Shown: positions 1-64,000 of the stretch, piece after piece | How positions within the stretch are numbered: the first letter of the stretch is position 1 | How the letters are laid out: each line of letters opens with the position of its first letter | From: Zobellia uliginosa | GTDB taxonomy: Bacteria > Bacteroidota > Bacteroidia > Flavobacteriales > Flavobacteriaceae | Length of the DNA: 64,000 bases | Assembly: GCF_018860745.1 (NCBI RefSeq) | Contig: NZ_JAHKPY010000001.1 | Coordinates: 62,001 to 126,000 of the forward strand | Reading direction: 5' to 3' | Notes under the pieces: model-generated | Database searches by the model: none | Told to the model about the DNA's origin: nothing | Seen by the model: the letters and a program-made list of their open reading frames with translations, nothing else | Position numbers and translations under genes: made by a program

Positions 1-273
1 AGTATTGTAATTTTTAATGACCTCTGGATGGGAGTTGGCTAAACCTGCAAAAAGATACAGACCAAACGCATAAATAAGATCACCGACCGGAATTTTAGTT
101 TCTTCACTTAATCCGGTAATAAGTGTTACCATCTCATTGAACTCATACGTTCCTACGGAAGTATAAATACCTTCAGATGGTAATTGACCATTTTCTATAA
201 TATTATCTAGAGTCTCAAGGCCAAATTTTTGTTCGACCATCTCTAGAAACTCTGTAAAAACAATACCCTTCAT
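1..273 (-). CDS. H-NOX (heme NO/O2-binding) domain protein, 3' part outside window
   Basis: The reverse-strand frame starting at ATG 273 reads MKGIVFTEFLEMVEQKFG and continues open to the window edge, giving 91 visible residues. This N-terminus is typical of the HNOB/H-NOX family, a roughly 180-residue soluble heme sensor for NO or O2. The proximal heme histidine and the YxSxR motif would lie beyond the edge, so heme binding cannot be confirmed here. The gene lies 76 bp downstream of a single-domain response regulator on the same strand. H-NOX proteins commonly act by modulating a partner kinase or cyclase, so the neighbour is a reasonable partner by inference. No clear promoter is seen in the 76-bp gap, which suggests cotranscription. 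Confidence 0.8.
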   Translation of the reverse strand, partial: MKGIVFTEFLEMVEQKFGLETLDNIIENGQLPSEGIYTSVGTYEFNEMVTLITGLSEETKIPVGDLIYAFGLYLFAGLANSHPEVIKNYNT

Positions 274-349
274 ACTTTATGATTTATTAACTAAAAGTAG
301 GAAAAGTTGTATTGTTTATATAATTTTTGTTGTGAAATGCACTATTCTG

Positions 350-751
350 TTAGCCTTTAACCAATTGGTTGATGTCCCAGTACTCTAGAACTTTATGAAG
401 TTTAGATTGATAATCTTCATATTTTAATGGTTTGATGACGTAGCCAGCTACACCCTTTTTGTAACATTCTAATAAATCTGCTCTATTTTCAGATGTTGTA
501 AGAATAATTGTAGGAAGATATTTTAAAACTTCATCTTCTCTAAGAATACTCAAGAATTCTATACCATTCATTCGTGGCATATTAAGGTCCAGCAAAATAA
601 TATCCGGCAACCTATTACCCGATCGTAAAATTTCTAAGGCATCTTCACCATTCTTGGTTTCAATAATATTATGCTTGAGTTCTAATTTTTTAACGGTCCT
701 CTGTAATTTCATTACCTCAATAGCATCATCTTCAATTAACAAAATATCCAT
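350..751 (-). CDS. Single-domain response regulator (CheY/Rcp1-like)
   Basis: This 133-residue protein is a lone receiver domain with no output domain. The acidic pocket is Asp8-Asp9, the phospho-acceptor is Asp55 in LLDLNMP, the conserved Thr lies at about 85-86 and the conserved Lys is Lys107 in VIKPLK. The pattern resembles Rcp1-type regulators, which pass phosphate between kinases or act through protein contacts. It precedes the H-NOX gene on the same strand, behind a well-formed promoter at 791-820, so the pair may be a gas-responsive signalling unit. Its cognate kinase is not adjacent; three HisKA_2 kinases occur at 38.8-44.3 kb, but a link to them is only speculation. Confidence 0.93.
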   Translation of the reverse strand: MDILLIEDDAIEVMKLQRTVKKLELKHNIIETKNGEDALEILRSGNRLPDIILLDLNMPRMNGIEFLSILREDEVLKYLPTIILTTSENRADLLECYKKGVAGYVIKPLKYEDYQSKLHKVLEYWDINQLVKG

Positions 752-1125
752 AGCCTAATAATTTAAGTGAATCACAAATCTCTATAATTACAAATGTAAT
801 ATTGACTGTATGTAGACCAATAACGCTTAACTGTAGACGAATGGAAAATTATACCAGATAAACGAAATCCGTTTTTTCTGGTTCTTCTCAATATTTACAG
901 CTGTTAACATCTAATTATGGTCTACTTCGTAAACCACATTTTTGTTATCAATATAATAAGCAACTACACTTCAACGAGTTAACCCCGTTTCTTATTGTAA
1001 TTTTAAAACTTCTTTGAATACAATATATATTTTACAGATATTTGCATCCTGTTTTAAACAAAAATGGCGTTGCAAACTTTAGTTTCTTCTAATTATACCA
1101 TTATTAAAACAATAAAAAACCTCCT
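752..1125. other. Intergenic region between response regulator and tRNA-Leu
   Basis: This 374-bp stretch has no credible coding frame. It holds the reverse-strand promoter at 791-820. The rest is AT-rich and must include the tRNA promoter, but no TAnnTTTG box with a matching -33 element was found on the forward strand. Confidence 0.6.
791..820 (-). promoter_or_regulatory. Bacteroidota-type promoter for the response regulator/H-NOX pair
   Basis: On the reverse strand TTG (820-818) is followed after exactly 19 bases by TACATTTG (798-791). This matches the Bacteroidota sigma-ABfr consensus of a -33 TTG and a -7 TAnnTTTG. It lies 40 bp before the response-regulator start codon. Confidence 0.75.
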
Positions 1126-1209
1126 GCGCACGTGGCGGAATTGGTAGACGCGCCAGCTTGAGGGGCTGGTGGCCATTAGGCCGTGGAAGTTCGAGTCTTC
1201 TCGTGCGCA
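1126..1209 (+). tRNA. tRNA-Leu (anticodon GAG)
   Basis: The acceptor arms 1126-1132 (GCGCACG) and 1202-1208 (CGTGCGC) pair fully, with discriminator A1209 and no encoded CCA. The D-arm contains GGCGGAATTGGTAGACG. The anticodon loop TTGAGGG is closed by CCAGC/GCTGG and gives anticodon GAG, which reads CUC and CUU leucine codons. The T-arm contains GTTCGAGTC. The long variable arm (GGTGGCCATTAGGCCGT region) is the class II form expected for leucine. Confidence 0.96.
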
Positions 1210-1213
1210 CATT

Positions 1214-1245
1214 AAACCATCAACATTCTGTTGATGGTTTTTTTT
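1214..1245 (+). terminator. Intrinsic terminator after tRNA-Leu
   Basis: A 12-bp perfect stem (AAACCATCAACA / TGTTGATGGTTT) with loop TTC is followed by a run of T to 1245. It starts 5 bases after the tRNA. Confidence 0.9.
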
Positions 1246-1361
1246 ATATCCGTATCTTGTATCTGGGATTTATACTATTACTTTTTTTTGCGAAAGAGCA
1301 CACTTCCACTCCCAAACCAAGAATAAAATTGTTAAATTTGTTTAATGTTTATAACAAAAAG

Positions 1362-2261
1362 ATGAACAACACTAAAAAAACGTTCAGCATCCGTGATTTA
1401 GAGAACCTTTCAGGTATCAAAGCACATACCATAAGAATTTGGGAAAAAAGATACAATCTGCTTTCACCGGAGAGAACAGATACCAATATAAGAAGGTACA
1501 GTTTGGAGAGCCTCCAAAAGCTACTGAACATTACTCTTCTATACAGTAATGGTCATAAAATTTCTAAAATCGCTAATCTCAAGGAGAATAAAATTCCTGA
1601 GATTGTTAATGAACTTATATCTAAAAACAACAATAATCAGATAACTAATACCTTTAAGCTGTCCATGATTAATTTTGATCAGCAGCTTTTTACACAAACA
1701 TTTAAAAATCTACTTCTAGAAAAATCGTTCGCAGAGATTTTCAAAGAAGTTTTCATACCGCTATTAAATGAACTTGGTCTACTTTGGCAGACAGATACCA
1801 TTTGTCCAGCACATGAACATTTTATTTCCAACTTGGTAAAACAGAAAATCTTGATCAGCACTCAAGAATTACCCGTTTTTCCTAACCATGATCAAAAAAA
1901 GACCACATTTGTAGCTTATCTACCTGAAAACGAAATTCATGAAATAGGTCTACTTTACTTAAATTATGAGGTCGTTTTGAGAGGATATAAATCTATTTAC
2001 CTAGGACAAACCGTTCCTTTGGAAAGTTTGGAAGAAGTAATGAAAACGTTTGAAAATACCACCTTTCTATCCTATTTCACGGTATCACCGTCTAAAGACA
2101 AGATTATTGACTATATCAAACAATTCAATGTGCTTTCAGCAAGCTACTCTAATACCAAACTTTGGCTATTAGGCCCTCAAACCAAACATTTGGAAAATGA
2201 AAAATTACCTAACACAATAGAAATTTTTAATTCAATCGAAAAAATTGTTGAACGACTTTAA
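1362..2261 (+). CDS. MerR-family, B12-binding transcriptional regulator (CarH/LitR type)
   Basis: This 299-residue protein has an N-terminal MerR winged-helix domain (residues about 7-75, with IRIWEKRYNLLSPERT) and a C-terminal cobalamin-binding module. Both motifs of the CarH/CarA family are present: W-x9-EH (Trp142, Glu152-His153) and ExHxxG (Glu191, His193, Gly196). In that family adenosylcobalamin binds the repressor and light destroys the complex, releasing carotenoid genes. The gene lies 23 bp upstream of crtI on the same strand, which fits that role. An in-frame extension back to 1158 would run through tRNA-Leu and its terminator, so ATG 1362 is chosen; it follows TAAATTTG (1333-1340), a possible -7 box. 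Light and B12 dependence are inferred. Confidence 0.9.
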   Translation: MNNTKKTFSIRDLENLSGIKAHTIRIWEKRYNLLSPERTDTNIRRYSLESLQKLLNITLLYSNGHKISKIANLKENKIPEIVNELISKNNNNQITNTFKLSMINFDQQLFTQTFKNLLLEKSFAEIFKEVFIPLLNELGLLWQTDTICPAHEHFISNLVKQKILISTQELPVFPNHDQKKTTFVAYLPENEIHEIGLLYLNYEVVLRGYKSIYLGQTVPLESLEEVMKTFENTTFLSYFTVSPSKDKIIDYIKQFNVLSASYSNTKLWLLGPQTKHLENEKLPNTIEIFNSIEKIVERL

Positions 2262-2284
2262 ACTACACATTTACTATAACCAAA

Positions 2285-3742
2285 ATGCATAAAAAAATTG
2301 CCATAATAGGTTCAGGTTTTTCTTCACTATCCGCTTCATGCTATCTTGCGCAGGCAGGTCATGAGGTAACTATATATGAAAAGAATAAAACGGTTGGTGG
2401 CAGAGCAAGACAACTTGTTAGAGATGGTTTTACTTTTGATATGGGTCCTAGTTGGTATTGGATGCCAGACATCTTTGAAAAGTTTTTTAATGATTTTGGT
2501 AAGAAAACTTCAGATTATTATCAACTGGATAAGTTAAGCCCTGCTTATAAAATTTTCTTCTCGGATGACACAATCACTATTGGTGATTGTATGGATGATA
2601 TATGTGATGAATTTGACCGCATTGAACCTGGAAGCGCTAGACATTTAAGAAACTTCATTAGCAAGGCACAAAAGAATTATGATATTGCTATTAATAAAGT
2701 AGTATTGCGCCCTGGCCTATCGCCACTAGAACTTGTTACTCCGGAGACTGCACTACGAGTAGATCAATTTTTCAAAACTATAAGCAGTGAGGTCCGTAAA
2801 AAATTTCGGAATAAAAAATTAGTATCCACTTTAGAATTTCCCGTACTTTTCTTGGGGGCAAAACCTAGTAAAACCCCTTCGTTCTATAGTTTTATGAATT
2901 ATGCAGATTTTGGTCTAGGTACGTGGCATCCAAAAGGTGGAATGTATGAAATTGTAAAGGCTATGAAAAATCTGGCCGAAGAATTGGGGGTAAAAATACA
3001 AACTGAATCCCCCGCGATAAAAATTAATGTTGAAAACAGAAAAACCATTGGCATACAGGCTAATGGAGAGGATATTTTAGCAGATGTGGTCCTAAGTGGA
3101 GCGGATTACCATCATTCGGAGTCTTTGTTAGAACCTAAGTACCGCCAATACTCAGAAGCCTATTGGAATAAAAAGACTTTTGCTCCTTCATCTCTTTTAT
3201 TTTACATAGGCATTGATAAGAAGTTGGAGAATGTAGAACATCATAATCTATTTTTTGACACCGATTTTGAAAGACACGCAAATGAAATCTATGACCGACC
3301 AAGTTGGCCAGAAGATCCTTTATTCTACGCAAATTTTCCATCTGTTACCGATCATAGTATGGCTCCTAAAAATTCTGAAACCGGATTTTTTCTCATTCCA
3401 ATTGCAACGAATTTGACGGACACACCAGAATTACGAAATCAATACTTTGATATTGTGATGGATAGATTTGAAAAACGCACCGGTCAGAACATAAAAAATA
3501 ATATTATATTTAAGGAGTCTTTCTGTGTAAATGACTTTGTGGAGCAATACAACTCGTATAAAGGAAATGCTTATGGTATGGCAAACACACTACGTCAAAC
3601 CGCATTTTTACGACCAGGTCTTAAAAGCAGTAAAGTAAAAAACTTATATTTCACCGGCCAGTTGACCGTACCAGGTCCTGGGGTTCCTCCGGCTCTAATT
3701 TCGGGAAAGCTTGTCTCCCAATTAATAGATAAGAACATCTAA
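2285..3742 (+). CDS. crtI: Phytoene desaturase CrtI
   Basis: This 485-residue FAD-dependent oxidoreductase introduces double bonds into phytoene to make lycopene. The N-terminal dinucleotide-binding motif is IIGSGFSSLSASCYLAQAGH (about residues 6-25), ending in the acidic residue of YEK. The C-terminal bacterial phytoene dehydrogenase signature is seen in FTGQLTVPGPGVPPALISGK. Length matches the family. It is followed 11 bp later by crtB and preceded by the MerR regulator, forming a carotenoid operon. Confidence 0.95.
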   Translation: MHKKIAIIGSGFSSLSASCYLAQAGHEVTIYEKNKTVGGRARQLVRDGFTFDMGPSWYWMPDIFEKFFNDFGKKTSDYYQLDKLSPAYKIFFSDDTITIGDCMDDICDEFDRIEPGSARHLRNFISKAQKNYDIAINKVVLRPGLSPLELVTPETALRVDQFFKTISSEVRKKFRNKKLVSTLEFPVLFLGAKPSKTPSFYSFMNYADFGLGTWHPKGGMYEIVKAMKNLAEELGVKIQTESPAIKINVENRKTIGIQANGEDILADVVLSGADYHHSESLLEPKYRQYSEAYWNKKTFAPSSLLFYIGIDKKLENVEHHNLFFDTDFERHANEIYDRPSWPEDPLFYANFPSVTDHSMAPKNSETGFFLIPIATNLTDTPELRNQYFDIVMDRFEKRTGQNIKNNIIFKESFCVNDFVEQYNSYKGNAYGMANTLRQTAFLRPGLKSSKVKNLYFTGQLTVPGPGVPPALISGKLVSQLIDKNI

Positions 3743-3753
3743 AAGCCAACACT

Positions 3754-4593
3754 ATGAAAGCCTTATTTGATAAAGTATCTTACCAATGTAGCCAGATTGT
3801 AACAGAGTCTTATAGTACTTCGTTTACACTGGCCACCAAAATGTTGGCAACTTCCATTAGATCAGATATTTATAATATTTATGGTTTTGTACGCTTTGCT
3901 GATGAAATTGTGGACACTTTTGACCAATATGACAAAGAGAAACTTTTCAATCAGTTTGAAACAAGTCTGAAAGACGCCCTGGAGCAGCGAATAAGTTTAA
4001 ACCCTATTCTCAATTCCTTTCAGCATACCTATCATAAATATGAAATACCGTATGAGTTAGTTGCTTCGTTTATGAAAAGTATGCGAATGGACCTTTATAA
4101 GACCGTTTACAGTACTGATGAAGAGTACAAAGAATATATTTATGGATCTGCGGATGTAGTGGGGCTAATGTGTCTAAAAGTATTTGTGAAGGGGGATATA
4201 GAGAAATATAACAGCCTTAAGGAAACTGCAATGGCTTTAGGTTCGGCCTTTCAAAAAGTGAATTTTTTACGTGACCTTAAAAGCGACTTTGAAGATTTAA
4301 ATAGAAGTTATTTTCCAAATACGGATTTGGCCATGTTGGACGAAGCATCCAAAACCAGAATCGTAAATGAGATAAAAGCCGATTTTCAACTAGCTTACAC
4401 CGGAATTCTTCAACTTCCAAATGAAGCCAAATTTGGGGTCTATACCGCATATAAGTACTATTACAAATTATTGAAAAAACTGCAACGCACGCCATCTTTG
4501 GAAATTAGAAAAGTTCGTATACGCGTTCCTAACTACGAGAAGTTTGGTGTCCTTGCCAAATCATATGTAAATTATAAATTGAATTTAGTCTAG
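3754..4593 (+). CDS. crtB: Phytoene synthase CrtB
   Basis: This 279-residue squalene/phytoene synthase family protein joins two geranylgeranyl diphosphates to give phytoene, the first committed carotenoid step. Both Asp-rich Mg2+/diphosphate motifs are visible: DEIVD (residues 50-54) and DLKSD (174-178), preceded by the conserved QKVNFLRD segment. The early STSF segment (21-24) is also typical. It lies between crtI and crtZ with short spacers (11 bp and 1 bp), so the three are expected to be cotranscribed. Confidence 0.95.
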   Translation: MKALFDKVSYQCSQIVTESYSTSFTLATKMLATSIRSDIYNIYGFVRFADEIVDTFDQYDKEKLFNQFETSLKDALEQRISLNPILNSFQHTYHKYEIPYELVASFMKSMRMDLYKTVYSTDEEYKEYIYGSADVVGLMCLKVFVKGDIEKYNSLKETAMALGSAFQKVNFLRDLKSDFEDLNRSYFPNTDLAMLDEASKTRIVNEIKADFQLAYTGILQLPNEAKFGVYTAYKYYYKLLKKLQRTPSLEIRKVRIRVPNYEKFGVLAKSYVNYKLNLV

Positions 4594-4594
4594 A

Positions 4595-5050
4595 ATGAAA
4601 ACAATTATTTGGTTAGCCTTATTTTTTGGCACATTTTCCTTTATGGAATTTATGGCCTGGTTTACCCATAAATATATTATGCATGGTTTTCTGTGGAGCT
4701 TACACCAAGACCATCATAAAAAAGACCACGATTCCTGGTTCGAAAGGAATGATGCTTTTTTTATATTTTATGCTATTGTAAGCATGGCTCTTTTTTACTC
4801 TGGAGCACAAACTTCGTTTTGGTATGGTTGGCCTCTTGGTTTCGGAATCTTAGCTTATGGTATAGCTTACTTTCTAGTACACGATATTTTTATACATCAA
4901 CGGTTTAAGCTTTTCCGTAACGCAGATCATTGGTACGCCAAAGGTGTTCGCAGAGCTCACAAAATACACCACAAACATATAGGTAAAGGAGATGGGGAGT
5001 GTTTTGGTATGCTAGTTGTTCCCTTTAAATACTTCAAGAACAAAAAGTAG
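4595..5050 (+). CDS. crtZ: Beta-carotene hydroxylase CrtZ
   Basis: This 151-residue membrane di-iron hydroxylase of the fatty-acid-hydroxylase superfamily adds 3-hydroxyl groups to beta-ionone rings to form zeaxanthin. Histidine motifs are His25-x4-His30, His37-x2-His-His (40-41) and His122-x2-His-His (125-126), with hydrophobic segments at 1-20, 55-70 and 80-97. It starts 1 bp after the crtB stop. The cluster contains no lycopene cyclase, which must be encoded elsewhere if zeaxanthin is the product. It is convergent with the thioredoxin-like gene ending at 5059. Confidence 0.92.
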   Translation: MKTIIWLALFFGTFSFMEFMAWFTHKYIMHGFLWSLHQDHHKKDHDSWFERNDAFFIFYAIVSMALFYSGAQTSFWYGWPLGFGILAYGIAYFLVHDIFIHQRFKLFRNADHWYAKGVRRAHKIHHKHIGKGDGECFGMLVVPFKYFKNKK

Positions 5051-5058
5051 TGGTACTC

Positions 5059-5619
5059 CTACTCCGCCAAAAGCTGATTTAAAAGGTTTCTAATTTTAGC
5101 ACTGTTCCAATTCATTACACCATTTTCAGCCAAAATAATCTTACCGTGCTTGTTTAGAATGTAAGTTGTGGGAATTGTTGATGAACTAAAAACTACTGGA
5201 ATTTCCTTTTTAGACAAATAGAAAGGTAAATTATATGGTCTTTGTGATGCGAAATTAACCACCCTATCAGGTTTTTCTTCGGTGACCAATAAAAAGCTGA
5301 CTTTATCACCATAATCATCATACAACATTTGAATATCCGGTAATTCCTCCAAACAAGGTTTACACCAAGTAGCCCATAAATTCAAAAAAACAACTTTCCC
5401 TTTTTCATTTGACAAGGCATGGGAATAGCCACTTAAATCATAAACTATCCAATCATATGTGCTTGCCGGTATCGTTTTATCCGCTTTTAATTTTGTTGAA
5501 CCGTAGGAAAGAATACGGCCAGCATAACCCCTTAGTTTAGGCCCAACAGGGGTGAACATAATAATACTGCCCAAAAATAGCAATACACCTATAGTCAAAT
5601 GTTTAAAAGAAACCTTCAA
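5059..5619 (-). CDS. Membrane-anchored TlpA/ResA-like thioredoxin
   Basis: This 186-residue protein has an N-terminal hydrophobic anchor (residues 8-24) followed by a thioredoxin fold in the AhpC/TSA-TlpA group. The active site WATWCKPC (Cys86, Cys89) is intact, and the cis-Pro region is TIPTTYILN. Proteins of this kind reduce periplasmic disulphides, for example in cytochrome c maturation. The gene lies 2 bp downstream of a paralogue on the same strand, so they are cotranscribed. The two share overall design (short anchor, TPVG near the membrane, NWNS or DWNS near the C-terminus). The substrate is unknown. Confidence 0.88.
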   Translation of the reverse strand: MKVSFKHLTIGVLLFLGSIIMFTPVGPKLRGYAGRILSYGSTKLKADKTIPASTYDWIVYDLSGYSHALSNEKGKVVFLNLWATWCKPCLEELPDIQMLYDDYGDKVSFLLVTEEKPDRVVNFASQRPYNLPFYLSKKEIPVVFSSSTIPTTYILNKHGKIILAENGVMNWNSAKIRNLLNQLLAE

Positions 5620-5621
5620 AG

Positions 5622-6173
5622 CTAATTAATCAATTTGTTTAAAAGCTCTATGACCGTGCTACTATTCCAGTCATGTGTCTCTTTGGAATCTACTAAAATA
5701 AATCCCTTTTTATCGATAATATAAGTACCTTGAATTTCAGGTATTTTAAAAGGGGAATCTGCCCCTACAATTCTATATGTAACAGGAAACGTATATTTAT
5801 TCTTCCTCATGAACTCCTCAACCGGTTCACGTTCTTCATTAGTTACAATGTAAAAATCTACAGCATCTGCATACGTATCATACAACTCCTGAATTCCGCT
5901 TAACTCTGCTGCGCTAGGTGTATTCCATGATGCCCAAAAGTGAATGAACAAGACTTTGCCTTTAGATTGTTCAAGGTTGAAATATTCCCAATTTTCATCT
6001 TTAAGTTTCCAATCATATCCATCTATAACTTCTCTGTCTTCTACATTGATAATTTCGGGCGCAGAAGCAAAAAACCTCATAAGCCATACCTTGCCCCAAT
6101 ACCCAACAGGCGTAACAAAAAATGATAGAACAAAGGCAATAATAAGAAGCGTAAAGAATGTTTTTCTTTTCAT
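5622..6173 (-). CDS. Thioredoxin-fold protein lacking the CxxC active site
   Basis: This 183-residue protein has a membrane anchor (residues 5-20) and a TlpA-like thioredoxin domain. At the position of the redox motif it reads WASWNTPS, so both cysteines are replaced (Asn84, Ser87). It therefore cannot act as a standard thiol oxidoreductase. Because the rest of the fold and the cis-Pro-like segment IQGTYIIDK are kept, a binding, chaperone or scaffold role beside its active paralogue (5059-5619) is possible by inference. The start follows a terminator at about 6201-6229 that ends the aconitase gene. Confidence 0.8.
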   Translation of the reverse strand: MKRKTFFTLLIIAFVLSFFVTPVGYWGKVWLMRFFASAPEIINVEDREVIDGYDWKLKDENWEYFNLEQSKGKVLFIHFWASWNTPSAAELSGIQELYDTYADAVDFYIVTNEEREPVEEFMRKNKYTFPVTYRIVGADSPFKIPEIQGTYIIDKKGFILVDSKETHDWNSSTVIELLNKLIN

Positions 6174-6200
6174 AGAATACTCTCGATATGACTAAAACTA

Positions 6201-6229
6201 AAAACTCCCGCTATGTAACGGGAGCTTTT
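6201..6229 (-). terminator. Intrinsic terminator of acnA (bidirectional hairpin)
   Basis: The stem CTCCCG (6205-6210) / CGGGAG (6219-6224) has an A-run on its left and a T-run on its right, so it could stop transcription on either strand. It lies just past the stop of the aconitase gene read on the reverse strand. Confidence 0.75.
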
Positions 6230-6249
6230 ATTATTTACTGTACTATTAA

Positions 6250-8523
6250 TTAGGCCGCATTCTCTTTTTTAATAACGTTCAATGCAGAACCTTCTCTGTA
6301 CCAATCTATTTGCGGTTGGTTGTACGTGTGGTTTAACATAATTACATCTTTACTACCATCTGCATGCACTAACTCTAAAGTTAGTTGTTTATCCGGAGCA
6401 AACTCAGCAATATCCAAAAAGTTAAAAGTATCATCTTCCTGTACAAGATCGTAATCTGCTTCATTAGCAAAGGTCAATCCTAACATACCTTGTTTTTTAA
6501 GGTTTGTTTCATGAATACGTGCAAAAGATTTTACGATTACAGCCGCTACACCTAAATGTCTAGGCTCCATAGCTGCATGCTCTCGGGAAGACCCTTCACC
6601 ATAGTTATGATCACCAACAACAACTGATCTTACACCTGCCGCCTTGTATGCACGCGCAGTGTCCGGAACACCTCCAAATTCACCTGTTAGTTGATTTTTA
6701 ACCAAGTTAGTTTTCTTACCGAACGCATTTACCGCACCAATTAAACAGTTATTGGAAATATTATCTAAATGACCACGGAAACGCAACCAAGGACCTGCCA
6801 TAGAAATGTGATCTGTAGTACATTTTCCGAAAGCCTTGATCAACAATTTAGCTCCCATGAGACTTTCATCCTTAATTGGGGTAAAAGGCTCTAATAATTG
6901 CAATCTTTCTGAATCTGGAGCAACTTTGACTTCTACTCCAGAACCATCTGCATCCGGTGCCAAGAAACCAGCATCTTCAACTGCAAATCCTTTTGGTGGT
7001 AGCTCCCACCCTGTTGGTTCATCAAATTTAACTTCTTCTCCGTTTTCGTTTATTAAAGTGTCGGTCATTGGGTTAAAATCCAATCGTCCCGAAATTGCGA
7101 TGGCTGCCGTAATTTCCGGAGAAGCTACGAAAGCATGTGTATTAGGATTACCATCCGCGCGTTTTGCAAAGTTCCTGTTAAACGAGTGAACGATACTATT
7201 TTTTGGTGCATTCTTAGGATCACTATACCTAGCCCATTGCCCAATACAAGGACCACAAGCATTCGTAAATATCTTAGCATCCAATTTTTCAAAAACTTCT
7301 AAAATACCATCTCTATCCGCCGTGTATCTCACTTGCTCAGAACCGGGGTTTATACCTAATTCAGATTTCATTTTAATGCCTTTATCCAAAGCTTGTTGAG
7401 CAATAGAAGACGCTCTGGATAAATCTTCATAAGAGGAATTCGTACATGAACCGATTAATCCCCATTCTACTTGGAGAGGCCATTCGTTTTCAGTAGCTTT
7501 TTTGGTCATATCCGTTCCCACTCCCGTAGATAAATCCGGCGTAAAAGGACCATTCAACAACGGTGTTAATTCTGTTAGGTTAATTTCAATAACTTCATCA
7601 AAATATTGTTCTGGATTTGCATACACTTCCGCATCGGCAGTTAAATATTCTTTAACCTTATTTGCAGCGTCAGCAACATCTGCTCTATCCGTGGCACGTA
7701 AATAACGCTCCATAGACTCATCATAACCAAAAGTAGAGGTTGTTGCCCCTATTTCAGCTCCCATGTTACAAATGGTACCCTTACCGGTACAAGAAAGGTT
7801 TTTTGCTCCTTCTCCAAAATATTCTACAATAGCACCCGTACCTCCTTTTACAGTAAGTATTTCTGCTACTTTTAAGATAACGTCTTTTGGTGCTGTCCAA
7901 CCAGAAATATTTCCGGTTAACTTAACACCAATTAATTTCGGGAATTTCAATTCCCAAGCCATACCCGCCATTACATCAACGGCATCTGCACCACCAACAC
8001 CAATTGCTACCATACCCAAACCACCTGCGTTTACGGTATGTGAATCCGTACCAATCATCATTCCTCCAGGAAATGCATAATTTTCCAAAACTACCTGATG
8101 AATAATACCCGCTCCCGGTTTCCAGAAACCGATTCCGTATTTATTTGATACCGATTCTAAAAAATCAAATACTTCGGCACTGGTATTATTTGCCGATTTT
8201 AAATCGGCAGTAGCACCATTCTTAGCCTGAATAAGGTGATCACAGTGTACTGTAGTTGGTACAGCCACATTAGGCTTACCTGCTTGCATGAACTGCAAAA
8301 GAGCCATCTGCGCCGTAGCATCTTGACAGGCAATACGGTCCGGAGCAAAATCTACATAATCTTTTCCCCTTGTAAATGCTTTACTAGGATTACCGTCCCA
8401 CAAATGGGAATATAAAATCTTCTCTGAAAGGGTAAGCGGTTTGCCAACTATTTCTCGCGCTTTGTCAACACGGTCGGCCATTTTAGCGTATACCCCTTTG
8501 ATCATATCAATATCGAATGCCAT
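6250..8523 (-). CDS. acnA: Aconitate hydratase, mitochondrial/AcnA type
   Basis: This 757-residue protein is a [4Fe-4S] aconitase interconverting citrate and isocitrate in the TCA cycle. The Fe-S cysteines appear in [11 protein letters not shown] and in ACGPCIGQW, and the C-terminal swivel domain carries the substrate-binding GSSREHAA motif. The N-terminal sequence and length resemble the mitochondrial-type aconitase rather than the roughly 890-residue E. coli AcnA. It lies directly downstream of a second, unrelated-architecture aconitase (8682-11456) on the same strand, separated by a terminator and its own promoter, so the two are probably controlled independently. Confidence 0.95.
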
Positions 8524-8566
8524 AAAGTATATTATTTTTTGTTAATCTTTTTGATAGTTAAAGATA

Positions 8567-8598
8567 CAAAATGTACACTGATTTTAAGAGTATATCAA
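8567..8598 (-). promoter_or_regulatory. Probable promoter of acnA
   Basis: On the reverse strand TTG (8598-8596) is followed after 20 bases by TACATTTTG (8575-8567), close to the TTG-N19-TAnnTTTG consensus with one extra base. It lies about 44 bp before the acnA start codon. Confidence 0.5.
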
Positions 8599-8621
8599 AT
8601 TAAGAATGATTATAAAAAGTG

Positions 8622-8654
8622 GAAATAAAAAAGCCTGAGTACAAATACTCAGGC
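8622..8654 (-). terminator. Intrinsic terminator of acnB
   Basis: Read on the reverse strand, a 9-bp perfect stem GCCTGAGTA/TACTCAGGC (8633-8641 with 8646-8654) is followed by a T-rich tail. It separates acnB from acnA. Confidence 0.88.
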
Positions 8655-8681
8655 GTTATATTAATTTGAATTAGCGATCAA

Positions 8682-11456
8682 TTATCTCACCAATTGCTTG
8701 GTAGAAGGTTTAAACTTCGTTAAAACAATACCATCAACAGCTGCTTCATATTCCGCCATTGTAGGCGTTCTTCCTAAAATCGTAGATAATACCACAACCG
8801 GAGTAGATGATAATAATGACTCTCCTTTTTTCTCACCCGTATCTTTTACAACGCGACCTTGGAATAAACGAGTAGATGTTGCCATTACCGTATCTCCTGG
8901 TTCTGCCTTTTCTTGGTTACCCATACATAGGTTACAACCTGGGCGCTCTAGGTAAAGCATGTTTTCGTACTTGGTACGTGCCAATCCTTTAGGTGCGCTA
9001 TCGTCAAATTCGAATCCTGAGTACTTTACTAATACATCCCAGTCTCCTTCTGCTTTTAACTCATCTACAATGTTGTATGTTGGAGGTGCAACTACTAAAG
9101 GTGCTTTGAATTCTACCTTTCCGTTTTGGGCCTCAACGTTTTTCAACATTTGAGCTAATATTTTCATGTCACCTTTGTGAACCATACATGATCCCACAAA
9201 ACCTAAATCTACTTTTTTGGTTCCACCATAGTAAGATAATGGACGAATATTATCATGCGTATAACGCTTAGAAACATCTTCATTATTTACATCTGGATCA
9301 GCAATCATTGGTTCAGCAATTTCATCTAAATCAATAACTACTTCTGCATGATACTTAGCATCTGCATCTGGTCTTAAAGATGGCTTAATACCTGTTTTAA
9401 GTTCCGTAATTCTAGTTTCTGCTTTATCAACAAGTCCTTGAAGTACACCTTTTGCATTGTCCATACCCTTTTCGATCATGATTTGGATACGACCTTTTGC
9501 AATCTCTAATGACTCTATTAAAGTATCGTCTTCAGAAATACAGATAGATGCTTTCGCTTTCATTTCTGCTGTCCAATCCGTAAACGTAAATGCTTCATCA
9601 GAAGTTAACGTACCAATATGAACCTCTATTACACGACCTTGGAATACGTTTTCGCCTCCAAACTGTTGTAACATTTGCTGTTGTGTAGCATGTACCACAT
9701 CACGGAAATCCATGTAAGATTTCATTTGTCCTTTAAAGGTCACTTTAACCGATTCCGGAATTGGCATAGAAGCCTCACCTGTAGCCAATGCTAAAGCAAC
9801 TGTACCTGAATCAGCACCAAAAGCAACACCTTTAGACATACGTGTGTGCGAATCTCCACCAATAATAATATCCCAATCTCCAACTGTAATATCATTCAAT
9901 ACTTTATGAATAACATCTGTCATTGGAAAATACTTTCCTTTTGGATCACGACCGGTAATTAAACCGAAATCGTTCATAAAGCTCATTAATCTTGGAATGT
10001 TAGCTTTAGATTTATCATCCCAAACTGAAGCTGTATGACAACCCGATTGGTAAGCGCCATCAACAATTGGAGAAATAACCGTTGCAGCCATCATCTCTAA
10101 TTCTTGTGAGGTCATTAAACCAGTAGTATCTTGAGAACCTACAATGTTTACTTCCGCACGAACGTAAGAACCGGCATGTAAAGTTGCACCTGAGGTACCC
10201 ACTGCATTTTTATTGAATATTTTCTCTACTGCTGTTAAGCCCTGACCTTCAATAGATACTTCTTTCGAAGTTGCATACACTTGAGGAGCTTGAATTCCTA
10301 ATGTCTTAGCTGCAAATGTCTGTAGTTTTTTACCAAAAACAACAGCATAAGAACCACCCGCTTTCATAAACTCCATTTTCTGTGGAGTAAATGCTGCAGA
10401 AATATCTTTTAATTCAACTTTACCGTGATAAAGTTTTTTCTCTTTTGTATTAATAGTAAGCACCGTACCTGTATCAACAGAATACATTTGCTTTAGAATT
10501 GGCTCGCCATCTTCATCAACTATAGTATTACCCGCTTCATCTTTTTGCTTCACCCAGTTTTTAAGGTCTAAACCAATACCACCGGTTACACCTACTGTAG
10601 TTAAGAAAATTGGAGCGATACCATTTGTACCGGCAATTACCGGGGCAATGTTAATAAATGGTACATACGGACTAGAAGAAATACCTGTCCATAATGCCAC
10701 GTTGTTTACACCGGACATTCTAGAAGAACCAACACCCATTGTTCCTTTTTCTGCAATCAGCATTACACGCTTATCAGGATGTTGCTCCTTTAAAGCCAAT
10801 AATTCATTTTGCATTTCTTTGTTATGCTCAAACATACATTGACCATGTAATTCACGGTCAGATCTTGAGTGTGCATCACCACCTGGCGATAATAAATCCG
10901 TAGAGATATCACCAACACCGGCTATGTATGTTACAACTTCTATTTCTTCTTCTATTTCTGGAAGCTTGGTGAAGAACTCAGCCTTTGCGTAACTTTCTAT
11001 AATATCTTTTGCAATGGCATTCCCATTTTTTAGAGCTTCTTCTAAACGTGAAGTATCCGCCTCATAAAGGAATACCTGAGTTTTCAAGACCTCAGCTGCC
11101 TGTTTTGCCAAAGCTTCATCAGAACCTAAAGCGATATCTAACAATACCTTCACAGAAGGGCCGCCTTTCATATGAGATAATTGTTCAAAAGCAAAAGTTG
11201 GAGTAATCTCTTTTACAACTGACTCACCAAGAACAATCTCTTTTAAAAATTTAGCTTTCACGCCCGCAGCGCTGGTAGTACCAGGTAAGACGTTATAGAT
11301 GAAAAAGTTAAGAGAATCTTCTCTGTACTCATTATCCACATCTTTAATTTGCTCAATAATTTTGCTAAGTAATTCAGCACCATCAATTGGCTTTGGATGA
11401 AGACCTTGACTTTTACGCTCTTCGATCTCCTTAAGGTAATCTTTGTAAATGCTCAT
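8682..11456 (-). CDS. acnB: Aconitate hydratase B / 2-methylisocitrate dehydratase
   Basis: This 924-residue protein belongs to the AcnB family, in which the swivel domain precedes the Fe-S domains. The N-terminal HEAT-like helical domain (about residues 1-160) is followed by the swivel domain, and the cluster-binding cysteines lie in VGSCMVHKGDMK and PGCNLCMGNQ. AcnB catalyses citrate to isocitrate conversion and can dehydrate 2-methylisocitrate; the E. coli protein also binds mRNA as an apoprotein. It is somewhat longer than E. coli AcnB (865). The presence of AcnA and AcnB side by side is unusual because most genomes separate them. Confidence 0.95.
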   Translation of the reverse strand: MSIYKDYLKEIEERKSQGLHPKPIDGAELLSKIIEQIKDVDNEYREDSLNFFIYNVLPGTTSAAGVKAKFLKEIVLGESVVKEITPTFAFEQLSHMKGGPSVKVLLDIALGSDEALAKQAAEVLKTQVFLYEADTSRLEEALKNGNAIAKDIIESYAKAEFFTKLPEIEEEIEVVTYIAGVGDISTDLLSPGGDAHSRSDRELHGQCMFEHNKEMQNELLALKEQHPDKRVMLIAEKGTMGVGSSRMSGVNNVALWTGISSSPYVPFINIAPVIAGTNGIAPIFLTTVGVTGGIGLDLKNWVKQKDEAGNTIVDEDGEPILKQMYSVDTGTVLTINTKEKKLYHGKVELKDISAAFTPQKMEFMKAGGSYAVVFGKKLQTFAAKTLGIQAPQVYATSKEVSIEGQGLTAVEKIFNKNAVGTSGATLHAGSYVRAEVNIVGSQDTTGLMTSQELEMMAATVISPIVDGAYQSGCHTASVWDDKSKANIPRLMSFMNDFGLITGRDPKGKYFPMTDVIHKVLNDITVGDWDIIIGGDSHTRMSKGVAFGADSGTVALALATGEASMPIPESVKVTFKGQMKSYMDFRDVVHATQQQMLQQFGGENVFQGRVIEVHIGTLTSDEAFTFTDWTAEMKAKASICISEDDTLIESLEIAKGRIQIMIEKGMDNAKGVLQGLVDKAETRITELKTGIKPSLRPDADAKYHAEVVIDLDEIAEPMIADPDVNNEDVSKRYTHDNIRPLSYYGGTKKVDLGFVGSCMVHKGDMKILAQMLKNVEAQNGKVEFKAPLVVAPPTYNIVDELKAEGDWDVLVKYSGFEFDDSAPKGLARTKYENMLYLERPGCNLCMGNQEKAEPGDTVMATSTRLFQGRVVKDTGEKKGESLLSSTPVVVLSTILGRTPTMAEYEAAVDGIVLTKFKPSTKQLVR

Positions 11457-11820
11457 TTAAAAAATGGTTTGAGTGTTAATTAGCTATGACAGAATAGTTC
11501 TAATTTTTCTGCAAAGAAATTTATACTATGTTCCACAGCTAAAATTAAAGGTTAAAAACAGCTTTGACCTCACCTTATTAAAATGATGTATCAAATGGGA
11601 AAACATCCTTTTGACCTCTACCATATTAAATGCCATTACCGATTTCGTTTGAGTTGTTTCAATCCCGTAAAACTAAGAAAATATAGGGCGGTAATAAAAC
11701 TTTTACCTTAGGATTCACACCTTTTTTAAAAATTGATCAGCAGATTACTTTCTTCTTACACTAACCAAGGTAAGAAAGGTAGAAAATTTAAGTATTTATG
11801 GTAGATATGTTAATTCTTTG
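11457..11820. other. acnB upstream region with an imperfect direct repeat
   Basis: No coding frame is credible in this 364-bp stretch between the moxR stop and the acnB start. It contains two 23-bp near-repeats beginning TTTGACCTC and ending TTAAAATG/TTAAATG, at 11563-11585 and 11610-11632, and a small hairpin (TTCTTAC 11753-11759 / GTAAGAA 11770-11776) near the moxR end. No full TTG-N19-TAnnTTTG promoter was found for acnB. Confidence 0.55.
11563..11632. repeat. Two imperfect 23-bp direct repeats, 47 bp apart
   Basis: Copy 1 (11563-11585) and copy 2 (11610-11632) share TTTGACCTC exactly, then AT-rich ACC-TAnTTAAA-TG with a one-base shift. Their place upstream of acnB suggests a tandem regulator-binding site; this is inference. 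Confidence 0.5.
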
Positions 11821-12774
11821 CTATAGCAATTTACCTATAATAGCTTCTTCCGATATACCTTCGGCTTCTGCTTTATAATTTTTAATAAGTCTATGTCTTA
11901 AAATACCTGTTGCGACTGCTTGAATATCTTCGGCGTCCGGAGAAAACTTTCCTCGTATAGCGGCATGAGCTTTTGCTGCCAAAACAAGATTTTGAGAAGC
12001 CCTAGGCCCCGCACCCCAATCAATATATTGCCTAACATAATCAGAGGCAGTTTCTAGATTAGGTCTTGTAGAATTTACCAACTTTACCGCATATTCTACC
12101 ACATTATCAGGAACCGGTATACGGCGCACAAGCTGTTGGACATTCAATATCTCTTGGGCATTGAACAAAGCTTTTATATTCACGGTTTGGTCTGATGTCG
12201 TATTTTTAACGACTTGCATTTCTTCGGCTACAGACGGATATTTTAATTCAATAGCGAACATAAAACGGTCTAACTGTGCTTCGGGAAGTGGGTATGTACC
12301 TTCTTGCTCAATAGGGTTTTGTGTAGCTAAAACAAAGAATGGAAGTTTTAATTTGTGCTGTTGTCCCGCAATGGTCACAGAACGTTCCTGCATCGCTTCC
12401 AACAAAGCCGCTTGCGTCTTTGGCGGAGTACGGTTAATCTCATCGGCCAAAATGATATTCGCGAAAATTGGCCCCTTAATGAACTTGAAATTCCTATTTT
12501 GATCCAGAACCTCACTACCAAGAATATCACTTGGCATTAAATCTGGAGTAAATTGAATACGTTTAAAATCCAAACCTAAAGTTTGAGCTATGGTATTCAC
12601 CATTAAAGTTTTTGCTAAACCTGGAACACCTATCAATAAAGAATGTCCGCCCGTATAAATACTTAAAAGAATTTGGTCTATTACCGCATCTTGGCCAACG
12701 ATGACCTTGGCAATTTCTTTTTTAAGCGCCTTGTGTTTTTCTACGAGATTATTTATTGCCTGAACGTCTGACAT
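11821..12774 (-). CDS. MoxR-type AAA+ ATPase
   Basis: This 317-residue protein has the AAA_3/MoxR layout: Walker A in GVPGLAKT (about residues 38-45), Walker B in LADEINRTPPKTQAALLEAMQE, sensor 1 in ATQNPIEQEGTYPLPEAQLDRF, and a lid domain at the C-terminus. MoxR ATPases act as chaperones for VWA-domain or membrane protein complexes and are usually followed by DUF58 and VWA genes. None is adjacent here; the gene instead follows two periplasmic PPIases by a 4-bp gap, which suggests cotranscription with protein-folding genes. Confidence 0.92.
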   Translation of the reverse strand: MSDVQAINNLVEKHKALKKEIAKVIVGQDAVIDQILLSIYTGGHSLLIGVPGLAKTLMVNTIAQTLGLDFKRIQFTPDLMPSDILGSEVLDQNRNFKFIKGPIFANIILADEINRTPPKTQAALLEAMQERSVTIAGQQHKLKLPFFVLATQNPIEQEGTYPLPEAQLDRFMFAIELKYPSVAEEMQVVKNTTSDQTVNIKALFNAQEILNVQQLVRRIPVPDNVVEYAVKLVNSTRPNLETASDYVRQYIDWGAGPRASQNLVLAAKAHAAIRGKFSPDAEDIQAVATGILRHRLIKNYKAEAEGISEEAIIGKLL

Positions 12775-12778
12775 GCAT

Positions 12779-14248
12779 TTATTCTTTTACCCAATTATTG
12801 GCAAATTCGCAGTCCCTGTTATCTTCATTTACACTAATATAGGTGTCTTCTATATGCTCGTCCATCCATTTTTTGATAGCCTTATACTGTTTTTCAGTTT
12901 TGGCCAACTGTTGGATTTTGATATAATCTTTGGAAAAATCCGCTTCGTGCTCATCATAGCGATTCGTAACTTTCAAGATTTTATATTTTGGCCCTCCTCC
13001 TCTTGGGTCTTCTTCCAACAACGGATAAGATATTTCATCATCCTTTAAGCTGCGTACTTGGTTGTACAAGGCAGGATCCATTTTTGTTAGCTCAAAACGA
13101 GAATCAAAATTAGTAGGGTTTCTTAGAAGACCACCATCAAATTTAGTTTCTTTTTCATCGGAAAAGTTACGAGCAGCATCAGCAAAAGAATATTTACCTT
13201 CCATTATATGCTTACGGATGGTATCCAATTCCTTTTTCACCTCATCTAGTGCTGTTTGAGAAATTTTTGGCTGAATCAAAATATGGCGTAAATCTAATTC
13301 TTGACCTCTTATTTTTTCAATGAATATTATGTGATAACCAAATTGTGTTTCAAAAGGCTCGGAAACTTCACCTTCTGCTAAACTAAAAGCCACATCTTTA
13401 AACGTTTTATCAAAACCGGTGTCTTTAGTTATGCTATAAAAACCACCTTTGGATTTTGAACCTGGGTCTTGGGAATACAAAATAGCCTTTACGCTAAAAC
13501 TTGCATCATTGTCCTCAACATCAGATTTTATTTTATTCAATTTATCCAAAACTTCCTGAACCTCTTTTTCTGTTGGTTTTGGAGATTTTACGATTTGAGC
13601 AATTTCCATTTCCGCACCAAAAACCGGGCGCTCATCTTCTGGTATCTTATTAAAAAATTGACGAACTTCTTCTGGTGTTATTTCTATTTTCTCAACAATA
13701 CTAGACTGCATCTTTTCAGAAAGCATTCTTAGTTTGTTGATTTTATTGATGTCCTCACGAAGACTGGCTTCATCTTCTTTCTTGTAGAATTTTAACAACT
13801 TTTCCATTGAACCGGTCTGCTGCACGAAAGATTGTATTTGACGATCTGTAGTTGCCGCAATCTCATCGTCTGACACCAAAAGACTATCCTGTACGGCCTG
13901 ATGCGCATATAAGCGGTCTTCCATCAACTTACCTAGAAGTCCGCAACGTGTAACATCTGCCGTAGAAACTCCTTGACTTTTTAAATCGATCAATGTTTTC
14001 TCTATGTCAGATTCTAGAATTACGTAATCCCCGACCACTGCAGAAATACCATCTAGCTTAATCTTCTTAAAATTTGATGCGGGTTTAACTGAATCTGCAG
14101 ATACGCTAGCCTCTGCCTCCATTACAGAATCTATAGCTTCTTCCTGCCCGGCAGTATCTTTAATCTCTGTTTCAGTTTCTTGAGCAAATGTACTTCCTGT
14201 AATCAATAAGCACCCTATAAAGGCTATGCACTTATTCACCTTGCTCAT
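12779..14248 (-). CDS. Periplasmic SurA-like peptidyl-prolyl isomerase
   Basis: The 489-residue product starts with a clear signal peptide (MSKVNKCIAFIGCLLITGSTFAQ). A longer reading to 14281 is possible but would put the signal peptide behind a charged stretch, so ATG 14248 is preferred. After an acidic low-complexity segment there is a SurA N-terminal helical domain and two parvulin (PpiC/rotamase) domains, with GYHIIFIEKIRGQELDLRHIL between them. The role is chaperoning outer-membrane proteins. Its start overlaps the stop of the upstream gene by 17 bp. Confidence 0.9.
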   Translation of the reverse strand: MSKVNKCIAFIGCLLITGSTFAQETETEIKDTAGQEEAIDSVMEAEASVSADSVKPASNFKKIKLDGISAVVGDYVILESDIEKTLIDLKSQGVSTADVTRCGLLGKLMEDRLYAHQAVQDSLLVSDDEIAATTDRQIQSFVQQTGSMEKLLKFYKKEDEASLREDINKINKLRMLSEKMQSSIVEKIEITPEEVRQFFNKIPEDERPVFGAEMEIAQIVKSPKPTEKEVQEVLDKLNKIKSDVEDNDASFSVKAILYSQDPGSKSKGGFYSITKDTGFDKTFKDVAFSLAEGEVSEPFETQFGYHIIFIEKIRGQELDLRHILIQPKISQTALDEVKKELDTIRKHIMEGKYSFADAARNFSDEKETKFDGGLLRNPTNFDSRFELTKMDPALYNQVRSLKDDEISYPLLEEDPRGGGPKYKILKVTNRYDEHEADFSKDYIKIQQLAKTEKQYKAIKKWMDEHIEDTYISVNEDNRDCEFANNWVKE

Positions 14249-15122
14249 AAACTTCAAATTGTTTTTCTTTAATAGCCTCATCTATAATTTCTGTTTCCAA
14301 TTTTCGTAAATAATCGAGTTTTCTTCTACTTAGTAGCACCTGTTTAATGGTAGGTTCAATAAAAGATAGTGGAGCGACGTCATTAATATCAAGTACATCG
14401 GTAACCTTTGCCAAATATACCCCGTTTGCATCCTCCAACTCAAAAAATTGTGATTTTTTTAGGTGTTTATCGGCATTTTCATAGGTTAAAGGAGGTATTT
14501 CCTGTATAATCCTAGTAGCGCTCACCCATATAGAATCGTTAAAGTTTAATTTCTTGAATTGCACCCCTATAGAGTCTAAATAAGCTACATCATTTTTCTT
14601 AAAACGTTTTAACCTACTTATGACCGCATCCTGATTTAAAAATTGTTTGGGCAATTCTACGAACCTTAACTTTACAATTTTCTCCTTCAGCTTAAAATTC
14701 TCTTTTTCTCTTTCATAAAAGCCATTTAGTTGAGAACTACTAATTACAGTATCTCCTCCTTGTTGTACCAAGGCTTCCTTATATGCTCTGGTGTAAAGAT
14801 CAATACGGTAATCATCTACCAAAGCATCATATTCCGTTAACTTATCTTCGGGAAGGTTAATTTTTGCCTTGTCCAATAACAATTGCTTAGAAGCCCAATT
14901 GTTAATATAATTGGTAACGAATGAAGCACTATCCTCCTTAGAAATACCTTTGGCCAATAGTTTTGCTACATCATCACGATATAAGTAGTTTTCGCCTACT
15001 CGAGCTAAATGCCCAGGTTCTTTTTTAGAAAAAAAAGAACTACAGCTAGCAAAAAGAGTTACAATGCCCATAAAGGCCCAATAACGAACCAAATAGCGCA
15101 ATGATATTGTTTTTAATTCCAT
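14232..15122 (-). CDS. SurA-N-like/parvulin-related lipoprotein
   Basis: This 296-residue protein has a lipoprotein signal ending in LFASC-SSFF. The mature part resembles the helical chaperone region of SurA/PrsA-like isomerases (GENYLYRDDVAKLL, then a long helical part including FVTNYINNWASKQLLLDKAK) and lacks a recognisable complete parvulin domain. It is the first gene of a foldase operon with the SurA-like gene (17-bp overlap) and moxR. A role in outer-membrane protein folding is inferred from context. Confidence 0.75.
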   Translation of the reverse strand: MELKTISLRYLVRYWAFMGIVTLFASCSSFFSKKEPGHLARVGENYLYRDDVAKLLAKGISKEDSASFVTNYINNWASKQLLLDKAKINLPEDKLTEYDALVDDYRIDLYTRAYKEALVQQGGDTVISSSQLNGFYEREKENFKLKEKIVKLRFVELPKQFLNQDAVISRLKRFKKNDVAYLDSIGVQFKKLNFNDSIWVSATRIIQEIPPLTYENADKHLKKSQFFELEDANGVYLAKVTDVLDINDVAPLSFIEPTIKQVLLSRRKLDYLRKLETEIIDEAIKEKQFEVYEQGE

Positions 15123-15271
15123 GGGGCAAAAATAACAAATCTACTATGGTGAGCAATAGACTCTTTGTTCTTAACTGACTTTTTAATCGCCCCTGTAATC
15201 CGTTACCTACACTTTGTTCGCTCTTCCATAAAATTACTTTCCTTTAAGCCTTCTTTTAATTGAAACGATAC

Positions 15272-15279
15272 TACTTTTG
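15272..15279 (+). promoter_or_regulatory. Possible -7 box upstream of the 83-aa gene
   Basis: TACTTTTG matches TAnnTTTG about 100 bp before ATG 15382, but there is no TTG at the right distance upstream. Confidence 0.3.
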
Positions 15280-15381
15280 CTCTGTAGTTATTCTAATTAC
15301 GTCGAAAACTTAATTTTAATTATAGCTAAAAACCTAAATTCGAACCGCTTAAGGGAACTTAAAGCAAAGAACACTTATTTT

Positions 15382-15633
15382 ATGAGTAGAAAGATCAAAT
15401 TGATATGGGACTTTAGAGGGCCAGCGGCACAAAAAACTGCGGAACACCATGTCATTCACCTCAAGGAATTTATCGCGATAGAAAAAACAAATCTTAACAT
15501 TACCGGTTGCCAAGATTTCAATGACCTGTACAGTATAGCTTTTATGGTGGTTGATGAAGTTGAGATGATTGCGGTAAGAGATGCTCTAAAACCACATCGT
15601 GGGGAGGTTTATTCCGAACCCGCTGAAAGCTGA
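15382..15633 (+). CDS. Small conserved-looking protein of unknown function (83 aa)
   Basis: The frame is open from 15277, but ATG 15382 gives MSRKIKLIWDFRG and follows an A-rich leader, so it is preferred. The product has no signal peptide or membrane segment. It is rich in His and acidic residues (KTAEHHVIHLKEFIAIEK) and ends in a hydrophilic tail. It precedes the beta-lactamase-like lipoprotein by 28 bp and may be cotranscribed. No family is recognised. Confidence 0.6.
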   Translation: MSRKIKLIWDFRGPAAQKTAEHHVIHLKEFIAIEKTNLNITGCQDFNDLYSIAFMVVDEVEMIAVRDALKPHRGEVYSEPAES

Positions 15634-15661
15634 ACGTATTACTCTTTTTATTAAAGCCATA

Positions 15662-16816
15662 ATGAATCAAATGTTTAAAAAAGTTATCCTTATAGTTTCA
15701 AGTTTACTGGTTACTGTTTCTTGCACGCCTCAAAAAAAGCAAGAAAAAACCAGTGACCCATTAGAAGCTATTTTGAATTCCGACTCCCCAAAAATCAAAC
15801 GGGTGATGGATAACGTAAACGAACATGAAATTCAGATACGTTATACTCAAATAAATAGAAAAGATGGACAAGTTCATTTTACCGATTTTGATTTTCAGGT
15901 AGATTCCAATAACTACTTTTATCCTGCTAGTACTGTGAAATTCCCAACAACAGTTGTAGCTCTTACACGTTTAAATGAAGCGGACTCCCTTAACCTCAAC
16001 ACTCGTTTTTATGTTGAAGGTGACTCAGTTGAAACAACTTTTTCCGAGGCTATTTCACAAATATTTGCGGTAAGCGACAACGACGCCAACAATAGGTTAA
16101 TAGAATTTTTAGGACAGGATACCATAAACTCCGTTTTAAAAAGAGCAGGTGTTTCTCCTGTTCGTATATGGCAAAGATTGGGCCGGGATGATGATAATGC
16201 AATCACAAAACCCTTAATCATTTATGAAAACGATAGTACTGTACGTATGCTATCAAAAAACATTAGCACATACCCAGAACCGTTACAGCTTAACCACATT
16301 AAAAAAGGAAAAGGGTTTTATGAAGAAGAAGCGCTAATAACTGAAGCTTTCGATTTCAGCTTAAAAAACTACTATCCGATAGAAACTCAAGATGCCCTCT
16401 TAAAGCGAATAATATTTCCTGAGGCGTTCTCTGAAACTGAACGTTTTAATATGAGCGAAGAACAACGCACATTTCTGCTGAATGCAATGCGAACGGTTCC
16501 ACGAAATGCCGGTTACGACCAAAATGAATATTATGATAGCTATTGTAAATTCTTTATTTACGGAGACACCAAAGAAAACATACCTGATACCATTGAGATT
16601 TATAACAAAGTAGGTTTTGCTTACGGCACCTTAACTGATTGCGCCTATATAAAAGACACCGAAAAAAATATTGAATTTATTGTAACAGCTACTTTGCTGA
16701 CTAATAAAAATGGTGTCTTTAATGACAACACCTACGAATATGATGAACTAGGCATACCTTTTCTAGCCGAGTTGGGCAGGCAACTATACGATTACGAATT
16801 AGAGCGTAAACAATAG
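15662..16816 (+). CDS. Beta-lactamase-like serine hydrolase lipoprotein
   Basis: This 384-residue product has a lipoprotein signal with Cys21 in LLVTVSC. The catalytic motifs of the class A beta-lactamase/DD-peptidase fold are visible: SxxK at Ser90-Lys93 (STVK), SDN at 138-140 (SDNDANNRLIEFLG), and a KTG-like KVG in YNKVGFAYG. The protein is about 100 residues longer than a true class A enzyme and no clear Glu166 region was identified, so a peptidase or esterase role on the cell envelope is as likely as antibiotic hydrolysis. ATG 15662 is chosen because it places the lipobox correctly. A short hairpin with nine T follows the stop. Confidence 0.8.
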   Translation: MNQMFKKVILIVSSLLVTVSCTPQKKQEKTSDPLEAILNSDSPKIKRVMDNVNEHEIQIRYTQINRKDGQVHFTDFDFQVDSNNYFYPASTVKFPTTVVALTRLNEADSLNLNTRFYVEGDSVETTFSEAISQIFAVSDNDANNRLIEFLGQDTINSVLKRAGVSPVRIWQRLGRDDDNAITKPLIIYENDSTVRMLSKNISTYPEPLQLNHIKKGKGFYEEEALITEAFDFSLKNYYPIETQDALLKRIIFPEAFSETERFNMSEEQRTFLLNAMRTVPRNAGYDQNEYYDSYCKFFIYGDTKENIPDTIEIYNKVGFAYGTLTDCAYIKDTEKNIEFIVTATLLTNKNGVFNDNTYEYDELGIPFLAELGRQLYDYELERKQ

Positions 16817-17001
16817 TCGCTATTTTTTTTTGAATCGGTATGGCTTCAAACTCTTTTTCTTCAACTATAATCAGAGCCGTTTACTAATACCATTCCTATA
16901 TTTAAGTAAGGTTTCTATCAATAAATTACTTCATTTCTCGTTGTATAAGCTAGTTCTATAGCTATACACATATCTATCGAGCCAAAAAAAGTAATTTTTA
17001 T

Positions 17002-19374
17002 ATGTCTGACCACAAAGACCGGATTGACCAACTGAATCAAAAACTTGAGATTCTTTTAAGCAAGCAGGAAGGATTTGCCAAAGAATTAATGGCCCTTTAC
17101 CAAGAAATCGAAGACGTAAAAAAACTTCGGCCCGATCAACTTATTGTTGAAGAAACCATACCCGAACCAATTGTTGAAGCCCCAGAAGCACCTGAATTTG
17201 TGCAGCCCATTGAACCGGAACGAAATACTGTTCATGACGCAGTAAATGCTAGTGCTAAGCCTCCTATCTCCAATCCCATAGCTCCCCCAAAGAATAAAAA
17301 ACCGAAGGGGAAGTCCAATCTTGAAAAATTCATTGGTGAGAACCTTATCAACAAAATTGGTATTGCCATAACTGTTATTGGGGTAGCAATAGGAGCAAAA
17401 TATTCCATTGAAAATGATTTAATTAGTCCGCTTACCCGCATCATCTTGGGCTACCTCTCCGGTTTAGGTTTATTGGGATTTGGAATGAAATTAAAAGCCA
17501 AATACGAAAACTACAGTGCCGTTTTGGTAAGTGGAGCACTTGCCATTCTTTACTTTATCACTTTTGCCGCATATAGTTTTTATGGTCTTTTTCCACAGTT
17601 GATGGCTTTTGCACTAATGCTGATTTTTACGGTTTTTGGGGTGGTGGCCGCATTAAACTATAACAAACAGGTAATTGCGCATTTTGGTCTGGTAGGTGCA
17701 TACGCAGTACCATTTCTATTAAGCAACGATTCTGGAAACATCGCTACTTTGTTTACCTATATGGCCATTATTAATATAGGTATACTGGTCATTTCTTTCA
17801 AAAAATATTGGAAACCCTTATTCTATTCCGCATTTACATTCACGTATTTAATATATAGTTCATGGTTGGTTTTCTCCTACGAAAACACGGAACATTTCAC
17901 TTTAGCTTTTATCTACTTATCCGTATTCTTTGGTATTTTTTATACTGCCTTCTTAGCTTATAAGCTGATAAAGAAAGAACAGTTCTTAAAAAGTGACATT
18001 GTGTTACTACTTTTAAATTCTTTTATTTTCTTCGGTTTGGGTTATGGCCTTTTATCGAATCATGAAACCGGAAAGGAGTTATTGGGTGCATTTACACTCG
18101 GAAATGCTGCTATTCATTTTGCTGTTAGCATTATCTTATTTAAGAAAAAATTAGCCGATAAGAATTTATACCATTTAGTAGCGGGTTTAGTACTCGTATT
18201 TATAACTATTGCCATACCCGTACAGTTAGATGGTAATTGGGTAACCTTACTGTGGACATTCCTGGCCGCATTACTCTTTTACATAGGTCGTACTAAAGGT
18301 GTTTCTTTTTACGAATACCTTTCCTACCCGTTAATGATACTAGCCCTCATTAGTCTAACGCATGACTGGGGCATAGGTTATGAAAATTACTATTCAACAA
18401 CAGAACTAAGACCTATCTTAAATAGCTATTTTTTAACTTCCGTTTTATTCTTGGGTGCTTTTGGCTTCATTAACTGGATAAACCAAAAACATAGTTTTTC
18501 TATAAAAGAAAAACCGACTTCAAAAATACCGGTCATTATGTCTTTTGTTATTCCTATTATTCTATTGTTCGTTTCCTACATGTCCTTTTTCCTAGAAATA
18601 GAGCAGTATTGGAATAATCTTTTTAAAGCATCGGAGGTAAACATAAATCCACAAGATGCGTATAGTTATGGTGAACGCAATTATGACCTTCAGGATTTTG
18701 GATATGTTTGGCTATTCAATTTCACCTTTTTCTTTGTAACCCTATTGGCTTTTTTTAATATTAAAAAATTAAAGAATCGCGTTTTAGGTATTAGCACTTT
18801 AATGATGGGAGTAATTGCAAGTTTCTTTTTTCTCTCAGGAGGCCTATATATTTTAAGTGAACTTCGTGAAAGTTATATAGACCGTGCTCTTTCTGAATAC
18901 TATAATATTGGCATGATGAATATTATAATTCGCTATGTTTCATTCACTTTTTTTGCACTGTTGTGGATTACCCTTATAAAACTTTCTAAACGTGCATTTA
19001 TGAATATGAACGTTAAGATTCCTATTGAAATCATATCTCATATTTCTATATTATGGATTCTTAGCAGTGAACTGCTAAATTGGATGGATTTAGCAGGTTC
19101 TGACCAATCTTATAAATTAGGTCTAAGTATACTTTGGGGTGTTTACGCTCTGTTTCTTATTGCATGGGGAATCTATAAAAAGCGCAAATACCTTCGTATT
19201 GGAGCTATTTCATTGTTTGGCGTTACGCTTGCAAAGCTATTTTTATATGATATAGCCTCACTCAACACGATTTCAAAAACTATTGTTTTTGTCTCTCTGG
19301 GCGTACTACTGCTCATAATCTCATTTCTTTACAATAAATACAAAAATGTTATTTCAGATGAAACTGAAAAATAA
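17002..19374 (+). CDS. DUF2339 polytopic membrane protein
   Basis: This 790-residue protein starts with a cytoplasmic coiled coil (residues about 1-45), a Pro/Glu-rich linker and then around 20 or more transmembrane segments beginning with NLINKIGIAITVIGVAIGAK (about residue 113 on). This arrangement is the DUF2339 family, whose function is unknown. It overlaps by 17 bp with a DUF3999 gene; the two families are often found together, which suggests one membrane complex. Confidence 0.88.
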   Translation: MSDHKDRIDQLNQKLEILLSKQEGFAKELMALYQEIEDVKKLRPDQLIVEETIPEPIVEAPEAPEFVQPIEPERNTVHDAVNASAKPPISNPIAPPKNKKPKGKSNLEKFIGENLINKIGIAITVIGVAIGAKYSIENDLISPLTRIILGYLSGLGLLGFGMKLKAKYENYSAVLVSGALAILYFITFAAYSFYGLFPQLMAFALMLIFTVFGVVAALNYNKQVIAHFGLVGAYAVPFLLSNDSGNIATLFTYMAIINIGILVISFKKYWKPLFYSAFTFTYLIYSSWLVFSYENTEHFTLAFIYLSVFFGIFYTAFLAYKLIKKEQFLKSDIVLLLLNSFIFFGLGYGLLSNHETGKELLGAFTLGNAAIHFAVSIILFKKKLADKNLYHLVAGLVLVFITIAIPVQLDGNWVTLLWTFLAALLFYIGRTKGVSFYEYLSYPLMILALISLTHDWGIGYENYYSTTELRPILNSYFLTSVLFLGAFGFINWINQKHSFSIKEKPTSKIPVIMSFVIPIILLFVSYMSFFLEIEQYWNNLFKASEVNINPQDAYSYGERNYDLQDFGYVWLFNFTFFFVTLLAFFNIKKLKNRVLGISTLMMGVIASFFFLSGGLYILSELRESYIDRALSEYYNIGMMNIIIRYVSFTFFALLWITLIKLSKRAFMNMNVKIPIEIISHISILWILSSELLNWMDLAGSDQSYKLGLSILWGVYALFLIAWGIYKKRKYLRIGAISLFGVTLAKLFLYDIASLNTISKTIVFVSLGVLLLIISFLYNKYKNVISDETEK

Positions 19375-20581
19375 ACTTCTTATTCCCTTCGGCTGGTTAT
19401 TTTGTGCTACCACTTTTGGACAACTCTCCAGTTACGAATACAAACAAGAATTGAAAGGTGTTTCAAATGAATGGCATACGGTAACCCTACCATACCAAGT
19501 ATTTAGTAACACAAATGATAACCTTTCCGATATTAGGGTTTATGGGGTTACAGAAAATGATACCCTGGAAGCTCCTTATATTTTAAAATTAGCTTCCGAA
19601 AAAAACAGTAAAAAAGAGACTGCCTTTAGACTTTTGAATACAGCTTCTGACAAGGAAGGCTTTTACTTTACTTATGAAATTCCCACTTCGGAACCGATAA
19701 ACAGAATAAATCTTCAATTCACCCAAAGCAATTATAATTGGCACGTAGTTTTAGAAGGGAGTCAGACTCAAAATAAATGGTTCAAAATACTGGACGATTA
19801 CCGTATTCTTTCCATAAAGAATAAGCAAACCAACTATACCTTTAGTACCTTGAATTTTCCTTTATCTAAATACAAGTACTATCGTTTACGTGTTAAAAGT
19901 GAAGTAAGACCAGAACTAAAACGAGCCACTATTAGCTTGGACGAATCTATAAACGCATCTTACAACACCTACCCTACTACCTTTATGAACATATCTCAAA
20001 AAGGCAAAAAAACAGTTGTAGATATAGATTTAAACCAAAGATTACCTGTAAGCTATCTAAAACTAAATATACTGGATAAGGTTGATTATTATAGGCCTAT
20101 GACGCTTCAATATATTTCGGACAGTATTACCACTGAAAAAGGAACTAAATACGTCTTTAATACGCTTTACAGCGGTACTTTATCTTCTTTGGATACTACA
20201 GGAGTAAAGTTCAAAAGTACTCTGGCTCAAAAATTGAGGGTTACAGTTCAAAATAATGACAACCAAGCTTTGCAAATAGAATCGGCCACAGCAAAGGGTT
20301 ATGCTCATGAGCTGCTTGTCCGTTTTGATAATATGGCCAATTATTATTTAGCATATGGCAATAAAAATGCACAACGCCCCAAATATGATATTCAACAAAT
20401 AACTTCTGCAATTCCAAAAAATGCATCTGTGGTTAATCTGGGAGAGATCGTAGAAATTGCAAAAATCCAAAAACCTTCAAAACAACCTCTTTTTAAGAAC
20501 AAGGCTTGGCTTTGGTTGGTTATGGGAGTTATCATTGTGGTTTTAGGCTGGTTTACATTACGTATGATGGCCAAAAGATAA
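19358..20581 (+). CDS. DUF3999 family exported, membrane-anchored protein
   Basis: This 407-residue product starts with a signal peptide (MKLKNKLLIPFGWLFCATTFGQ), has a beta-rich extracytoplasmic domain, and ends in a single transmembrane helix (WLWLVMGVIIVVLGWFTL) with a short basic tail. Start 19358 is preferred over 19346 because it begins the signal peptide and gives a 17-bp overlap with the DUF2339 gene. The function is unknown; a galactose-binding-like fold is suggested in this family. Coupled translation with its partner is likely. Confidence 0.8.
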   Translation: MKLKNKLLIPFGWLFCATTFGQLSSYEYKQELKGVSNEWHTVTLPYQVFSNTNDNLSDIRVYGVTENDTLEAPYILKLASEKNSKKETAFRLLNTASDKEGFYFTYEIPTSEPINRINLQFTQSNYNWHVVLEGSQTQNKWFKILDDYRILSIKNKQTNYTFSTLNFPLSKYKYYRLRVKSEVRPELKRATISLDESINASYNTYPTTFMNISQKGKKTVVDIDLNQRLPVSYLKLNILDKVDYYRPMTLQYISDSITTEKGTKYVFNTLYSGTLSSLDTTGVKFKSTLAQKLRVTVQNNDNQALQIESATAKGYAHELLVRFDNMANYYLAYGNKNAQRPKYDIQQITSAIPKNASVVNLGEIVEIAKIQKPSKQPLFKNKAWLWLVMGVIIVVLGWFTLRMMAKR

Positions 20582-20655
20582 ATTTTATATGCTGTTGATT
20601 GAACATATGCGTTTGCCTAAAATATTTCTTTTTAGTATTCCATTCTAGAATCCTG

Positions 20656-20663
20656 TAAATTTG
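20656..20663 (+). promoter_or_regulatory. -7 box of rluF
   Basis: TAAATTTG matches TAnnTTTG and lies 20 bp before the GTG start of rluF, giving a very short leader. No TTG at -33 spacing was found. Confidence 0.45.
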
Positions 20664-20683
20664 CATTCTCAAAATATATAAGC

Positions 20684-21415
20684 GTGCAGGAACCCAAACA
20701 AACCCGGATAAATAAATATTTAAGTGAAGTTGGCTATTGTTCACGCCGTGCAGCTGACAAATTAATTGACCAAGGTCGTGTTACTATTAACGGGAAGGTT
20801 CCTGAAATGGGCACCAAAATCAGCGAAGGTGATGAAGTACATGTAGATGGCAAGCTTATTTCAGAGCCAAATGAAAAACCAGTGTATCTAGCTTTTAACA
20901 AGCCTGTTGGTATTGTATGTACAACGGATACCAGAGTTGAAAAAGACAACATTATTGATTTCATTAATTACCCCAAACGTATTTTCCCCATTGGCAGACT
21001 GGACAAGCCCAGCGAAGGACTAATCTTCCTTACCAATGATGGTGATATAGTAAATAAAATTCTACGCGCTCGTAACCATCATGAGAAGGAATATTTGGTT
21101 ACGGTTGATCGTGCCATTACTCAAGACTTTATAGAACGGATGCAAAACGGCGTTCCTATTCTGGATACGGTAACCCGTAAATGTAAAGTAGAGCAAATTG
21201 GCAAATACGAATTCAAGATTATTTTGACACAAGGTCTAAACCGGCAAATTAGACGCATGTGCGAACATTTGGATTACAATGTAAAGCGTCTTAAACGTAT
21301 TCGTATCATGAATGTAAAGCTTGATATTCCCGCTGGTAAATGGCGGGACATTACGAAAGCTGAGCTAGAAGAAATAAATAGGCTTGTTTCATCTTCATCC
21401 AAAACGCATTCATAA
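20684..21415 (+). CDS. rluF: 23S rRNA pseudouridine synthase RluF
   Basis: This 243-residue protein carries an N-terminal S4 RNA-binding domain ([21 protein letters not shown]) and the RsuA/RluB/E/F catalytic domain with the Asp of [18 protein letters not shown]. The following [18 protein letters not shown] is characteristic of RluF, which makes pseudouridine at 23S position 2604 in E. coli. The start codon is GTG, supported by the S4 domain beginning right after it. It stands alone between a membrane pair and an exported protein. Confidence 0.9.
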
Positions 21416-21598
21416 AATATAATTTCTTTCGATTAAAATTATTTTTCTGATTTTTAACATGGCAGCCACTGTATTTACAATACGTAAATATTCTATTCTT
21501 CAATGATTTATACCTTTAGTTAAATTATATAATATTAATTCGTTTTTAAGACTGTATTTAGCTAAAAATCACTAACTTAGAGAGAACACGAAAAAAAC

Positions 21599-22951
21599 AT
21601 GCCCTTAAAATATAACGTCATGATACAAAATCGAAAAAAGCATATTAAAAAATTTATGTTTACGGCATTCTTTATAACGTTCTTGGGCCTATTAACCGGT
21701 ATACAGGACGCTTCTGCTTTCTACCAAGATGATGCAGATCAAGAAATAGAATATAACCTTTACAAGGGTGAAGTTCTAGATTCTAAAACTAAAAAACCTT
21801 TAGTTTTTGCATCACTGGCAATAGAAGAATCCAATATCAGCACAATTACTAATGCGGAAGGTGAATTCTCTTTAAAGATTCCTAAAGCTATTTCTGATGC
21901 TAATGTCATTGTATCATTTTTAGGATATAGTACCAGAACCATCTCTTTAACAGAGCTTAGCAAGGACAGGAATAAAATATTGATGACCATCTCCATAACC
22001 GAACTTCCTGGTGTAAACATTGAAGTACCACAAGATGCTGAAGCTCTTGTTCGCGATGTTCTCAAGAAGAAAGGAGAGAATTATTTTGATGACCCTACCC
22101 TAATGACCGCCTTTTACAGAGAAACAATAAAAAAGCGTAGAAAAAATGTATCTCTGTCCGAAGCTGTTGTAAACATTTACAAAACCCCGTATACTTCTCT
22201 TAAAAAAGATGGAGTTAAATTATATAAAGCTAGAAAAAGTACCGACTATGATAAGTTAGATACGGTAGCTTTAAAACTGCAAGGAGGTCCTTTTAATGCT
22301 CTTTTTGTAGACATCATGAAGTATCCTGAATACATTTTCTCTCCGGAAACATTGGACTATTATGTTTTTAAATTTGACCATTCTACCCGCGTGAACGATA
22401 AATTAGTCTACGTTATTAATTTTGAGCAAAATTCTCAGGTCATTGATCCTTTGTACAAAGGCAAATTGTATATAGATGCAGAAAACAAAATTCTTACCAG
22501 TGCCATTTATAGCCTTAATATTACGGACAAAGTTTTGGCTGCAAGACTGTTTGTTAGAAGGAAACCAAGAAATGCACAAGTATGGCCAACAGACGTTGCC
22601 TATAGAGTAGATTACCGCGAAAAGAACGGTAAATGGTACTATTCATATAGCAATGTACTCTTGGAGTTTAAAGTCAATTGGGACAAGCGGCTTTTTAATT
22701 CTATCTATAGCATGACTTGCGAAATGGCTGTTACCGACTGGAAGAAGAATATGGCAGCTGAATTTCCTAAAGCGAAAGATAGAATAAAGACCTCTATTAT
22801 TCTAAGTGATGAAGCAATAGGCTTTGCGGACCCAGATTTTTGGGGACAATACAATATTATTGAGCCGGAGAAATCTATTGAATCTGCTATTAAAAAAATT
22901 CAGCGTCAACTTAGAAGAGCAAATTCCGATGGAGGAACTTCTATTCCTTAA
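21599..22951 (+). CDS. Exported carboxypeptidase-regulatory-like domain protein
   Basis: This 450-residue protein has an N-terminal signal segment (KKFMFTAFFITFLGLLTG), then a carboxypeptidase-D regulatory-like beta domain (about residues 55-140, with GEVLDSKTKKPLVFASLAI and TNAEGEFSLKIP), then a long region rich in beta strands and aromatic residues. Such proteins are common in Bacteroidota outer membranes, and the first domain also occurs in TonB-dependent receptors. An alternative ATG lies at 21620. The specific function is unknown. A strong terminator follows. Confidence 0.78.
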   Translation: MPLKYNVMIQNRKKHIKKFMFTAFFITFLGLLTGIQDASAFYQDDADQEIEYNLYKGEVLDSKTKKPLVFASLAIEESNISTITNAEGEFSLKIPKAISDANVIVSFLGYSTRTISLTELSKDRNKILMTISITELPGVNIEVPQDAEALVRDVLKKKGENYFDDPTLMTAFYRETIKKRRKNVSLSEAVVNIYKTPYTSLKKDGVKLYKARKSTDYDKLDTVALKLQGGPFNALFVDIMKYPEYIFSPETLDYYVFKFDHSTRVNDKLVYVINFEQNSQVIDPLYKGKLYIDAENKILTSAIYSLNITDKVLAARLFVRRKPRNAQVWPTDVAYRVDYREKNGKWYYSYSNVLLEFKVNWDKRLFNSIYSMTCEMAVTDWKKNMAAEFPKAKDRIKTSIILSDEAIGFADPDFWGQYNIIEPEKSIESAIKKIQRQLRRANSDGGTSIP

Positions 22952-22975
22952 AGGGAAATCCAAATAATTATTTTT

Positions 22976-23002
22976 AAAATCGGCCAAATGGCCGATTTTT
23001 TT
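22976..23002 (+). terminator. Intrinsic terminator
   Basis: Stem ATCGGCC/GGCCGAT (22979-22985 with 22990-22996) plus flanking A/T pairs, loop AAAT, followed by seven T. Confidence 0.92.
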
Positions 23003-23039
23003 ATGATTCTATTTAAATTCATATCATTAAACTAAACGT

Positions 23040-24092
23040 ATGACCAATAGAAGACAATTTATAGGCACAGCATTAACGGGCACAGCGGCAACCTTGTTGC
23101 CAAATCTTGGCATAGCAAACAGTAACCTTAACTTAGAGAACACCTTGATTAAACCTAAACGGTTGAAAAAGGGAGACACTATTGGGCTAATCGCTCCTGG
23201 TTACGCCATTAAGTCCTCCATTTTGGAAGAAGCTAAAAAGACGCTAAGGTCAATGGGTTTCAAACCTTATCATACCAATAGAATTATAGGTAACTACGGC
23301 TACTTAAGTAATACCGATGAAGAACGGGCCAAAGACCTAAATGAAATGTTTGCTGACCCAAAAATTGATGGAATCATTTGTGCACGTGGTGGTTACGGGT
23401 GCACCCGAATCATGCAAATGATAGATTATGAAAACATTAAAGCAAACCCAAAGACTTTTATTGGCTTTAGTGATATTACTGCACTTTTAAACGGTATATA
23501 TCAAGAAACAGGGCTCGTTACCTTTCATGGTCCAGTTGGTAGCACTATGAATGACCCTTACAGCATAAGTCAACTAGAAAAGGTAGTTATGTTTCCAAAA
23601 CATAACTTAGAAATACAAAATATAGATATTATACTGCCCGAATTATCTACCAATCCAGAATTTGAAAGATATTCCATTACTGAAGGAACTGCAGAAGGAA
23701 AAATAGTTGGAGGTAGCCTTACCCTCATTAACGCATTAATGGGCACACCACATGAAATAGACTTTACAGATACCATAGTGTGTATAGAAGATGTGGAAGA
23801 AGCTCCATACCGCATAGACCGTATGCTCACCCAATTAATTGAAGGAAAAACTTTTAAAAACGCCGCAGGTATTGTTTTTGGTGTTTGTGCTGGCTGCAAT
23901 ACTTCTACAAACCCTATTTCTTTTTCTTTAAAAGAAGTAATCTTAGACCGTATTAAACCTTTAGGAATTCCCGCCGTTTACGGTATGAGTTTTGGACATG
24001 TAGAAAACAACTTTACATTTCCTATTGGAATTTATGCCCAAATGAATACTAAAGATATGAGCTTAAAGCTTCTGGAAAATGCTGTGCTATAG
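23040..24092 (+). CDS. LD-carboxypeptidase (peptidase S66, LdcA/MccF family) with Tat-like signal
   Basis: This 350-residue protein begins MTNRRQFIGTALTGTAATLL, a twin-arginine-like signal. The S66 domain follows: ARGGYGCTRIMQ, the nucleophile elbow GFSD (probable catalytic Ser144), the acidic VCIEDVEEAPYRIDRML region, and FGHVENN (probable catalytic His). Members trim the terminal D-Ala from tetrapeptide muropeptides in cell-wall recycling, usually in the cytoplasm; an export signal implies a periplasmic form. Some relatives cleave microcin C-type compounds. Confidence 0.88.
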   Translation: MTNRRQFIGTALTGTAATLLPNLGIANSNLNLENTLIKPKRLKKGDTIGLIAPGYAIKSSILEEAKKTLRSMGFKPYHTNRIIGNYGYLSNTDEERAKDLNEMFADPKIDGIICARGGYGCTRIMQMIDYENIKANPKTFIGFSDITALLNGIYQETGLVTFHGPVGSTMNDPYSISQLEKVVMFPKHNLEIQNIDIILPELSTNPEFERYSITEGTAEGKIVGGSLTLINALMGTPHEIDFTDTIVCIEDVEEAPYRIDRMLTQLIEGKTFKNAAGIVFGVCAGCNTSTNPISFSLKEVILDRIKPLGIPAVYGMSFGHVENNFTFPIGIYAQMNTKDMSLKLLENAVL

Positions 24093-24105
24093 AAAATTAT
24101 ATACT

Positions 24106-24154
24106 AAAAAATTAAGCAGAATAAAAACACTTAAAAATGTTTCCTATTCTGCTT
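24106..24154 (-). terminator. Intrinsic terminator of recQ
   Basis: Read on the reverse strand, a 10-bp perfect stem (24114-24123 with 24145-24154, AAGCAGAATA/TATTCTGCTT) is followed by TTAATTTTTT. It lies between convergent genes. Confidence 0.75.
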
Positions 24155-24181
24155 ATCAATATTAAAGTCTTGGATGTATTA

Positions 24182-26392
24182 TCAATTCGCTACCTCACTA
24201 ATAAATTTCAATCGGTATAAGCGAAGTTCTTCGTCTTCGTAATCCCCATCAAATTCCTTCATAGCGTCCTCCAGATCATCTGTTTCGGCTTCTAAGAAAT
24301 AATCATGAATTTCTTCTTGTTGGTCTTCATCAAGCACCTCATCAATCCAATAATCCAGATTTAGCTTTGTTCCGCTAAAAACAATCTGTTCCATTTCCTT
24401 AATGAGCTGTGGAATCTCAATTCCCTTTGCTGATGCAATATCGCTTAAAGGAAGTTTACGGTCAACATTTTGTATGATATAAAGCTTAAGAGCAGAATTG
24501 GCCCCTGTACTTTTAACCACTAAATCATCTGGTCTAATAATTTCATTTTCCTCAACATAACTAGAGATGAAAGAAATAAAAGGTTTCCCGTATTTCTTCG
24601 CCTTTCCCTCTCCTACTCCATAAATAGTAGTAAGTTCCTCTAGAGAAACAGGATATTTCATTGCCATATCCTCCAAAGAAGGATCTTGAAAAACAACAAA
24701 CGGAGGCACTCCAAGTTTATTGGCTTGACTCTTACGTAGATCTTTTAGTTGTTTTAACAACTTTTCATCAGACACACCGCCTTTTGAAGCGCTAACAATG
24801 GCATCATTGCCCTCTTTAGTATAAGTATGATCAATAGTCATCATAAAAGATTCCGGAGCTTCTAGATATTTTTTACCTTGTTCGGTTACTCGTAGAATTC
24901 CATATTGCTCTATTTCTTTTTTGAGAAGACCTGCAACCAATGTCTGGCGTATTAATGCCATCCAGTACTCTTTATCCTTATCCGAACCTATTCCAAATTC
25001 GGCTTTTTCATCTGTTTTATGCGATGTAATCAACGCATTTACTTTACCTAATAGCGTTCGTACAATTTCTTTTGACTTAAACTTTTCATGAGTAGCCATT
25101 ACTACCTTAATAAGTTTTATCACGTTGTCTTTGGCCTCTTCCTTTTCTTTCGGGTTTCTGGTATTATCATCCATATCTGCCCCATTTCCATTTACCTCAT
25201 CAAATTCTTCTCCAAAATAATGGAGCATAAATTTTCTACGAGACATGGAAGTTTCCGCATAAGCAACAACCTCCTGTAACAGTGCATTTCCTATTTCCTG
25301 CTCGGCAACAGGTTTGTTAGACATGAATTTTTCCAGTTTCTCTATATCCTTGTATGCATAAAATGCCAAACAATGCCCTTCGCCATCATCTCTACCAGCC
25401 CTACCCGTTTCTTGATAGTAACTCTCAATACTCTTGGGTATATCATGATGAATTACAAAACGTACATCTGGTTTATCTATTCCCATTCCAAAAGCAATAG
25501 TCGCAACTACCACATCTACATCTTCCATCAAGAACATATCTTGATATTTTGAACGGGTTTTTGCGTCAAAACCTGCGTGATAAGGTACTGCACTAACACC
25601 ATTTACCTGGAGCACCTGTGCCAATTCTTCCACACGCTTTCTGCTCAAACAATATATAATTCCGGATTTTCCACTGTTTTTCTTTACAAAACGAATAATG
25701 TCAGAATCTACATTAGCCGTTTTTGGGCGCACCTCATAAAAAAGGTTTGGCCTATTAAAGGAAGCTTTAAAAGTAGTGGCATCTGTTATGCCCAAATTTT
25801 TTATAATGTCTTCCTGAACTTTTGGAGTAGCAGTTGCAGTGAGTGCTATAATGGGAATATTCTCATCTAACCTATTAACGATATTTCTCAAATTCCTATA
25901 TTCAGGCCTAAAATCATGACCCCATTCAGAGATACAATGAGCCTCATCTACGGCTACAAAGGATAGCTTTACAGATTGAAGGAATTCAATATATTCTTCT
26001 TTCGTCAACGATTCCGGTGCAACATACAGAAGTTTAGTAACACCATCCGTAATATCCTGCTTTACCTGTCTTATCTCTGTTTTGGTCAAAGAAGAGTTAA
26101 GGACATGGGCAATACCATAATCAGCAGATATACCTCTAATGGCATCTACCTGATTCTTCATTAACGCTATTAAAGGCGAAACCACAATGGCCGTACCTTC
26201 TGTCATTAAAGCTGGAAGTTGAAAACAAAGTGACTTGCCACCACCCGTAGGCATAATAGCAAATGTATTGTTTCCTTGTAAAAGGCTTGTTACAACTCCT
26301 TCTTGTAAACCTTTGAACTCGGAAAAACCGAAATGTTTTTTTAGCGAAGCATGCAAATCAGTTTTTTTCAAAACATTCTTATCTTTTGCCAT
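24182..26392 (-). CDS. recQ: ATP-dependent DNA helicase RecQ
   Basis: This 736-residue superfamily 2 helicase shows Walker A (PTGGGKS, residues 48-54), the DEAH box followed by the RecQ signature CISEWGHDFRPEY, the motif VI arginines in YYQETGRAGRDD, then a helical region lacking an obvious zinc-binding Cys set, a winged-helix part and an HRDC domain (about 565-640). It unwinds DNA 3'-5' in recombination and fork repair. An acidic C-terminal tail (residues after 680) extends past HRDC. It is divergent from kdsD. Confidence 0.95.
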   Translation of the reverse strand: MAKDKNVLKKTDLHASLKKHFGFSEFKGLQEGVVTSLLQGNNTFAIMPTGGGKSLCFQLPALMTEGTAIVVSPLIALMKNQVDAIRGISADYGIAHVLNSSLTKTEIRQVKQDITDGVTKLLYVAPESLTKEEYIEFLQSVKLSFVAVDEAHCISEWGHDFRPEYRNLRNIVNRLDENIPIIALTATATPKVQEDIIKNLGITDATTFKASFNRPNLFYEVRPKTANVDSDIIRFVKKNSGKSGIIYCLSRKRVEELAQVLQVNGVSAVPYHAGFDAKTRSKYQDMFLMEDVDVVVATIAFGMGIDKPDVRFVIHHDIPKSIESYYQETGRAGRDDGEGHCLAFYAYKDIEKLEKFMSNKPVAEQEIGNALLQEVVAYAETSMSRRKFMLHYFGEEFDEVNGNGADMDDNTRNPKEKEEAKDNVIKLIKVVMATHEKFKSKEIVRTLLGKVNALITSHKTDEKAEFGIGSDKDKEYWMALIRQTLVAGLLKKEIEQYGILRVTEQGKKYLEAPESFMMTIDHTYTKEGNDAIVSASKGGVSDEKLLKQLKDLRKSQANKLGVPPFVVFQDPSLEDMAMKYPVSLEELTTIYGVGEGKAKKYGKPFISFISSYVEENEIIRPDDLVVKSTGANSALKLYIIQNVDRKLPLSDIASAKGIEIPQLIKEMEQIVFSGTKLNLDYWIDEVLDEDQQEEIHDYFLEAETDDLEDAMKEFDGDYEDEELRLYRLKFISEVAN

Positions 26393-26517
26393 ATTTCGTA
26401 AAAAACTTTAGATAGCTGTATCTCAATTGTTGGAATATCATACTTTTTGTTACGGGGGACTCTAATTTAGTCAAAATATATTTAAGTGTATTAAATTAGC
26501 TATACGTCAAGATTATG

Positions 26518-26525
26518 TAATTTTG
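26518..26525 (+). promoter_or_regulatory. Possible -7 box for kdsD operon
   Basis: TAATTTTG matches TAnnTTTG in the recQ-kdsD divergent region, about 120 bp before the kdsD start. A -33 TTG at correct spacing is absent (TTA instead). Confidence 0.35.
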
Positions 26526-26648
26526 TAAACTTAAATATAAAACAAAGTTTTATAAACTATTCTGGTTTTAGGATAGTTTTATTTAAAAAGCCCGTATTTA
26601 TCGATTACGAGCATATAAAAACAATAGAATTTTAACCCTTCTTATAGT

Positions 26649-27614
26649 TTGAAAGATAGCAAAGCTATTCTTGCGGTAGCCAAGAAAACGATAGAATCAG
26701 AAAGTGCTTCCATAGGTAATTTAAGCACTTTGTTAAACGAGGATTTTTCAGATGCGGTAAATTGTATTCTTGAAGCTAAAGGCAGAGTCATCGTTTCCGG
26801 AATAGGTAAAAGCGCCATAATTGCTTCTAAAATCGTAGCAACACTCAACTCTACTGGAACCCCCGCAATTTTTATGCATGCCGGCGATGCCATCCATGGA
26901 GACCTTGGAACCATTCAAGAAAACGATGTAGTTATATGTATTTCTAAAAGTGGGAGCACTCCGGAAATAAAAATGTTGATCCCACTTATAAAAAGAGGAA
27001 CCAATAAATTAATTGCCATGACCGGAAATACGGAATCTTACTTAGCTAAAGAAGCCCATTTTGTCTTGAACACTTTTGTAGAGAAGGAAGCTTGCCCTAA
27101 CAACTTGGCTCCTACCACAAGTACTACGGCACAATTGGTTATGGGTGATGCCCTAGCCATATGCTTATTAAAATTGAAAGGCTTCGGCAGTAAGGATTTT
27201 GCCAAATATCATCCTGGCGGATCTTTAGGGAAACGCTTGTACTTGAGAGTTTCCGATATTGTTGGAGCCAACCAAAAACCTCAGGTTCATGTTGATGCAG
27301 AGGTAAAAAAGGTAATCGTTGAAATTTCAGAAAAGATGTTGGGCGTAACGGCAGTTACGGAAGGCAATGAAATAGTTGGTATTGTAACAGACGGCGATAT
27401 TAGGCGTATGCTTAACAAATATGACAACATAAGCGGCCTTACCGCAAAAGATATTATGAGTAAAAACCCCAAGACTATTTCTGTAGATGTTCTGGCTATT
27501 GAAGCTCTAGAATTAATGCAAGAAAAAGGTATCTCACAATTATTAGGTGTAGACGGCAAAAAATACATGGGTGTTGTACATTTGCACAACTTGATCAACG
27601 AAGGTATATTATAA
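26649..27614 (+). CDS. kdsD: Arabinose-5-phosphate isomerase (KdsD/KpsF)
   Basis: This 321-residue protein has an N-terminal SIS domain (VSGIGKSAIIASKIVATLNS; CISKSGSTPEI) and two C-terminal CBS domains (about residues 205-321). It converts ribulose 5-phosphate to arabinose 5-phosphate, the first step toward Kdo for lipopolysaccharide. The start is TTG 26649: the first in-frame ATG lies inside the SIS domain, and the residues after the TTG align with the start of known KdsD. It overlaps tatC by one base (TAATG) and lptB follows, so the operon links LPS synthesis and export. Confidence 0.92.
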   Translation: MKDSKAILAVAKKTIESESASIGNLSTLLNEDFSDAVNCILEAKGRVIVSGIGKSAIIASKIVATLNSTGTPAIFMHAGDAIHGDLGTIQENDVVICISKSGSTPEIKMLIPLIKRGTNKLIAMTGNTESYLAKEAHFVLNTFVEKEACPNNLAPTTSTTAQLVMGDALAICLLKLKGFGSKDFAKYHPGGSLGKRLYLRVSDIVGANQKPQVHVDAEVKKVIVEISEKMLGVTAVTEGNEIVGIVTDGDIRRMLNKYDNISGLTAKDIMSKNPKTISVDVLAIEALELMQEKGISQLLGVDGKKYMGVVHLHNLINEGIL

Positions 27615-28468
27615 TGGCAAACCAAAATACGAAGTCTCCCGACGAAATGTCGTTTTTAGACCATTTAGAAGAACTGAGATGGCATTTAATACGATCGGTC
27701 TTAGCTGTTATTATTTTAGCTACAGTGGCATTTGTAATGAGTGGTTTTATTTTTGATACTGTGATTTTCGGGCCATCTAAAATGGATTTCCCAACGTACC
27801 GGTTGTTTTGTGATATTGCCACCCGTTTGGATTTTACCTCTGCCTTTTGTGCTGAAAAACTTCCGTTTACCATACAGAGCCGAACTATGGGCGGACAGTT
27901 TTCTGCCGATATCTGGACCGCCATTTGGGTTGGTTTTATTGTAGGCTTTCCCTACGTATTATATGAACTTTGGAAATTTATTAGCCCAGGGCTTCACCCT
28001 AACGAAAGAAGACACTCTAAAGGATTCATTTTTATCGCTTCTTTTCTTTTTTTCATGGGTGTCCTTTTTGGATACTATGTAGTAGCTCCATTATCCATAA
28101 ACTTTCTAGGAACCTATCAAGTAAGTGAAATCGTTCTTAATGAATTTGACCTGGACTCATATATTAGCACCGTTAGAACAGCTGTAATTGCCTGTGGAGT
28201 TCTTTTTGAACTCCCCATAATCATTTACTTTTTAACCAAAGTGGGTGTTGTTACACCCGAAATACTTAAAAAATATAGAAAGATTGCCTTGGTTGTGGTT
28301 TTGATTTTATCTGCGGTAATCACACCTCCAGATGTAACCAGCCAGATTATTGTTGCAGTACCAGTGATATTTCTATACCAAATAAGTATTTACATATCAA
28401 AAATAGTACTTAAAAAAGAAGCTAAACGAGAAAGAAAAGCAAAAGAAAAAGGGTTAAAGAAAACGTAA
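27614..28468 (+). CDS. tatC: Sec-independent protein translocase TatC
   Basis: This 284-residue protein has six transmembrane segments and the TatC signature at the N-terminus (MSFLDHLEELRWHLIRS, with the conserved Glu residues that recognise the twin-arginine motif) and FMGVLFGYYVVAP later. It forms the Tat receptor for folded proteins. An insertion between TM1 and TM2 (residues about 55-95) is longer than in E. coli TatC. tatA/tatB are not adjacent. At least three proteins in this window carry Tat-like signals (23040, 41588, 61032). Confidence 0.94.
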   Translation: MANQNTKSPDEMSFLDHLEELRWHLIRSVLAVIILATVAFVMSGFIFDTVIFGPSKMDFPTYRLFCDIATRLDFTSAFCAEKLPFTIQSRTMGGQFSADIWTAIWVGFIVGFPYVLYELWKFISPGLHPNERRHSKGFIFIASFLFFMGVLFGYYVVAPLSINFLGTYQVSEIVLNEFDLDSYISTVRTAVIACGVLFELPIIIYFLTKVGVVTPEILKKYRKIALVVVLILSAVITPPDVTSQIIVAVPVIFLYQISIYISKIVLKKEAKRERKAKEKGLKKT

Positions 28469-28559
28469 ACGCACGGCTATTCCAAAAGTTTCCCGTTTCT
28501 TTAATTTTCGGTAACCATAAATTAATGATTACCAAAACCTATAATACGAAATCTCTAAG

Positions 28560-29300
28560 ATGAAGTTAAGAGCTGAAAATATAATGAAATCCTACCGCGG
28601 CAGAAAAGTGGTAAAAGGTATTTCTTTAGAAGTAAACCAGGGGGAAATCATTGGATTATTAGGACCTAATGGCGCAGGCAAGACCACTTCCTTTTATATG
28701 ATCGTTGGTCTAATAAAGCCTAACGGCGGAAAGATTTACTTAGACGGAACGGATATTACCAACTACCCCATGTACAAAAGAGCACAGAACGGTATTGGGT
28801 ATCTTGCGCAAGAAGCTTCGGTTTTTAGAAAATTAAGTATAGAAAAGAATATTCTTAGTGTACTACAGCTTACCAAACTCAGCAAGAAAGAACAGCTCAT
28901 GAAAATGGAGTCTCTTATTGAAGAGTTTAGCTTGGGCCACATAAGAAAAAGTAGAGGTGATTTACTTTCCGGTGGAGAGCGTAGACGTACGGAAATTGCT
29001 CGTGCACTTGCAACCGACCCTAAGTTTATTCTACTGGATGAACCTTTTGCAGGTGTGGATCCTGTTGCGGTGGAAGACATACAACGTATAGTTGCTCAAC
29101 TGAAAGATAAAAATATCGGTATTCTAATTACCGATCACAACGTACAAGAAACTTTGGCCATTACCGAAAGGTCATATCTTATGTTCGAAGGCGGTATATT
29201 AAAATCAGGTATTCCCGAAGATTTGGCAGCAGATGAAATGGTTCGTAAAGTATATCTAGGACAGAATTTTGAGCTTCGTAAAAAGAAACTTGACTTCTAA
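28560..29300 (+). CDS. lptB: LPS export ABC transporter ATPase LptB
   Basis: This 246-residue ATPase shows Walker A (GPNGAGKTT), the Q-loop [13 protein letters not shown], the signature [15 protein letters not shown], Walker [20 protein letters not shown] and the H-loop [10 protein letters not shown], all very close to LptB. It drives extraction of LPS from the inner membrane through LptFGC. Its position after kdsD and tatC recalls the E. coli kdsD-lptB neighbourhood. It is convergent with pssA; a 9-bp hairpin covers both stop codons. Confidence 0.94.
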
Positions 29301-29302
29301 AT

Positions 29303-30046
29303 TTAACTTTTAGAAGTTCCTAGATTAGATACTAAAGAGGCTACCACATAAAATACGATGATAAAAGGCACGGCCAAAAACTTCAGTGTCAATAAAAGTA
29401 CCGCACTTACGACAAGAAAAATATAGCGCAGCGCATTGTCCTTAAAATTCCAAGTTTTGAATTTTAATGCGAACAGCTCAATATTTGCATTTAGCAGATA
29501 AGTACTTACTACGGTCATAAAAATCAGAAACCATTCGTTTAAAATAATACCATTTAAAGCATCATTATTCTGATACAATAATATTAATGGCAGGGAAAGA
29601 ATTAAAAGTGCATTTGCGGGAGTTGGTAAACCTACAAAAGAAGAAACCTGGTTTTCATCAATATTAAACTTCGCCAATCTATATGCCGAACCAAGGGTTA
29701 TTAGAAAACCAAGAAAAGGAAGTAAACCAGATATACCCTCAAAAGTAAAAATAGGACCATCGCTAGCATTCCAACCACCATTCGTAGACATTCCTAATAA
29801 TTGAAACATTACTATTCCCGGAACTAGACCACTAGTAATCATGTCCGCCAAAGAATCTAATTGCACTCCAAGCTCACTTTGAACGCGTAGCATTCTTGCC
29901 GCCAATCCATCAAAAAAATCAAAGAAAATCCCTAAACAAACGAACAATGCTGCCATTTCCAATTGGCTAGAGACTGCAAAAACCGTGGCAATACATCCGC
30001 AGAAAACATTTAATAGCGTAATTAGGTTAGGAATATACTTTTTCAT
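29303..30046 (-). CDS. pssA: CDP-diacylglycerol-serine O-phosphatidyltransferase
   Basis: This 247-residue membrane protein has the CDP-alcohol phosphatidyltransferase motif D-x2-DG-x2-AR-x8-G-x3-D-x3-D, seen as DFFDGLAAR then ELGVQLDSLAD. It makes phosphatidylserine, the precursor of phosphatidylethanolamine. About eight hydrophobic segments are visible. ATG 30046 (MKKYIPNLITLLN) is chosen over the upstream in-frame ATG at 30079 because the conserved family start is KKYIPNLIT. Confidence 0.92.
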   Translation of the reverse strand: MKKYIPNLITLLNVFCGCIATVFAVSSQLEMAALFVCLGIFFDFFDGLAARMLRVQSELGVQLDSLADMITSGLVPGIVMFQLLGMSTNGGWNASDGPIFTFEGISGLLPFLGFLITLGSAYRLAKFNIDENQVSSFVGLPTPANALLILSLPLILLYQNNDALNGIILNEWFLIFMTVVSTYLLNANIELFALKFKTWNFKDNALRYIFLVVSAVLLLTLKFLAVPFIIVFYVVASLVSNLGTSKS

Positions 30047-30148
30047 GAAATCATTTGCTTTTGCGTAAAAATAACACAATTTAACATCAATCAGGTCAGA
30101 CCATTATTTATTCGGATATTTGCGCAACAAAATTCAGTAAAACCAGAA

Positions 30149-31327
30149 ATGCAATTGAAAAAATTACTCTTCCTATTACTTTTCAGCTTTTCAGTTATGG
30201 GCTTTGCCCAAGCTCCTGAATTGACCCCGTTATCAAAAATAAGTATTATTACCTGTGGCCCTGGTAGCGAATTATACTCCACCTTTGGACATAGTGCCAT
30301 TCATATTGAAGATTCAAATTTAGGTATAAATGCCATATACAATTACGGTACTTTTGACTTCACTACACCAAATTTCTACATGAAATTTGCTCGAGGAAAG
30401 TTAGATTATACCCTTGCCAGACAAAGTTTTCCGTATTTTCTAAAGGAATACGATTATGAAAACAGATGGGTTGAAAGTCAAACATTACAGTTAACACTTC
30501 CCGAACGTCAAGATCTTTTTAATTTTCTAGAGACCAATTACCTACCAGAAAACAGAGATTATAAATATGATTTTTTCTATAATAACTGTGCCACTAAGAT
30601 ATGGGATATACTTAAAGAGGTATATGGAGACAAGCTTGTTTTTGATGAAAATTATCTAAAAGAACTGCACACTCATCGCCAACTGATTAGGCAAAAAGTA
30701 AGGATAAATTCTTGGTCGGGCTTTGGTATTGATTTAGCCCTGGGCTCTATAATAGACGATTCTGCTAGCCCTAAAGAGCATATGTTTTTGCCGGAATATG
30801 TTATGCAACAATTAAGTGTTGCCCAAATAAACCGCAAACCATTGGTATCCGAAGCCAAACTACTCTTGGAAGCTAAACCAAATGATAATGCTTCTGGTTT
30901 TATGGCTTCTCCGGAGCTCTGGTTAATTCTCATTCTAATTGTAATACTTGTTCTAACTTATTTTGATTTTAAAAATAATACACGAAGAAGGTGGTTAGAC
31001 TTTATTCTTTTTTTTAGCACAGGATTAATAGGCTTGCTAATTATTTTTCTATGGTTCTTTACAGATCATAGTGCAACCGCCGGTAACTTAAATATACTTT
31101 GGGCGTTTCCGCCAAATTTAATTATTGCTTTTGTAGTTGCGCAAAAAAAGGGTCCTAACTGGATTGCCAAATATGCTATTTTTCTTGGTGTTTTGATCCT
31201 TGTTTCCGCCATTCTTTGGATGTTCGGGGTTCAACTTTTCTCGCCTTTAATACTAGCTATTTGGGCAGCCTTAATTGCACGATATTTATTTTTATTCTGG
31301 TCGTACCATAAGCCAAAAATCGCATAA
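30149..31327 (+). CDS. DUF4105 (Lnb N-terminal periplasmic-like) membrane protein
   Basis: This 392-residue protein has a signal peptide (MQLKKLLFLLLFSFSVMGFAQ), an extracytoplasmic DUF4105 domain (about 28-250, with PGSELYSTFGHSAIHI and FFYNNCATKIWDIL) and four or five C-terminal transmembrane segments. The conserved Asn-Cys and His positions suggest a papain-like NlpC/P60-related hydrolase, by inference from the family. The function in Bacteroidota is unknown. It ends 4 bp before the ABC-F gene. Confidence 0.82.
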   Translation: MQLKKLLFLLLFSFSVMGFAQAPELTPLSKISIITCGPGSELYSTFGHSAIHIEDSNLGINAIYNYGTFDFTTPNFYMKFARGKLDYTLARQSFPYFLKEYDYENRWVESQTLQLTLPERQDLFNFLETNYLPENRDYKYDFFYNNCATKIWDILKEVYGDKLVFDENYLKELHTHRQLIRQKVRINSWSGFGIDLALGSIIDDSASPKEHMFLPEYVMQQLSVAQINRKPLVSEAKLLLEAKPNDNASGFMASPELWLILILIVILVLTYFDFKNNTRRRWLDFILFFSTGLIGLLIIFLWFFTDHSATAGNLNILWAFPPNLIIAFVVAQKKGPNWIAKYAIFLGVLILVSAILWMFGVQLFSPLILAIWAALIARYLFLFWSYHKPKIA

Positions 31328-31331
31328 TTGC

Positions 31332-33212
31332 ATGAACTTACTTACTGTTGAGAATATTTCAAAATCATATGGAGAGCGTGTACTGTTCAAAGACCTTTCT
31401 TTTGGCATCAATAAAGGCCAAAAAATTGCTCTGATAGCCAAAAACGGTACAGGAAAAACTTCCATTCTTAATATTATGTCCGGTTTGGACAGTCCAGATT
31501 CCGGTCAGGTCAATTACCGTAAAGGCATTCGTGTTTCTTTTTTGGACCAAGAGCCAGATTTTGACCCTGATTTAACGGTAGAACAAACTATTTTTGCTTC
31601 GGACAACGAAATACTCCAAGTGATAAACGCCTATGAAAAAGCATTGCATAATACGGAAGATGCAGATGCATATCAAACAGCTTTTGAAGCAATGGACCGG
31701 TTTGATGCATGGGATTTTGAAACACTCTACAAGCAAATACTTTATAAATTAAAACTAGATGATCTAAGTGCTAAGGTGGGTTTACTTTCCGGTGGACAGA
31801 AAAAACGCTTATCACTGGCCAATGCTATCATTAACAAGCCAGATCTATTGGTTCTTGATGAACCTACCAACCACTTAGATCTTGAGATGATCGAATGGTT
31901 AGAAGAATATTTTGCCAAAGAGAACATAAGTCTCTTTATGGTAACGCATGACAGATACTTTTTGGAAAGAGTTTGTAATGAGATTATAGAACTAGAGAAC
32001 GGCCAGCTATATCCTTACAAGGGCAATTATTCTTACTATCTAGATAAAAGAGAGGCCCGTATTGAACAAGAATCCGTAGAGCAGCATAAATCCGAGCGTC
32101 TTTTCAAAAAAGAATTAGAATGGATGCGCAAGCAACCCAAAGCGCGTACCACTAAATCAAAATCACGAATAGACGATTTTAGTATTATAAAAGAAAAAGC
32201 CAGCCAACGTAGAAATGATCATGAGGTTCAGCTAGAAATAAATATGGAACGCGTGGGCAGCAAAATTTTGGAACTGCACAAACTTGTAAAATCATATCCT
32301 GGAAAACCTATTTTAGATAAGTTTGATTATACGTTCACAAAAGGAGAACGTATTGGGATTATTGGAAAAAACGGTACGGGAAAATCTACATTTTTAAATA
32401 TTGTAACCGGCTCGGACCAGCCAGATTCTGGAAAGGTGGTTGTGGGCGACACTATTAAATTTGGTTATTATACCCAAAAAGGAATCAATATTAAAGAAGG
32501 TCAAAAGGTAATTGATGTAATCCGTGAGTTTGGAGATTTCATTCCCCTTATGAAAGGGCGACAAATTTCCGCACAACAGTTACTGGAGCGTTTTCTTTTT
32601 GACCGAAAAAAACAATATGATTTTGTTGATAAACTAAGTGGAGGAGAAAGAAAACGTTTGTATTTATGTACTATTCTCATTCAGAATCCTAATTTTTTAA
32701 TCCTAGATGAACCTACCAACGATTTGGATATCGTTACGTTGAACGTTCTAGAAAGTTTTCTCCTAGACTTCCCCGGATGTTTAATCGTGGTCTCTCACGA
32801 CCGGTATTTCATGGATAAAATTGTGGATCACCTTTTTATATTTAGAGGAAATGCCGTTATAGAGGATTTTCCTGGGAACTATTCTGATTTTAGAACCTAC
32901 GAAGACAGTAAAGTAATAGAAAGTAGAGAGGAGAAAGCCAATGCAAAGGAAGCAACTACCACGAAGACAGAGCAGAAACAAAGTAACTCTAAAACCAAAC
33001 TTACTTATCTGGAGCAGAAAGAGTACAATAATTTGGAGAAGGATATTAAGAAATTAGAAACGAAAAAAATTACTGTTCAGAACAAATTTGCAGATAGTTC
33101 CCTTAGCGGTGAGGACATAGATAAACTTTCTATAGAATTAAAAGAAATAAATGAAGCTATTGATGCTAAAACCGAACGTTGGTTTGAACTTTCCGCTTTA
33201 TTGGAAGAATAA
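31332..33212 (+). CDS. ABC-F family ATPase (Uup-like)
   Basis: This 626-residue soluble protein has two ABC domains with Walker A at AKNGTGKTS and GKNGTGKST, signatures LLSGGQKKRLSLA and KLSGGERKRLYL, and Walker B segments VLDEPTNHLDLEM and ILDEPTNDLDIVT, plus a charged linker (about 240-290) and a C-terminal coiled coil (about 560-626). This is the Uup-type layout; ABC-F proteins act on ribosomes. Start 31332 is preferred over 31275, which would overlap the preceding gene by 53 bp. Confidence 0.92.
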   Translation: MNLLTVENISKSYGERVLFKDLSFGINKGQKIALIAKNGTGKTSILNIMSGLDSPDSGQVNYRKGIRVSFLDQEPDFDPDLTVEQTIFASDNEILQVINAYEKALHNTEDADAYQTAFEAMDRFDAWDFETLYKQILYKLKLDDLSAKVGLLSGGQKKRLSLANAIINKPDLLVLDEPTNHLDLEMIEWLEEYFAKENISLFMVTHDRYFLERVCNEIIELENGQLYPYKGNYSYYLDKREARIEQESVEQHKSERLFKKELEWMRKQPKARTTKSKSRIDDFSIIKEKASQRRNDHEVQLEINMERVGSKILELHKLVKSYPGKPILDKFDYTFTKGERIGIIGKNGTGKSTFLNIVTGSDQPDSGKVVVGDTIKFGYYTQKGINIKEGQKVIDVIREFGDFIPLMKGRQISAQQLLERFLFDRKKQYDFVDKLSGGERKRLYLCTILIQNPNFLILDEPTNDLDIVTLNVLESFLLDFPGCLIVVSHDRYFMDKIVDHLFIFRGNAVIEDFPGNYSDFRTYEDSKVIESREEKANAKEATTTKTEQKQSNSKTKLTYLEQKEYNNLEKDIKKLETKKITVQNKFADSSLSGEDIDKLSIELKEINEAIDAKTERWFELSALLEE

Positions 33213-33266
33213 ATAAATATAAAGTTCCTCTGCAACTTATTTGGATAAAACAACAACCTGTTACCA

Positions 33267-33770
33267 GTGCTACATTTATTTAAATATCTAAAATTCTTAT
33301 TAACGGCAACCAATCAACATGGAGTACACTCCCCTTTTATATATGGTTATGTTACGAAGGGTCTTTACAGTAAAAATCAGTATAGCAGCTCAAAAAACTT
33401 GGATGTTCTTTTAAAAAGTATCGCTTACTTCAATGTAGAGAAAGTTCAGCTTTCTAGCTCAGAAGCAGTTATTAAAACAAGAATACATAAAGAATTTCCA
33501 AATATTGAATTCGTATCCCAAGGAGCAGATGTATTTTATATTTTAGAAAAGGACATTGTTAAAATTCAAATGGTTTTAACTGACGCCAAGAATTTTAACA
33601 ACAACACATTGCTTTTAATAGATGGTATTTATAAGTCCAATGAAAACAGAGCAGTTTGGGAAGCACTAAAACAGGATGAAAAAATCACAGTTACTGTAGA
33701 CCTATTTTTTTGCGGAGCTGTTTTTTTTAGAAAGGAACAAGCAAAGGAGCATTTTAGAATTCGGATATAA
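33267..33770 (+). CDS. Shortened SAM-methyltransferase-like protein
   Basis: This 167-residue protein begins with the NQHGVHSPFIYGYVTKGLY segment and ends with VDLFFCGAVFFRKEQAKEHF. As I recall the family, these are the two ends of a Bacteroidota class I methyltransferase of about 230-260 residues. The middle is short, and the glycine-rich SAM-binding motif expected after the first helices is missing (FNVEKVQLSSSEAVIKTRI stands in its place). It may therefore be inactive or have a new role. It sits between the ABC-F gene and a small membrane protein with short gaps. Confidence 0.6.
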   Translation: MLHLFKYLKFLLTATNQHGVHSPFIYGYVTKGLYSKNQYSSSKNLDVLLKSIAYFNVEKVQLSSSEAVIKTRIHKEFPNIEFVSQGADVFYILEKDIVKIQMVLTDAKNFNNNTLLLIDGIYKSNENRAVWEALKQDEKITVTVDLFFCGAVFFRKEQAKEHFRIRI

Positions 33771-33797
33771 ACGCTAATTTTAGATTAAATTGCAATT

Positions 33798-33956
33798 ATG
33801 CAGAAATATACTATTTATATAATTCTAGGAGTTTTAGCTGTCGTATATATCTTAACATCCATGAATAACCGTAGACAAGCAAAAGATCGCAAAAGTCGTA
33901 AATTCATGGACAATTACGACCGGAAGAAAATAAACAAAAAGGATAAAGAAGAATAG
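33798..33956 (+). CDS. Small single-span membrane protein (52 aa)
   Basis: This short frame starts MQKYTIYIILGVLAVVYILT, a transmembrane helix, followed by a strongly basic tail rich in Arg, Lys and Asp (NNRRQAKDRKSRKF). It lies 27 bp after the methyltransferase-like gene and 43 bp before the adenosyltransferase, in the same direction, so it is likely cotranscribed. No function is known. Confidence 0.6.
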   Translation: MQKYTIYIILGVLAVVYILTSMNNRRQAKDRKSRKFMDNYDRKKINKKDKEE

Positions 33957-33999
33957 AAGCGATAATCACAGCTACTGGACACCTTCTAAACCGCTTACT

Positions 34000-34584
34000 A
34001 TGAAAATATACACCAAAACAGGTGATAAAGGAACTACCGCCCTTATTGGAGGTACACGGGTTAAAAAACATCATGTTAGAATAGAATGCTATGGCACGGT
34101 AGATGAACTCAACTCGTGGATAGGCCTTGTTAGAGATCAAGATATAGATAATAGATCCAAAAAAATCTTAACTAAAATTCAAGAAAAACTATTTGTAGTA
34201 GGAGCAATTCTAGCAACTGATCCTGAAAAAGCAATCCTTAAAAATGGTAAAAAACGTTTGAATATTGCGGAAATTAAAACCGTAGACATTGAATTACTTG
34301 AGAAGGAAATTGATGCTATGGATAAGGATCTACCCCAAATGACACATTTTATTCTACCTGGCGGACATACCACAGTGTCATACTGTCATATAACAAGAAC
34401 CGTTTGCCGGAGGGCAGAGCGCATGAGTACACTTCTTTATGAAAACGAACCTTTCAACGATAACGTTCTGTTATTTTTAAATAGGCTCTCCGACTATTTA
34501 TTTGTATTGGCACGGAAATTGTCGGAAAACTTACAAGCAGAAGAAATAAAATGGATTCCAGAAGCTACAGAAAAAGACAACTAG
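34000..34584 (+). CDS. Cob(I)alamin adenosyltransferase, PduO type
   Basis: This 194-residue protein has the PduO/MMAB motifs: MKIYTKTGDKGTTALIGG at the N-terminus (ATP-binding), RIECYGTVDELNSWIG, and TRTVCRRAERM with the later FLNRLSDYLFVLAR. It transfers the adenosyl group of ATP to cob(I)alamin, making coenzyme B12. Possible users seen in this window are the CarH-like regulator (1362) and methylmalonyl-CoA mutase, whose GTPase MeaB is at 54208. Confidence 0.93.
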   Translation: MKIYTKTGDKGTTALIGGTRVKKHHVRIECYGTVDELNSWIGLVRDQDIDNRSKKILTKIQEKLFVVGAILATDPEKAILKNGKKRLNIAEIKTVDIELLEKEIDAMDKDLPQMTHFILPGGHTTVSYCHITRTVCRRAERMSTLLYENEPFNDNVLLFLNRLSDYLFVLARKLSENLQAEEIKWIPEATEKDN

Positions 34585-34701
34585 GAAGTAAATATTTAAT
34601 ATTTGCTTTAGTTTAATTTGGAATTTCTCTAATAATTTGTTTAATTATTCGTTATCAAACTATTAATACAAAAATAATAGTAATAAAAAAGCCTGATTTC
34701 C

Positions 34702-34731
34702 TTGGCTATATGGTTATAAAAATTATTTTTG
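34702..34731 (+). promoter_or_regulatory. Bacteroidota-type promoter of the DUF2795 gene
   Basis: TTG (34702-34704) and TATTTTTG (34724-34731) are separated by exactly 19 bases, matching the -33/-7 consensus, 25 bp before the start codon. Confidence 0.75.
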
Positions 34732-34756
34732 CAAAAAATTAAATCGAACAACTGAA

Positions 34757-34981
34757 ATGTATTGGACATTAGAATTAGCATCATATTTAAGTGATGCACC
34801 CTGGCCCGCAACAAAAGACGAATTGATAGATTATTCAATACGTACCGGTGCGCCCCTTGAAGTGGTCGAGAACCTTCAGTCTATGGAAGAAGAAGGCGGT
34901 GAGATTTACGAATCCATCGAAGAAATCTGGCCAGACTACCCAACAGAAGAAGATTATCTCTGGAACGAGGACGAATATTAG
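34757..34981 (+). CDS. DUF2795 domain small acidic protein
   Basis: This 74-residue protein resembles the DUF2795 family, small proteins widely conserved in Bacteroidota (YLSDAPWPATKDELIDYSIR, LQSMEEEGGEIYESIEEIWP). It is highly acidic, with no signal or membrane segment. It has its own promoter and terminator, so it is a single-gene unit. Its function is unknown. Confidence 0.85.
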   Translation: MYWTLELASYLSDAPWPATKDELIDYSIRTGAPLEVVENLQSMEEEGGEIYESIEEIWPDYPTEEDYLWNEDEY

Positions 34982-35002
34982 AAATATTACGTTAATTGAA
35001 AC

Positions 35003-35030
35003 AAAAAAGTCTCTATCGAGGCTTTTTTTT
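35003..35030 (+). terminator. Intrinsic terminator of the DUF2795 gene
   Basis: A-run, stem GTCTC/GAGGC (35009-35013 with 35018-35022, one G-T pair) with loop TATC, then eight or nine T. Confidence 0.8.
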
Positions 35031-35180
35031 TATGTAATTTTGACAGGCATTTAGGTAAAATGTACATATACTTCAAACTGGAATACCTTTTGCAAAGAAG
35101 TACGCTTTATGTACATTGTGAATATAGTGCCCTACCGCAACCAATTTCTTAAATGCGGTCTAAATACTAAATAGCTAAAA

Positions 35181-38100
35181 ATGAGTTTTTTAAATTCGAT
35201 ATTAAAAGTATTCGTAGGTGATAAATCTGAGAAAGACGTTAAAGAACTACAACCACTTGTAGAACAAGTACGATCTTTTGAAAAGCAATTGGAAGGATTA
35301 AGTCATGATGAACTTCGTGATAAGACTAAGACCTTTAAGCTTAAAATAGCGGAAGACATCAGCGAATTCACTAAAAAAATAAGTGAATTAGAAGAAGAAG
35401 TGAAAACGTCTACGGATATTGATAAGAACGAAGATATTTACGCTGAAATAGATAAACTTAAGGAAGAGTCATATAAAGTAAGCGAGAAGACACTTAGTGA
35501 GATTTTACCAGTAGCCTTTGCCGTAGTAAAAGAAACGGCAAAAAGATTTGCTCAAAATCCAACTCTACAAGTTACTGCTTCAGAATATGACCGTGAATTA
35601 TCGGGGTCAAAAGATTATGTAAACCTAGATGGCGATTATGCTATTTGGAAAAACTCATGGAATGCCGCCGGTAAAGAGGTTACATGGGATATGATTCATT
35701 ATGACGTGCAGTTAATAGGTGGTATTGCACTACACCAAGGTAAAATTGCAGAAATGCAAACCGGTGAAGGTAAAACCTTAGTAGCAACATTACCTTTATA
35801 CCTTAACGCGCTTGCGGGTCATGGAGCACACTTGGTTACTGTAAATGATTATTTGGCAAAGAGAGATAGCGCTTGGATGGCTCCAATTTTTGAGTTTCAT
35901 GGTCTTTCGGTAGATTGTATTGACCATCATCGGCCTAACTCAGAAGGAAGAAGAGCTGCTTATAATGCAGATATTACTTATGGTACCAATAACGAATTTG
36001 GTTTTGACTACCTAAGAGATAATATGGCACATACGCCAAAAGACTTAGTACAGCGCCCACACCACTATGCTATTGTAGATGAGGTAGATTCGGTTTTGGT
36101 TGATGATGCCCGTACACCTTTGATCATATCAGGTCCAGTACCAGAAGGAGACCGTCACGAATTTAATGAGCTTAAACCTAAAGTTGCTGATATTGTAACT
36201 CAACAAAGACATCACCTAACAGGGGTTTTGGCAGAAGCCAAGAAGCTTATCCAAGAAGGAAATTCCAAAGATGGTGGTTTTCTATTGTTGAGGGTACACA
36301 GAGGGCTACCGAAAAATAAGGCACTTATTAAGTTCTTAAGTGAAGAAGGAGTAAAACAATTGCTTCAAAAAACGGAGAACTATTATATGCAAGACAACAA
36401 TAGGGAAATGCCTGTTGTAGATGAAGATCTTTTATTTGTTATTGATGAAAAGAATAATCAGATAGAACTTACGGAAAAAGGGGTGAACTATATCTCTGGT
36501 GAGCAAAATAGAGACTTCTTTGTAATGCCCGATATTGGTGGTGAAATCGCGAAAATAGAAAACCAAAATCTTGATATTGAAAAAGAAGCCGAGCTTAAAG
36601 AAGAGCTTTTTAAGGAATTTGGTGTAAAGAGTGAACGTATCCATACCATGAGCCAACTTTTAAAGGCTTACACACTTTTTGAAAAAGATGTGGAATATGT
36701 AGTAATGGATAACAAGGTCATGATAGTTGATGAGCAGACCGGTCGTATAATGGACGGTCGTCGCTATTCAGATGGTCTTCACCAAGCTATTGAAGCAAAG
36801 GAAAACGTAAAAATTGAGGCACTTACTCAAACTTTTGCAACTGTTACTTTGCAGAACTATTTTAGAATGTACAACAAGCTTTCAGGTATGACTGGTACGG
36901 CCGTTACCGAAGCTGGTGAGTTCTGGGAAATATATGAGTTGGATGTTATGGAAATACCAACCAACAGACCTATTGCCCGTGATGATAGACATGACCTGAT
37001 TTACAAGACCAAGCGTGAAAAATATAATGCCATTATTGATGAAGTCACTAAACTTTCTCAAGCAGGCAGACCGGTATTGATAGGTACTACTTCGGTTGAG
37101 ATATCTGAATTATTATCGCGTATGTTAGCCATAAGAAAAGTTAACCATAACGTTCTAAACGCAAAACTCCATAAGAAAGAAGCAGATGTAGTTGCAGAGG
37201 CCGGTAATCCTGGTGTTGTAACCATAGCAACCAACATGGCCGGTCGTGGTACGGATATCAAGTTAAGTAACGAGGTAAAAAAATCTGGTGGTCTAGCCAT
37301 TATTGGTACGGAAAGACATGATTCCAGACGTGTAGATAGGCAGTTGAGAGGTCGTTCCGGTCGTCAAGGAGACCCAGGGAGTTCCCAGTTCTATGTATCC
37401 CTAGAAGATAATTTAATGCGTTTGTTCGGTTCCGACCGTGTTGCCAAGATGATGGATAAAATGGGCTTGGAAGATGGTGAAGTTATTCAGCATTCCATGA
37501 TGACTAAATCTATTGAACGTGCTCAGAAAAAAGTTGAGGAAAATAACTTTGGAGTTCGTAAGCGTTTGTTGGAGTATGATGATGTAATGAACGCACAACG
37601 TGAGGTTGTGTACAAAAGAAGACGTCATGCCATACAAGGAGAGCGACTAAAAGTTGATATTGCCAATATGGTGTATGACACTTGTGAAGTTATTTCTGAC
37701 ACGAACAAAGCGGCTAGCGATTTCAAGAATTTTGAGTTTGAACTTATCAAATATTTTTCCATTACATCTCCTATTTCAGAAGGTGATTTTGGTAAAATGA
37801 GTGTTCAAGAAATCGCCAACAAAGTCTATACTACCGCATATAAGCACTATCAAGAAAAAATGGAGCGTAATGCCGCTACGGCCTTTCCTGTTATAAAAAA
37901 GGTTTATGAAGATAGCGCCAATAAATTTGAGCGTATTGTTGTGCCGTTTACGGATGGTATCAAAACACTTAATGTTGTTACGAATCTAGAAAGTGCTTAC
38001 GAGAGTAATGGTAAGGAGCTGGTAACGGATTTTGAAAAGAATATTACCTTGGCCATTATAGATGATTCTTGGAAAACTCATTTGCGCAAAATGGATGAGC

Positions 38101-38543
38101 TGAAACAATCTGTTCAGTTGGCCGTTCATGAGCAAAAAGATCCACTACTGATTTATAAGTTCGAAGCTTTTGAACTTTTTAAGGAAATGATAGATAAGGT
38201 AAACAAAGAAGTTGTATCCTTTTTGTTTAAAGGAGAATTACCTAGTGAGAACCCAAACCAGATTCAGGAAGCTAGAAACGTAAGCAGACCTAAGGAGAAT
38301 CTTAAAACAAGTAAAGAAGAAATACCTAATAGTGATGAGCTGGCCGCCCAAAACAGGGCTGCAGGGCAAACGCAGGGTCAACGCCCACAGGTTACAGAAA
38401 CTATAGTCCGCGAAAGACCTAAAATAGGCCGTAACGATAGGGTTACCATTAAAAATGTAATGTCGGGCGAAAGCAAAACAGTCAAATACAAACAGGCTGA
38501 ACCGTTAATAGAAAATGGAGAATGGGTACTGACCCAAGACTAA
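35181..38543 (+). CDS. secA: Preprotein translocase ATPase SecA
   Basis: This 1120-residue motor drives proteins through SecYEG. Walker A is QTGEGKTLVA (about residues 193-200), the DEAD-like box is DEVDSVLVDDARTP (about 298), and motif VI is QLRGRSGRQGDPG. It is longer than E. coli SecA (901) because of an insertion of about 150 residues following the first nucleotide-binding motif set (about residues 340-480), as in other Bacteroidota. The C-terminus lacks the Cys-rich zinc/SecB-binding tail and ends in a linker of Gln/Pro/Lys residues. It has its own terminator. Two ATGTACAT palindromes lie upstream. Confidence 0.96.
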   Translation: MSFLNSILKVFVGDKSEKDVKELQPLVEQVRSFEKQLEGLSHDELRDKTKTFKLKIAEDISEFTKKISELEEEVKTSTDIDKNEDIYAEIDKLKEESYKVSEKTLSEILPVAFAVVKETAKRFAQNPTLQVTASEYDRELSGSKDYVNLDGDYAIWKNSWNAAGKEVTWDMIHYDVQLIGGIALHQGKIAEMQTGEGKTLVATLPLYLNALAGHGAHLVTVNDYLAKRDSAWMAPIFEFHGLSVDCIDHHRPNSEGRRAAYNADITYGTNNEFGFDYLRDNMAHTPKDLVQRPHHYAIVDEVDSVLVDDARTPLIISGPVPEGDRHEFNELKPKVADIVTQQRHHLTGVLAEAKKLIQEGNSKDGGFLLLRVHRGLPKNKALIKFLSEEGVKQLLQKTENYYMQDNNREMPVVDEDLLFVIDEKNNQIELTEKGVNYISGEQNRDFFVMPDIGGEIAKIENQNLDIEKEAELKEELFKEFGVKSERIHTMSQLLKAYTLFEKDVEYVVMDNKVMIVDEQTGRIMDGRRYSDGLHQAIEAKENVKIEALTQTFATVTLQNYFRMYNKLSGMTGTAVTEAGEFWEIYELDVMEIPTNRPIARDDRHDLIYKTKREKYNAIIDEVTKLSQAGRPVLIGTTSVEISELLSRMLAIRKVNHNVLNAKLHKKEADVVAEAGNPGVVTIATNMAGRGTDIKLSNEVKKSGGLAIIGTERHDSRRVDRQLRGRSGRQGDPGSSQFYVSLEDNLMRLFGSDRVAKMMDKMGLEDGEVIQHSMMTKSIERAQKKVEENNFGVRKRLLEYDDVMNAQREVVYKRRRHAIQGERLKVDIANMVYDTCEVISDTNKAASDFKNFEFELIKYFSITSPISEGDFGKMSVQEIANKVYTTAYKHYQEKMERNAATAFPVIKKVYEDSANKFERIVVPFTDGIKTLNVVTNLESAYESNGKELVTDFEKNITLAIIDDSWKTHLRKMDELKQSVQLAVHEQKDPLLIYKFEAFELFKEMIDKVNKEVVSFLFKGELPSENPNQIQEARNVSRPKENLKTSKEEIPNSDELAAQNRAAGQTQGQRPQVTETIVRERPKIGRNDRVTIKNVMSGESKTVKYKQAEPLIENGEWVLTQD

Positions 38544-38564
38544 AAAATTAGTATTTTATAAAGT

Positions 38565-38602
38565 AAAAAACGGCAACTTAGAGATAAGTTGCCGTTTTTT
38601 TT
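38565..38602 (+). terminator. Intrinsic terminator of secA
   Basis: A 16-bp perfect stem (AAAAAACGGCAACTTA with its complement, 38565-38580 and 38585-38600), loop GAGA, ending in eight T. Confidence 0.94.
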
Positions 38603-38827
38603 GTCCGATTGACGAGTAAAACGCTACTTAAAAACAATTGTATCTACTATTGTAGGGCTATGAATAAATTTCCCCAATGGTTAAGTTACAGTAAACTAAG
38701 TAACTACAATCATAATTTGTTCAGAATTTAACTTCCTGAAACACTATCGCCCTGAAAATAAAAAGTGCAAAGTGTTTCTGCTGAAGTGTCGCATATTACA
38801 AGCGGGTTCATCACTTCTTTTTTTTAA

Positions 38828-40057
38828 ATGAATACCCAAAAAGTATACATGCGAAAGCCAAAGATACGCCTGAACAGGATTAAAGATAAGACCAAATTAC
38901 TACTAAAGTTCAACTACATATCAGCTGTTCTTAGTCTAATTATAGGTCTAATATGTTCGTTTGCATTACAAATGCACGGCACTATACCATATGTTTTCTA
39001 TTTTTATTTTGTTCTAAACGTTTTGAATATAGCCGCCTTTAGTAGGCATTACAACCTTACTACTATGGCAATTGGCACATCTGTACTTTCTTTCTTAAGT
39101 ACAATTGTAATTACTCTTTTTAGTGGAGGTATCAATAGCCCTTTTATCTTTATCCTTGGTCTCATTGTACTAGCTGGTTATATCTCTACCAAAGTTTTTG
39201 GCAGGGTTTATTTGTATCTTATCATTATCACTATAGTCTTAATATATTTAATTGACTATGCTAATTTTGATTTTATTATAAACGAAGTTCCTGAAAACTC
39301 TAGAGATGTATTCAGCTTGATAAGCATTTTGTTCTCAGTTTATCTATTAGGTGGTGTTTTGGGAAAAAACCTATTGAGAACCCACCATAACCTATACAAA
39401 TCAAAAGCTCGGATTGAAAAAAGTGTAGATGAAAAAGAAAACCTTTTAAGAGAAGTACATCACAGAGTTAAAAACAATCTACAAACGGTCTCTAGCCTTC
39501 TTAATTTACAGGTTAGAAATACACCCAACCAACAAATTAAAGAATTGGTGAAAAGTAGTCAAAATAGGGTAACCGCTATGGCTATGATTCATGAAATGCT
39601 ATATGTTCGTGACAATCTCTCTAAAATTGAATTTGCATCTTACGTAAAGGAATTAACACAATATCTTTTAAGAACGGTTGAACGTAAGGATAGAAAAATT
39701 AATGTTGAAATAAACGTTCCCGATACTTTATTGAGTATTGATACGGCCATTCCACTAGGTTTATTGATTAACGAAACCGTTACCAACTCTATTAAATATG
39801 GATTTAGAGATGCTGAAGTGGGCAAAATAACGATTGAGTTAGAAAAAAGGTATCAAAATAAATATATTCTAAAAATCAGCGATGATGGAGCCGGTTTTCC
39901 ATTAGACTACGATTTTAAGAACTCTAACACCCTGGGATTAAGACTTATTCATAATCTTGCCAGACAATTACAAGGTACTATAGAACGTCTTCCTTCTTCT
40001 GCCGGCACTACCTATAAACTAGTATTTAAAGATATTACAAGTCAGTTTAAGGGGTAA
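38828..40057 (+). CDS. Membrane histidine kinase, HisKA_2 type (paralogue 1)
   Basis: This 409-residue protein has about six transmembrane segments (residues 25-180), a short coiled coil and a HisKA_2 kinase domain (EVHHRVKNNLQTVSSLLNLQ; probable phospho-His212) followed by HATPase_c (NETVTNSIKYGF; DDGAGFPLDY; LGLRLIHNLARQL). There is no PAS or periplasmic sensor. Residues 100-106 read GGINSPF, between the third and fourth helices, resembling the GGxxNPF quinone-binding heptapeptide of RegB/PrrB. The gene stands alone after secA's terminator. No response regulator is adjacent. Confidence 0.9.
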   Translation: MNTQKVYMRKPKIRLNRIKDKTKLLLKFNYISAVLSLIIGLICSFALQMHGTIPYVFYFYFVLNVLNIAAFSRHYNLTTMAIGTSVLSFLSTIVITLFSGGINSPFIFILGLIVLAGYISTKVFGRVYLYLIIITIVLIYLIDYANFDFIINEVPENSRDVFSLISILFSVYLLGGVLGKNLLRTHHNLYKSKARIEKSVDEKENLLREVHHRVKNNLQTVSSLLNLQVRNTPNQQIKELVKSSQNRVTAMAMIHEMLYVRDNLSKIEFASYVKELTQYLLRTVERKDRKINVEINVPDTLLSIDTAIPLGLLINETVTNSIKYGFRDAEVGKITIELEKRYQNKYILKISDDGAGFPLDYDFKNSNTLGLRLIHNLARQLQGTIERLPSSAGTTYKLVFKDITSQFKG

Positions 40058-40305
40058 GTATTATATTAGCGAACGCTATTTTTATCTGCAATAATTTTTT
40101 CTCAACTTAATTTATTTTTTTCTGTCATAAAATGACAGAAAATTCGGAATAAAATTGTAGTTTTCTAGCAGAAGCCCCAGCTTTACCAATTTAAAGAGTA
40201 TTCTATTATTAGAATAAAGCCATGCCAATAAAGGCCTGATTTGTCTATTCTAATAGTGGTTTGTTGCTTTCTACTATAGCTTCAATATATTTAGTAATGC
40301 CTTAT

Positions 40306-41514
40306 ATGAATATAATTCAAAGTAGATTGGACAACCAAAGTAGGTTGCTGATCAACTTTGCCTACTCTTCATCTGCTCTTGCGTTTTTAATAGGTTTACT
40401 ATTAATTTATGTATTGGGCGTTGTAGGTTATATTCCCGCAACGTTCCTTCTATACGCCATTTTGAACCTTGCCAATACATTTTTATATAAAAAATATAAC
40501 AAACTACTCATCACCTCTCTTATTAGTTCTGCGCTATCTCTAATTGGTGTGGTTGTAGTAACCATCTTCAGTGGTGGCATTAATAGTCCGTTTATATTTG
40601 TTTTTAGTATCATAGTTTTAGGTGGCTATATGACAGCCCATATTTTTGGAAAAATATACTTAACAGTTGTATTGCTCTCTATTCTTGGAATCTATGCTTT
40701 AAGTGAATTCGCATCCATCACAAATGAAATACCTGAAAGTTCAAGAGATCTTTACGCATTAATATGCATCGTTTTTTGCTCCTATTTATTGCTTGGGGTT
40801 TTTGGAAAACACCTCTTGAGAACTCATGAAAGACTGCAGGATTCAAAATCAGAAATAGAAGCGGGAATAGCCGAAAAAGAAGTCCTTCTTAGGACAGTTC
40901 ATCATAGGGTAAAAAATAATTTACAAACCGTATCAAGTCTTCTTAGCTTACAGTCAAAAAACACCGATAATAATAAAATTAAAGAGCTCGCCATAAGCAG
41001 TCAACTTAGAATCAACTCTATGGCAATGATACATGAAATGCTCTACATGCAGAATAACATATCTAAAATCGCCTTTAAGCCTTATTTACAAGAGCTTACC
41101 GATTTTTTAATTAAATCTGCAAACAGTAAAAATCTTGATATAACGGTTCATATAGATATGCCAGAGGTTAATCTTGGCTTAGACACGACAATTCCTTTGG
41201 GCCTGCTTATTAATGAGGCTGTTACAAATTCGTTAAAATATGGATTTCCCGAAAATACGCAAGGTAGAATAGATATTGTTCTAAAAGAGGATATTAAGGA
41301 TTCTCACACCTATTTTCTAGACATAACTGATAATGGAATTGGTTTTCCTAACGAAATAAACCATAAAACCACTAAATCATTAGGCCTTAAACTCATGCAC
41401 AATTTAGGCCGTCAACTAAGAGGTTCTGTTACCCGGATCAAGTCGGATATTGGAACCGGATATCACATTATTTTTAAAGATAAGGACCGACATTTACCCG
41501 GTATCAATGGGTAA
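40306..41514 (+). CDS. Membrane histidine kinase, HisKA_2 type (paralogue 2)
   Basis: This 402-residue kinase matches paralogue 1 in order: six hydrophobic segments, GGINSPF at residues 90-96, coiled coil, HHRVKNNLQTVSSLLSLQ and HATPase_c (NEAVTNSLKYGF; DNGIGFPNE; LGLKLMHNLGRQL). The frame stays open back to 40261 (TTG), but ATG 40306 (MNIIQSRLDNQ) aligns with the short basic N-termini of the other two; ATG 40297 is also possible. A 203-bp gap separates it from paralogue 1. Signal and partner are unknown. Confidence 0.88.
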   Translation: MNIIQSRLDNQSRLLINFAYSSSALAFLIGLLLIYVLGVVGYIPATFLLYAILNLANTFLYKKYNKLLITSLISSALSLIGVVVVTIFSGGINSPFIFVFSIIVLGGYMTAHIFGKIYLTVVLLSILGIYALSEFASITNEIPESSRDLYALICIVFCSYLLLGVFGKHLLRTHERLQDSKSEIEAGIAEKEVLLRTVHHRVKNNLQTVSSLLSLQSKNTDNNKIKELAISSQLRINSMAMIHEMLYMQNNISKIAFKPYLQELTDFLIKSANSKNLDITVHIDMPEVNLGLDTTIPLGLLINEAVTNSLKYGFPENTQGRIDIVLKEDIKDSHTYFLDITDNGIGFPNEINHKTTKSLGLKLMHNLGRQLRGSVTRIKSDIGTGYHIIFKDKDRHLPGING

Positions 41515-41587
41515 ATTTCAAGAAGATCAACGTTCCTATTCGTTACGTAAAAATCAATATCTTTAAAGAAACCTAGATTTTCAAAAA

Positions 41588-42979
41588 ATGAAAAATTCTC
41601 GTCGAAAGTTTCTCTCATCTATTAGTATGTTAGCTGCCAGTTCAGCCATTCCCCTTCATGCTTTTGATTTTGGTTCATCAAAAAAATTGAAAATAGCCCT
41701 TGTTGGAACGGGAATAAGAGGTATTACTTTTTGGGGTAAAAGGTTAATTACGGAATATTCCAATATCATAGAATTTGTTGGGCTTTCCGATATAAACTCT
41801 AGTAGACTGGCATACGCCAAAAAGTATATTGGTGTTGAATGTCCTGTTTTTATCGACTTTAAAAAAATGGTGACAGATGTTCAGCCGGACCTTATAATTG
41901 TTACTACAAAGGATTCTACCCATCATAAATTTATAATACAAGGTTTAAATATGGGGTGCGATGTGTTGACCGAAAAACCCCTTACGGTAGACGAAACAAA
42001 ATGCCAGGCTATTTTAGATGCCGAGAAAAAATCGGATAAAAGCTTAATAGTAGGTTTCAATTACAGATGGAGCCCATACGCCACAAAAGTGAAAGAGCTT
42101 TTAATGGAAAAAACTATTGGAGATTTAGTTTCGGTAGACTTTAGCTGGTATCTCAATACCTATCATGGCGCTTCATATTTTAGAAGATGGCATGGTGAAA
42201 TGAAAAGCAGTGGCTCACTTTGGGTGCACAAATCCACACATCATTTTGATCTATTGAACTGGTGGATAGACTCTGAACCAAGTGAAGTATTTGCCTACGG
42301 CGATTTAGAATTCTATGGAAAAAACGGTCCGTTTAGAGGGGACAACTGCCGCACATGTAAACATAGTGATAGTTGCGATTTTTATTGGGATATTACCAAG
42401 GATGAATTTATGAAAGAACTTTATGTAAATCATGAACATGAAGATGGTTATATTCGCGATAACTGTCTATTTAGAAAAGATATAGATATATATGATAAAA
42501 TGTCTGCTCAAGTAAAATATGCGAACAATACTACCCTAAATTACTCCCTTACCACCTACTCTCCTTTTGAAGGTTGGCGTGTAGCTTTTAACGGAACCAA
42601 AGGACGTATTGAAGCCTCACAGGATATTCCGTATAACATGAGTAAAACTATATCAGAAGCTGAAAAGCATTCCAATGAAATGGATCAGACCAGTAAAAAT
42701 GAATTATCTTCTGAGTCCATAATAGTTCACAAACTATGGAAAGAGTATGAAACTATTGAAGTTCCTATGGAAAAAAAAGGTCATGGAGGCGGTGACAAAC
42801 GCTTACAGGATAAAATTTTTAAAACTTCGGACATGGAAGATCCTTTTGGCAGAACGGCAGGTATAAGAGATGGGGCCATGTCAATCCTCATTGGTATTGG
42901 GGCAAGACGCAGTATTGAACAGAAAAAATTAATCAAAATTTCAGAGCTTACAAATTTACAACCACAAGTAAAACGATAG
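41588..42979 (+). CDS. Gfo/Idh/MocA oxidoreductase with Tat-like signal
   Basis: This 463-residue protein begins MKNSRRKFLSSISMLAASSA, a twin-arginine-like signal, then the NAD(P)-binding Rossmann motif LVGTGIRGI, the EKPLTVDE motif of the family, and the C-terminal substrate domain. A Cys cluster C-x2-C-x5-C (CRTCKHSDSC, about residues 257-266) followed by a later NC may bind metal. Members oxidise or hydrolyse sugars and glycosides, some as periplasmic enzymes. It interrupts a run of kinase paralogues and has no sugar operon next to it. Confidence 0.87.
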   Translation: MKNSRRKFLSSISMLAASSAIPLHAFDFGSSKKLKIALVGTGIRGITFWGKRLITEYSNIIEFVGLSDINSSRLAYAKKYIGVECPVFIDFKKMVTDVQPDLIIVTTKDSTHHKFIIQGLNMGCDVLTEKPLTVDETKCQAILDAEKKSDKSLIVGFNYRWSPYATKVKELLMEKTIGDLVSVDFSWYLNTYHGASYFRRWHGEMKSSGSLWVHKSTHHFDLLNWWIDSEPSEVFAYGDLEFYGKNGPFRGDNCRTCKHSDSCDFYWDITKDEFMKELYVNHEHEDGYIRDNCLFRKDIDIYDKMSAQVKYANNTTLNYSLTTYSPFEGWRVAFNGTKGRIEASQDIPYNMSKTISEAEKHSNEMDQTSKNELSSESIIVHKLWKEYETIEVPMEKKGHGGGDKRLQDKIFKTSDMEDPFGRTAGIRDGAMSILIGIGARRSIEQKKLIKISELTNLQPQVKR

Positions 42980-43103
42980 GTAATGTTAAATACATTGATT
43001 TAGCAATAGTATTTGCCCTACTTATTTGATTGTGCCATAAAACATATTAGATTTACTTAATTACGCAGGTCATTCCGTAAAGAGAAAAACAAATTACCTT
43101 TTC

Positions 43104-44318
43104 ATGCAGCAGAGTACCCCATTAGAAAAAAAACTTAAAAGCAAGGTTAGGCTGGTTTTAAAAGTCAATTACTATTCTTCTCTCCTTTCTTTAGTTTTTG
43201 GTGGTATTTGCTTTTTTCTACTTGACATTAAAGAGGTTATCCCTTATGCCTTTCTTGCTTTTGGCATCTTGAATTTGATTAACATTCTTTTGTTCAAATA
43301 CCACAACAACCTTACACTTACCTATAATATTGTTTCTATGATGACCTTGGCCGGTGCCAGTCTCGTTACTCTCTACAGTGGAGGAATCAATAGTCCGTTC
43401 ATTTTTGTTCTGGCCCTCATTGTTGTTGCGGGATATGTTACCACAAAGGCCTATGGTTCTATTTATCTTAACTTGAACATATTAATAATTGTACTTATTT
43501 ATTCTCAGAGCGTTGCTGATTTTAATTTTGTGGAAAATGTTGTCCCAGAGACTTCGCAAAATTTATTCGCCCTCCTCAGTGTCTTATTCTCTGTTTACCT
43601 TTTAGGTGGTGTTTTTGGAAAAAACTTGCTTCATGCACATCATAATCTCTATAAAACCAAGAACGAACTTGAAGAGAAAATACGCGAAAAGGAAACTTTA
43701 ATAAAAGAAGTTCACCACAGGGTTAAAAATAACTTGCAAACCGTATCTAGCCTTTTGAGCTTACAATCTAGAAGTATTGAGGACAAAGATGTAAAAAGCC
43801 TTTTGAAAAGTAGTCAAAACCGGGTTATTACTATGGCTATCGTTCATGAAATGCTTTATATGCGCGAAGACCTCTCTAAAATCGAATATAGATCTTACGT
43901 ACAAGAACTTGCGGAATATTTAGTACGCTCTATAAAAGGTACTAGCAGTAATATTACTTTGAATATAGACATTCCAAATGTAAAATTGAATATAGATACC
44001 GCTATACCACTGGGCCTTTTAATAAATGAAACGGTAACCAACTCCCTAAAATATGGTATAGTAAATGAAAATAAGGGAGAAATACGTATCAAACTCCGAA
44101 AGACCGATGATGATGAGTTTGTTCTTAGCGTAGGAGATGATGGCAAAGGTTTTCCCGAAGAGGTAACGCATAAAAACTCAAAATCTCTTGGTCTAAAGTT
44201 AATACATAACCTATCCAGACAATTGCACGGCTCTATAATGAGAGATTTCAGCGAGGAAGGTACACACTACATCATTAGATTTAAAGAAATAAGAGATCAA
44301 ATTACTAGTGTAGCTTAG
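43104..44318 (+). CDS. Membrane histidine kinase, HisKA_2 type (paralogue 3)
   Basis: This 404-residue protein has the same layout as the other two kinases: hydrophobic segments to about residue 175, GGINSPF at 93-99, HHRVKNNLQTVSSLLSLQ, and HATPase_c with NETVTNSLKYGI and DDGKGFPEE. It is visibly closer to paralogue 1 than to 2 in the kinase domain (for example KSSQNRVITMAIVHEMLYMREDLSKIEY). Its presence after an unrelated oxidoreductase suggests local duplication followed by insertion of that gene. Its output partner is unknown. Confidence 0.9.
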   Translation: MQQSTPLEKKLKSKVRLVLKVNYYSSLLSLVFGGICFFLLDIKEVIPYAFLAFGILNLINILLFKYHNNLTLTYNIVSMMTLAGASLVTLYSGGINSPFIFVLALIVVAGYVTTKAYGSIYLNLNILIIVLIYSQSVADFNFVENVVPETSQNLFALLSVLFSVYLLGGVFGKNLLHAHHNLYKTKNELEEKIREKETLIKEVHHRVKNNLQTVSSLLSLQSRSIEDKDVKSLLKSSQNRVITMAIVHEMLYMREDLSKIEYRSYVQELAEYLVRSIKGTSSNITLNIDIPNVKLNIDTAIPLGLLINETVTNSLKYGIVNENKGEIRIKLRKTDDDEFVLSVGDDGKGFPEEVTHKNSKSLGLKLIHNLSRQLHGSIMRDFSEEGTHYIIRFKEIRDQITSVA

Positions 44319-44340
44319 TACATTTATCTCAGTTAGACAA

Positions 44341-44451
44341 TTACTTTTTAACATGAGACTTTAGGGAGCGTAAAACTCCTTTCGTCTTTGGAAACAATAC
44401 CATATGGCTTACAACCAAAGCCAGAGCGGTTAAAAAAACAAATAACATCAT
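44341..44451 (-). CDS. Possible 36-aa single-span membrane peptide
   Basis: The reverse frame from ATG 44451 reads a hydrophobic N-terminus (MMLFVFLTALALVVSHMVLF) and a short basic tail. It lies just downstream of the small exported-protein gene on the same strand (17 bp after its stop), so it could be cotranscribed. It may also be chance. Confidence 0.35.
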   Translation of the reverse strand: MMLFVFLTALALVVSHMVLFPKTKGVLRSLKSHVKK

Positions 44452-44468
44452 AGTAATTATTTTCAAGG

Positions 44469-44723
44469 TTATACTAAACGGGGCTTATCTAATTGAGTAA
44501 CAAAATTTAGAGCTTTCTTCACTCTATATTCTTTTAAATTATACAATCGCACTAAGCTGTTGCTGGAACTAATTTCATCTTTCTGAGCAATCTCAACATT
44601 ACTAAAGCTAAAAGCCAGAACAGAATCCATTTTAAAATGGTGATTTTTAACATTGACTATTGTGTTGGATGGAACAATTGTTCCGAAGTTTAGAACAAAT
44701 AGCAAAATCAAAATAGGTTTCAT
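44469..44723 (-). CDS. Small exported protein, diverged paralogue of the tandem 79-aa family
   Basis: ATG 44723 starts MKPILILLFVLNFGTIV, a signal peptide; an upstream in-frame ATG (44762) would put it behind a 13-residue extension. The 84-residue product ends with RLYNLKEYRVKKALNFVTQL, matching RLYKRDNARVTKALSFTTKR of the three tandem genes at 45132-47034. The middle has diverged. It has no known domain and is likely periplasmic or secreted. Confidence 0.65.
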   Translation of the reverse strand: MKPILILLFVLNFGTIVPSNTIVNVKNHHFKMDSVLAFSFSNVEIAQKDEISSSNSLVRLYNLKEYRVKKALNFVTQLDKPRLV

Positions 44724-44762
44724 AATTATAATTTGGGCATTATAAAGATAAACATAAAACAT

Positions 44763-45129
44763 AAAAACCTTAACATAAATCGCTGATATGCAGCAATTTT
44801 AGACGTCTAAATCTTATTACGATAAAAGTTGAATTATTATCGACAAGTGAAATTTTTTAAAAAAATAGTATATAGTAGATACCAATAGGTAACCGATAAA
44901 TGGTATAAAACCATATGAGATAGTGTAAGCTGTTAGTATGGCCTATAAATTAGAGTGGATGGCTTTAATGTAGATTTTTATCACCTAGAGTATTATAAAA
45001 ACCATTTCATTATGAAATACGCCGTCTTCGTAAAAATAGTATTAGCGGTATAAAGGATGTATTAGAATAAATTTTACAAATAGAAAATTAACTTGGTAGT
45101 CGAAAAAGAAGAATAGAACAGGAAGTAAA
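44763..45129. other. AT-rich spacer before the tandem repeats
   Basis: No coding frame is supported in this 367-bp stretch. It lacks the 3' flank that follows tandem copies 2 and 3, so the repeat boundary lies at about 45130. Confidence 0.55.
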
Positions 45130-45131
45130 GA

Positions 45132-45371
45132 TTAAGCCATTTTAGCCTTGTTTCTTTTTGTAGTAAAAGAAAGCGCCTTAGTTACTCTAGCATTATCTCT
45201 CTTATATAAACGAGCAACCTCTACTGTGTTTTCAAAGCTAACTTCCTCAGTTGAAGTTTCGGTAACGATAGTCATTTCAATAGTATCGACTTTTACCGTT
45301 TCAGTAGCAGTTTGAGCTTGAGCAGTTACTCCGATAAAAAGAACAAATATTAAAGTTGCGATAGTTTTCAT
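45132..45371 (-). CDS. Small exported protein, tandem copy 1 (79 aa)
   Basis: The product has a signal peptide (MKTIATLIFVLFIGVTAQAQ) and a mature part of about 59 residues, acidic and Thr/Val/Glu-rich in the first half and basic at the end (RLYKRDNARVTKALSFTTKR). No known domain is recognised. It is identical in protein sequence to copy 2 and differs by one residue from copy 3. The DNA differs from copies 2 and 3 by a silent change in an Ile codon of the signal peptide. The ATG is 7 bases after a 7-bp hairpin (45379-45398), as in each copy. Confidence 0.85.
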   Translation of the reverse strand: MKTIATLIFVLFIGVTAQAQTATETVKVDTIEMTIVTETSTEEVSFENTVEVARLYKRDNARVTKALSFTTKRNKAKMA

Positions 45372-45378
45372 GACTTGA

Positions 45379-45398
45379 CGTTTTATATAATTAAAACG
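45379..45398 (-). promoter_or_regulatory. Hairpin next to the start codon, present in all three tandem copies
   Basis: CGTTTTA/TAAAACG (7 bp) with loop TATAAT ends 7 bases before the ATG, exactly where a ribosome binds. Identical hairpins precede the other two starts (46211-46230 and 47042-47061). It may control translation or be part of a palindromic operator. Confidence 0.5.
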
Positions 45399-45874
45399 CC
45401 GCAGACCCCATTCTACCGAGGTTCCATTCGCTGAAAAACCCCTTATTTTCGGTTATCCGCACAACTTCGGTTCAACTGTAAAAAACCATCGGTGAACGTA
45501 AATAACCCAAAAAACACTTTACCGAACCATTATGCTTTTTATCCGGAAAAAGTGATTTTAATTTCATAGAAATAAAAAGAAAACCCTTAGAGCAATATTA
45601 ATGTTATTTTGATTTTTTTCAATTTTATTAGATTTTAATCCCTCAATAAATATTGAACTTTTGAAAATTAATAAGTGAAGCAAAATGAATTAAGCCGTAT
45701 ATCTATTCTACACATTACAAGAACCTATTACCCTTTTTTAATAACCACAGTAATTTAGATGACCTCTTTATAAAGTCTAAGCATAGAAATCATAGGCTTG
45801 CATAAAACAATTTGTTCTCCAACTAAATGAACTATGTGCACCGAAGTTGCACAACAAATAGTTTGTTTATGACG

Positions 45875-46457
45875 TAGAAAGATGTAAAGTGATATATAAA
45901 TTACTATATATACTAAATAAGTGTATAGATATATGTGACGCTCGGATAGTTTATAAAAATTGATTAAGCCATTTTAGCCTTGTTTCTTTTTGTAGTAAAA
46001 GAAAGCGCCTTAGTTACTCTAGCATTATCTCTCTTATATAAACGAGCAACCTCTACTGTGTTTTCAAAGCTAACTTCCTCAGTTGAAGTTTCGGTAACGA
46101 TAGTCATTTCAATAGTATCGACTTTTACCGTTTCAGTAGCAGTTTGAGCTTGAGCAGTTACTCCGATAAAAAGAACAAAAATTAAAGTTGCGATAGTTTT
46201 CATGACTTGACGTTTTATATAATTAAAACGCCGCAGACCCCATTCTACCGAGGTTCCATTCGCTGAAAAACCCCTTATTTTCGGTTATCCGCACAACTTC
46301 GGTTCAACTGTAAAAAACCATCGGTGAACGTAAATAACCCAAAAAACACTTTACCGAACCATTGTGCTTTTTATCCGGAAAAAGTGATTTTAAATTCATG
46401 GAAACAGAAAGAAAACCCTTAGAGCAATATTAATGTTATTTTGATTTTTTTCAATTT
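45875..46457 (-). repeat. Tandem repeat copy 2 (3' flank, gene and 5' leader)
   Basis: Near-identity to copy 3 runs from 45875 through the gene to beyond the leader; near-identity to copy 1 runs from 45962 to about 46457. The 3' flank contains a small AT-rich stem (45907-45914 with 45920-45927). Confidence 0.9.
45964..46203 (-). CDS. Small exported protein, tandem copy 2 (79 aa)
   Basis: The protein is identical to copy 1, with the same signal peptide and basic C-terminal RLY...KAL...TKR segment. The gene lies 832 bp from copy 1. The leader is identical to copy 1 except one base. Coding and flanking DNA are more alike than the spacer between the copies, pointing to gene conversion or recent exchange. 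Confidence 0.85.
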   Translation of the reverse strand: MKTIATLIFVLFIGVTAQAQTATETVKVDTIEMTIVTETSTEEVSFENTVEVARLYKRDNARVTKALSFTTKRNKAKMA

Positions 46458-46705
46458 CATAAGGTTTTGACCCCTTTTAAGTATTAAACTGTTGAAAAAT
46501 TTACAAGTGAAGAAAAATAAATCAATACGTCAATCTATGCAAAGCATTACCAGAAACTATTATTTATATCATAACCGTCGTAATACATATAATCTCTTAA
46601 CAGAGTCTAAGTATAGAAGTCATAAGCTTTCATAATGCAATAGATTCTTTACTTAAATGAACTATGTTCTCTGTGGTCTTACCTGGAACAGTTTTAATTA
46701 TGAAA

Positions 46706-47212
46706 TAGAAAGATGTAAAGTGATATATAAATTACTATATACACTAAATAAGTGTATAGATATATGTGACGCTCGGATAGTTTATAAAAATTGATTAGGC
46801 CATTTTAGCCTTGTTTCTTTTTGTAGTAAAAGAAAGCGCCTTAGTTACTCTAGCATTATCTCTCTTATATAAACGAGCAACCTCTACTGTGTTTTCAAAG
46901 CTAACTTCCTCAGTTGAAGTTTCGGTAACGATAGCCATTTCAATAGTATCGACTTTTACCGTTTCAGTAGCAGTTTGAGCTTGAGCAGTTACTCCGATAA
47001 AAAGAACAAAAATTAAAGTTGCGATAGTTTTCATGACTTGACGTTTTATATAATTAAAACGCCGCAGACCCCATTCTACCGAGGTTCCATTCGCTGAAAA
47101 ACCCCTTATTTTCGGTTATCCGCACAACTTCGGTTCAACTGTAAAAAACCATCGGTGAACGTAAATAACCCAAAAAACACTTTACCGAACCATTGTGCTT
47201 TTTATCCGGAAA
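46706..47212 (-). repeat. Tandem repeat copy 3 (3' flank, gene and 5' leader, truncated at the left edge of its leader)
   Basis: Identity with copy 2 extends from 46706 to 47212, where it stops abruptly at TATCCGGAAA. Offset from copy 2 is 831 bp. Confidence 0.9.
46795..47034 (-). CDS. Small exported protein, tandem copy 3 (79 aa)
   Basis: The product differs from copies 1 and 2 only at one residue of the mature part (DTIEMAIVTE instead of DTIEMTIVTE) plus a silent change in the last Ala codon. Signal peptide and basic end are unchanged. It is the copy furthest upstream on its strand; the leader sequence is intact for about 178 bp and then replaced by unique sequence. Confidence 0.85.
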   Translation of the reverse strand: MKTIATLIFVLFIGVTAQAQTATETVKVDTIEMAIVTETSTEEVSFENTVEVARLYKRDNARVTKALSFTTKRNKAKMA

Positions 47213-47588
47213 TCTAGTTCCTTTCTAGTTCAAAAATCTTCTCTTTACTACTATGCATTAAATAAAAATTACTGTTTATGCTTAGTTCTATACATCCATC
47301 CGTTTCTTTTCTTTGAACTGTGAGCTTTTTAATCAACTCTTTCAAAACCTACCTTTTAACTTATTCCAGATATAGCAAACCCCGGTCTACTTATCATGTA
47401 TACCTTACAATTAATAATGATAACCCAATTCACTTGTAGTATTCTACTTGCAATGGTACTCGATGAACGAACGATCCAGAGTGGACTTTTGACGAATATT
47501 AGTTAATATTATTGGAACGATAAGTCAAAATGAATAATTTGCAGGTTCTTTTGAAAAAGAAAATAGATTAATTTAAAATCACTGAATT
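47213..47588. other. Spacer between the tandem repeats and the malectin lipoprotein gene
   Basis: This 376-bp stretch has no credible coding frame. It holds the probable promoter of the lipoprotein gene (47512-47541). The rest is AT-rich and unlike the repeats. Confidence 0.5.
47512..47541 (+). promoter_or_regulatory. Probable promoter of the malectin lipoprotein gene
   Basis: TTG (47512-47514) is followed by TAATTTG (47535-47541). The distance from TTG to TTTG (23 bases) equals that of the TTG-N19-TAnnTTTG consensus, though the -7 box is one base short. Confidence 0.45.
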
Positions 47589-48614
47589 ATGAGACGTAAT
47601 TTAATTACAAGATTTTTTCTGTTCTCAATGTTATTTGTATCATTTATTATGGTACCCGTTGCCTGTAGCAGCGATGATGGGGGAACTGATGACAAAGAAC
47701 AAACACCCGATCCGGATCCGGAACCGGAGCCAGAGCCAGCACCTGAACCAGACCCAACAAACGAAAATACTATTATAGATGCTACTGCAGCTTCTCACGC
47801 CAACGGAATTAGCACCTCTACCATAACCGTTCAATTAGCAGATGCAGATGGCAATAAGCTTAAAGCCAGCGGTGGTGTAATAGTTTTATCAGCTACGGGA
47901 TCGACCACAATTTCTGAAATTACCGATAATGCAGATGGAACTTACACAGCTACTGTAAGTGGTGACGTAGAGGAAACAATTACTGTATCGGGAACATTGG
48001 ATGGTACGGACATTACAAGTACTGTAGACATTACATTTAACCCGGATGAATCTAATCCGGCACAAGAAGCATCACAGTCAACAGAAGCAGCTGGTCCTAC
48101 TTTATTAAGGATTAATTGTGGAGGAGATGAAATAACTTTCGGAGATGTTACTTTTCTTGCTGATCAATATTTTGACGGTCCTACCGAAGCTTATAACAAC
48201 CCTAATGTGGACGTATCAGAAATAACGAATACGGATATGCCGGAGCTCTATATTACAGAGAGAATAACTGATAACACAGATGTTAAAGGCCCATTCTCTT
48301 ATAAAATTCCGGTTTCCGATGGCACTTACACAGTTAAACTTTACTTTGCAGAAGTTTACTGGGGGGTTCAGAACCCAGAAGGACTAGGAGAGGAAGACGG
48401 TACCGGCCGTAGAGTCTTTAATATTTCTATGGAAGATGAAGCTATTTTTACAGGATATGATCTTTATAAGGAACATGGTGCTTTATCCGCCGGAAGCCGT
48501 ATGTACGATGTTGAAGTTACAGATGGTGAGTTAACTATTACTCTTGAAGCGACAGTTAACAAGCCTAAAATATCAGCTATTGAAGTTTTTGGAACTGGAA
48601 CAATAGGTTCGTAA
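47589..48614 (+). CDS. Surface lipoprotein with Ig-like and malectin-like domains
   Basis: This 341-residue protein has a lipoprotein signal (lipobox VPVAC-SSDDGG). The acidic residues right after the Cys resemble the Bacteroidota surface-export signal. A Pro/Glu-rich linker (about 38-57) leads to an invasin-like beta-sandwich (about 60-152), then a malectin-like domain (about 170-335; LLRINCGGDEITFGDVTFLAD, YTVKLYFAEVYW, GRRVFNISMEDE, FTGYDLYKEHG). Malectin domains bind carbohydrate, so a surface glycan-binding role is inferred. It has its own promoter and a terminator. Confidence 0.88.
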   Translation: MRRNLITRFFLFSMLFVSFIMVPVACSSDDGGTDDKEQTPDPDPEPEPEPAPEPDPTNENTIIDATAASHANGISTSTITVQLADADGNKLKASGGVIVLSATGSTTISEITDNADGTYTATVSGDVEETITVSGTLDGTDITSTVDITFNPDESNPAQEASQSTEAAGPTLLRINCGGDEITFGDVTFLADQYFDGPTEAYNNPNVDVSEITNTDMPELYITERITDNTDVKGPFSYKIPVSDGTYTVKLYFAEVYWGVQNPEGLGEEDGTGRRVFNISMEDEAIFTGYDLYKEHGALSAGSRMYDVEVTDGELTITLEATVNKPKISAIEVFGTGTIGS

Positions 48615-48637
48615 AAGAACATTTTAGATAACTTACT

Positions 48638-48677
48638 AATAGGTCTATAGAGCTTAAGCTTTATAGACCTATTTTTT
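48638..48677 (+). terminator. Intrinsic terminator
   Basis: A long stem AATAGGTCTATA with its complement around the small palindrome AGCTTAAGCT is followed by seven T. Confidence 0.88.
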
Positions 48678-48738
48678 TGAACCTTTATCAGTAAGGTTAC
48701 GTATATAATTTATACTAATACAGAAAAACTACATTCAT

Positions 48739-49416
48739 ATGTTCAAATTCATACTTATTATAACTCTATTTATAGGAGCTTCTTGCCAATCTCATGTTGA
48801 AAAGAAAAAACCTATTCAAGAATCTTTAGCAAAAAAAGAAATTGTAAAGTTAACCGCTCAAGACCTTGAAAATTTTGAAACGGCATATTTTGCAAGTGGT
48901 TGTTTTTGGTGTGTAGAAGCTATATTTGAAAGTGTAAAAGGAGTTAAGGAAGTAGTGTCCGGCTATTCTGGTGGTTCTGAAAAGAACCCGACCTATGAAC
49001 AAGTTGGAGGTGGTTTAACCTCCCACGCAGAGGCTGTCAAAGTTTATTACGACCCAAAAACTATTTCATATACCGCATTAGTCCAAGTTTTTTTTGGTTC
49101 TCATGACCCTACGACTTTAAATAGACAAGGACCAGACCGAGGTGCACAGTACAGATCAGTTGCTTTTTATAAAAACGAGAAAGAGAAACAGATTATTGAA
49201 GGTTATATTAAAGCCTTAAAAGACCAAAACGTATACAATGGTGCTCCCATAACCACAGAGGTAACACAGTTTACTAAATTCTATGAAGCAGAAGATTACC
49301 ATCAAGACTACGAACGTAAACATCCTAAAAACTCATATATTACAAATGTATCTGTTCCTAGGCTAAATCGATTTAAAGAGAATTTTAAAGAATATTTAAA
49401 GGAAGATACGCATTGA
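48739..49416 (+). CDS. msrA: Peptide methionine sulfoxide reductase MsrA, lipoprotein form
   Basis: This 225-residue protein has an N-terminal lipoprotein signal (FIGASC-QSHVEKK) and the MsrA catalytic motif GCFWC (around residues 55-60), plus later conserved YRSVAFYKNEKEKQ and YHQDYERKHP. It reduces methionine-S-sulfoxide. The lipid anchor places it in the periplasm, where it would repair oxidised envelope proteins. Its resolving-cysteine pattern differs from E. coli MsrA, lacking an obvious C-terminal Cys. A terminator follows. Confidence 0.93.
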   Translation: MFKFILIITLFIGASCQSHVEKKKPIQESLAKKEIVKLTAQDLENFETAYFASGCFWCVEAIFESVKGVKEVVSGYSGGSEKNPTYEQVGGGLTSHAEAVKVYYDPKTISYTALVQVFFGSHDPTTLNRQGPDRGAQYRSVAFYKNEKEKQIIEGYIKALKDQNVYNGAPITTEVTQFTKFYEAEDYHQDYERKHPKNSYITNVSVPRLNRFKENFKEYLKEDTH

Positions 49417-49442
49417 TCAGTTGATTCTCTTTGAAATATACG

Positions 49443-49468
49443 CAGCCCCATTAGGGCTGTTTTTTTTT
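49443..49468 (+). terminator. Intrinsic terminator of msrA
   Basis: Stem CAGCCC (49443-49448) / GGGCTG (49454-49459), loop CATTA, then nine T. Confidence 0.9.
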
Positions 49469-49493
49469 ACAAGACTATAGATAAACAATTACG

Positions 49494-50912
49494 CTACTGT
49501 AGCATCACTTCACTGTATTGTGCATTTATGTTAATCGTCTTTTCTGTATCCTTCTGTCCTATTTTTCCTTTATAGACCATATTATTATGATTCGCCGTTT
49601 TACTTAGCTTTAAATAAGAAGGAACCGCAAATTCAGACGCAGTCCCGTTCATGTAAATACTCCCTTCCTTCTTTGGTAAATCACAAACAAACTCGGCATT
49701 TTGTAATGAAACATCCAAGGTATCAAAATCATCGGCTATACGTTGTATCAACAACGGTCCAAAACTATTTGTTATGACAGCAGACTTAATAAGATTGTTT
49801 ATACATACCTCCGATGATCTTACGCTTAAACGCAGATTTAAAACCTCTACTAAGCTCACATCCTCGGAATAATCTGCTTTCAGTTGACCAACATTCCATT
49901 TTTGCACACTTATAGGCGAATATGAAACCGCTACATTGGTTTCATCTCCATCTATAGTTGCGGCATATAATTTTGCATGAGAAAGTGTGGCATTCATATT
50001 GATGGTGTGTTCTGCCAGTTTAACCTCGCCATGACGCACATTCATTTTTATTTTAGTTGATTTTGGCATTCTTATTTTAATGGTCTTTTTCACTTTAAAC
50101 TTCCTATTTTCGCTTCCTTTATTATAATAAAAGGTATTTGAACGGTGTTCATTATTGCGATTCATTCTTGCTTCTATCCTTTCTTCCATAACTTCAGCCT
50201 TCCTTTCCGCTTGATCGGCTTTTCGCTCTAACCTATCTTCCATTCGTTCATTCCGAGCTTCCATTCTTTCCTCAAATTCTCTTTCGTGTCTCTCGCGCAT
50301 TTCCTCACGTTTCACTTCCATCTTTTGCTGCCATTCTTGCATTTCTCGCTCATAAGGTTCTCCAAAATTTTTCTGAAAATCCTCTTGCCATTTTCTCAGA
50401 TAGGATTCCCCTTCTCTCTCAAATGCCTCATGATCAAAGTTTGGGTTTGGTGCTTTTGGTGGCATAGGGGGTTCTGGCGGCATTGGTATTTCCATTAATT
50501 CCGAAAAATAAAAATCAAAATTAAAGGCATCAACCTCTGGTATATCAGGCATTTCAATCTGTAAATCACCAATATGCACGAATGATTTAGACCATTCCTC
50601 ATCGTTATTACTAACAATACTAACTTTTTTACTGTTTCCTAAAATAGAAAAACCTTCCTTTTTAAAATAGGCTTCCACTTCTCTATCCGTTGCACCTTCT
50701 AATGCTATAGTGGTTTCTATTTCAACTTGATTCTTATTCCATGTATCAAACTCAATATCAGTGTAACTTGTATTAATATCTAGTATGGCATTATCCTCTA
50801 CCTTAAAACTTTCCGTACTTCTCCTTTCTTTTTTTTGCCCATTGGCGCCTATGCTGATGAGGCATAGAACAACCATTAGGGACTTAAACACTAGCCTCTT
50901 TAACTGTTTCAT
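49494..50912 (-). CDS. Exported protein with long charged coiled coil, sigma-factor operon effector
   Basis: The 472-residue product starts with a signal peptide (SLMVVLCLISIGANGQ). A beta-rich N-terminal part is followed by a Pro-rich stretch (MPPEPPMPPKAP) and a long Glu/Arg coiled coil (about residues 165-270), then a beta-rich C-terminal domain of DUF4097/adhesin-like character with repeated short strands. It is the last gene of an ECF sigma / anti-sigma-like operon (29-bp overlap with the previous gene), so it is the likely output of the system or a sensor of envelope state. No catalytic motif is seen. Confidence 0.7.
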   Translation of the reverse strand: MKQLKRLVFKSLMVVLCLISIGANGQKKERRSTESFKVEDNAILDINTSYTDIEFDTWNKNQVEIETTIALEGATDREVEAYFKKEGFSILGNSKKVSIVSNNDEEWSKSFVHIGDLQIEMPDIPEVDAFNFDFYFSELMEIPMPPEPPMPPKAPNPNFDHEAFEREGESYLRKWQEDFQKNFGEPYEREMQEWQQKMEVKREEMRERHEREFEERMEARNERMEDRLERKADQAERKAEVMEERIEARMNRNNEHRSNTFYYNKGSENRKFKVKKTIKIRMPKSTKIKMNVRHGEVKLAEHTINMNATLSHAKLYAATIDGDETNVAVSYSPISVQKWNVGQLKADYSEDVSLVEVLNLRLSVRSSEVCINNLIKSAVITNSFGPLLIQRIADDFDTLDVSLQNAEFVCDLPKKEGSIYMNGTASEFAVPSYLKLSKTANHNNMVYKGKIGQKDTEKTININAQYSEVMLQ

Positions 50913-51468
50913 TTTTTGATGATTTTAATTGATTTAACTTTACTTTTAACTTTTGTAACATCTCCAGACGTAATTGCAAGTTTTTTACCATTGCGGTTAT
51001 AGTCTGGTCATTAGGCCCTATTTCATTCAATTCTTTATTTAGTCTACCATATTCATGGTTCAGTTCATTTAATTCTCCCATAAAACTGTCTATAAGAGCT
51101 TTGGTCTTATTTGAAACTTCAAGCCCAGAAATTTCTAGATTTATACTCGCCATATAATAACTTTCAATCTTCTTTAAATTTGGCGAAAGATCTCCAAGAG
51201 ATATTTTTTCTATTGAATTATCTATTTTCTTCTTTTCAACTACTGTTTCTTCCGAAACTACCGTATTTCCTTTCCACACGAAGAAAGCACCTAGCCCTAT
51301 GATCAGCGCTACCGAAGCGGCAATTTTATGATAAGGCAATGTTTTCTTTTTTTGCTGTGGCAATGTCGCTTCCAATTTTTTAAGAAATCGTTCTTCATGG
51401 CCCAGTCTTAATTCTGGCCTATTCTGTTCATCATCGCTTTCTAAAAGCTTTCTAATATCTCTTGCCAT
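50884..51468 (-). CDS. Putative anti-sigma factor, single-span membrane protein
   Basis: This 194-residue protein has an N-terminal cytoplasmic part (about 1-45), one transmembrane helix (IAASVALIIGLGAFFVW, about 47-63) and an extracytoplasmic coiled coil. The layout is that of an anti-sigma factor, though no zinc-binding HxxxCxxC motif is seen. It overlaps the ECF sigma gene by exactly 17 bp and the downstream secreted protein by 29 bp, so all three are translated together. Role assignment is from context. Confidence 0.7.
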   Translation of the reverse strand: MARDIRKLLESDDEQNRPELRLGHEERFLKKLEATLPQQKKKTLPYHKIAASVALIIGLGAFFVWKGNTVVSEETVVEKKKIDNSIEKISLGDLSPNLKKIESYYMASINLEISGLEVSNKTKALIDSFMGELNELNHEYGRLNKELNEIGPNDQTITAMVKNLQLRLEMLQKLKVKLNQLKSSKNETVKEASV

Positions 51469-51994
51469 TATTCTTTTCTTTCAACACTTGTTTTAAATAG
51501 CCTTTGCCCCTTAGTAATCGTGTCCTACAGGCAGTTTCCGTTAGACTCAATATTTGTGATATTTCCGCATGATCATACCCTTCCAATAAATACATCATCA
51601 CTACATATTTATATTTTTCGGGTAACTCTTGCATTGCATCTTTAATTTCCTTTACTGAAATACCATCATCTACAGACCAGTTTTCATCCGCAACTACAGG
51701 TAAATGACGTTCTTCAAAAGCAACGGTCTCATGTTTTCTGGACTTTAAAAAATCAATACATTTATTGATTACAATTCTTTTTAGCCAAGCTCCAAAAGTT
51801 ACGTTGCCCTCATATTGTTCTATTCTTTGGAAAGCCTTTAAAAATGACTCTTGAAGTATATCTTCCGCATCATCAGAATTTTTTACGTACCGCATGGCTA
51901 CACAGAACATACCGTCACAGTATTGCCGGTACAGTTGTATCTGTCCCTTTCTGTTATTATTTTTACATTGTTCTACTACGTCAATCTGAAACAT
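51452..51994 (-). CDS. RNA polymerase ECF-type sigma factor
   Basis: This 180-residue protein contains region 2 (YRQYCDGMFCVAMRYVKN, then DAEDILQESFLKAF) and region 4 (LPEKYKYVVMMYLLEG then HAEISQILSLTETACRTRLLRG), the ECF sigma-70 pattern. It is the first gene of an operon with a putative anti-sigma protein and an exported coiled-coil protein, so it probably controls envelope functions. No promoter of the usual type was found upstream, which fits autoregulation from its own promoter. Confidence 0.93.
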   Translation of the reverse strand: MFQIDVVEQCKNNNRKGQIQLYRQYCDGMFCVAMRYVKNSDDAEDILQESFLKAFQRIEQYEGNVTFGAWLKRIVINKCIDFLKSRKHETVAFEERHLPVVADENWSVDDGISVKEIKDAMQELPEKYKYVVMMYLLEGYDHAEISQILSLTETACRTRLLRGKGYLKQVLKEKNNGKRY

Positions 51995-52071
51995 TCTTTG
52001 GTTTCGTTGTCAGTTTTAGGTCTGTTCTATTATAAGGACGAAAGAAATACGCTCGTGTTGCAAAAAACCCA

Positions 52072-52079
52072 TAATTTTG
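52072..52079 (+). promoter_or_regulatory. Possible -7 box of galM
   Basis: TAATTTTG matches TAnnTTTG and lies 22 bp before the TTG start of galM; a TTG at the right -33 spacing is not present. Confidence 0.35.
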
Positions 52080-52101
52080 TAAAGATTTTAATTAGAGACA
52101 T

Positions 52102-53007
52102 TTGAAACAAGTTACAATACAAACCGAAAACATTATCCTAATCGTCTTGGATTATGGTGCTGTCATTCAAAAATTATTAGTTAAAGGTACAGATGGAAAT
52201 TACACAAATGTGGTAGTTGGCCTTAACTATCCTAGCGCTTACGAAAACGATAAAAAGTGTTTAGGTGCTTGTGTGGGGAGGTATGCCGGAAGGATTTCGC
52301 AAGGTGGTTTTACTTTAGATCGCGAAAAATATCCCTTACATAACATAAACGGCGTTCACTTACACGGGGGAAAGAAAGGCTTTTCTCAAAAAACATGGAA
52401 ATTTGAAGAAGTTGATAATGGTCCTGAGCCATTTATAAAACTCTCTTATCTTAGTAAGCATTTGGAGGAAGGATACCCTGGAAACCTAAAAGTTACCGTG
52501 ACCTATAAAATTGAAGACAATGCTCTAGTTATTGAACATAAGGCCGAAACTGACCGTACAACAGTTTTAAACCTTACGAATCACTCCTACTTTAAATTAG
52601 ATTATGGAGAGGATATTGCTGATTATCTTTTACAAATGAATTGTACGCATTATACGGAAAGTAATAGCGATCAATTACCTACCGGCAATTTTGCTTCGGT
52701 AAAAGGAACACCTTATAATTTTTTGGAAGAAAGACCAATAGGAAATACACCACTAGATATACCTTTCGCTATTCATCCCAAAACCAATCTGGCCGCTAGA
52801 ATGAGTTCTAAAAAGTCTGGGATTACAATGACAGTGCAAACCAATCAACCCGCACTTGTTGTTTATACGCCGCCTGAATTTCCGGGAATCTGTTTTGAAA
52901 CTCAAAATTTTCCTGATGCCCCTAATCAACCTAACTTTCCTAGTTCCGTATTGAGGCCTGGTGAAAAATATCAGAATTTAACCAAATATCATTTTTCGGT
53001 AAAATAA
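52102..53007 (+). CDS. galM: Aldose 1-epimerase (galactose mutarotase)
   Basis: This 301-residue protein carries the GalM beta-sandwich motifs: DYGAVIQKLLV near the N-terminus, CVGRYAGRI, the catalytic His of LTNHSYF with the later Glu of GICFETQNFPDAPNQ. It interconverts alpha and beta anomers of sugars. The start is TTG 52102, chosen because the family usually starts close to the first beta strand and no ATG is in frame nearby. It is divergent from the sigma operon. Confidence 0.9.
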   Translation: MKQVTIQTENIILIVLDYGAVIQKLLVKGTDGNYTNVVVGLNYPSAYENDKKCLGACVGRYAGRISQGGFTLDREKYPLHNINGVHLHGGKKGFSQKTWKFEEVDNGPEPFIKLSYLSKHLEEGYPGNLKVTVTYKIEDNALVIEHKAETDRTTVLNLTNHSYFKLDYGEDIADYLLQMNCTHYTESNSDQLPTGNFASVKGTPYNFLEERPIGNTPLDIPFAIHPKTNLAARMSSKKSGITMTVQTNQPALVVYTPPEFPGICFETQNFPDAPNQPNFPSSVLRPGEKYQNLTKYHFSVK

Positions 53008-53011
53008 AATT

Positions 53012-53045
53012 AAAAAGCCCCAAAAAGCGTTGGCCTTTTGGGGCT
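53012..53045 (-). terminator. Intrinsic terminator of the Ohr-like gene
   Basis: An 11-bp stem AAGCCCCAAAA/TTTTGGGGCTT is followed on the reverse strand by a T-run. On the forward strand the hairpin follows galM but lacks a good T tail. Confidence 0.8.
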
Positions 53046-53065
53046 TAACAAATAAAATGTTTCCT

Positions 53066-53491
53066 TTAAGCTTCTACCATTAGATTTAGCTCAACCGTTA
53101 TGTTATCCCTAGTTGCTTTGCTATAAGGGCATATTTCATGCGCTGCATTAATCAGGTCCTCTCCTTTTTCCTTATCTACTGTAGGCAATAGACAGTCTAA
53201 AGTAGCATCTATAAAAAATCCATCTTCATCTTTATTAAAACCAATAATTGCGGTTACGCTAAAATCTCCCAAATCATCAACACCATGTTCTTTTGCAACG
53301 GCTTCAAGAGCTCCTGCAAAACAAGTTGAATATGCAGCGGCAAAAAGCTGCTCTGGATTAGTAGATTTCCCATCTGTTTTTCCATTTACACCGGGCATTT
53401 TAATATCTAAATCTACGGCTCCATCATCACTTTTTACATGACCTGCTCTTCCTCCTGTATTCGTTGCTTCCGTTTTAAAAATAGTTTTCAT
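53066..53491 (-). CDS. Ohr/OsmC-family organic hydroperoxide reductase
   Basis: This 141-residue protein has both family cysteines: Cys in AAYSTCFAGAL and Cys in HEICPYSKAT. These form the redox pair that reduces organic peroxides. The spacing and the GHVKSDDG start fit Ohr better than OsmC. It stands alone and is divergent from the DUF2911 gene. In many bacteria an OhrR repressor is nearby, but none is seen. Confidence 0.9.
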   Translation of the reverse strand: MKTIFKTEATNTGGRAGHVKSDDGAVDLDIKMPGVNGKTDGKSTNPEQLFAAAYSTCFAGALEAVAKEHGVDDLGDFSVTAIIGFNKDEDGFFIDATLDCLLPTVDKEKGEDLINAAHEICPYSKATRDNITVELNLMVEA

Positions 53492-53644
53492 TACGTATAA
53501 GTTTATGATTACATCATGAAGTTAAGCTATATATTCTTAAAACATAAAATGGTTTATTAAATTAGTGTGAAATGCACCTTTGTGGTTAAAAAAAGAATGG
53601 ATTACGCACCTATTACGTAACTTGGGGTAACCAATTTCATCAAA

Positions 53645-54205
53645 ATGAAAATTCTAAAGTGGACTGTAATTGTATTTGCCATATTAGGTGTTCTTTTCTT
53701 TTTTGTTATAAGTCCTTACATAAAGAAACAAACAAAAAAACACAGTCCTGAACAAACGGTTTCGTATACTAAAAACGGAATGGACCTAACGGTAAACTAT
53801 TCCAGCCCATCAAAGAAAAACAGGGTGATTTTTGGCGAACTTGTACCTTATGATGTGGTTTGGCGCACCGGAGCTAATGAACCCACTACTTTTTCAACAG
53901 AAAATGATATTAAAGTAGCAGGAGAGAATCTTCCGGCTGGCACCTATTCCTTATGGACTAGACCAAACAGACAAAGTTGGTCTATAATATTTAATAAATA
54001 CATTCCTGAGTGGGGCGTTAGTATACTCAGCGGAGGAAAAGAAACTACACGAATAGAAAAAGAAGATGTAATTGAAATTGAAATACCAACTAAAGAAACT
54101 ATTGAAACCATAGAAAATTTTACCATAAATTTTGAAATGGAAACCCAGCTCTTTATGAGCATATCTTGGGACAGAACGTTGGTTAAAATACCTATTAGCA
54201 AATAA
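53645..54205 (+). CDS. DUF2911 membrane-anchored protein
   Basis: This 186-residue protein has an N-terminal membrane anchor (WTVIVFAILGVLFFFVI) and a DUF2911 domain (about 45-180; FGELVPYDVVWRTGANEPTT, LPAGTYSLWTRP, WSIIFNK). DUF2911 is a Bacteroidota-rich beta-sandwich family of unknown function. It ends 2 bp before meaB and may be cotranscribed with it. Confidence 0.82.
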   Translation: MKILKWTVIVFAILGVLFFFVISPYIKKQTKKHSPEQTVSYTKNGMDLTVNYSSPSKKNRVIFGELVPYDVVWRTGANEPTTFSTENDIKVAGENLPAGTYSLWTRPNRQSWSIIFNKYIPEWGVSILSGGKETTRIEKEDVIEIEIPTKETIETIENFTINFEMETQLFMSISWDRTLVKIPISK

Positions 54206-54207
54206 CA

Positions 54208-55251
54208 TTGGAAAATAATAAAAGTTTAGATTCAAAAGGTATTTCTGAAATTCAGAAAAAAAGGAAAAAATCGGTTGATCCTTCTCAATTAGTGAAAGCA
54301 CTAATCAATGGAGACAAAACCGCTCTTGGCAGAGCTATTACCCTTGTTGAGAGTAATAATAAAAATCATCTCAAAGAGGCTAATGCGGTTGTTACCCAAT
54401 GTCTTCAACAAAAAACAAAAAGTATTCGTATAGGTATTACGGGTGTTCCGGGTGTAGGTAAAAGCACTTTTATTGAAACGTTTGGTCAACTGTTAACCTC
54501 TCTGGGAAACAAAGTTGCCGTACTTACCGTAGACCCTACAAGTAGTCAGAGTAAAGGAAGTATTCTGGGAGACAAGACCCGGATGGAAGTCTTGGCAAAG
54601 GACCCCAACGCTTTTATACGCCCCTCACCTTCCGGCCTTTCATTAGGTGGGGTTACTCGCAAAACCAGAGAAAGTATTATTTTATGTGAGGCAGCAGGTT
54701 TTACGATTATTCTGGTAGAAACTGTTGGAGTGGGACAAAATGAAACAACGGTACATGCCATGGTAGACTTTTTTCTGCTCTTAAAATTAGCTGGTGCAGG
54801 AGATGAACTTCAAGGTATTAAAAGGGGTATTATAGAAATGGCTGACGGCATTGTCATTAATAAGGCAGATGGCGATAACCTTACACAAGCTAAAATTGCA
54901 AAAACCGAATTTGAACGTGCTCTGCAGTTGTATCCGCCTAAAGGAAATGGTTGGAGACCAAAAGTTACCTATTGCTCTTCTATTGAAAACTCCGGTATAA
55001 AAGAGATTTGGGATATTATCTCTGACTATATTTCTACGAGCAAAGCAACAGGGTATTTTGAGGAAAAGCGAAGACAGCAAAATAAAAACTGGCTATATGA
55101 AGCTATTGAAGATCAACTTAAAGCAGACTTCTTTAAAGATTCTAAAATAACAAAGGAAATAGACGGCTACCTAAATCAAGTTGTTTCCAAAAAAATATCT
55201 CCGTTTTACGCAGCAGACCAATTGATAACGATTTTTAAAACTAGCTCTTAA
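54208..55251 (+). CDS. meaB: Methylmalonyl-CoA mutase-associated GTPase MeaB
   Basis: This 347-residue G3E-family GTPase has Walker A GVPGVGKST, the Mg site TVDPTSSQSKGSILGDKTRM, DxxG-like ETVGVGQNE and the NKxD motif NKADGD. MeaB protects and reloads the AdoCbl-dependent methylmalonyl-CoA mutase. The start is TTG (54208), as no earlier in-frame ATG exists before the GTPase core. The mutase is not in the window. Together with the adenosyltransferase at 34000, it indicates a working AdoCbl pathway. Confidence 0.92.
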   Translation: MENNKSLDSKGISEIQKKRKKSVDPSQLVKALINGDKTALGRAITLVESNNKNHLKEANAVVTQCLQQKTKSIRIGITGVPGVGKSTFIETFGQLLTSLGNKVAVLTVDPTSSQSKGSILGDKTRMEVLAKDPNAFIRPSPSGLSLGGVTRKTRESIILCEAAGFTIILVETVGVGQNETTVHAMVDFFLLLKLAGAGDELQGIKRGIIEMADGIVINKADGDNLTQAKIAKTEFERALQLYPPKGNGWRPKVTYCSSIENSGIKEIWDIISDYISTSKATGYFEEKRRQQNKNWLYEAIEDQLKADFFKDSKITKEIDGYLNQVVSKKISPFYAADQLITIFKTSS

Positions 55252-55291
55252 TTAATTAGCTTAATTTGCAGGCTAAACGTCTTTTATTCTG

Positions 55292-56254
55292 ATGGATTTA
55301 GTTACCACATCCCTATTGTCTATTGTTATTCCGGTTTTTAACGAATCTGAAAATGTTGTTCTGCTTACCAATAATATTCACGAAAGTCTTACCGGCTATA
55401 ACTACCAAATTATCTACGTAGATGATTTTTCTTTTGATGGGACTAGAAAGGTAATTAAAAACATGAAAGATGGTAAAGTCCATCTCATCAGTCTAAAACG
55501 GAATTACGGTCAGAGTCTGGCATTAGCGGCGGGCATTGATTATGCAGAAGGTGATTACATTATTACCATGGACGGTGATATGCAGAACGACCCTAGCGAT
55601 ATTCCAAAGATGCTAAAATACATAGTGAATGAAAAGTACGATGTTGTTACCGGTATTCGCGCTGATAGAAAAGATTCGTTCGTAAAAAAAATACCTTCTA
55701 AAATAGCAAATGCTTTAATACGCCGTACAGCTAAATTGGATATAAAAGATAATGGCTGCGCCTTAAAAATTTTCACTGCAGAAACAGCCAAAGAGTTAAA
55801 CCTATACGGAGAAATGCACCGGTTCATTACTTTATTAGCCCATTTTGAGGGTGCACGTATCAAACAGATTCCCGTAAAACATCATGCAAGGCATGCCGGC
55901 TCTTCTAAATACGGTCTAGAACGTATATTTAAGGTGGTGGCAGATATTATGTTGCTTTTATTCATTAGAAAATATTTTCAAAGGCCTATTCACTTTTTCG
56001 GGATTTTTGGCTTCGTTCTGATTTTAATAGGTATAGGTATAAATATTCATCTATTAATAGTGAAATTTGGCCTTGGAGAGGATATAGGTTCTAGGCCGTT
56101 GTTAACCTTTGGTATGATGTTTATCCTAGCCGGCATTCAGCTTTTCACAATAGGTATAGTAATGGAGCTTCTGATTCGCACTTACTACGAATCTCAAAAT
56201 AAGCGTCCTTATAAAATAAAGAATGTTACTATTGGTAATCGAGTAAAATCTTAG
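55292..56254 (+). CDS. GT2 glycosyltransferase, polyprenyl-phosphate sugar synthase type
   Basis: This 320-residue protein is a DPM1/GtrB/ArnC-like GT-A enzyme: SIVIPVFNESENV, DDFSFDGT, DGDMQNDPSDIP (metal-binding Asp pair), and a C-terminal amphipathic helix with two transmembrane segments (about 233-295). Such enzymes load a sugar onto undecaprenyl phosphate for use by a GT-C transferase. A GT-C enzyme of the ArnT type lies convergent at 56286, suggesting that the two work in one glycan-modification route. Confidence 0.88.
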   Translation: MDLVTTSLLSIVIPVFNESENVVLLTNNIHESLTGYNYQIIYVDDFSFDGTRKVIKNMKDGKVHLISLKRNYGQSLALAAGIDYAEGDYIITMDGDMQNDPSDIPKMLKYIVNEKYDVVTGIRADRKDSFVKKIPSKIANALIRRTAKLDIKDNGCALKIFTAETAKELNLYGEMHRFITLLAHFEGARIKQIPVKHHARHAGSSKYGLERIFKVVADIMLLLFIRKYFQRPIHFFGIFGFVLILIGIGINIHLLIVKFGLGEDIGSRPLLTFGMMFILAGIQLFTIGIVMELLIRTYYESQNKRPYKIKNVTIGNRVKS

Positions 56255-56285
56255 CTTTTCTTTTTAAGAATATCTATTCCCTATA

Positions 56286-57941
56286 TCAACGAAGGTGGAT
56301 TAAATGCATTTTTTTTAATGTCCGTTTTCGTGTAGACGGGTTCAAAAAGTCCTTGCTCAGCATGGAAACCTGATAGTCATTTACCGTAAACTGCTGGTCC
56401 CAATCAAGTCCGGCATCTTGCACTCTTTTTAAATCTATGTCATTAGCATATAGCCATACGTTCCTTCTTTTTTCCATAGTTTTTAAGGAAGTGTGTTGAA
56501 CAGGGTAGCGATTATAAAAATCCAATGCCCATGTATTAAAGTCTGATACACGATATATCTTATCCACAGGTATATTCTCATCAGAAACTACCTCAGCCAT
56601 ACTAGATCCAGCTTGGTAGCTAAGAAGTTCAGGATAAAAATGCAGGTTTAAAACTGAATTTAAAAGTAAAGAACTATAGACGGATAAGGTTATTATCCGT
56701 AAAAAACGAGCTTCTCTTTTTAAGCAGAAATAAATGATAACGATTAATAAGACCGTTAATAAAACAGACGCTATAAGACTCTCAAATTTAAAGACATAAA
56801 AGCATATAAATAGTGTAGCCGTAAAGACTATACTAAGCACAAAATACTGAGATCCTAAAAGTATTTTTAGCATCTTCTCTTTATCAAACCTAATTAAATC
56901 ACTTATATAAGATGCTGTAAGTACCGCAAACAAGGGGATAATGATATTTAAATAATGTGGTAGCTTAAATTGTGAAGAGCTTGCTACAGTAAAAAAGACA
57001 ATTATAGTTCCCAAAGTTAAAAACTCAAACTTAGGATTATAGCTAAATTTTAATTTGAAAAATAGTCTAACACGAGAGCCAAAAGCAAATAAACCCGGAA
57101 TTGTCCAAGGAATAAAGACCCACAAAAAGGTATGAAAAAAGAAAAAATAGTCTTTTGAAGTTTGTCCCATGGTACCTCCGGTACGTTCCAAACTTTGTTC
57201 CCAAAAGATAAACAGAATACCGCTGCGATTGGATGCTCCGCGAATAACCTTCTCAGGATGTAGATCAAACTGATGGTAATAAGCATATAACATAGGGGCT
57301 ATGGCTATTCCAAAAAATACAAGGCCCACTAAAACCTTCCAACTAAGAATACTCTTCCACTTACGCGTATAGCTCAAATGACAGATTATGGCAACACCAA
57401 TAACAAAGAGCGCAATCTGACCTTTAGTTGAAAATGCCAGACCGGCCGCCAAACCTCCAATAATTATGGAATTTAGCGTACGTTTTTCAATATAAGTCGC
57501 AAATTGCCAAATTGATAAAATAGTAAAAGCGGTAAGAACAGCATCTGTGCGAACATCAATAACAGATAGAACAATAGTCTGCGCAGTCATGAAAATAAGA
57601 GCAGCCAATTTACCGGTTTTGGTATTATAAAGTAACTTACCCAACCCATAACAACTGTAGGCCCCTAATATGGTTGCCAAAATAGCAGGTATTCTATAGG
57701 CCCATTCAAATAAACCAAAAATCTTGAATGATAAAGCTGCTAACCAAAAGTGAAGATGAGGCTTATCCAAATATTGAGCCCCGCCCTTTATGAGGTTTAC
57801 AAAGTCATTCTCTTGTACCATTCTCATTGCCATTACGGCAAACTGAGCGGAATCTGATTCAAAAAGAGTGACAAACATTCCAGCAATATAGACCAGAACA
57901 ATTAGCACTAATAAAAAACCATATCTAAGGTTCGATATCAT
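56286..57941 (-). CDS. ArnT/PMT-like GT-C glycosyltransferase
   Basis: This 551-residue protein has about 11-12 transmembrane segments and the GT39/GT83 pattern: an acidic residue pair in the first periplasmic loop (FESDSAQFAVMAMRM), YLDKPHLHFWL, and STKGQIAL. It transfers a sugar from a polyprenyl phosphate to lipid A or protein. ATG 57941 (MISNLRYGFLLV) is preferred over 58004 because it precedes the first helix and gives a 17-bp overlap with the PAP2 gene. The acceptor is unknown. Confidence 0.83.
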   Translation of the reverse strand: MISNLRYGFLLVLIVLVYIAGMFVTLFESDSAQFAVMAMRMVQENDFVNLIKGGAQYLDKPHLHFWLAALSFKIFGLFEWAYRIPAILATILGAYSCYGLGKLLYNTKTGKLAALIFMTAQTIVLSVIDVRTDAVLTAFTILSIWQFATYIEKRTLNSIIIGGLAAGLAFSTKGQIALFVIGVAIICHLSYTRKWKSILSWKVLVGLVFFGIAIAPMLYAYYHQFDLHPEKVIRGASNRSGILFIFWEQSLERTGGTMGQTSKDYFFFFHTFLWVFIPWTIPGLFAFGSRVRLFFKLKFSYNPKFEFLTLGTIIVFFTVASSSQFKLPHYLNIIIPLFAVLTASYISDLIRFDKEKMLKILLGSQYFVLSIVFTATLFICFYVFKFESLIASVLLTVLLIVIIYFCLKREARFLRIITLSVYSSLLLNSVLNLHFYPELLSYQAGSSMAEVVSDENIPVDKIYRVSDFNTWALDFYNRYPVQHTSLKTMEKRRNVWLYANDIDLKRVQDAGLDWDQQFTVNDYQVSMLSKDFLNPSTRKRTLKKMHLIHLR

Positions 57942-58506
57942 ACAGATATTTCTCGATTGCAAATATATACAACTTAGAAAACAACCAACTAAAAAACAAG
58001 CCAATTAAGGCTCCCGTTAACACATCCAATGGAAAGTGAACTCCTAAGTAGATTCTGCTATACGCAACCAAAACTGCCCAGAATATCAATATAAATCCTA
58101 TATAATTATATTTATGCCTTAGGACTAAAGTAAAGAAAAAAGCTACTGCAAAGCTATTTGCGGCATGTGCGGAAAAGTAACCGAATTTACCTCCACAAGA
58201 AGATTTGACCAACCTTACCAAACCATCCAAATCAGGGTCATGGCAAGGTCGTAAACGTTGTACGCCGTATTTAAAGAAATTACCCAACTGATCGGTAACT
58301 ACAATTAACAAACAAACGGTAATCAAAAGAACTACGGTTTTCTTTAGACCATAGGTTTTGAAAGCCAAGAACAACAAGACTGCATATAATGGTATGGCAC
58401 TAAATTTATCTGAAATGAACAACCAAAAAGCATCCCATTGCGATGTTCCCAAGTTGTTTAGAAAAAGGAAGAGTTCTTTATCGTGTTGAACAAGTTCTTG
58501 CCACAT
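57925..58506 (-). CDS. PAP2-family membrane phosphatase
   Basis: This 193-residue protein has about five hydrophobic segments and the PAP2 motifs: K-x6-RP (KYGVQRLRP), SAHAANS (in place of PSGH, with its His) and SRIYLGVHFPLDV. It could dephosphorylate undecaprenyl diphosphate or lipid A. It overlaps the ArnT-like gene by 17 bp and follows a small unknown gene by 8 bp, so it works within an envelope-modifying operon. Confidence 0.88.
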   Translation of the reverse strand: MWQELVQHDKELFLFLNNLGTSQWDAFWLFISDKFSAIPLYAVLLFLAFKTYGLKKTVVLLITVCLLIVVTDQLGNFFKYGVQRLRPCHDPDLDGLVRLVKSSCGGKFGYFSAHAANSFAVAFFFTLVLRHKYNYIGFILIFWAVLVAYSRIYLGVHFPLDVLTGALIGLFFSWLFSKLYIFAIEKYLYDIEP

Positions 58507-58514
58507 GATTTTTC

Positions 58515-58742
58515 TTATTCTTCGTATCTAGAAACTTCACGGTCATAAAACTCACCGGCCTGCTCTATTAGTCCTTCCGCTTCGGATTCTAACTCCTTTT
58601 CATCCTCAGTAGAAAAGTCCTCCAACCACTCTACCTCATCGTTTTCTAAGTTGATTATAAATCTAGGATATTCAGTATGTACAACGAAAATGGCCGTGGG
58701 ATAATCAGTATTATCTCCTAACAAAAATTTTGGGAATTCCAT
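58515..58742 (-). CDS. Small acidic protein of unknown function (75 aa)
   Basis: This 75-residue acidic protein (EWLEDFSTEDEKELESEAE) has an N-terminal beta-rich part and no signal or membrane segment. It lies 1 bp after the MATE gene and 8 bp before the PAP2 gene, so it is cotranscribed. No family is recognised. Confidence 0.7.
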   Translation of the reverse strand: MEFPKFLLGDNTDYPTAIFVVHTEYPRFIINLENDEVEWLEDFSTEDEKELESEAEGLIEQAGEFYDREVSRYEE

Positions 58743-58743
58743 C

Positions 58744-60114
58744 TTATGAATTTACTATTAGCTTTTTAGTCAAATAATTGAAGCGAATATACAACATAAC
58801 CGCCGATGCACTAAGCCCTGTAAGCAAACCTATCCATATGCCTGTGCTTTTTAGTTCTGTATGTAAACCTAAATAGTAGCTAACGGGAAAGCCTATGGCC
58901 CAGTACGCTATAAAGGTAATCAATGTTGGTATTTTTACATCTTGTAACCCACGTAGCGCGCCTAAAACTACCACTTGAACACCATCCGATATTTGAAAAA
59001 ACGCGGCAACCAATAAGAGCTGAGCGGCTAAGGCTATAACCTCCGTATTATCTGCTACGTTCATGACATCGTCCAAATCCAAATATATGGTTGGGAACCA
59101 ATATCTGCCTATCAAAAATAAGGCGGCAAAAAACACCTCCAGCAATAAGGTGAGTAAGAATATAGACAATCCAACGCGTCTTAAGTCCACAAAATTGCGC
59201 AATCCCTTTTGGTTTCCTACGCGAATCATGGCAGCAATACCTAGACCCATTCCGAACATAAAGGTCATACTACTTAAGTTCAGAGCAATCTGGTTGGCTG
59301 CTTGAGCATTTTTTCCCAAGACACCACTAAGCCAGATAGCAGCAGTAAATATGGCTACTTCAAAAAACATTTGCAATGCAGAAGGGAAGCCGAGATTTAT
59401 AATTTTATTGATTACCTTTTTCTCAATATGTTTCCAATTAAACCCTGTAACATAATTGTGAAACTTTTTTTTGCTCTTTAGGAGATACCAGATATACACA
59501 ACCATTAGGACACGAGAAACCAGTGTGCCAATAGCAGCACCAACTATACCCATCTTTGGAAAACCAAAAGAACCGAAAATTAATAAATAGTTGATAATTA
59601 TATTTACCACATTTGCCATAATGGTAGCATACATGGGGTATTTGGTTTGTGACAAGCCTTCTGAAAATTGTTTGAATGCCTGAAAAATAACCAAAGGCAC
59701 CAATGAGAAGGCTACTAAATCCAAATATGGCAATGCTAAAGTAACAACCTCTTCGGACTGCCGCATTGAATACATTAATGGTTTTGCAAGTAATATAATT
59801 CCGAACAAGATCAGACTCAGAACCGTACATAAAACCAGTCCATGTTTTAGCGCACTCTTAGCATCCCCTTTGTTTCCGGCCCCATCTGCCTCTGCTACCA
59901 AGGGAGTTATGGCTGTAGAAAAGCCAATGCCCAATGACATAGCTATAAATACAAAACTATTGCCCAAAGACACTGCAGCCAGTTCCGCCGTACCCAATTG
60001 GCCTACCATAATATTATCCGCCAGTTGCACGAAAGTGTGGCCCAACATACCTAATATTACGGGTACGGAAAGCTTTATGTTATATCTAAATTCTTTAGTG
60101 TATTGCTGAAACAA
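58744..60114 (-). CDS. MATE-family efflux transporter
   Basis: This 456-residue protein has twelve predicted transmembrane helices and two MATE domains (LADNIMVGQLGTAELAAVSLG early; the second half begins at about 235). It resembles the NorM/DinF groups that export cationic drugs using Na+ or H+. It is second in an operon after mazG (38-bp gap). The substrate is unknown. Confidence 0.93.
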   Translation of the reverse strand: MFQQYTKEFRYNIKLSVPVILGMLGHTFVQLADNIMVGQLGTAELAAVSLGNSFVFIAMSLGIGFSTAITPLVAEADGAGNKGDAKSALKHGLVLCTVLSLILFGIILLAKPLMYSMRQSEEVVTLALPYLDLVAFSLVPLVIFQAFKQFSEGLSQTKYPMYATIMANVVNIIINYLLIFGSFGFPKMGIVGAAIGTLVSRVLMVVYIWYLLKSKKKFHNYVTGFNWKHIEKKVINKIINLGFPSALQMFFEVAIFTAAIWLSGVLGKNAQAANQIALNLSSMTFMFGMGLGIAAMIRVGNQKGLRNFVDLRRVGLSIFLLTLLLEVFFAALFLIGRYWFPTIYLDLDDVMNVADNTEVIALAAQLLLVAAFFQISDGVQVVVLGALRGLQDVKIPTLITFIAYWAIGFPVSYYLGLHTELKSTGIWIGLLTGLSASAVMLYIRFNYLTKKLIVNS

Positions 60115-60152
60115 AACTGATTTATTTGATAAAGTTTAAGTTAAAACGGAGT

Positions 60153-60932
60153 TTATTTTTCTGCTAATTTGGCTTCGTCCCAAAAGACATCCATTTCCGC
60201 AAGGGTCATTTCTTTAAGTTCTTTTCCTAGTTCTTTAGCTTTGGCTTCCAAATATTGAAAACGTCCTATGAACTTCTTATTGGTTCGCTCCAAAGCATTT
60301 TCTGGACTGATATTCAAAAAACGTGCATAATTGACCATAGAGAACATAACATCTCCAAATTCAGACTCCATTTTATCTTGGTCGTTTACTTTTACTTCTT
60401 CCTGAAACTCTGCCAGCTCTTCTTGTACTTTCTCCCAAACCTGTTCCGGCTTTTCCCAATCAAAACCTACTCCTGCTACTTTTTCTTGAACACGACTAGC
60501 TTTTACCAAAGCAGGCAGACCTCTGGGTACACCTTCCAATACACTTTTCTTTCCTTCTTTAAGTTTGATGTTTTCCCAATTACGTTTCACATCTTCTTCA
60601 CTGGTCACCTTTACATCACCATAAATATGTGGATGGCGGTTGATCAGTTTGTCGCAAATTTCATTACAGACATCCGCAATATCAAAATCATTAGTTTCAC
60701 TACCTATTTTTGAGTAAAAAACAATATGAAGTAAAACATCCCCCAACTCTTTCTTTACTTCCTCCAAATCATCATCAAGAATAGCATCACCAAGTTCGTA
60801 AGTCTCTTCGATAGTAAGATGACGCAGAGTTTTCATAGTCTGTTTTTTATCCCACGGGCACTGCTCTCGCAATTCATCCATAATGGTCAACAAACGATCA
60901 AAGGCCTCTAGTTTTTGCTGTCTTGTATTCAT
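60153..60932 (-). CDS. mazG: Nucleoside triphosphate pyrophosphohydrolase MazG
   Basis: This 259-residue protein contains two MazG domains. The first shows the metal-binding E-x2-E pattern and KKELGDVLLHIVFYS; the second shows QEELAEFQEEV and ESEFGDVMFSMVNYARFL. It hydrolyses NTPs, especially non-canonical or damaged ones, to NMP and diphosphate. It heads the operon with MATE, a small acidic protein, PAP2 and ArnT-like genes, all on the reverse strand. Confidence 0.93.
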   Translation of the reverse strand: MNTRQQKLEAFDRLLTIMDELREQCPWDKKQTMKTLRHLTIEETYELGDAILDDDLEEVKKELGDVLLHIVFYSKIGSETNDFDIADVCNEICDKLINRHPHIYGDVKVTSEEDVKRNWENIKLKEGKKSVLEGVPRGLPALVKASRVQEKVAGVGFDWEKPEQVWEKVQEELAEFQEEVKVNDQDKMESEFGDVMFSMVNYARFLNISPENALERTNKKFIGRFQYLEAKAKELGKELKEMTLAEMDVFWDEAKLAEK

Positions 60933-61031
60933 ACCCTAAAATTTGCGTAAAAGTACAAAGACCCACTCTTTAACGTGTGGAAAATTTAGAGTATTTTAGA
61001 AGTCCTTACCAAGACTTAACTATACTAAGAT

Positions 61032-61871
61032 ATGATTCATTCAAACAGAAGAAATTTTTTAAAACAATCAGGTTTAGCCGCTGCCGGAAGCCTTTTATTG
61101 CCTACCATGGGTTTTGCCTTTTCGCCAAGTGAAAAATATGGAGTACAGCTCTATACCTTTCGTGATGAAATGGCCAAGGATGCCATAGGTACACTAGAGC
61201 AAATTGCTTCCATCGGTATTAAAAAAATAGAATCTGCGCGAAGCAAAGAAGGGCTCTATTACGGCCTTTCACCAAAAGAAATGAAAGAAACTTGCGACAG
61301 CTTAGATATGAAACTTTGCAGTGGCCATGTGGCTTTGGACAAAAATTTTGATGATACCATGCGCCAAGCCGTTGAATCCGGTCAAGAGTATGTTATTTGC
61401 TCTTCCCTGCCTAGTAAAGGTCAGAATATTGAGAATTACAAAAAAGTTGCAGATGCTTTTAACGAAGCTGGAAAAGCTTGTAAAAAGTTAGGGTTGAAAT
61501 TCGGTTATCACAACCACGAATACGAATTTGAATCTGATAAAGACGAAGTACTTTATGATGTTCTGATGGATAATACAGACCCAGAACTAGTTCATATGGA
61601 ATTGGATTTAGGTTGGGTGATCGTTGCAGAAAAAGACCCGTTACATTATTTTAAAAAATATCCTAATCGTTTCCCGCTGTGGCATTTGAAAGATATGAAT
61701 ATGCAGGAAAAGGTAAGTACGGAATTTGGTAAGGGCGGACTTGATATTGTCATGATGATGGAGAACAAATCAGTATCAGGCGTAAAACATATTTTTATAG
61801 AGCAAGAAGAATATGCCAGTACACCTATGGAAAGTATGAAAGAGAACATGTTATTTTTAAAAGCATTATAA
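61032..61871 (+). CDS. TIM-barrel sugar phosphate isomerase/epimerase with Tat-like signal
   Basis: This 279-residue protein begins MIHSNRRNFLKQSGLAAAGS, a twin-arginine-like signal. The remainder is an AP-endonuclease-2/xylose isomerase-type TIM barrel with metal-ligand motifs (GYHNHEYEF, MELDLGWV, HLKDM, EQEEY). It could epimerise or isomerise a sugar in the periplasm. It ends 2 bp before the SMP-30 gene, so the two form an operon. Confidence 0.88.
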   Translation: MIHSNRRNFLKQSGLAAAGSLLLPTMGFAFSPSEKYGVQLYTFRDEMAKDAIGTLEQIASIGIKKIESARSKEGLYYGLSPKEMKETCDSLDMKLCSGHVALDKNFDDTMRQAVESGQEYVICSSLPSKGQNIENYKKVADAFNEAGKACKKLGLKFGYHNHEYEFESDKDEVLYDVLMDNTDPELVHMELDLGWVIVAEKDPLHYFKKYPNRFPLWHLKDMNMQEKVSTEFGKGGLDIVMMMENKSVSGVKHIFIEQEEYASTPMESMKENMLFLKAL

Positions 61872-61873
61872 AC

Positions 61874-62788
61874 ATGAGAAATAATAGTATACCCTACCTC
61901 CTATCTACTTTGGTTTTATTAGGGCTTTGCTCTTGTAAAGCACAACAAAAGAAGGCAGAAGAGATTATTGCTGAGGATGCAGAACTGACCTTAGTTTCTG
62001 AAGAATATAAATTTACCGAAGGACCTGCCGTTGATGCAAACGGAGATATTTATTTCACGGACCAGCCCAATGATAGAATTGTAAAATGGGATGCTGCTAG
62101 CAATACCGTTACGGACTATATGAAACCTTCAGGTCGTGCAAACGGACTCTATTTTGACCATGACGGCAACCTTTTGGCGGCGGCCGATGAAAAAAATGAA
62201 CTATGGAGCATTTCTCCCGATAAAAAAGTAACCGTACTTATTGATGATTACGAAGAAAAAAAGTTAAATGGCCCAAATGACATTTGGGTTGATTTAGTGG
62301 GAGGGATTTATTTTACCGACCCGTTTTACAAAAGGTCTTGGTGGAAACATACGGAACCGGAACAAACCGCCAGAAGGGTATATTACCTTTCAAAAGGAAG
62401 CTCAACGCCAAAAATTGTAGCCGATGATAATTTTGAACAACCTAATGGTATTATAGGTTCTCCGGATGGAAAAACGCTATATGTTTCTGATAACGGAGCT
62501 AAAAAAACATATATGTATACCATCGATTCCAATGGTAATCTATCAAACAAAAAACTGTTTGCCGATATGGGTTCTGATGGTATGACCTTAGACAACCAAG
62601 GCAATGTGTATCTTACCGGAGACGGAGTTACCGTATTTAATTCCAAAGGTGAACAAATAGAACATATTGCGGTTCCCAAAAGTTGGACAGCCAATGTAAC
62701 TTTTGGCGGACCTGACCAAAACATACTTTTTATTACAGCTATGGATTCTGTTTATACATTAGCCATGAACGTGCATGGTGTAAGATAA
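61874..62788 (+). CDS. SMP-30/gluconolactonase family lipoprotein
   Basis: This 304-residue protein has a lipoprotein signal (LVLLGLCSC) and an SMP-30/LRE beta-propeller: EGPAVDANGDIYFTD (metal-binding Glu), LNGPNDIWVD (Asn ligand), and VSDNGAKKTYMY (Asp). Enzymes of this type hydrolyse sugar lactones. Together with the isomerase 2 bp upstream, it suggests periplasmic processing of an oxidised sugar. Confidence 0.88.
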   Translation: MRNNSIPYLLSTLVLLGLCSCKAQQKKAEEIIAEDAELTLVSEEYKFTEGPAVDANGDIYFTDQPNDRIVKWDAASNTVTDYMKPSGRANGLYFDHDGNLLAAADEKNELWSISPDKKVTVLIDDYEEKKLNGPNDIWVDLVGGIYFTDPFYKRSWWKHTEPEQTARRVYYLSKGSSTPKIVADDNFEQPNGIIGSPDGKTLYVSDNGAKKTYMYTIDSNGNLSNKKLFADMGSDGMTLDNQGNVYLTGDGVTVFNSKGEQIEHIAVPKSWTANVTFGGPDQNILFITAMDSVYTLAMNVHGVR

Positions 62789-62807
62789 GTTTCAAGATTT
62801 TAAAATA

Positions 62808-62846
62808 TAAAAAAGCCATTTCACAAATTTGTGAAATGGCTTTTTC
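62808..62846. terminator. Bidirectional intrinsic terminator
   Basis: A perfect 18-bp palindromic arm (AAAAAGCCATTTCACAAA and complement) flanked by A and T runs lies between the convergent SMP-30 and outer-membrane factor genes. Confidence 0.93.
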
Positions 62847-62871
62847 GGTTACACCATTTGTATTCCTAAAA

Positions 62872-64000
62872 TTAGTTCCAGCCTCCGCCTAAAGCTCGAT
62901 ATACGTTAACTACCGCACTCATTTGCTTTTGCTTGGTTTCTATAAGCTCTACTTTCGCCTCTAATGCGTCACGTTGTGTAAGCAAAACTTCCATATAATC
63001 TGCTCTGGCAGACCTAAAAAGTCGGTTTGAAATATCTATTGATGCTGTCAAGGCATCAACCTCTTTGGACCTTAGATCATAGCTCTTTTCGAAATTATCT
63101 ATTTTCGCCAATTGATTTACTACCTCTACATACGCATTCAAAATGGTCTGTTCATAAGTATAGACCGCTTGCAGCTGCTTAGCACTGGCACCGGTATATG
63201 CCGCTTTAATTGCATTTCTATTGATGAGAGGTGCCGTTAATTCACCAAACACGGAATAGATAAGGGATTCGGGGGTATCCAACAAATACTCCGACTTGAA
63301 AGATTGGAAACCGATTCCTGCCGATAGCCCCAAAGACGGGTAAAATCTAGCCTTGGCCACCTTTACATCTAGCTTTGCCGCCAATAAATCAAGTTCTGCC
63401 TGTTTTACATCCGGACGGTTTGCCAGTAACTCAGAAGGCAGGCCTAAGTGCACTGTTTCCGGAACCAAGGTTTCAAATCCGTCATAATCCCTAGCTATAG
63501 GCTGGGGGTATCGCCCTAACAAGAAATTGATTTCATTTTCCTTTTGGACGATTTCCTGTTGAATCTCGAACTGTAAACTCTTGGTGTGAAAAACTTCTGC
63601 TTCAAACTTTTTAACAGCCAGTTCATTTACTTTTGCCGCTGCTTTTTGAATTTTTACAATTTTTAAAGCATTGCTCTGAATACCGATGTTCTGCTTCACT
63701 ATAGCCATTTGATTGTCCAGAGCCAACAACTCATAATATGAATTTGCTATCTCGGAGATAAGATTGGTTACCATAAAGTTCCGTCCTTCTACCGAAGATA
63801 GGTAACGCATAACCGCAGCTTTTTTGGCATTCCTTAACTTATGCCAAACATCTATCTCCCAATTGGCCCGTGCTTCAAGCAAAAAATCGCCCAAAGGCTC
63901 TGGAAATTCCTCTCCAGGACGGATATCGGTATTGGCATCACTTGCCCCTTGACTAGTGTACCGGCCTACCTTTTCCAATCCGCTACTGGCTTGCAGGTCT
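62872..64000 (-). CDS. Outer-membrane efflux factor (OprM/TolC/NodT type), 5' part outside window
   Basis: The frame stays open to the window edge (376 visible residues; any start near 63978 is only an internal TTG, with DLQASSG in frame before it). The visible part has the outer-membrane factor pattern of RND pumps: WEIDVWHKLRNAKKAA, LASNRPDV-like LLANRPDVKQAELDLLAAKLDVKVAKARFYPSLGL, and the C-terminal VNVYRALGGGWN. It is the outer channel of an RND efflux system whose pump and adaptor genes must lie beyond the edge. The lipid-attachment signal is outside the window. Confidence 0.9.
   Translation of the reverse strand, partial: DLQASSGLEKVGRYTSQGASDANTDIRPGEEFPEPLGDFLLEARANWEIDVWHKLRNAKKAAVMRYLSSVEGRNFMVTNLISEIANSYYELLALDNQMAIVKQNIGIQSNALKIVKIQKAAAKVNELAVKKFEAEVFHTKSLQFEIQQEIVQKENEINFLLGRYPQPIARDYDGFETLVPETVHLGLPSELLANRPDVKQAELDLLAAKLDVKVAKARFYPSLGLSAGIGFQSFKSEYLLDTPESLIYSVFGELTAPLINRNAIKAAYTGASAKQLQAVYTYEQTILNAYVEVVNQLAKIDNFEKSYDLRSKEVDALTASIDISNRLFRSARADYMEVLLTQRDALEAKVELIETKQKQMSAVVNVYRALGGGWN

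Follow-up and report, generated by a model that had tools for sequence, protein, structure and literature searches.

Tandem genes for a small exported protein and their conserved upstream site array in Zobellia uliginosa

Three small genes lie one behind another on the minus strand of the window, by which we mean the whole stretch of 64,000 nucleotides analysed here, at 45132..45371, 45964..46203 and 46795..47034, and each of them encodes an exported protein of 79 amino acids. Their starts are 832 and 831 bp apart; the proteins of the lowest-coordinate and middle copies are the same, and that of the highest-coordinate copy differs by one replacement, Thr34Ala, the only protein difference in the row. 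Pairs of coding sequences differ at 1, 2 or 3 bases per 240 bp (1-2 of 80 third codon positions), and the 175 bp upstream differ by 0 or 1 base. In 40-bp windows, gene and upstream region are 97-100% alike, the middles of the spacers are about 55-80% alike, and the outer flanks of the row have no evident relatedness. The two spacers (45554..45963, 410 bp, and 46386..46794, 409 bp, neither assigned to a strand) are 82% identical over 407 aligned bases versus 46% when one is shuffled, which points to duplication of the whole unit of about 831 bp as the original event. A preliminary description had claimed near-identical genes at this spacing with a single Thr-to-Ala change, an upstream stretch identical save for one base and central spacers of moderate similarity; coordinates and sequence comparison bear it out, and the base-by-base alignment that it proposed gives 98.8-100% likeness for genes plus about 175 bp of upstream DNA against 82% for the spacers. 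This likeness is far above chance. Since the duplication, the middles of the spacers have drifted apart, whereas the genes, their upstream regions and short flanking parts have remained alike.

What keeps such copies alike, and what use might a cell have for them? The account that we favor has several parts—a tandem row held together by gene conversion, an array of sites and a promoter for each copy, an activator shared by all of them and, as the outcome, a raised dose of a cationic surface protein—and with all parts taken jointly we think it about evenly balanced between being right and being wrong. If true, nature would provide here a clear example of gene conversion that takes in a gene and its promoter while the spacers diverge. 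It would also point to an undescribed exported protein family in one flavobacterial clade, and it would offer a specific operator-like sequence; the protein that binds it might connect surface adhesins with exopolysaccharide and with these small proteins. Of these matters, the conserved promoter array is more interesting than the likeness of the copies.

The protein and its possible function

As read, the signal peptide ends AQAQ; in the mature protein that follows, the middle varies and is usually acidic, and the tail, about 28 residues with the motif RLYK..N.R..KALSFTTKRNKAKMA, is conserved and cationic. For the analysis of charge, 81 proteins were kept and 75 scored (59 of the 81 were used for family profile work); the tail carries a net charge of at least +4 in 75 of 75, and the middle region is net negative in 67 of 75. 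Searches of Pfam and NCBIfam with 59 members returned weak matches only, in one or two members each, a profile search of PDB sequences gave no credible match (best E 0.32) and one protein compared with PHROGs had weak matches only; tail charge and searches agree with the earlier remark that the mature proteins have a basic end and no known domain. The AlphaFold model (mean pLDDT 63.6) tells us little: an N-terminal helix is confident and hardly anything else is, as one would see with disorder but also with a shallow alignment. By these comparisons, the proteins appear to be an undescribed family, found here only in one flavobacterial clade. A literature search by locus tags estimated from map position (a weak query) did not find the genes, another on tandem genes and gene conversion returned nothing about them and the part of PMC5613140 that was available makes no mention of them.

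The row is longer than three genes. A divergent fourth paralogue at 44469..44723 on the minus strand prolongs it (84 aa from the ATG at 44723, or 97 aa from an alternative start at 44762); it is 34% identical at E 0.01 in a sequence search and scores E 2e-21 with the family HMM, and the array model R1, to which we return, found no upstream site array before it. A further relative of 58 aa, on another contig of the same genome, lacks a signal peptide and keeps the tail motif.

With few shared neighbors and no family match, function has to be inferred, as does the shared regulator. Our best guess, from sequence, is a cationic protein of the surface or matrix, amplified for dosage and co-regulated with exopolysaccharide: the several copies would give the cell more of a cationic, largely disordered protein that acts at its surface, where it would most plausibly bind the cell's own uronate-containing exopolysaccharide. 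Biofilms have small basic matrix proteins, which the family resembles in export, in the basic tail and in a possible co-regulation with exopolysaccharide genes; it differs from the known ones in that searches of Pfam, NCBIfam and PDB sequences gave nothing credible.

A possible alternative, which we place on the unlikely side while taking it seriously, is that the protein is a secreted peptide precursor: the acidic middle would serve as a pro-region, and the cationic tail, about 28 residues long, would be set free as a peptide with antimicrobial or signaling activity. Known cationic peptide precursors have acidic pro-regions, and the signal peptide, the variable and mostly acidic middle and the conserved basic tail of the family are built along the same lines; there is also a weak, sub-threshold resemblance to the plant prepropeptide family GLV1-2 (E 0.06). 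The neighborhood can be read in the same way. Of the 67 stretches around family genes that were compared, which partly overlap, 18 have histidine kinases belonging to a single cluster, and the window itself has three HisKA_2 kinases beside the array, at 38828, 40261 and 43104 (within 38828-44318). The commonest neighbors also include an ABC ATPase and a MacB/FtsX-type permease, named by Pfam, which share 23 of the 67 stretches and are frequently accompanied by a GDSL hydrolase (19 of 67); none of the five Zobellia stretches compared has the ABC pair. Against this alternative, no neighbor cluster is present in more than 26 of the 67 stretches, and, unlike the case with known cationic peptide precursors, there is no gene for processing, export or immunity that most stretches have in common. 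As for the ABC genes, they resemble a housekeeping operon, of what we take to be the tesA-ybbA-ybbP type. The signal is of the Sec type, with no double-glycine leader as read; the 58-aa relative has the tail motif with no signal peptide at all, and the tail seems more conserved than one would expect of a bacteriocin.

We also considered the histidine kinases as partners of the family and set them aside, their cluster being found in 18 of the 67 stretches only; seven stretches also have a cluster that, from its sequence, we presume to be SecA-like, and ordinary synteny is therefore a possible explanation for the kinases. A GFO/IDH oxidoreductase separates the kinases at 40261 and 43104. On the other side, a lipoprotein with Invasin_D3 and malectin domains (47589-48614) adjoins the array in divergent orientation, with a TTCATCGA site at 47460 upstream of its gene; its cluster is found in 9 of the 67 stretches, the window included.

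Divergence within and between genomes

If the copies are homogenized, then copies in one genome should resemble each other more than they resemble their counterparts in other species, and on average they do. Among 20 copies in 9 Zobellia genomes (one spurious 42-bp match was dropped), identity at third codon positions is 0.966 within genomes (13 pairs, 9 genomes) versus 0.726 between genomes, and that of the upstream region 0.970 versus 0.847. Copies group by genome in six of the nine (the window's own, G001, G003, G005, G007 and G008, with support of 0.946-1.000); those of G006 group with a support of 0.496, and those of G002 and G004 are intermixed.

The spacers tell how old the duplications are. 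Between species, they are clearly alignable in two pairs only, G002/G004 (83%) and G006/G008 (86%), and the remaining pairs reach 60% identity or less, with shuffled sequences at about 43-49%. Since G006 and G008 have spacers that are 86% alike, the duplication must be older than the split of this sister pair, and the spacers common to each of the two pairs place duplication before homogenization. The third positions of the G008 copies show no difference at all, those of the G006 copies show 6 and each of the four G006-G008 pairs shows 8. The two copies of G004 differ at 3 third positions, but at 20 positions upstream; its first copy differs from the G002 copies at 5-8 third positions and its second at 8-11, with 3-5 differences among the G002 copies themselves, to which the first G004 copy is thus almost as close as they are to one another. 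Copies have been homogenized in G008 and, more weakly, in G006 and G004. Gene conversion between the tandem units would be the simplest account, as the preliminary description had suggested from the mosaic of more and less similar parts, and it gains from the third-position contrast and from a duplication that predates the G006/G008 split; it would not have been equally active across species.

Could each species, instead, have duplicated the gene independently and recently? The copies of most species do cluster together, and the spacers of most species pairs are not clearly alignable above the shuffled level, both of which one would expect of recent duplication. Yet, in the window, spacers that have diverged by 18% lie beside genes with 1-2 changes in 80 third positions and upstream regions with 0-1 in 175, and two sister pairs have spacers in common, with one genome's copies identical at third positions; we regard independent duplication as improbable.

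Gene conversion thus remains our preferred reading, and it has company. Tandem multigene families under concerted evolution include, for example, the rRNA and tuf genes, and the Zobellia genes are like them in being closer within a genome than between species while their spacers diverge. They are unlike them in that what is homogenized here is a protein gene of 240 bp, from one clade, together with its own upstream array of sites.

The upstream array and related sites elsewhere

From 133 family genes, filters on E, length and ATG left 87, of which 63 were less than 90% alike and 60 were used. Their upstream regions, from several genera, align nearly without gaps at a mean identity of 61%, with a consensus that fades about 180 bp before the ATG. 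An alignment so free of gaps over several genera points to selection, in keeping with the proposal that selection acts on the whole transcription unit. Conserved, then, is an upstream region of about 125 bp with near-fixed spacing and no conserved RNA fold. In the window, the sequence-only model R1 places the array on the minus strand at 45424..45547 (92.9 bits, a sequence that was part of R1 training), 46256..46379 (93.5 bits) and 47087..47210 (93.5 bits), before the copies at 45132, 45964 and 46795, respectively. R1 also finds the region before a divergent G039 paralogue outside its training set (E 2.9e-20).

What is in the array? Exact TTNANCGA or TCGNTNAA sites number 2.29 on average (range 0-4) per 127 bp in 42 hand-chosen sequences, versus 0.18 in Markov shuffles. 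The consensus has about six degenerate TTNANCGA-like sites, two reversed and then four forward, near positions 5, 26, 53, 74, 93 and 114 (those near 5, 53, 74 and 114 were flagged by script and the remaining two read by eye), and exact sites are frequent at three positions (33, 19 and 12 of 42), with 2 of 42 at another. Autocorrelation of column conservation at 20-22 bp gave no significant periodicity (p 0.42), and, taken by itself, the degenerate motif shows no enrichment over the window (40 occurrences for 39.4 expected). A -35-like hexamer, separated from TAGAAT by 16 bp, is overlapped by the last TTNANCGA-like site; this candidate promoter, TTTTCA-N16-TAGAAT, lies on the minus strand at 45410..45437, 46242-46269 and 47073-47100, with its -10-like box 39-44 bp before the ATG, both by consensus match only, and promoter-like sites in the region number 18 versus the 13.6 expected from shuffles. 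There would thus be one promoter per copy, and the last TTNANCGA-like site would lie over its -35 position, an overlap from which we infer that one activator drives all of the copies.

LytTR-type operators, such as the AgrA/ComE-like ones, consist of 9-bp direct repeats about 21 bp apart, with 12-13 bp between them. The array may be like them in having short repeats about two helical turns apart beside a promoter-like box; it is unlike them in the number of its degenerate sites, about six, in the presence of the TTNANCGA core in both orientations and in its GCATTTCATCGAT-type sites, which look palindromic as read. A literature search on LytTR repeats in Bacteroidetes or on flavobacterial biofilm regulators found nothing.

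The preliminary description spoke of a conserved leader. Its conservation holds; that it is transcribed does not seem to, since most of it lies upstream of the -10-like box and is probably promoter. A structured regulatory RNA, either a riboswitch or another leader, could be imagined from the length and conservation of the region and from the fold of a single sequence (z -1.7), but it had no Rfam match at gathering thresholds, the RNAalifold consensus of the 60 sequences amounts to 5 pairs and -1.0 kcal/mol, the -10-like box is downstream of the region and the one recurrent hairpin is confined to the last 30 nt or so before the ATG; with Rfam and RNAalifold both negative, we rejected the RNA reading as very improbable, the short hairpin excepted. 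That hairpin, computed for the copy at 45132 with a 7-bp stem (45379..45398, minus strand), has the same letters before the other two copies (46211-46230 and 47042-47061). A perfect stem of at least 6 bp precedes the ATG in 38 of the 60 sequences, versus 8% of shuffles, and its letters vary among sequences with complementarity kept; it may stabilize the mRNA.

Similar sites are found far from the family genes. Paired sites 12-14 bp apart have 37 matches in 4 genomes versus 16 for backward controls, and 17 of the 30 loci examined among the 37 are intergenic, versus a baseline of 11%; off-phase pairs, at 17-19 bp, have 16 matches versus 12 controls. The sequence GCAYTTYRTCGA is over-represented in Zobellia, with 59 matches versus 17 controls in 4 genomes. 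Intergenic positions make up 21 of the 30 loci examined among the 59, versus a baseline of 7.6% (all intergenic calls come from a crude ORF caller, 70 aa or more); the other 9 are inside ORFs. Orthologues are among these loci, which are therefore not independent. Some GCAYTTYRTCGA loci precede adhesin or polysaccharide genes; for several, the gene downstream has no evident connection with the surface. For GCATTTCATCGA, matches and controls number 53 and 1 in 9 Zobellia genomes, 102 and 13 in 28 further genomes of the family, and 7 and 5 in 23 genomes of other families, which are often smaller; it is present also in genomes without a convincing small-protein gene, such as G015 and G022. R1 finds family genes and, weakly, other promoters, among them an adhesin promoter at E 0.02.

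A gene for a PKD/CBM96 lipoprotein has close orthologues in six of the nine Zobellia genomes. Upstream of every one of the six there are 3 or more exact forward sites, and five of these regions have an exact pair spaced by 20-21 bp. The best lipoprotein matches of the remaining three genomes are 41-47% identical, with 0 or 1 exact forward site; with several lipoprotein paralogues counted as well, the range is 0-2. Of the stretches drawn for this comparison, L184 and L185 were wrong ones, and L190 and L191 repeated L174 and L173. The neighbors of the gene in the window's genome—two UDP-glucose/GDP-mannose dehydrogenase genes, two epimerase-family genes and one for an MBOAT acyltransferase—suggest an acylated uronate exopolysaccharide.

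We link the GCATTTCATCGA-like sites to those of the array by resemblance only. On that link, the same or a related regulator would also control adhesin and exopolysaccharide genes through GCATTTCATCGA-like operators. One may go further and imagine a flavobacterial surface regulon, as yet undescribed, with a GCATTTCATCGA-like operator and with the array as its most elaborate target; the product of the array would then be a secreted cationic peptide, cut from an acidic pro-region, that gives order to the matrix of uronate exopolysaccharide or carries signals from one sister cell to another. As a whole, this seems to us decidedly unlikely.

Three other places may be mentioned. An exopolysaccharide-type locus (L232:1-16001) has a 1241-aa PKD repeat lipoprotein with two pairs of TTCATCGA-like sites upstream. 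In two Zobellia genomes (L199 and L202), a GCATTTCATCGA site lies 52-53 bp before a conserved 123-aa protein. The gene at L230:2071-4161 encodes a protein of 696 aa whose first part has TPR repeats and whose end, as read, resembles a histidine kinase; a GCATTTTATCGA about 100 bp upstream of it makes this protein a possible sensor in the same regulon.

Occurrence in relatives

Two or three close tandem copies are present in all nine Zobellia genomes searched, four of which are assemblies of one or two contigs. Single-copy relatives, which the preliminary description had named as evidence against its proposal, did not turn up among them. More widely, 15 of 99 relatives (the window's own genome included) have a match at E < 1e-10. 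In an order-wide sample, at least 10 of 296 genomes match at this level, in 8 of 90 genera, and at least 11 further genomes have matches between 9e-5 and 1e-3, mainly in the N-terminal part; these counts are lower bounds, with up to 18 first-look candidates scored per genome. The 133 genes of the family set are what was kept after removal of partial matches and duplicates, and named loci come from Zobellia, Pseudozobellia, Maribacter, Pricia, Euzebyella, Kriegella, Aurantibacter, Pelagihabitans, a Croceitalea and uncultured kin.

An assembly artefact, which near-identical repeats and the ending of contigs at these genes in some draft-assembly relatives might bring to mind, has next to no chance of explaining the copies, because all nine Zobellia genomes have them in tandem, four of these in one or two contigs, and the spacers between copies have diverged. 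A plasmid origin was considered and dropped, with no match in a plasmid collection. Arrays of copies recur, with three copies at one site and four at another on a single contig (L057 and L058). One family copy, at G057:C29:4605-5029, has two stop codons, and its upstream array is still recognizable.
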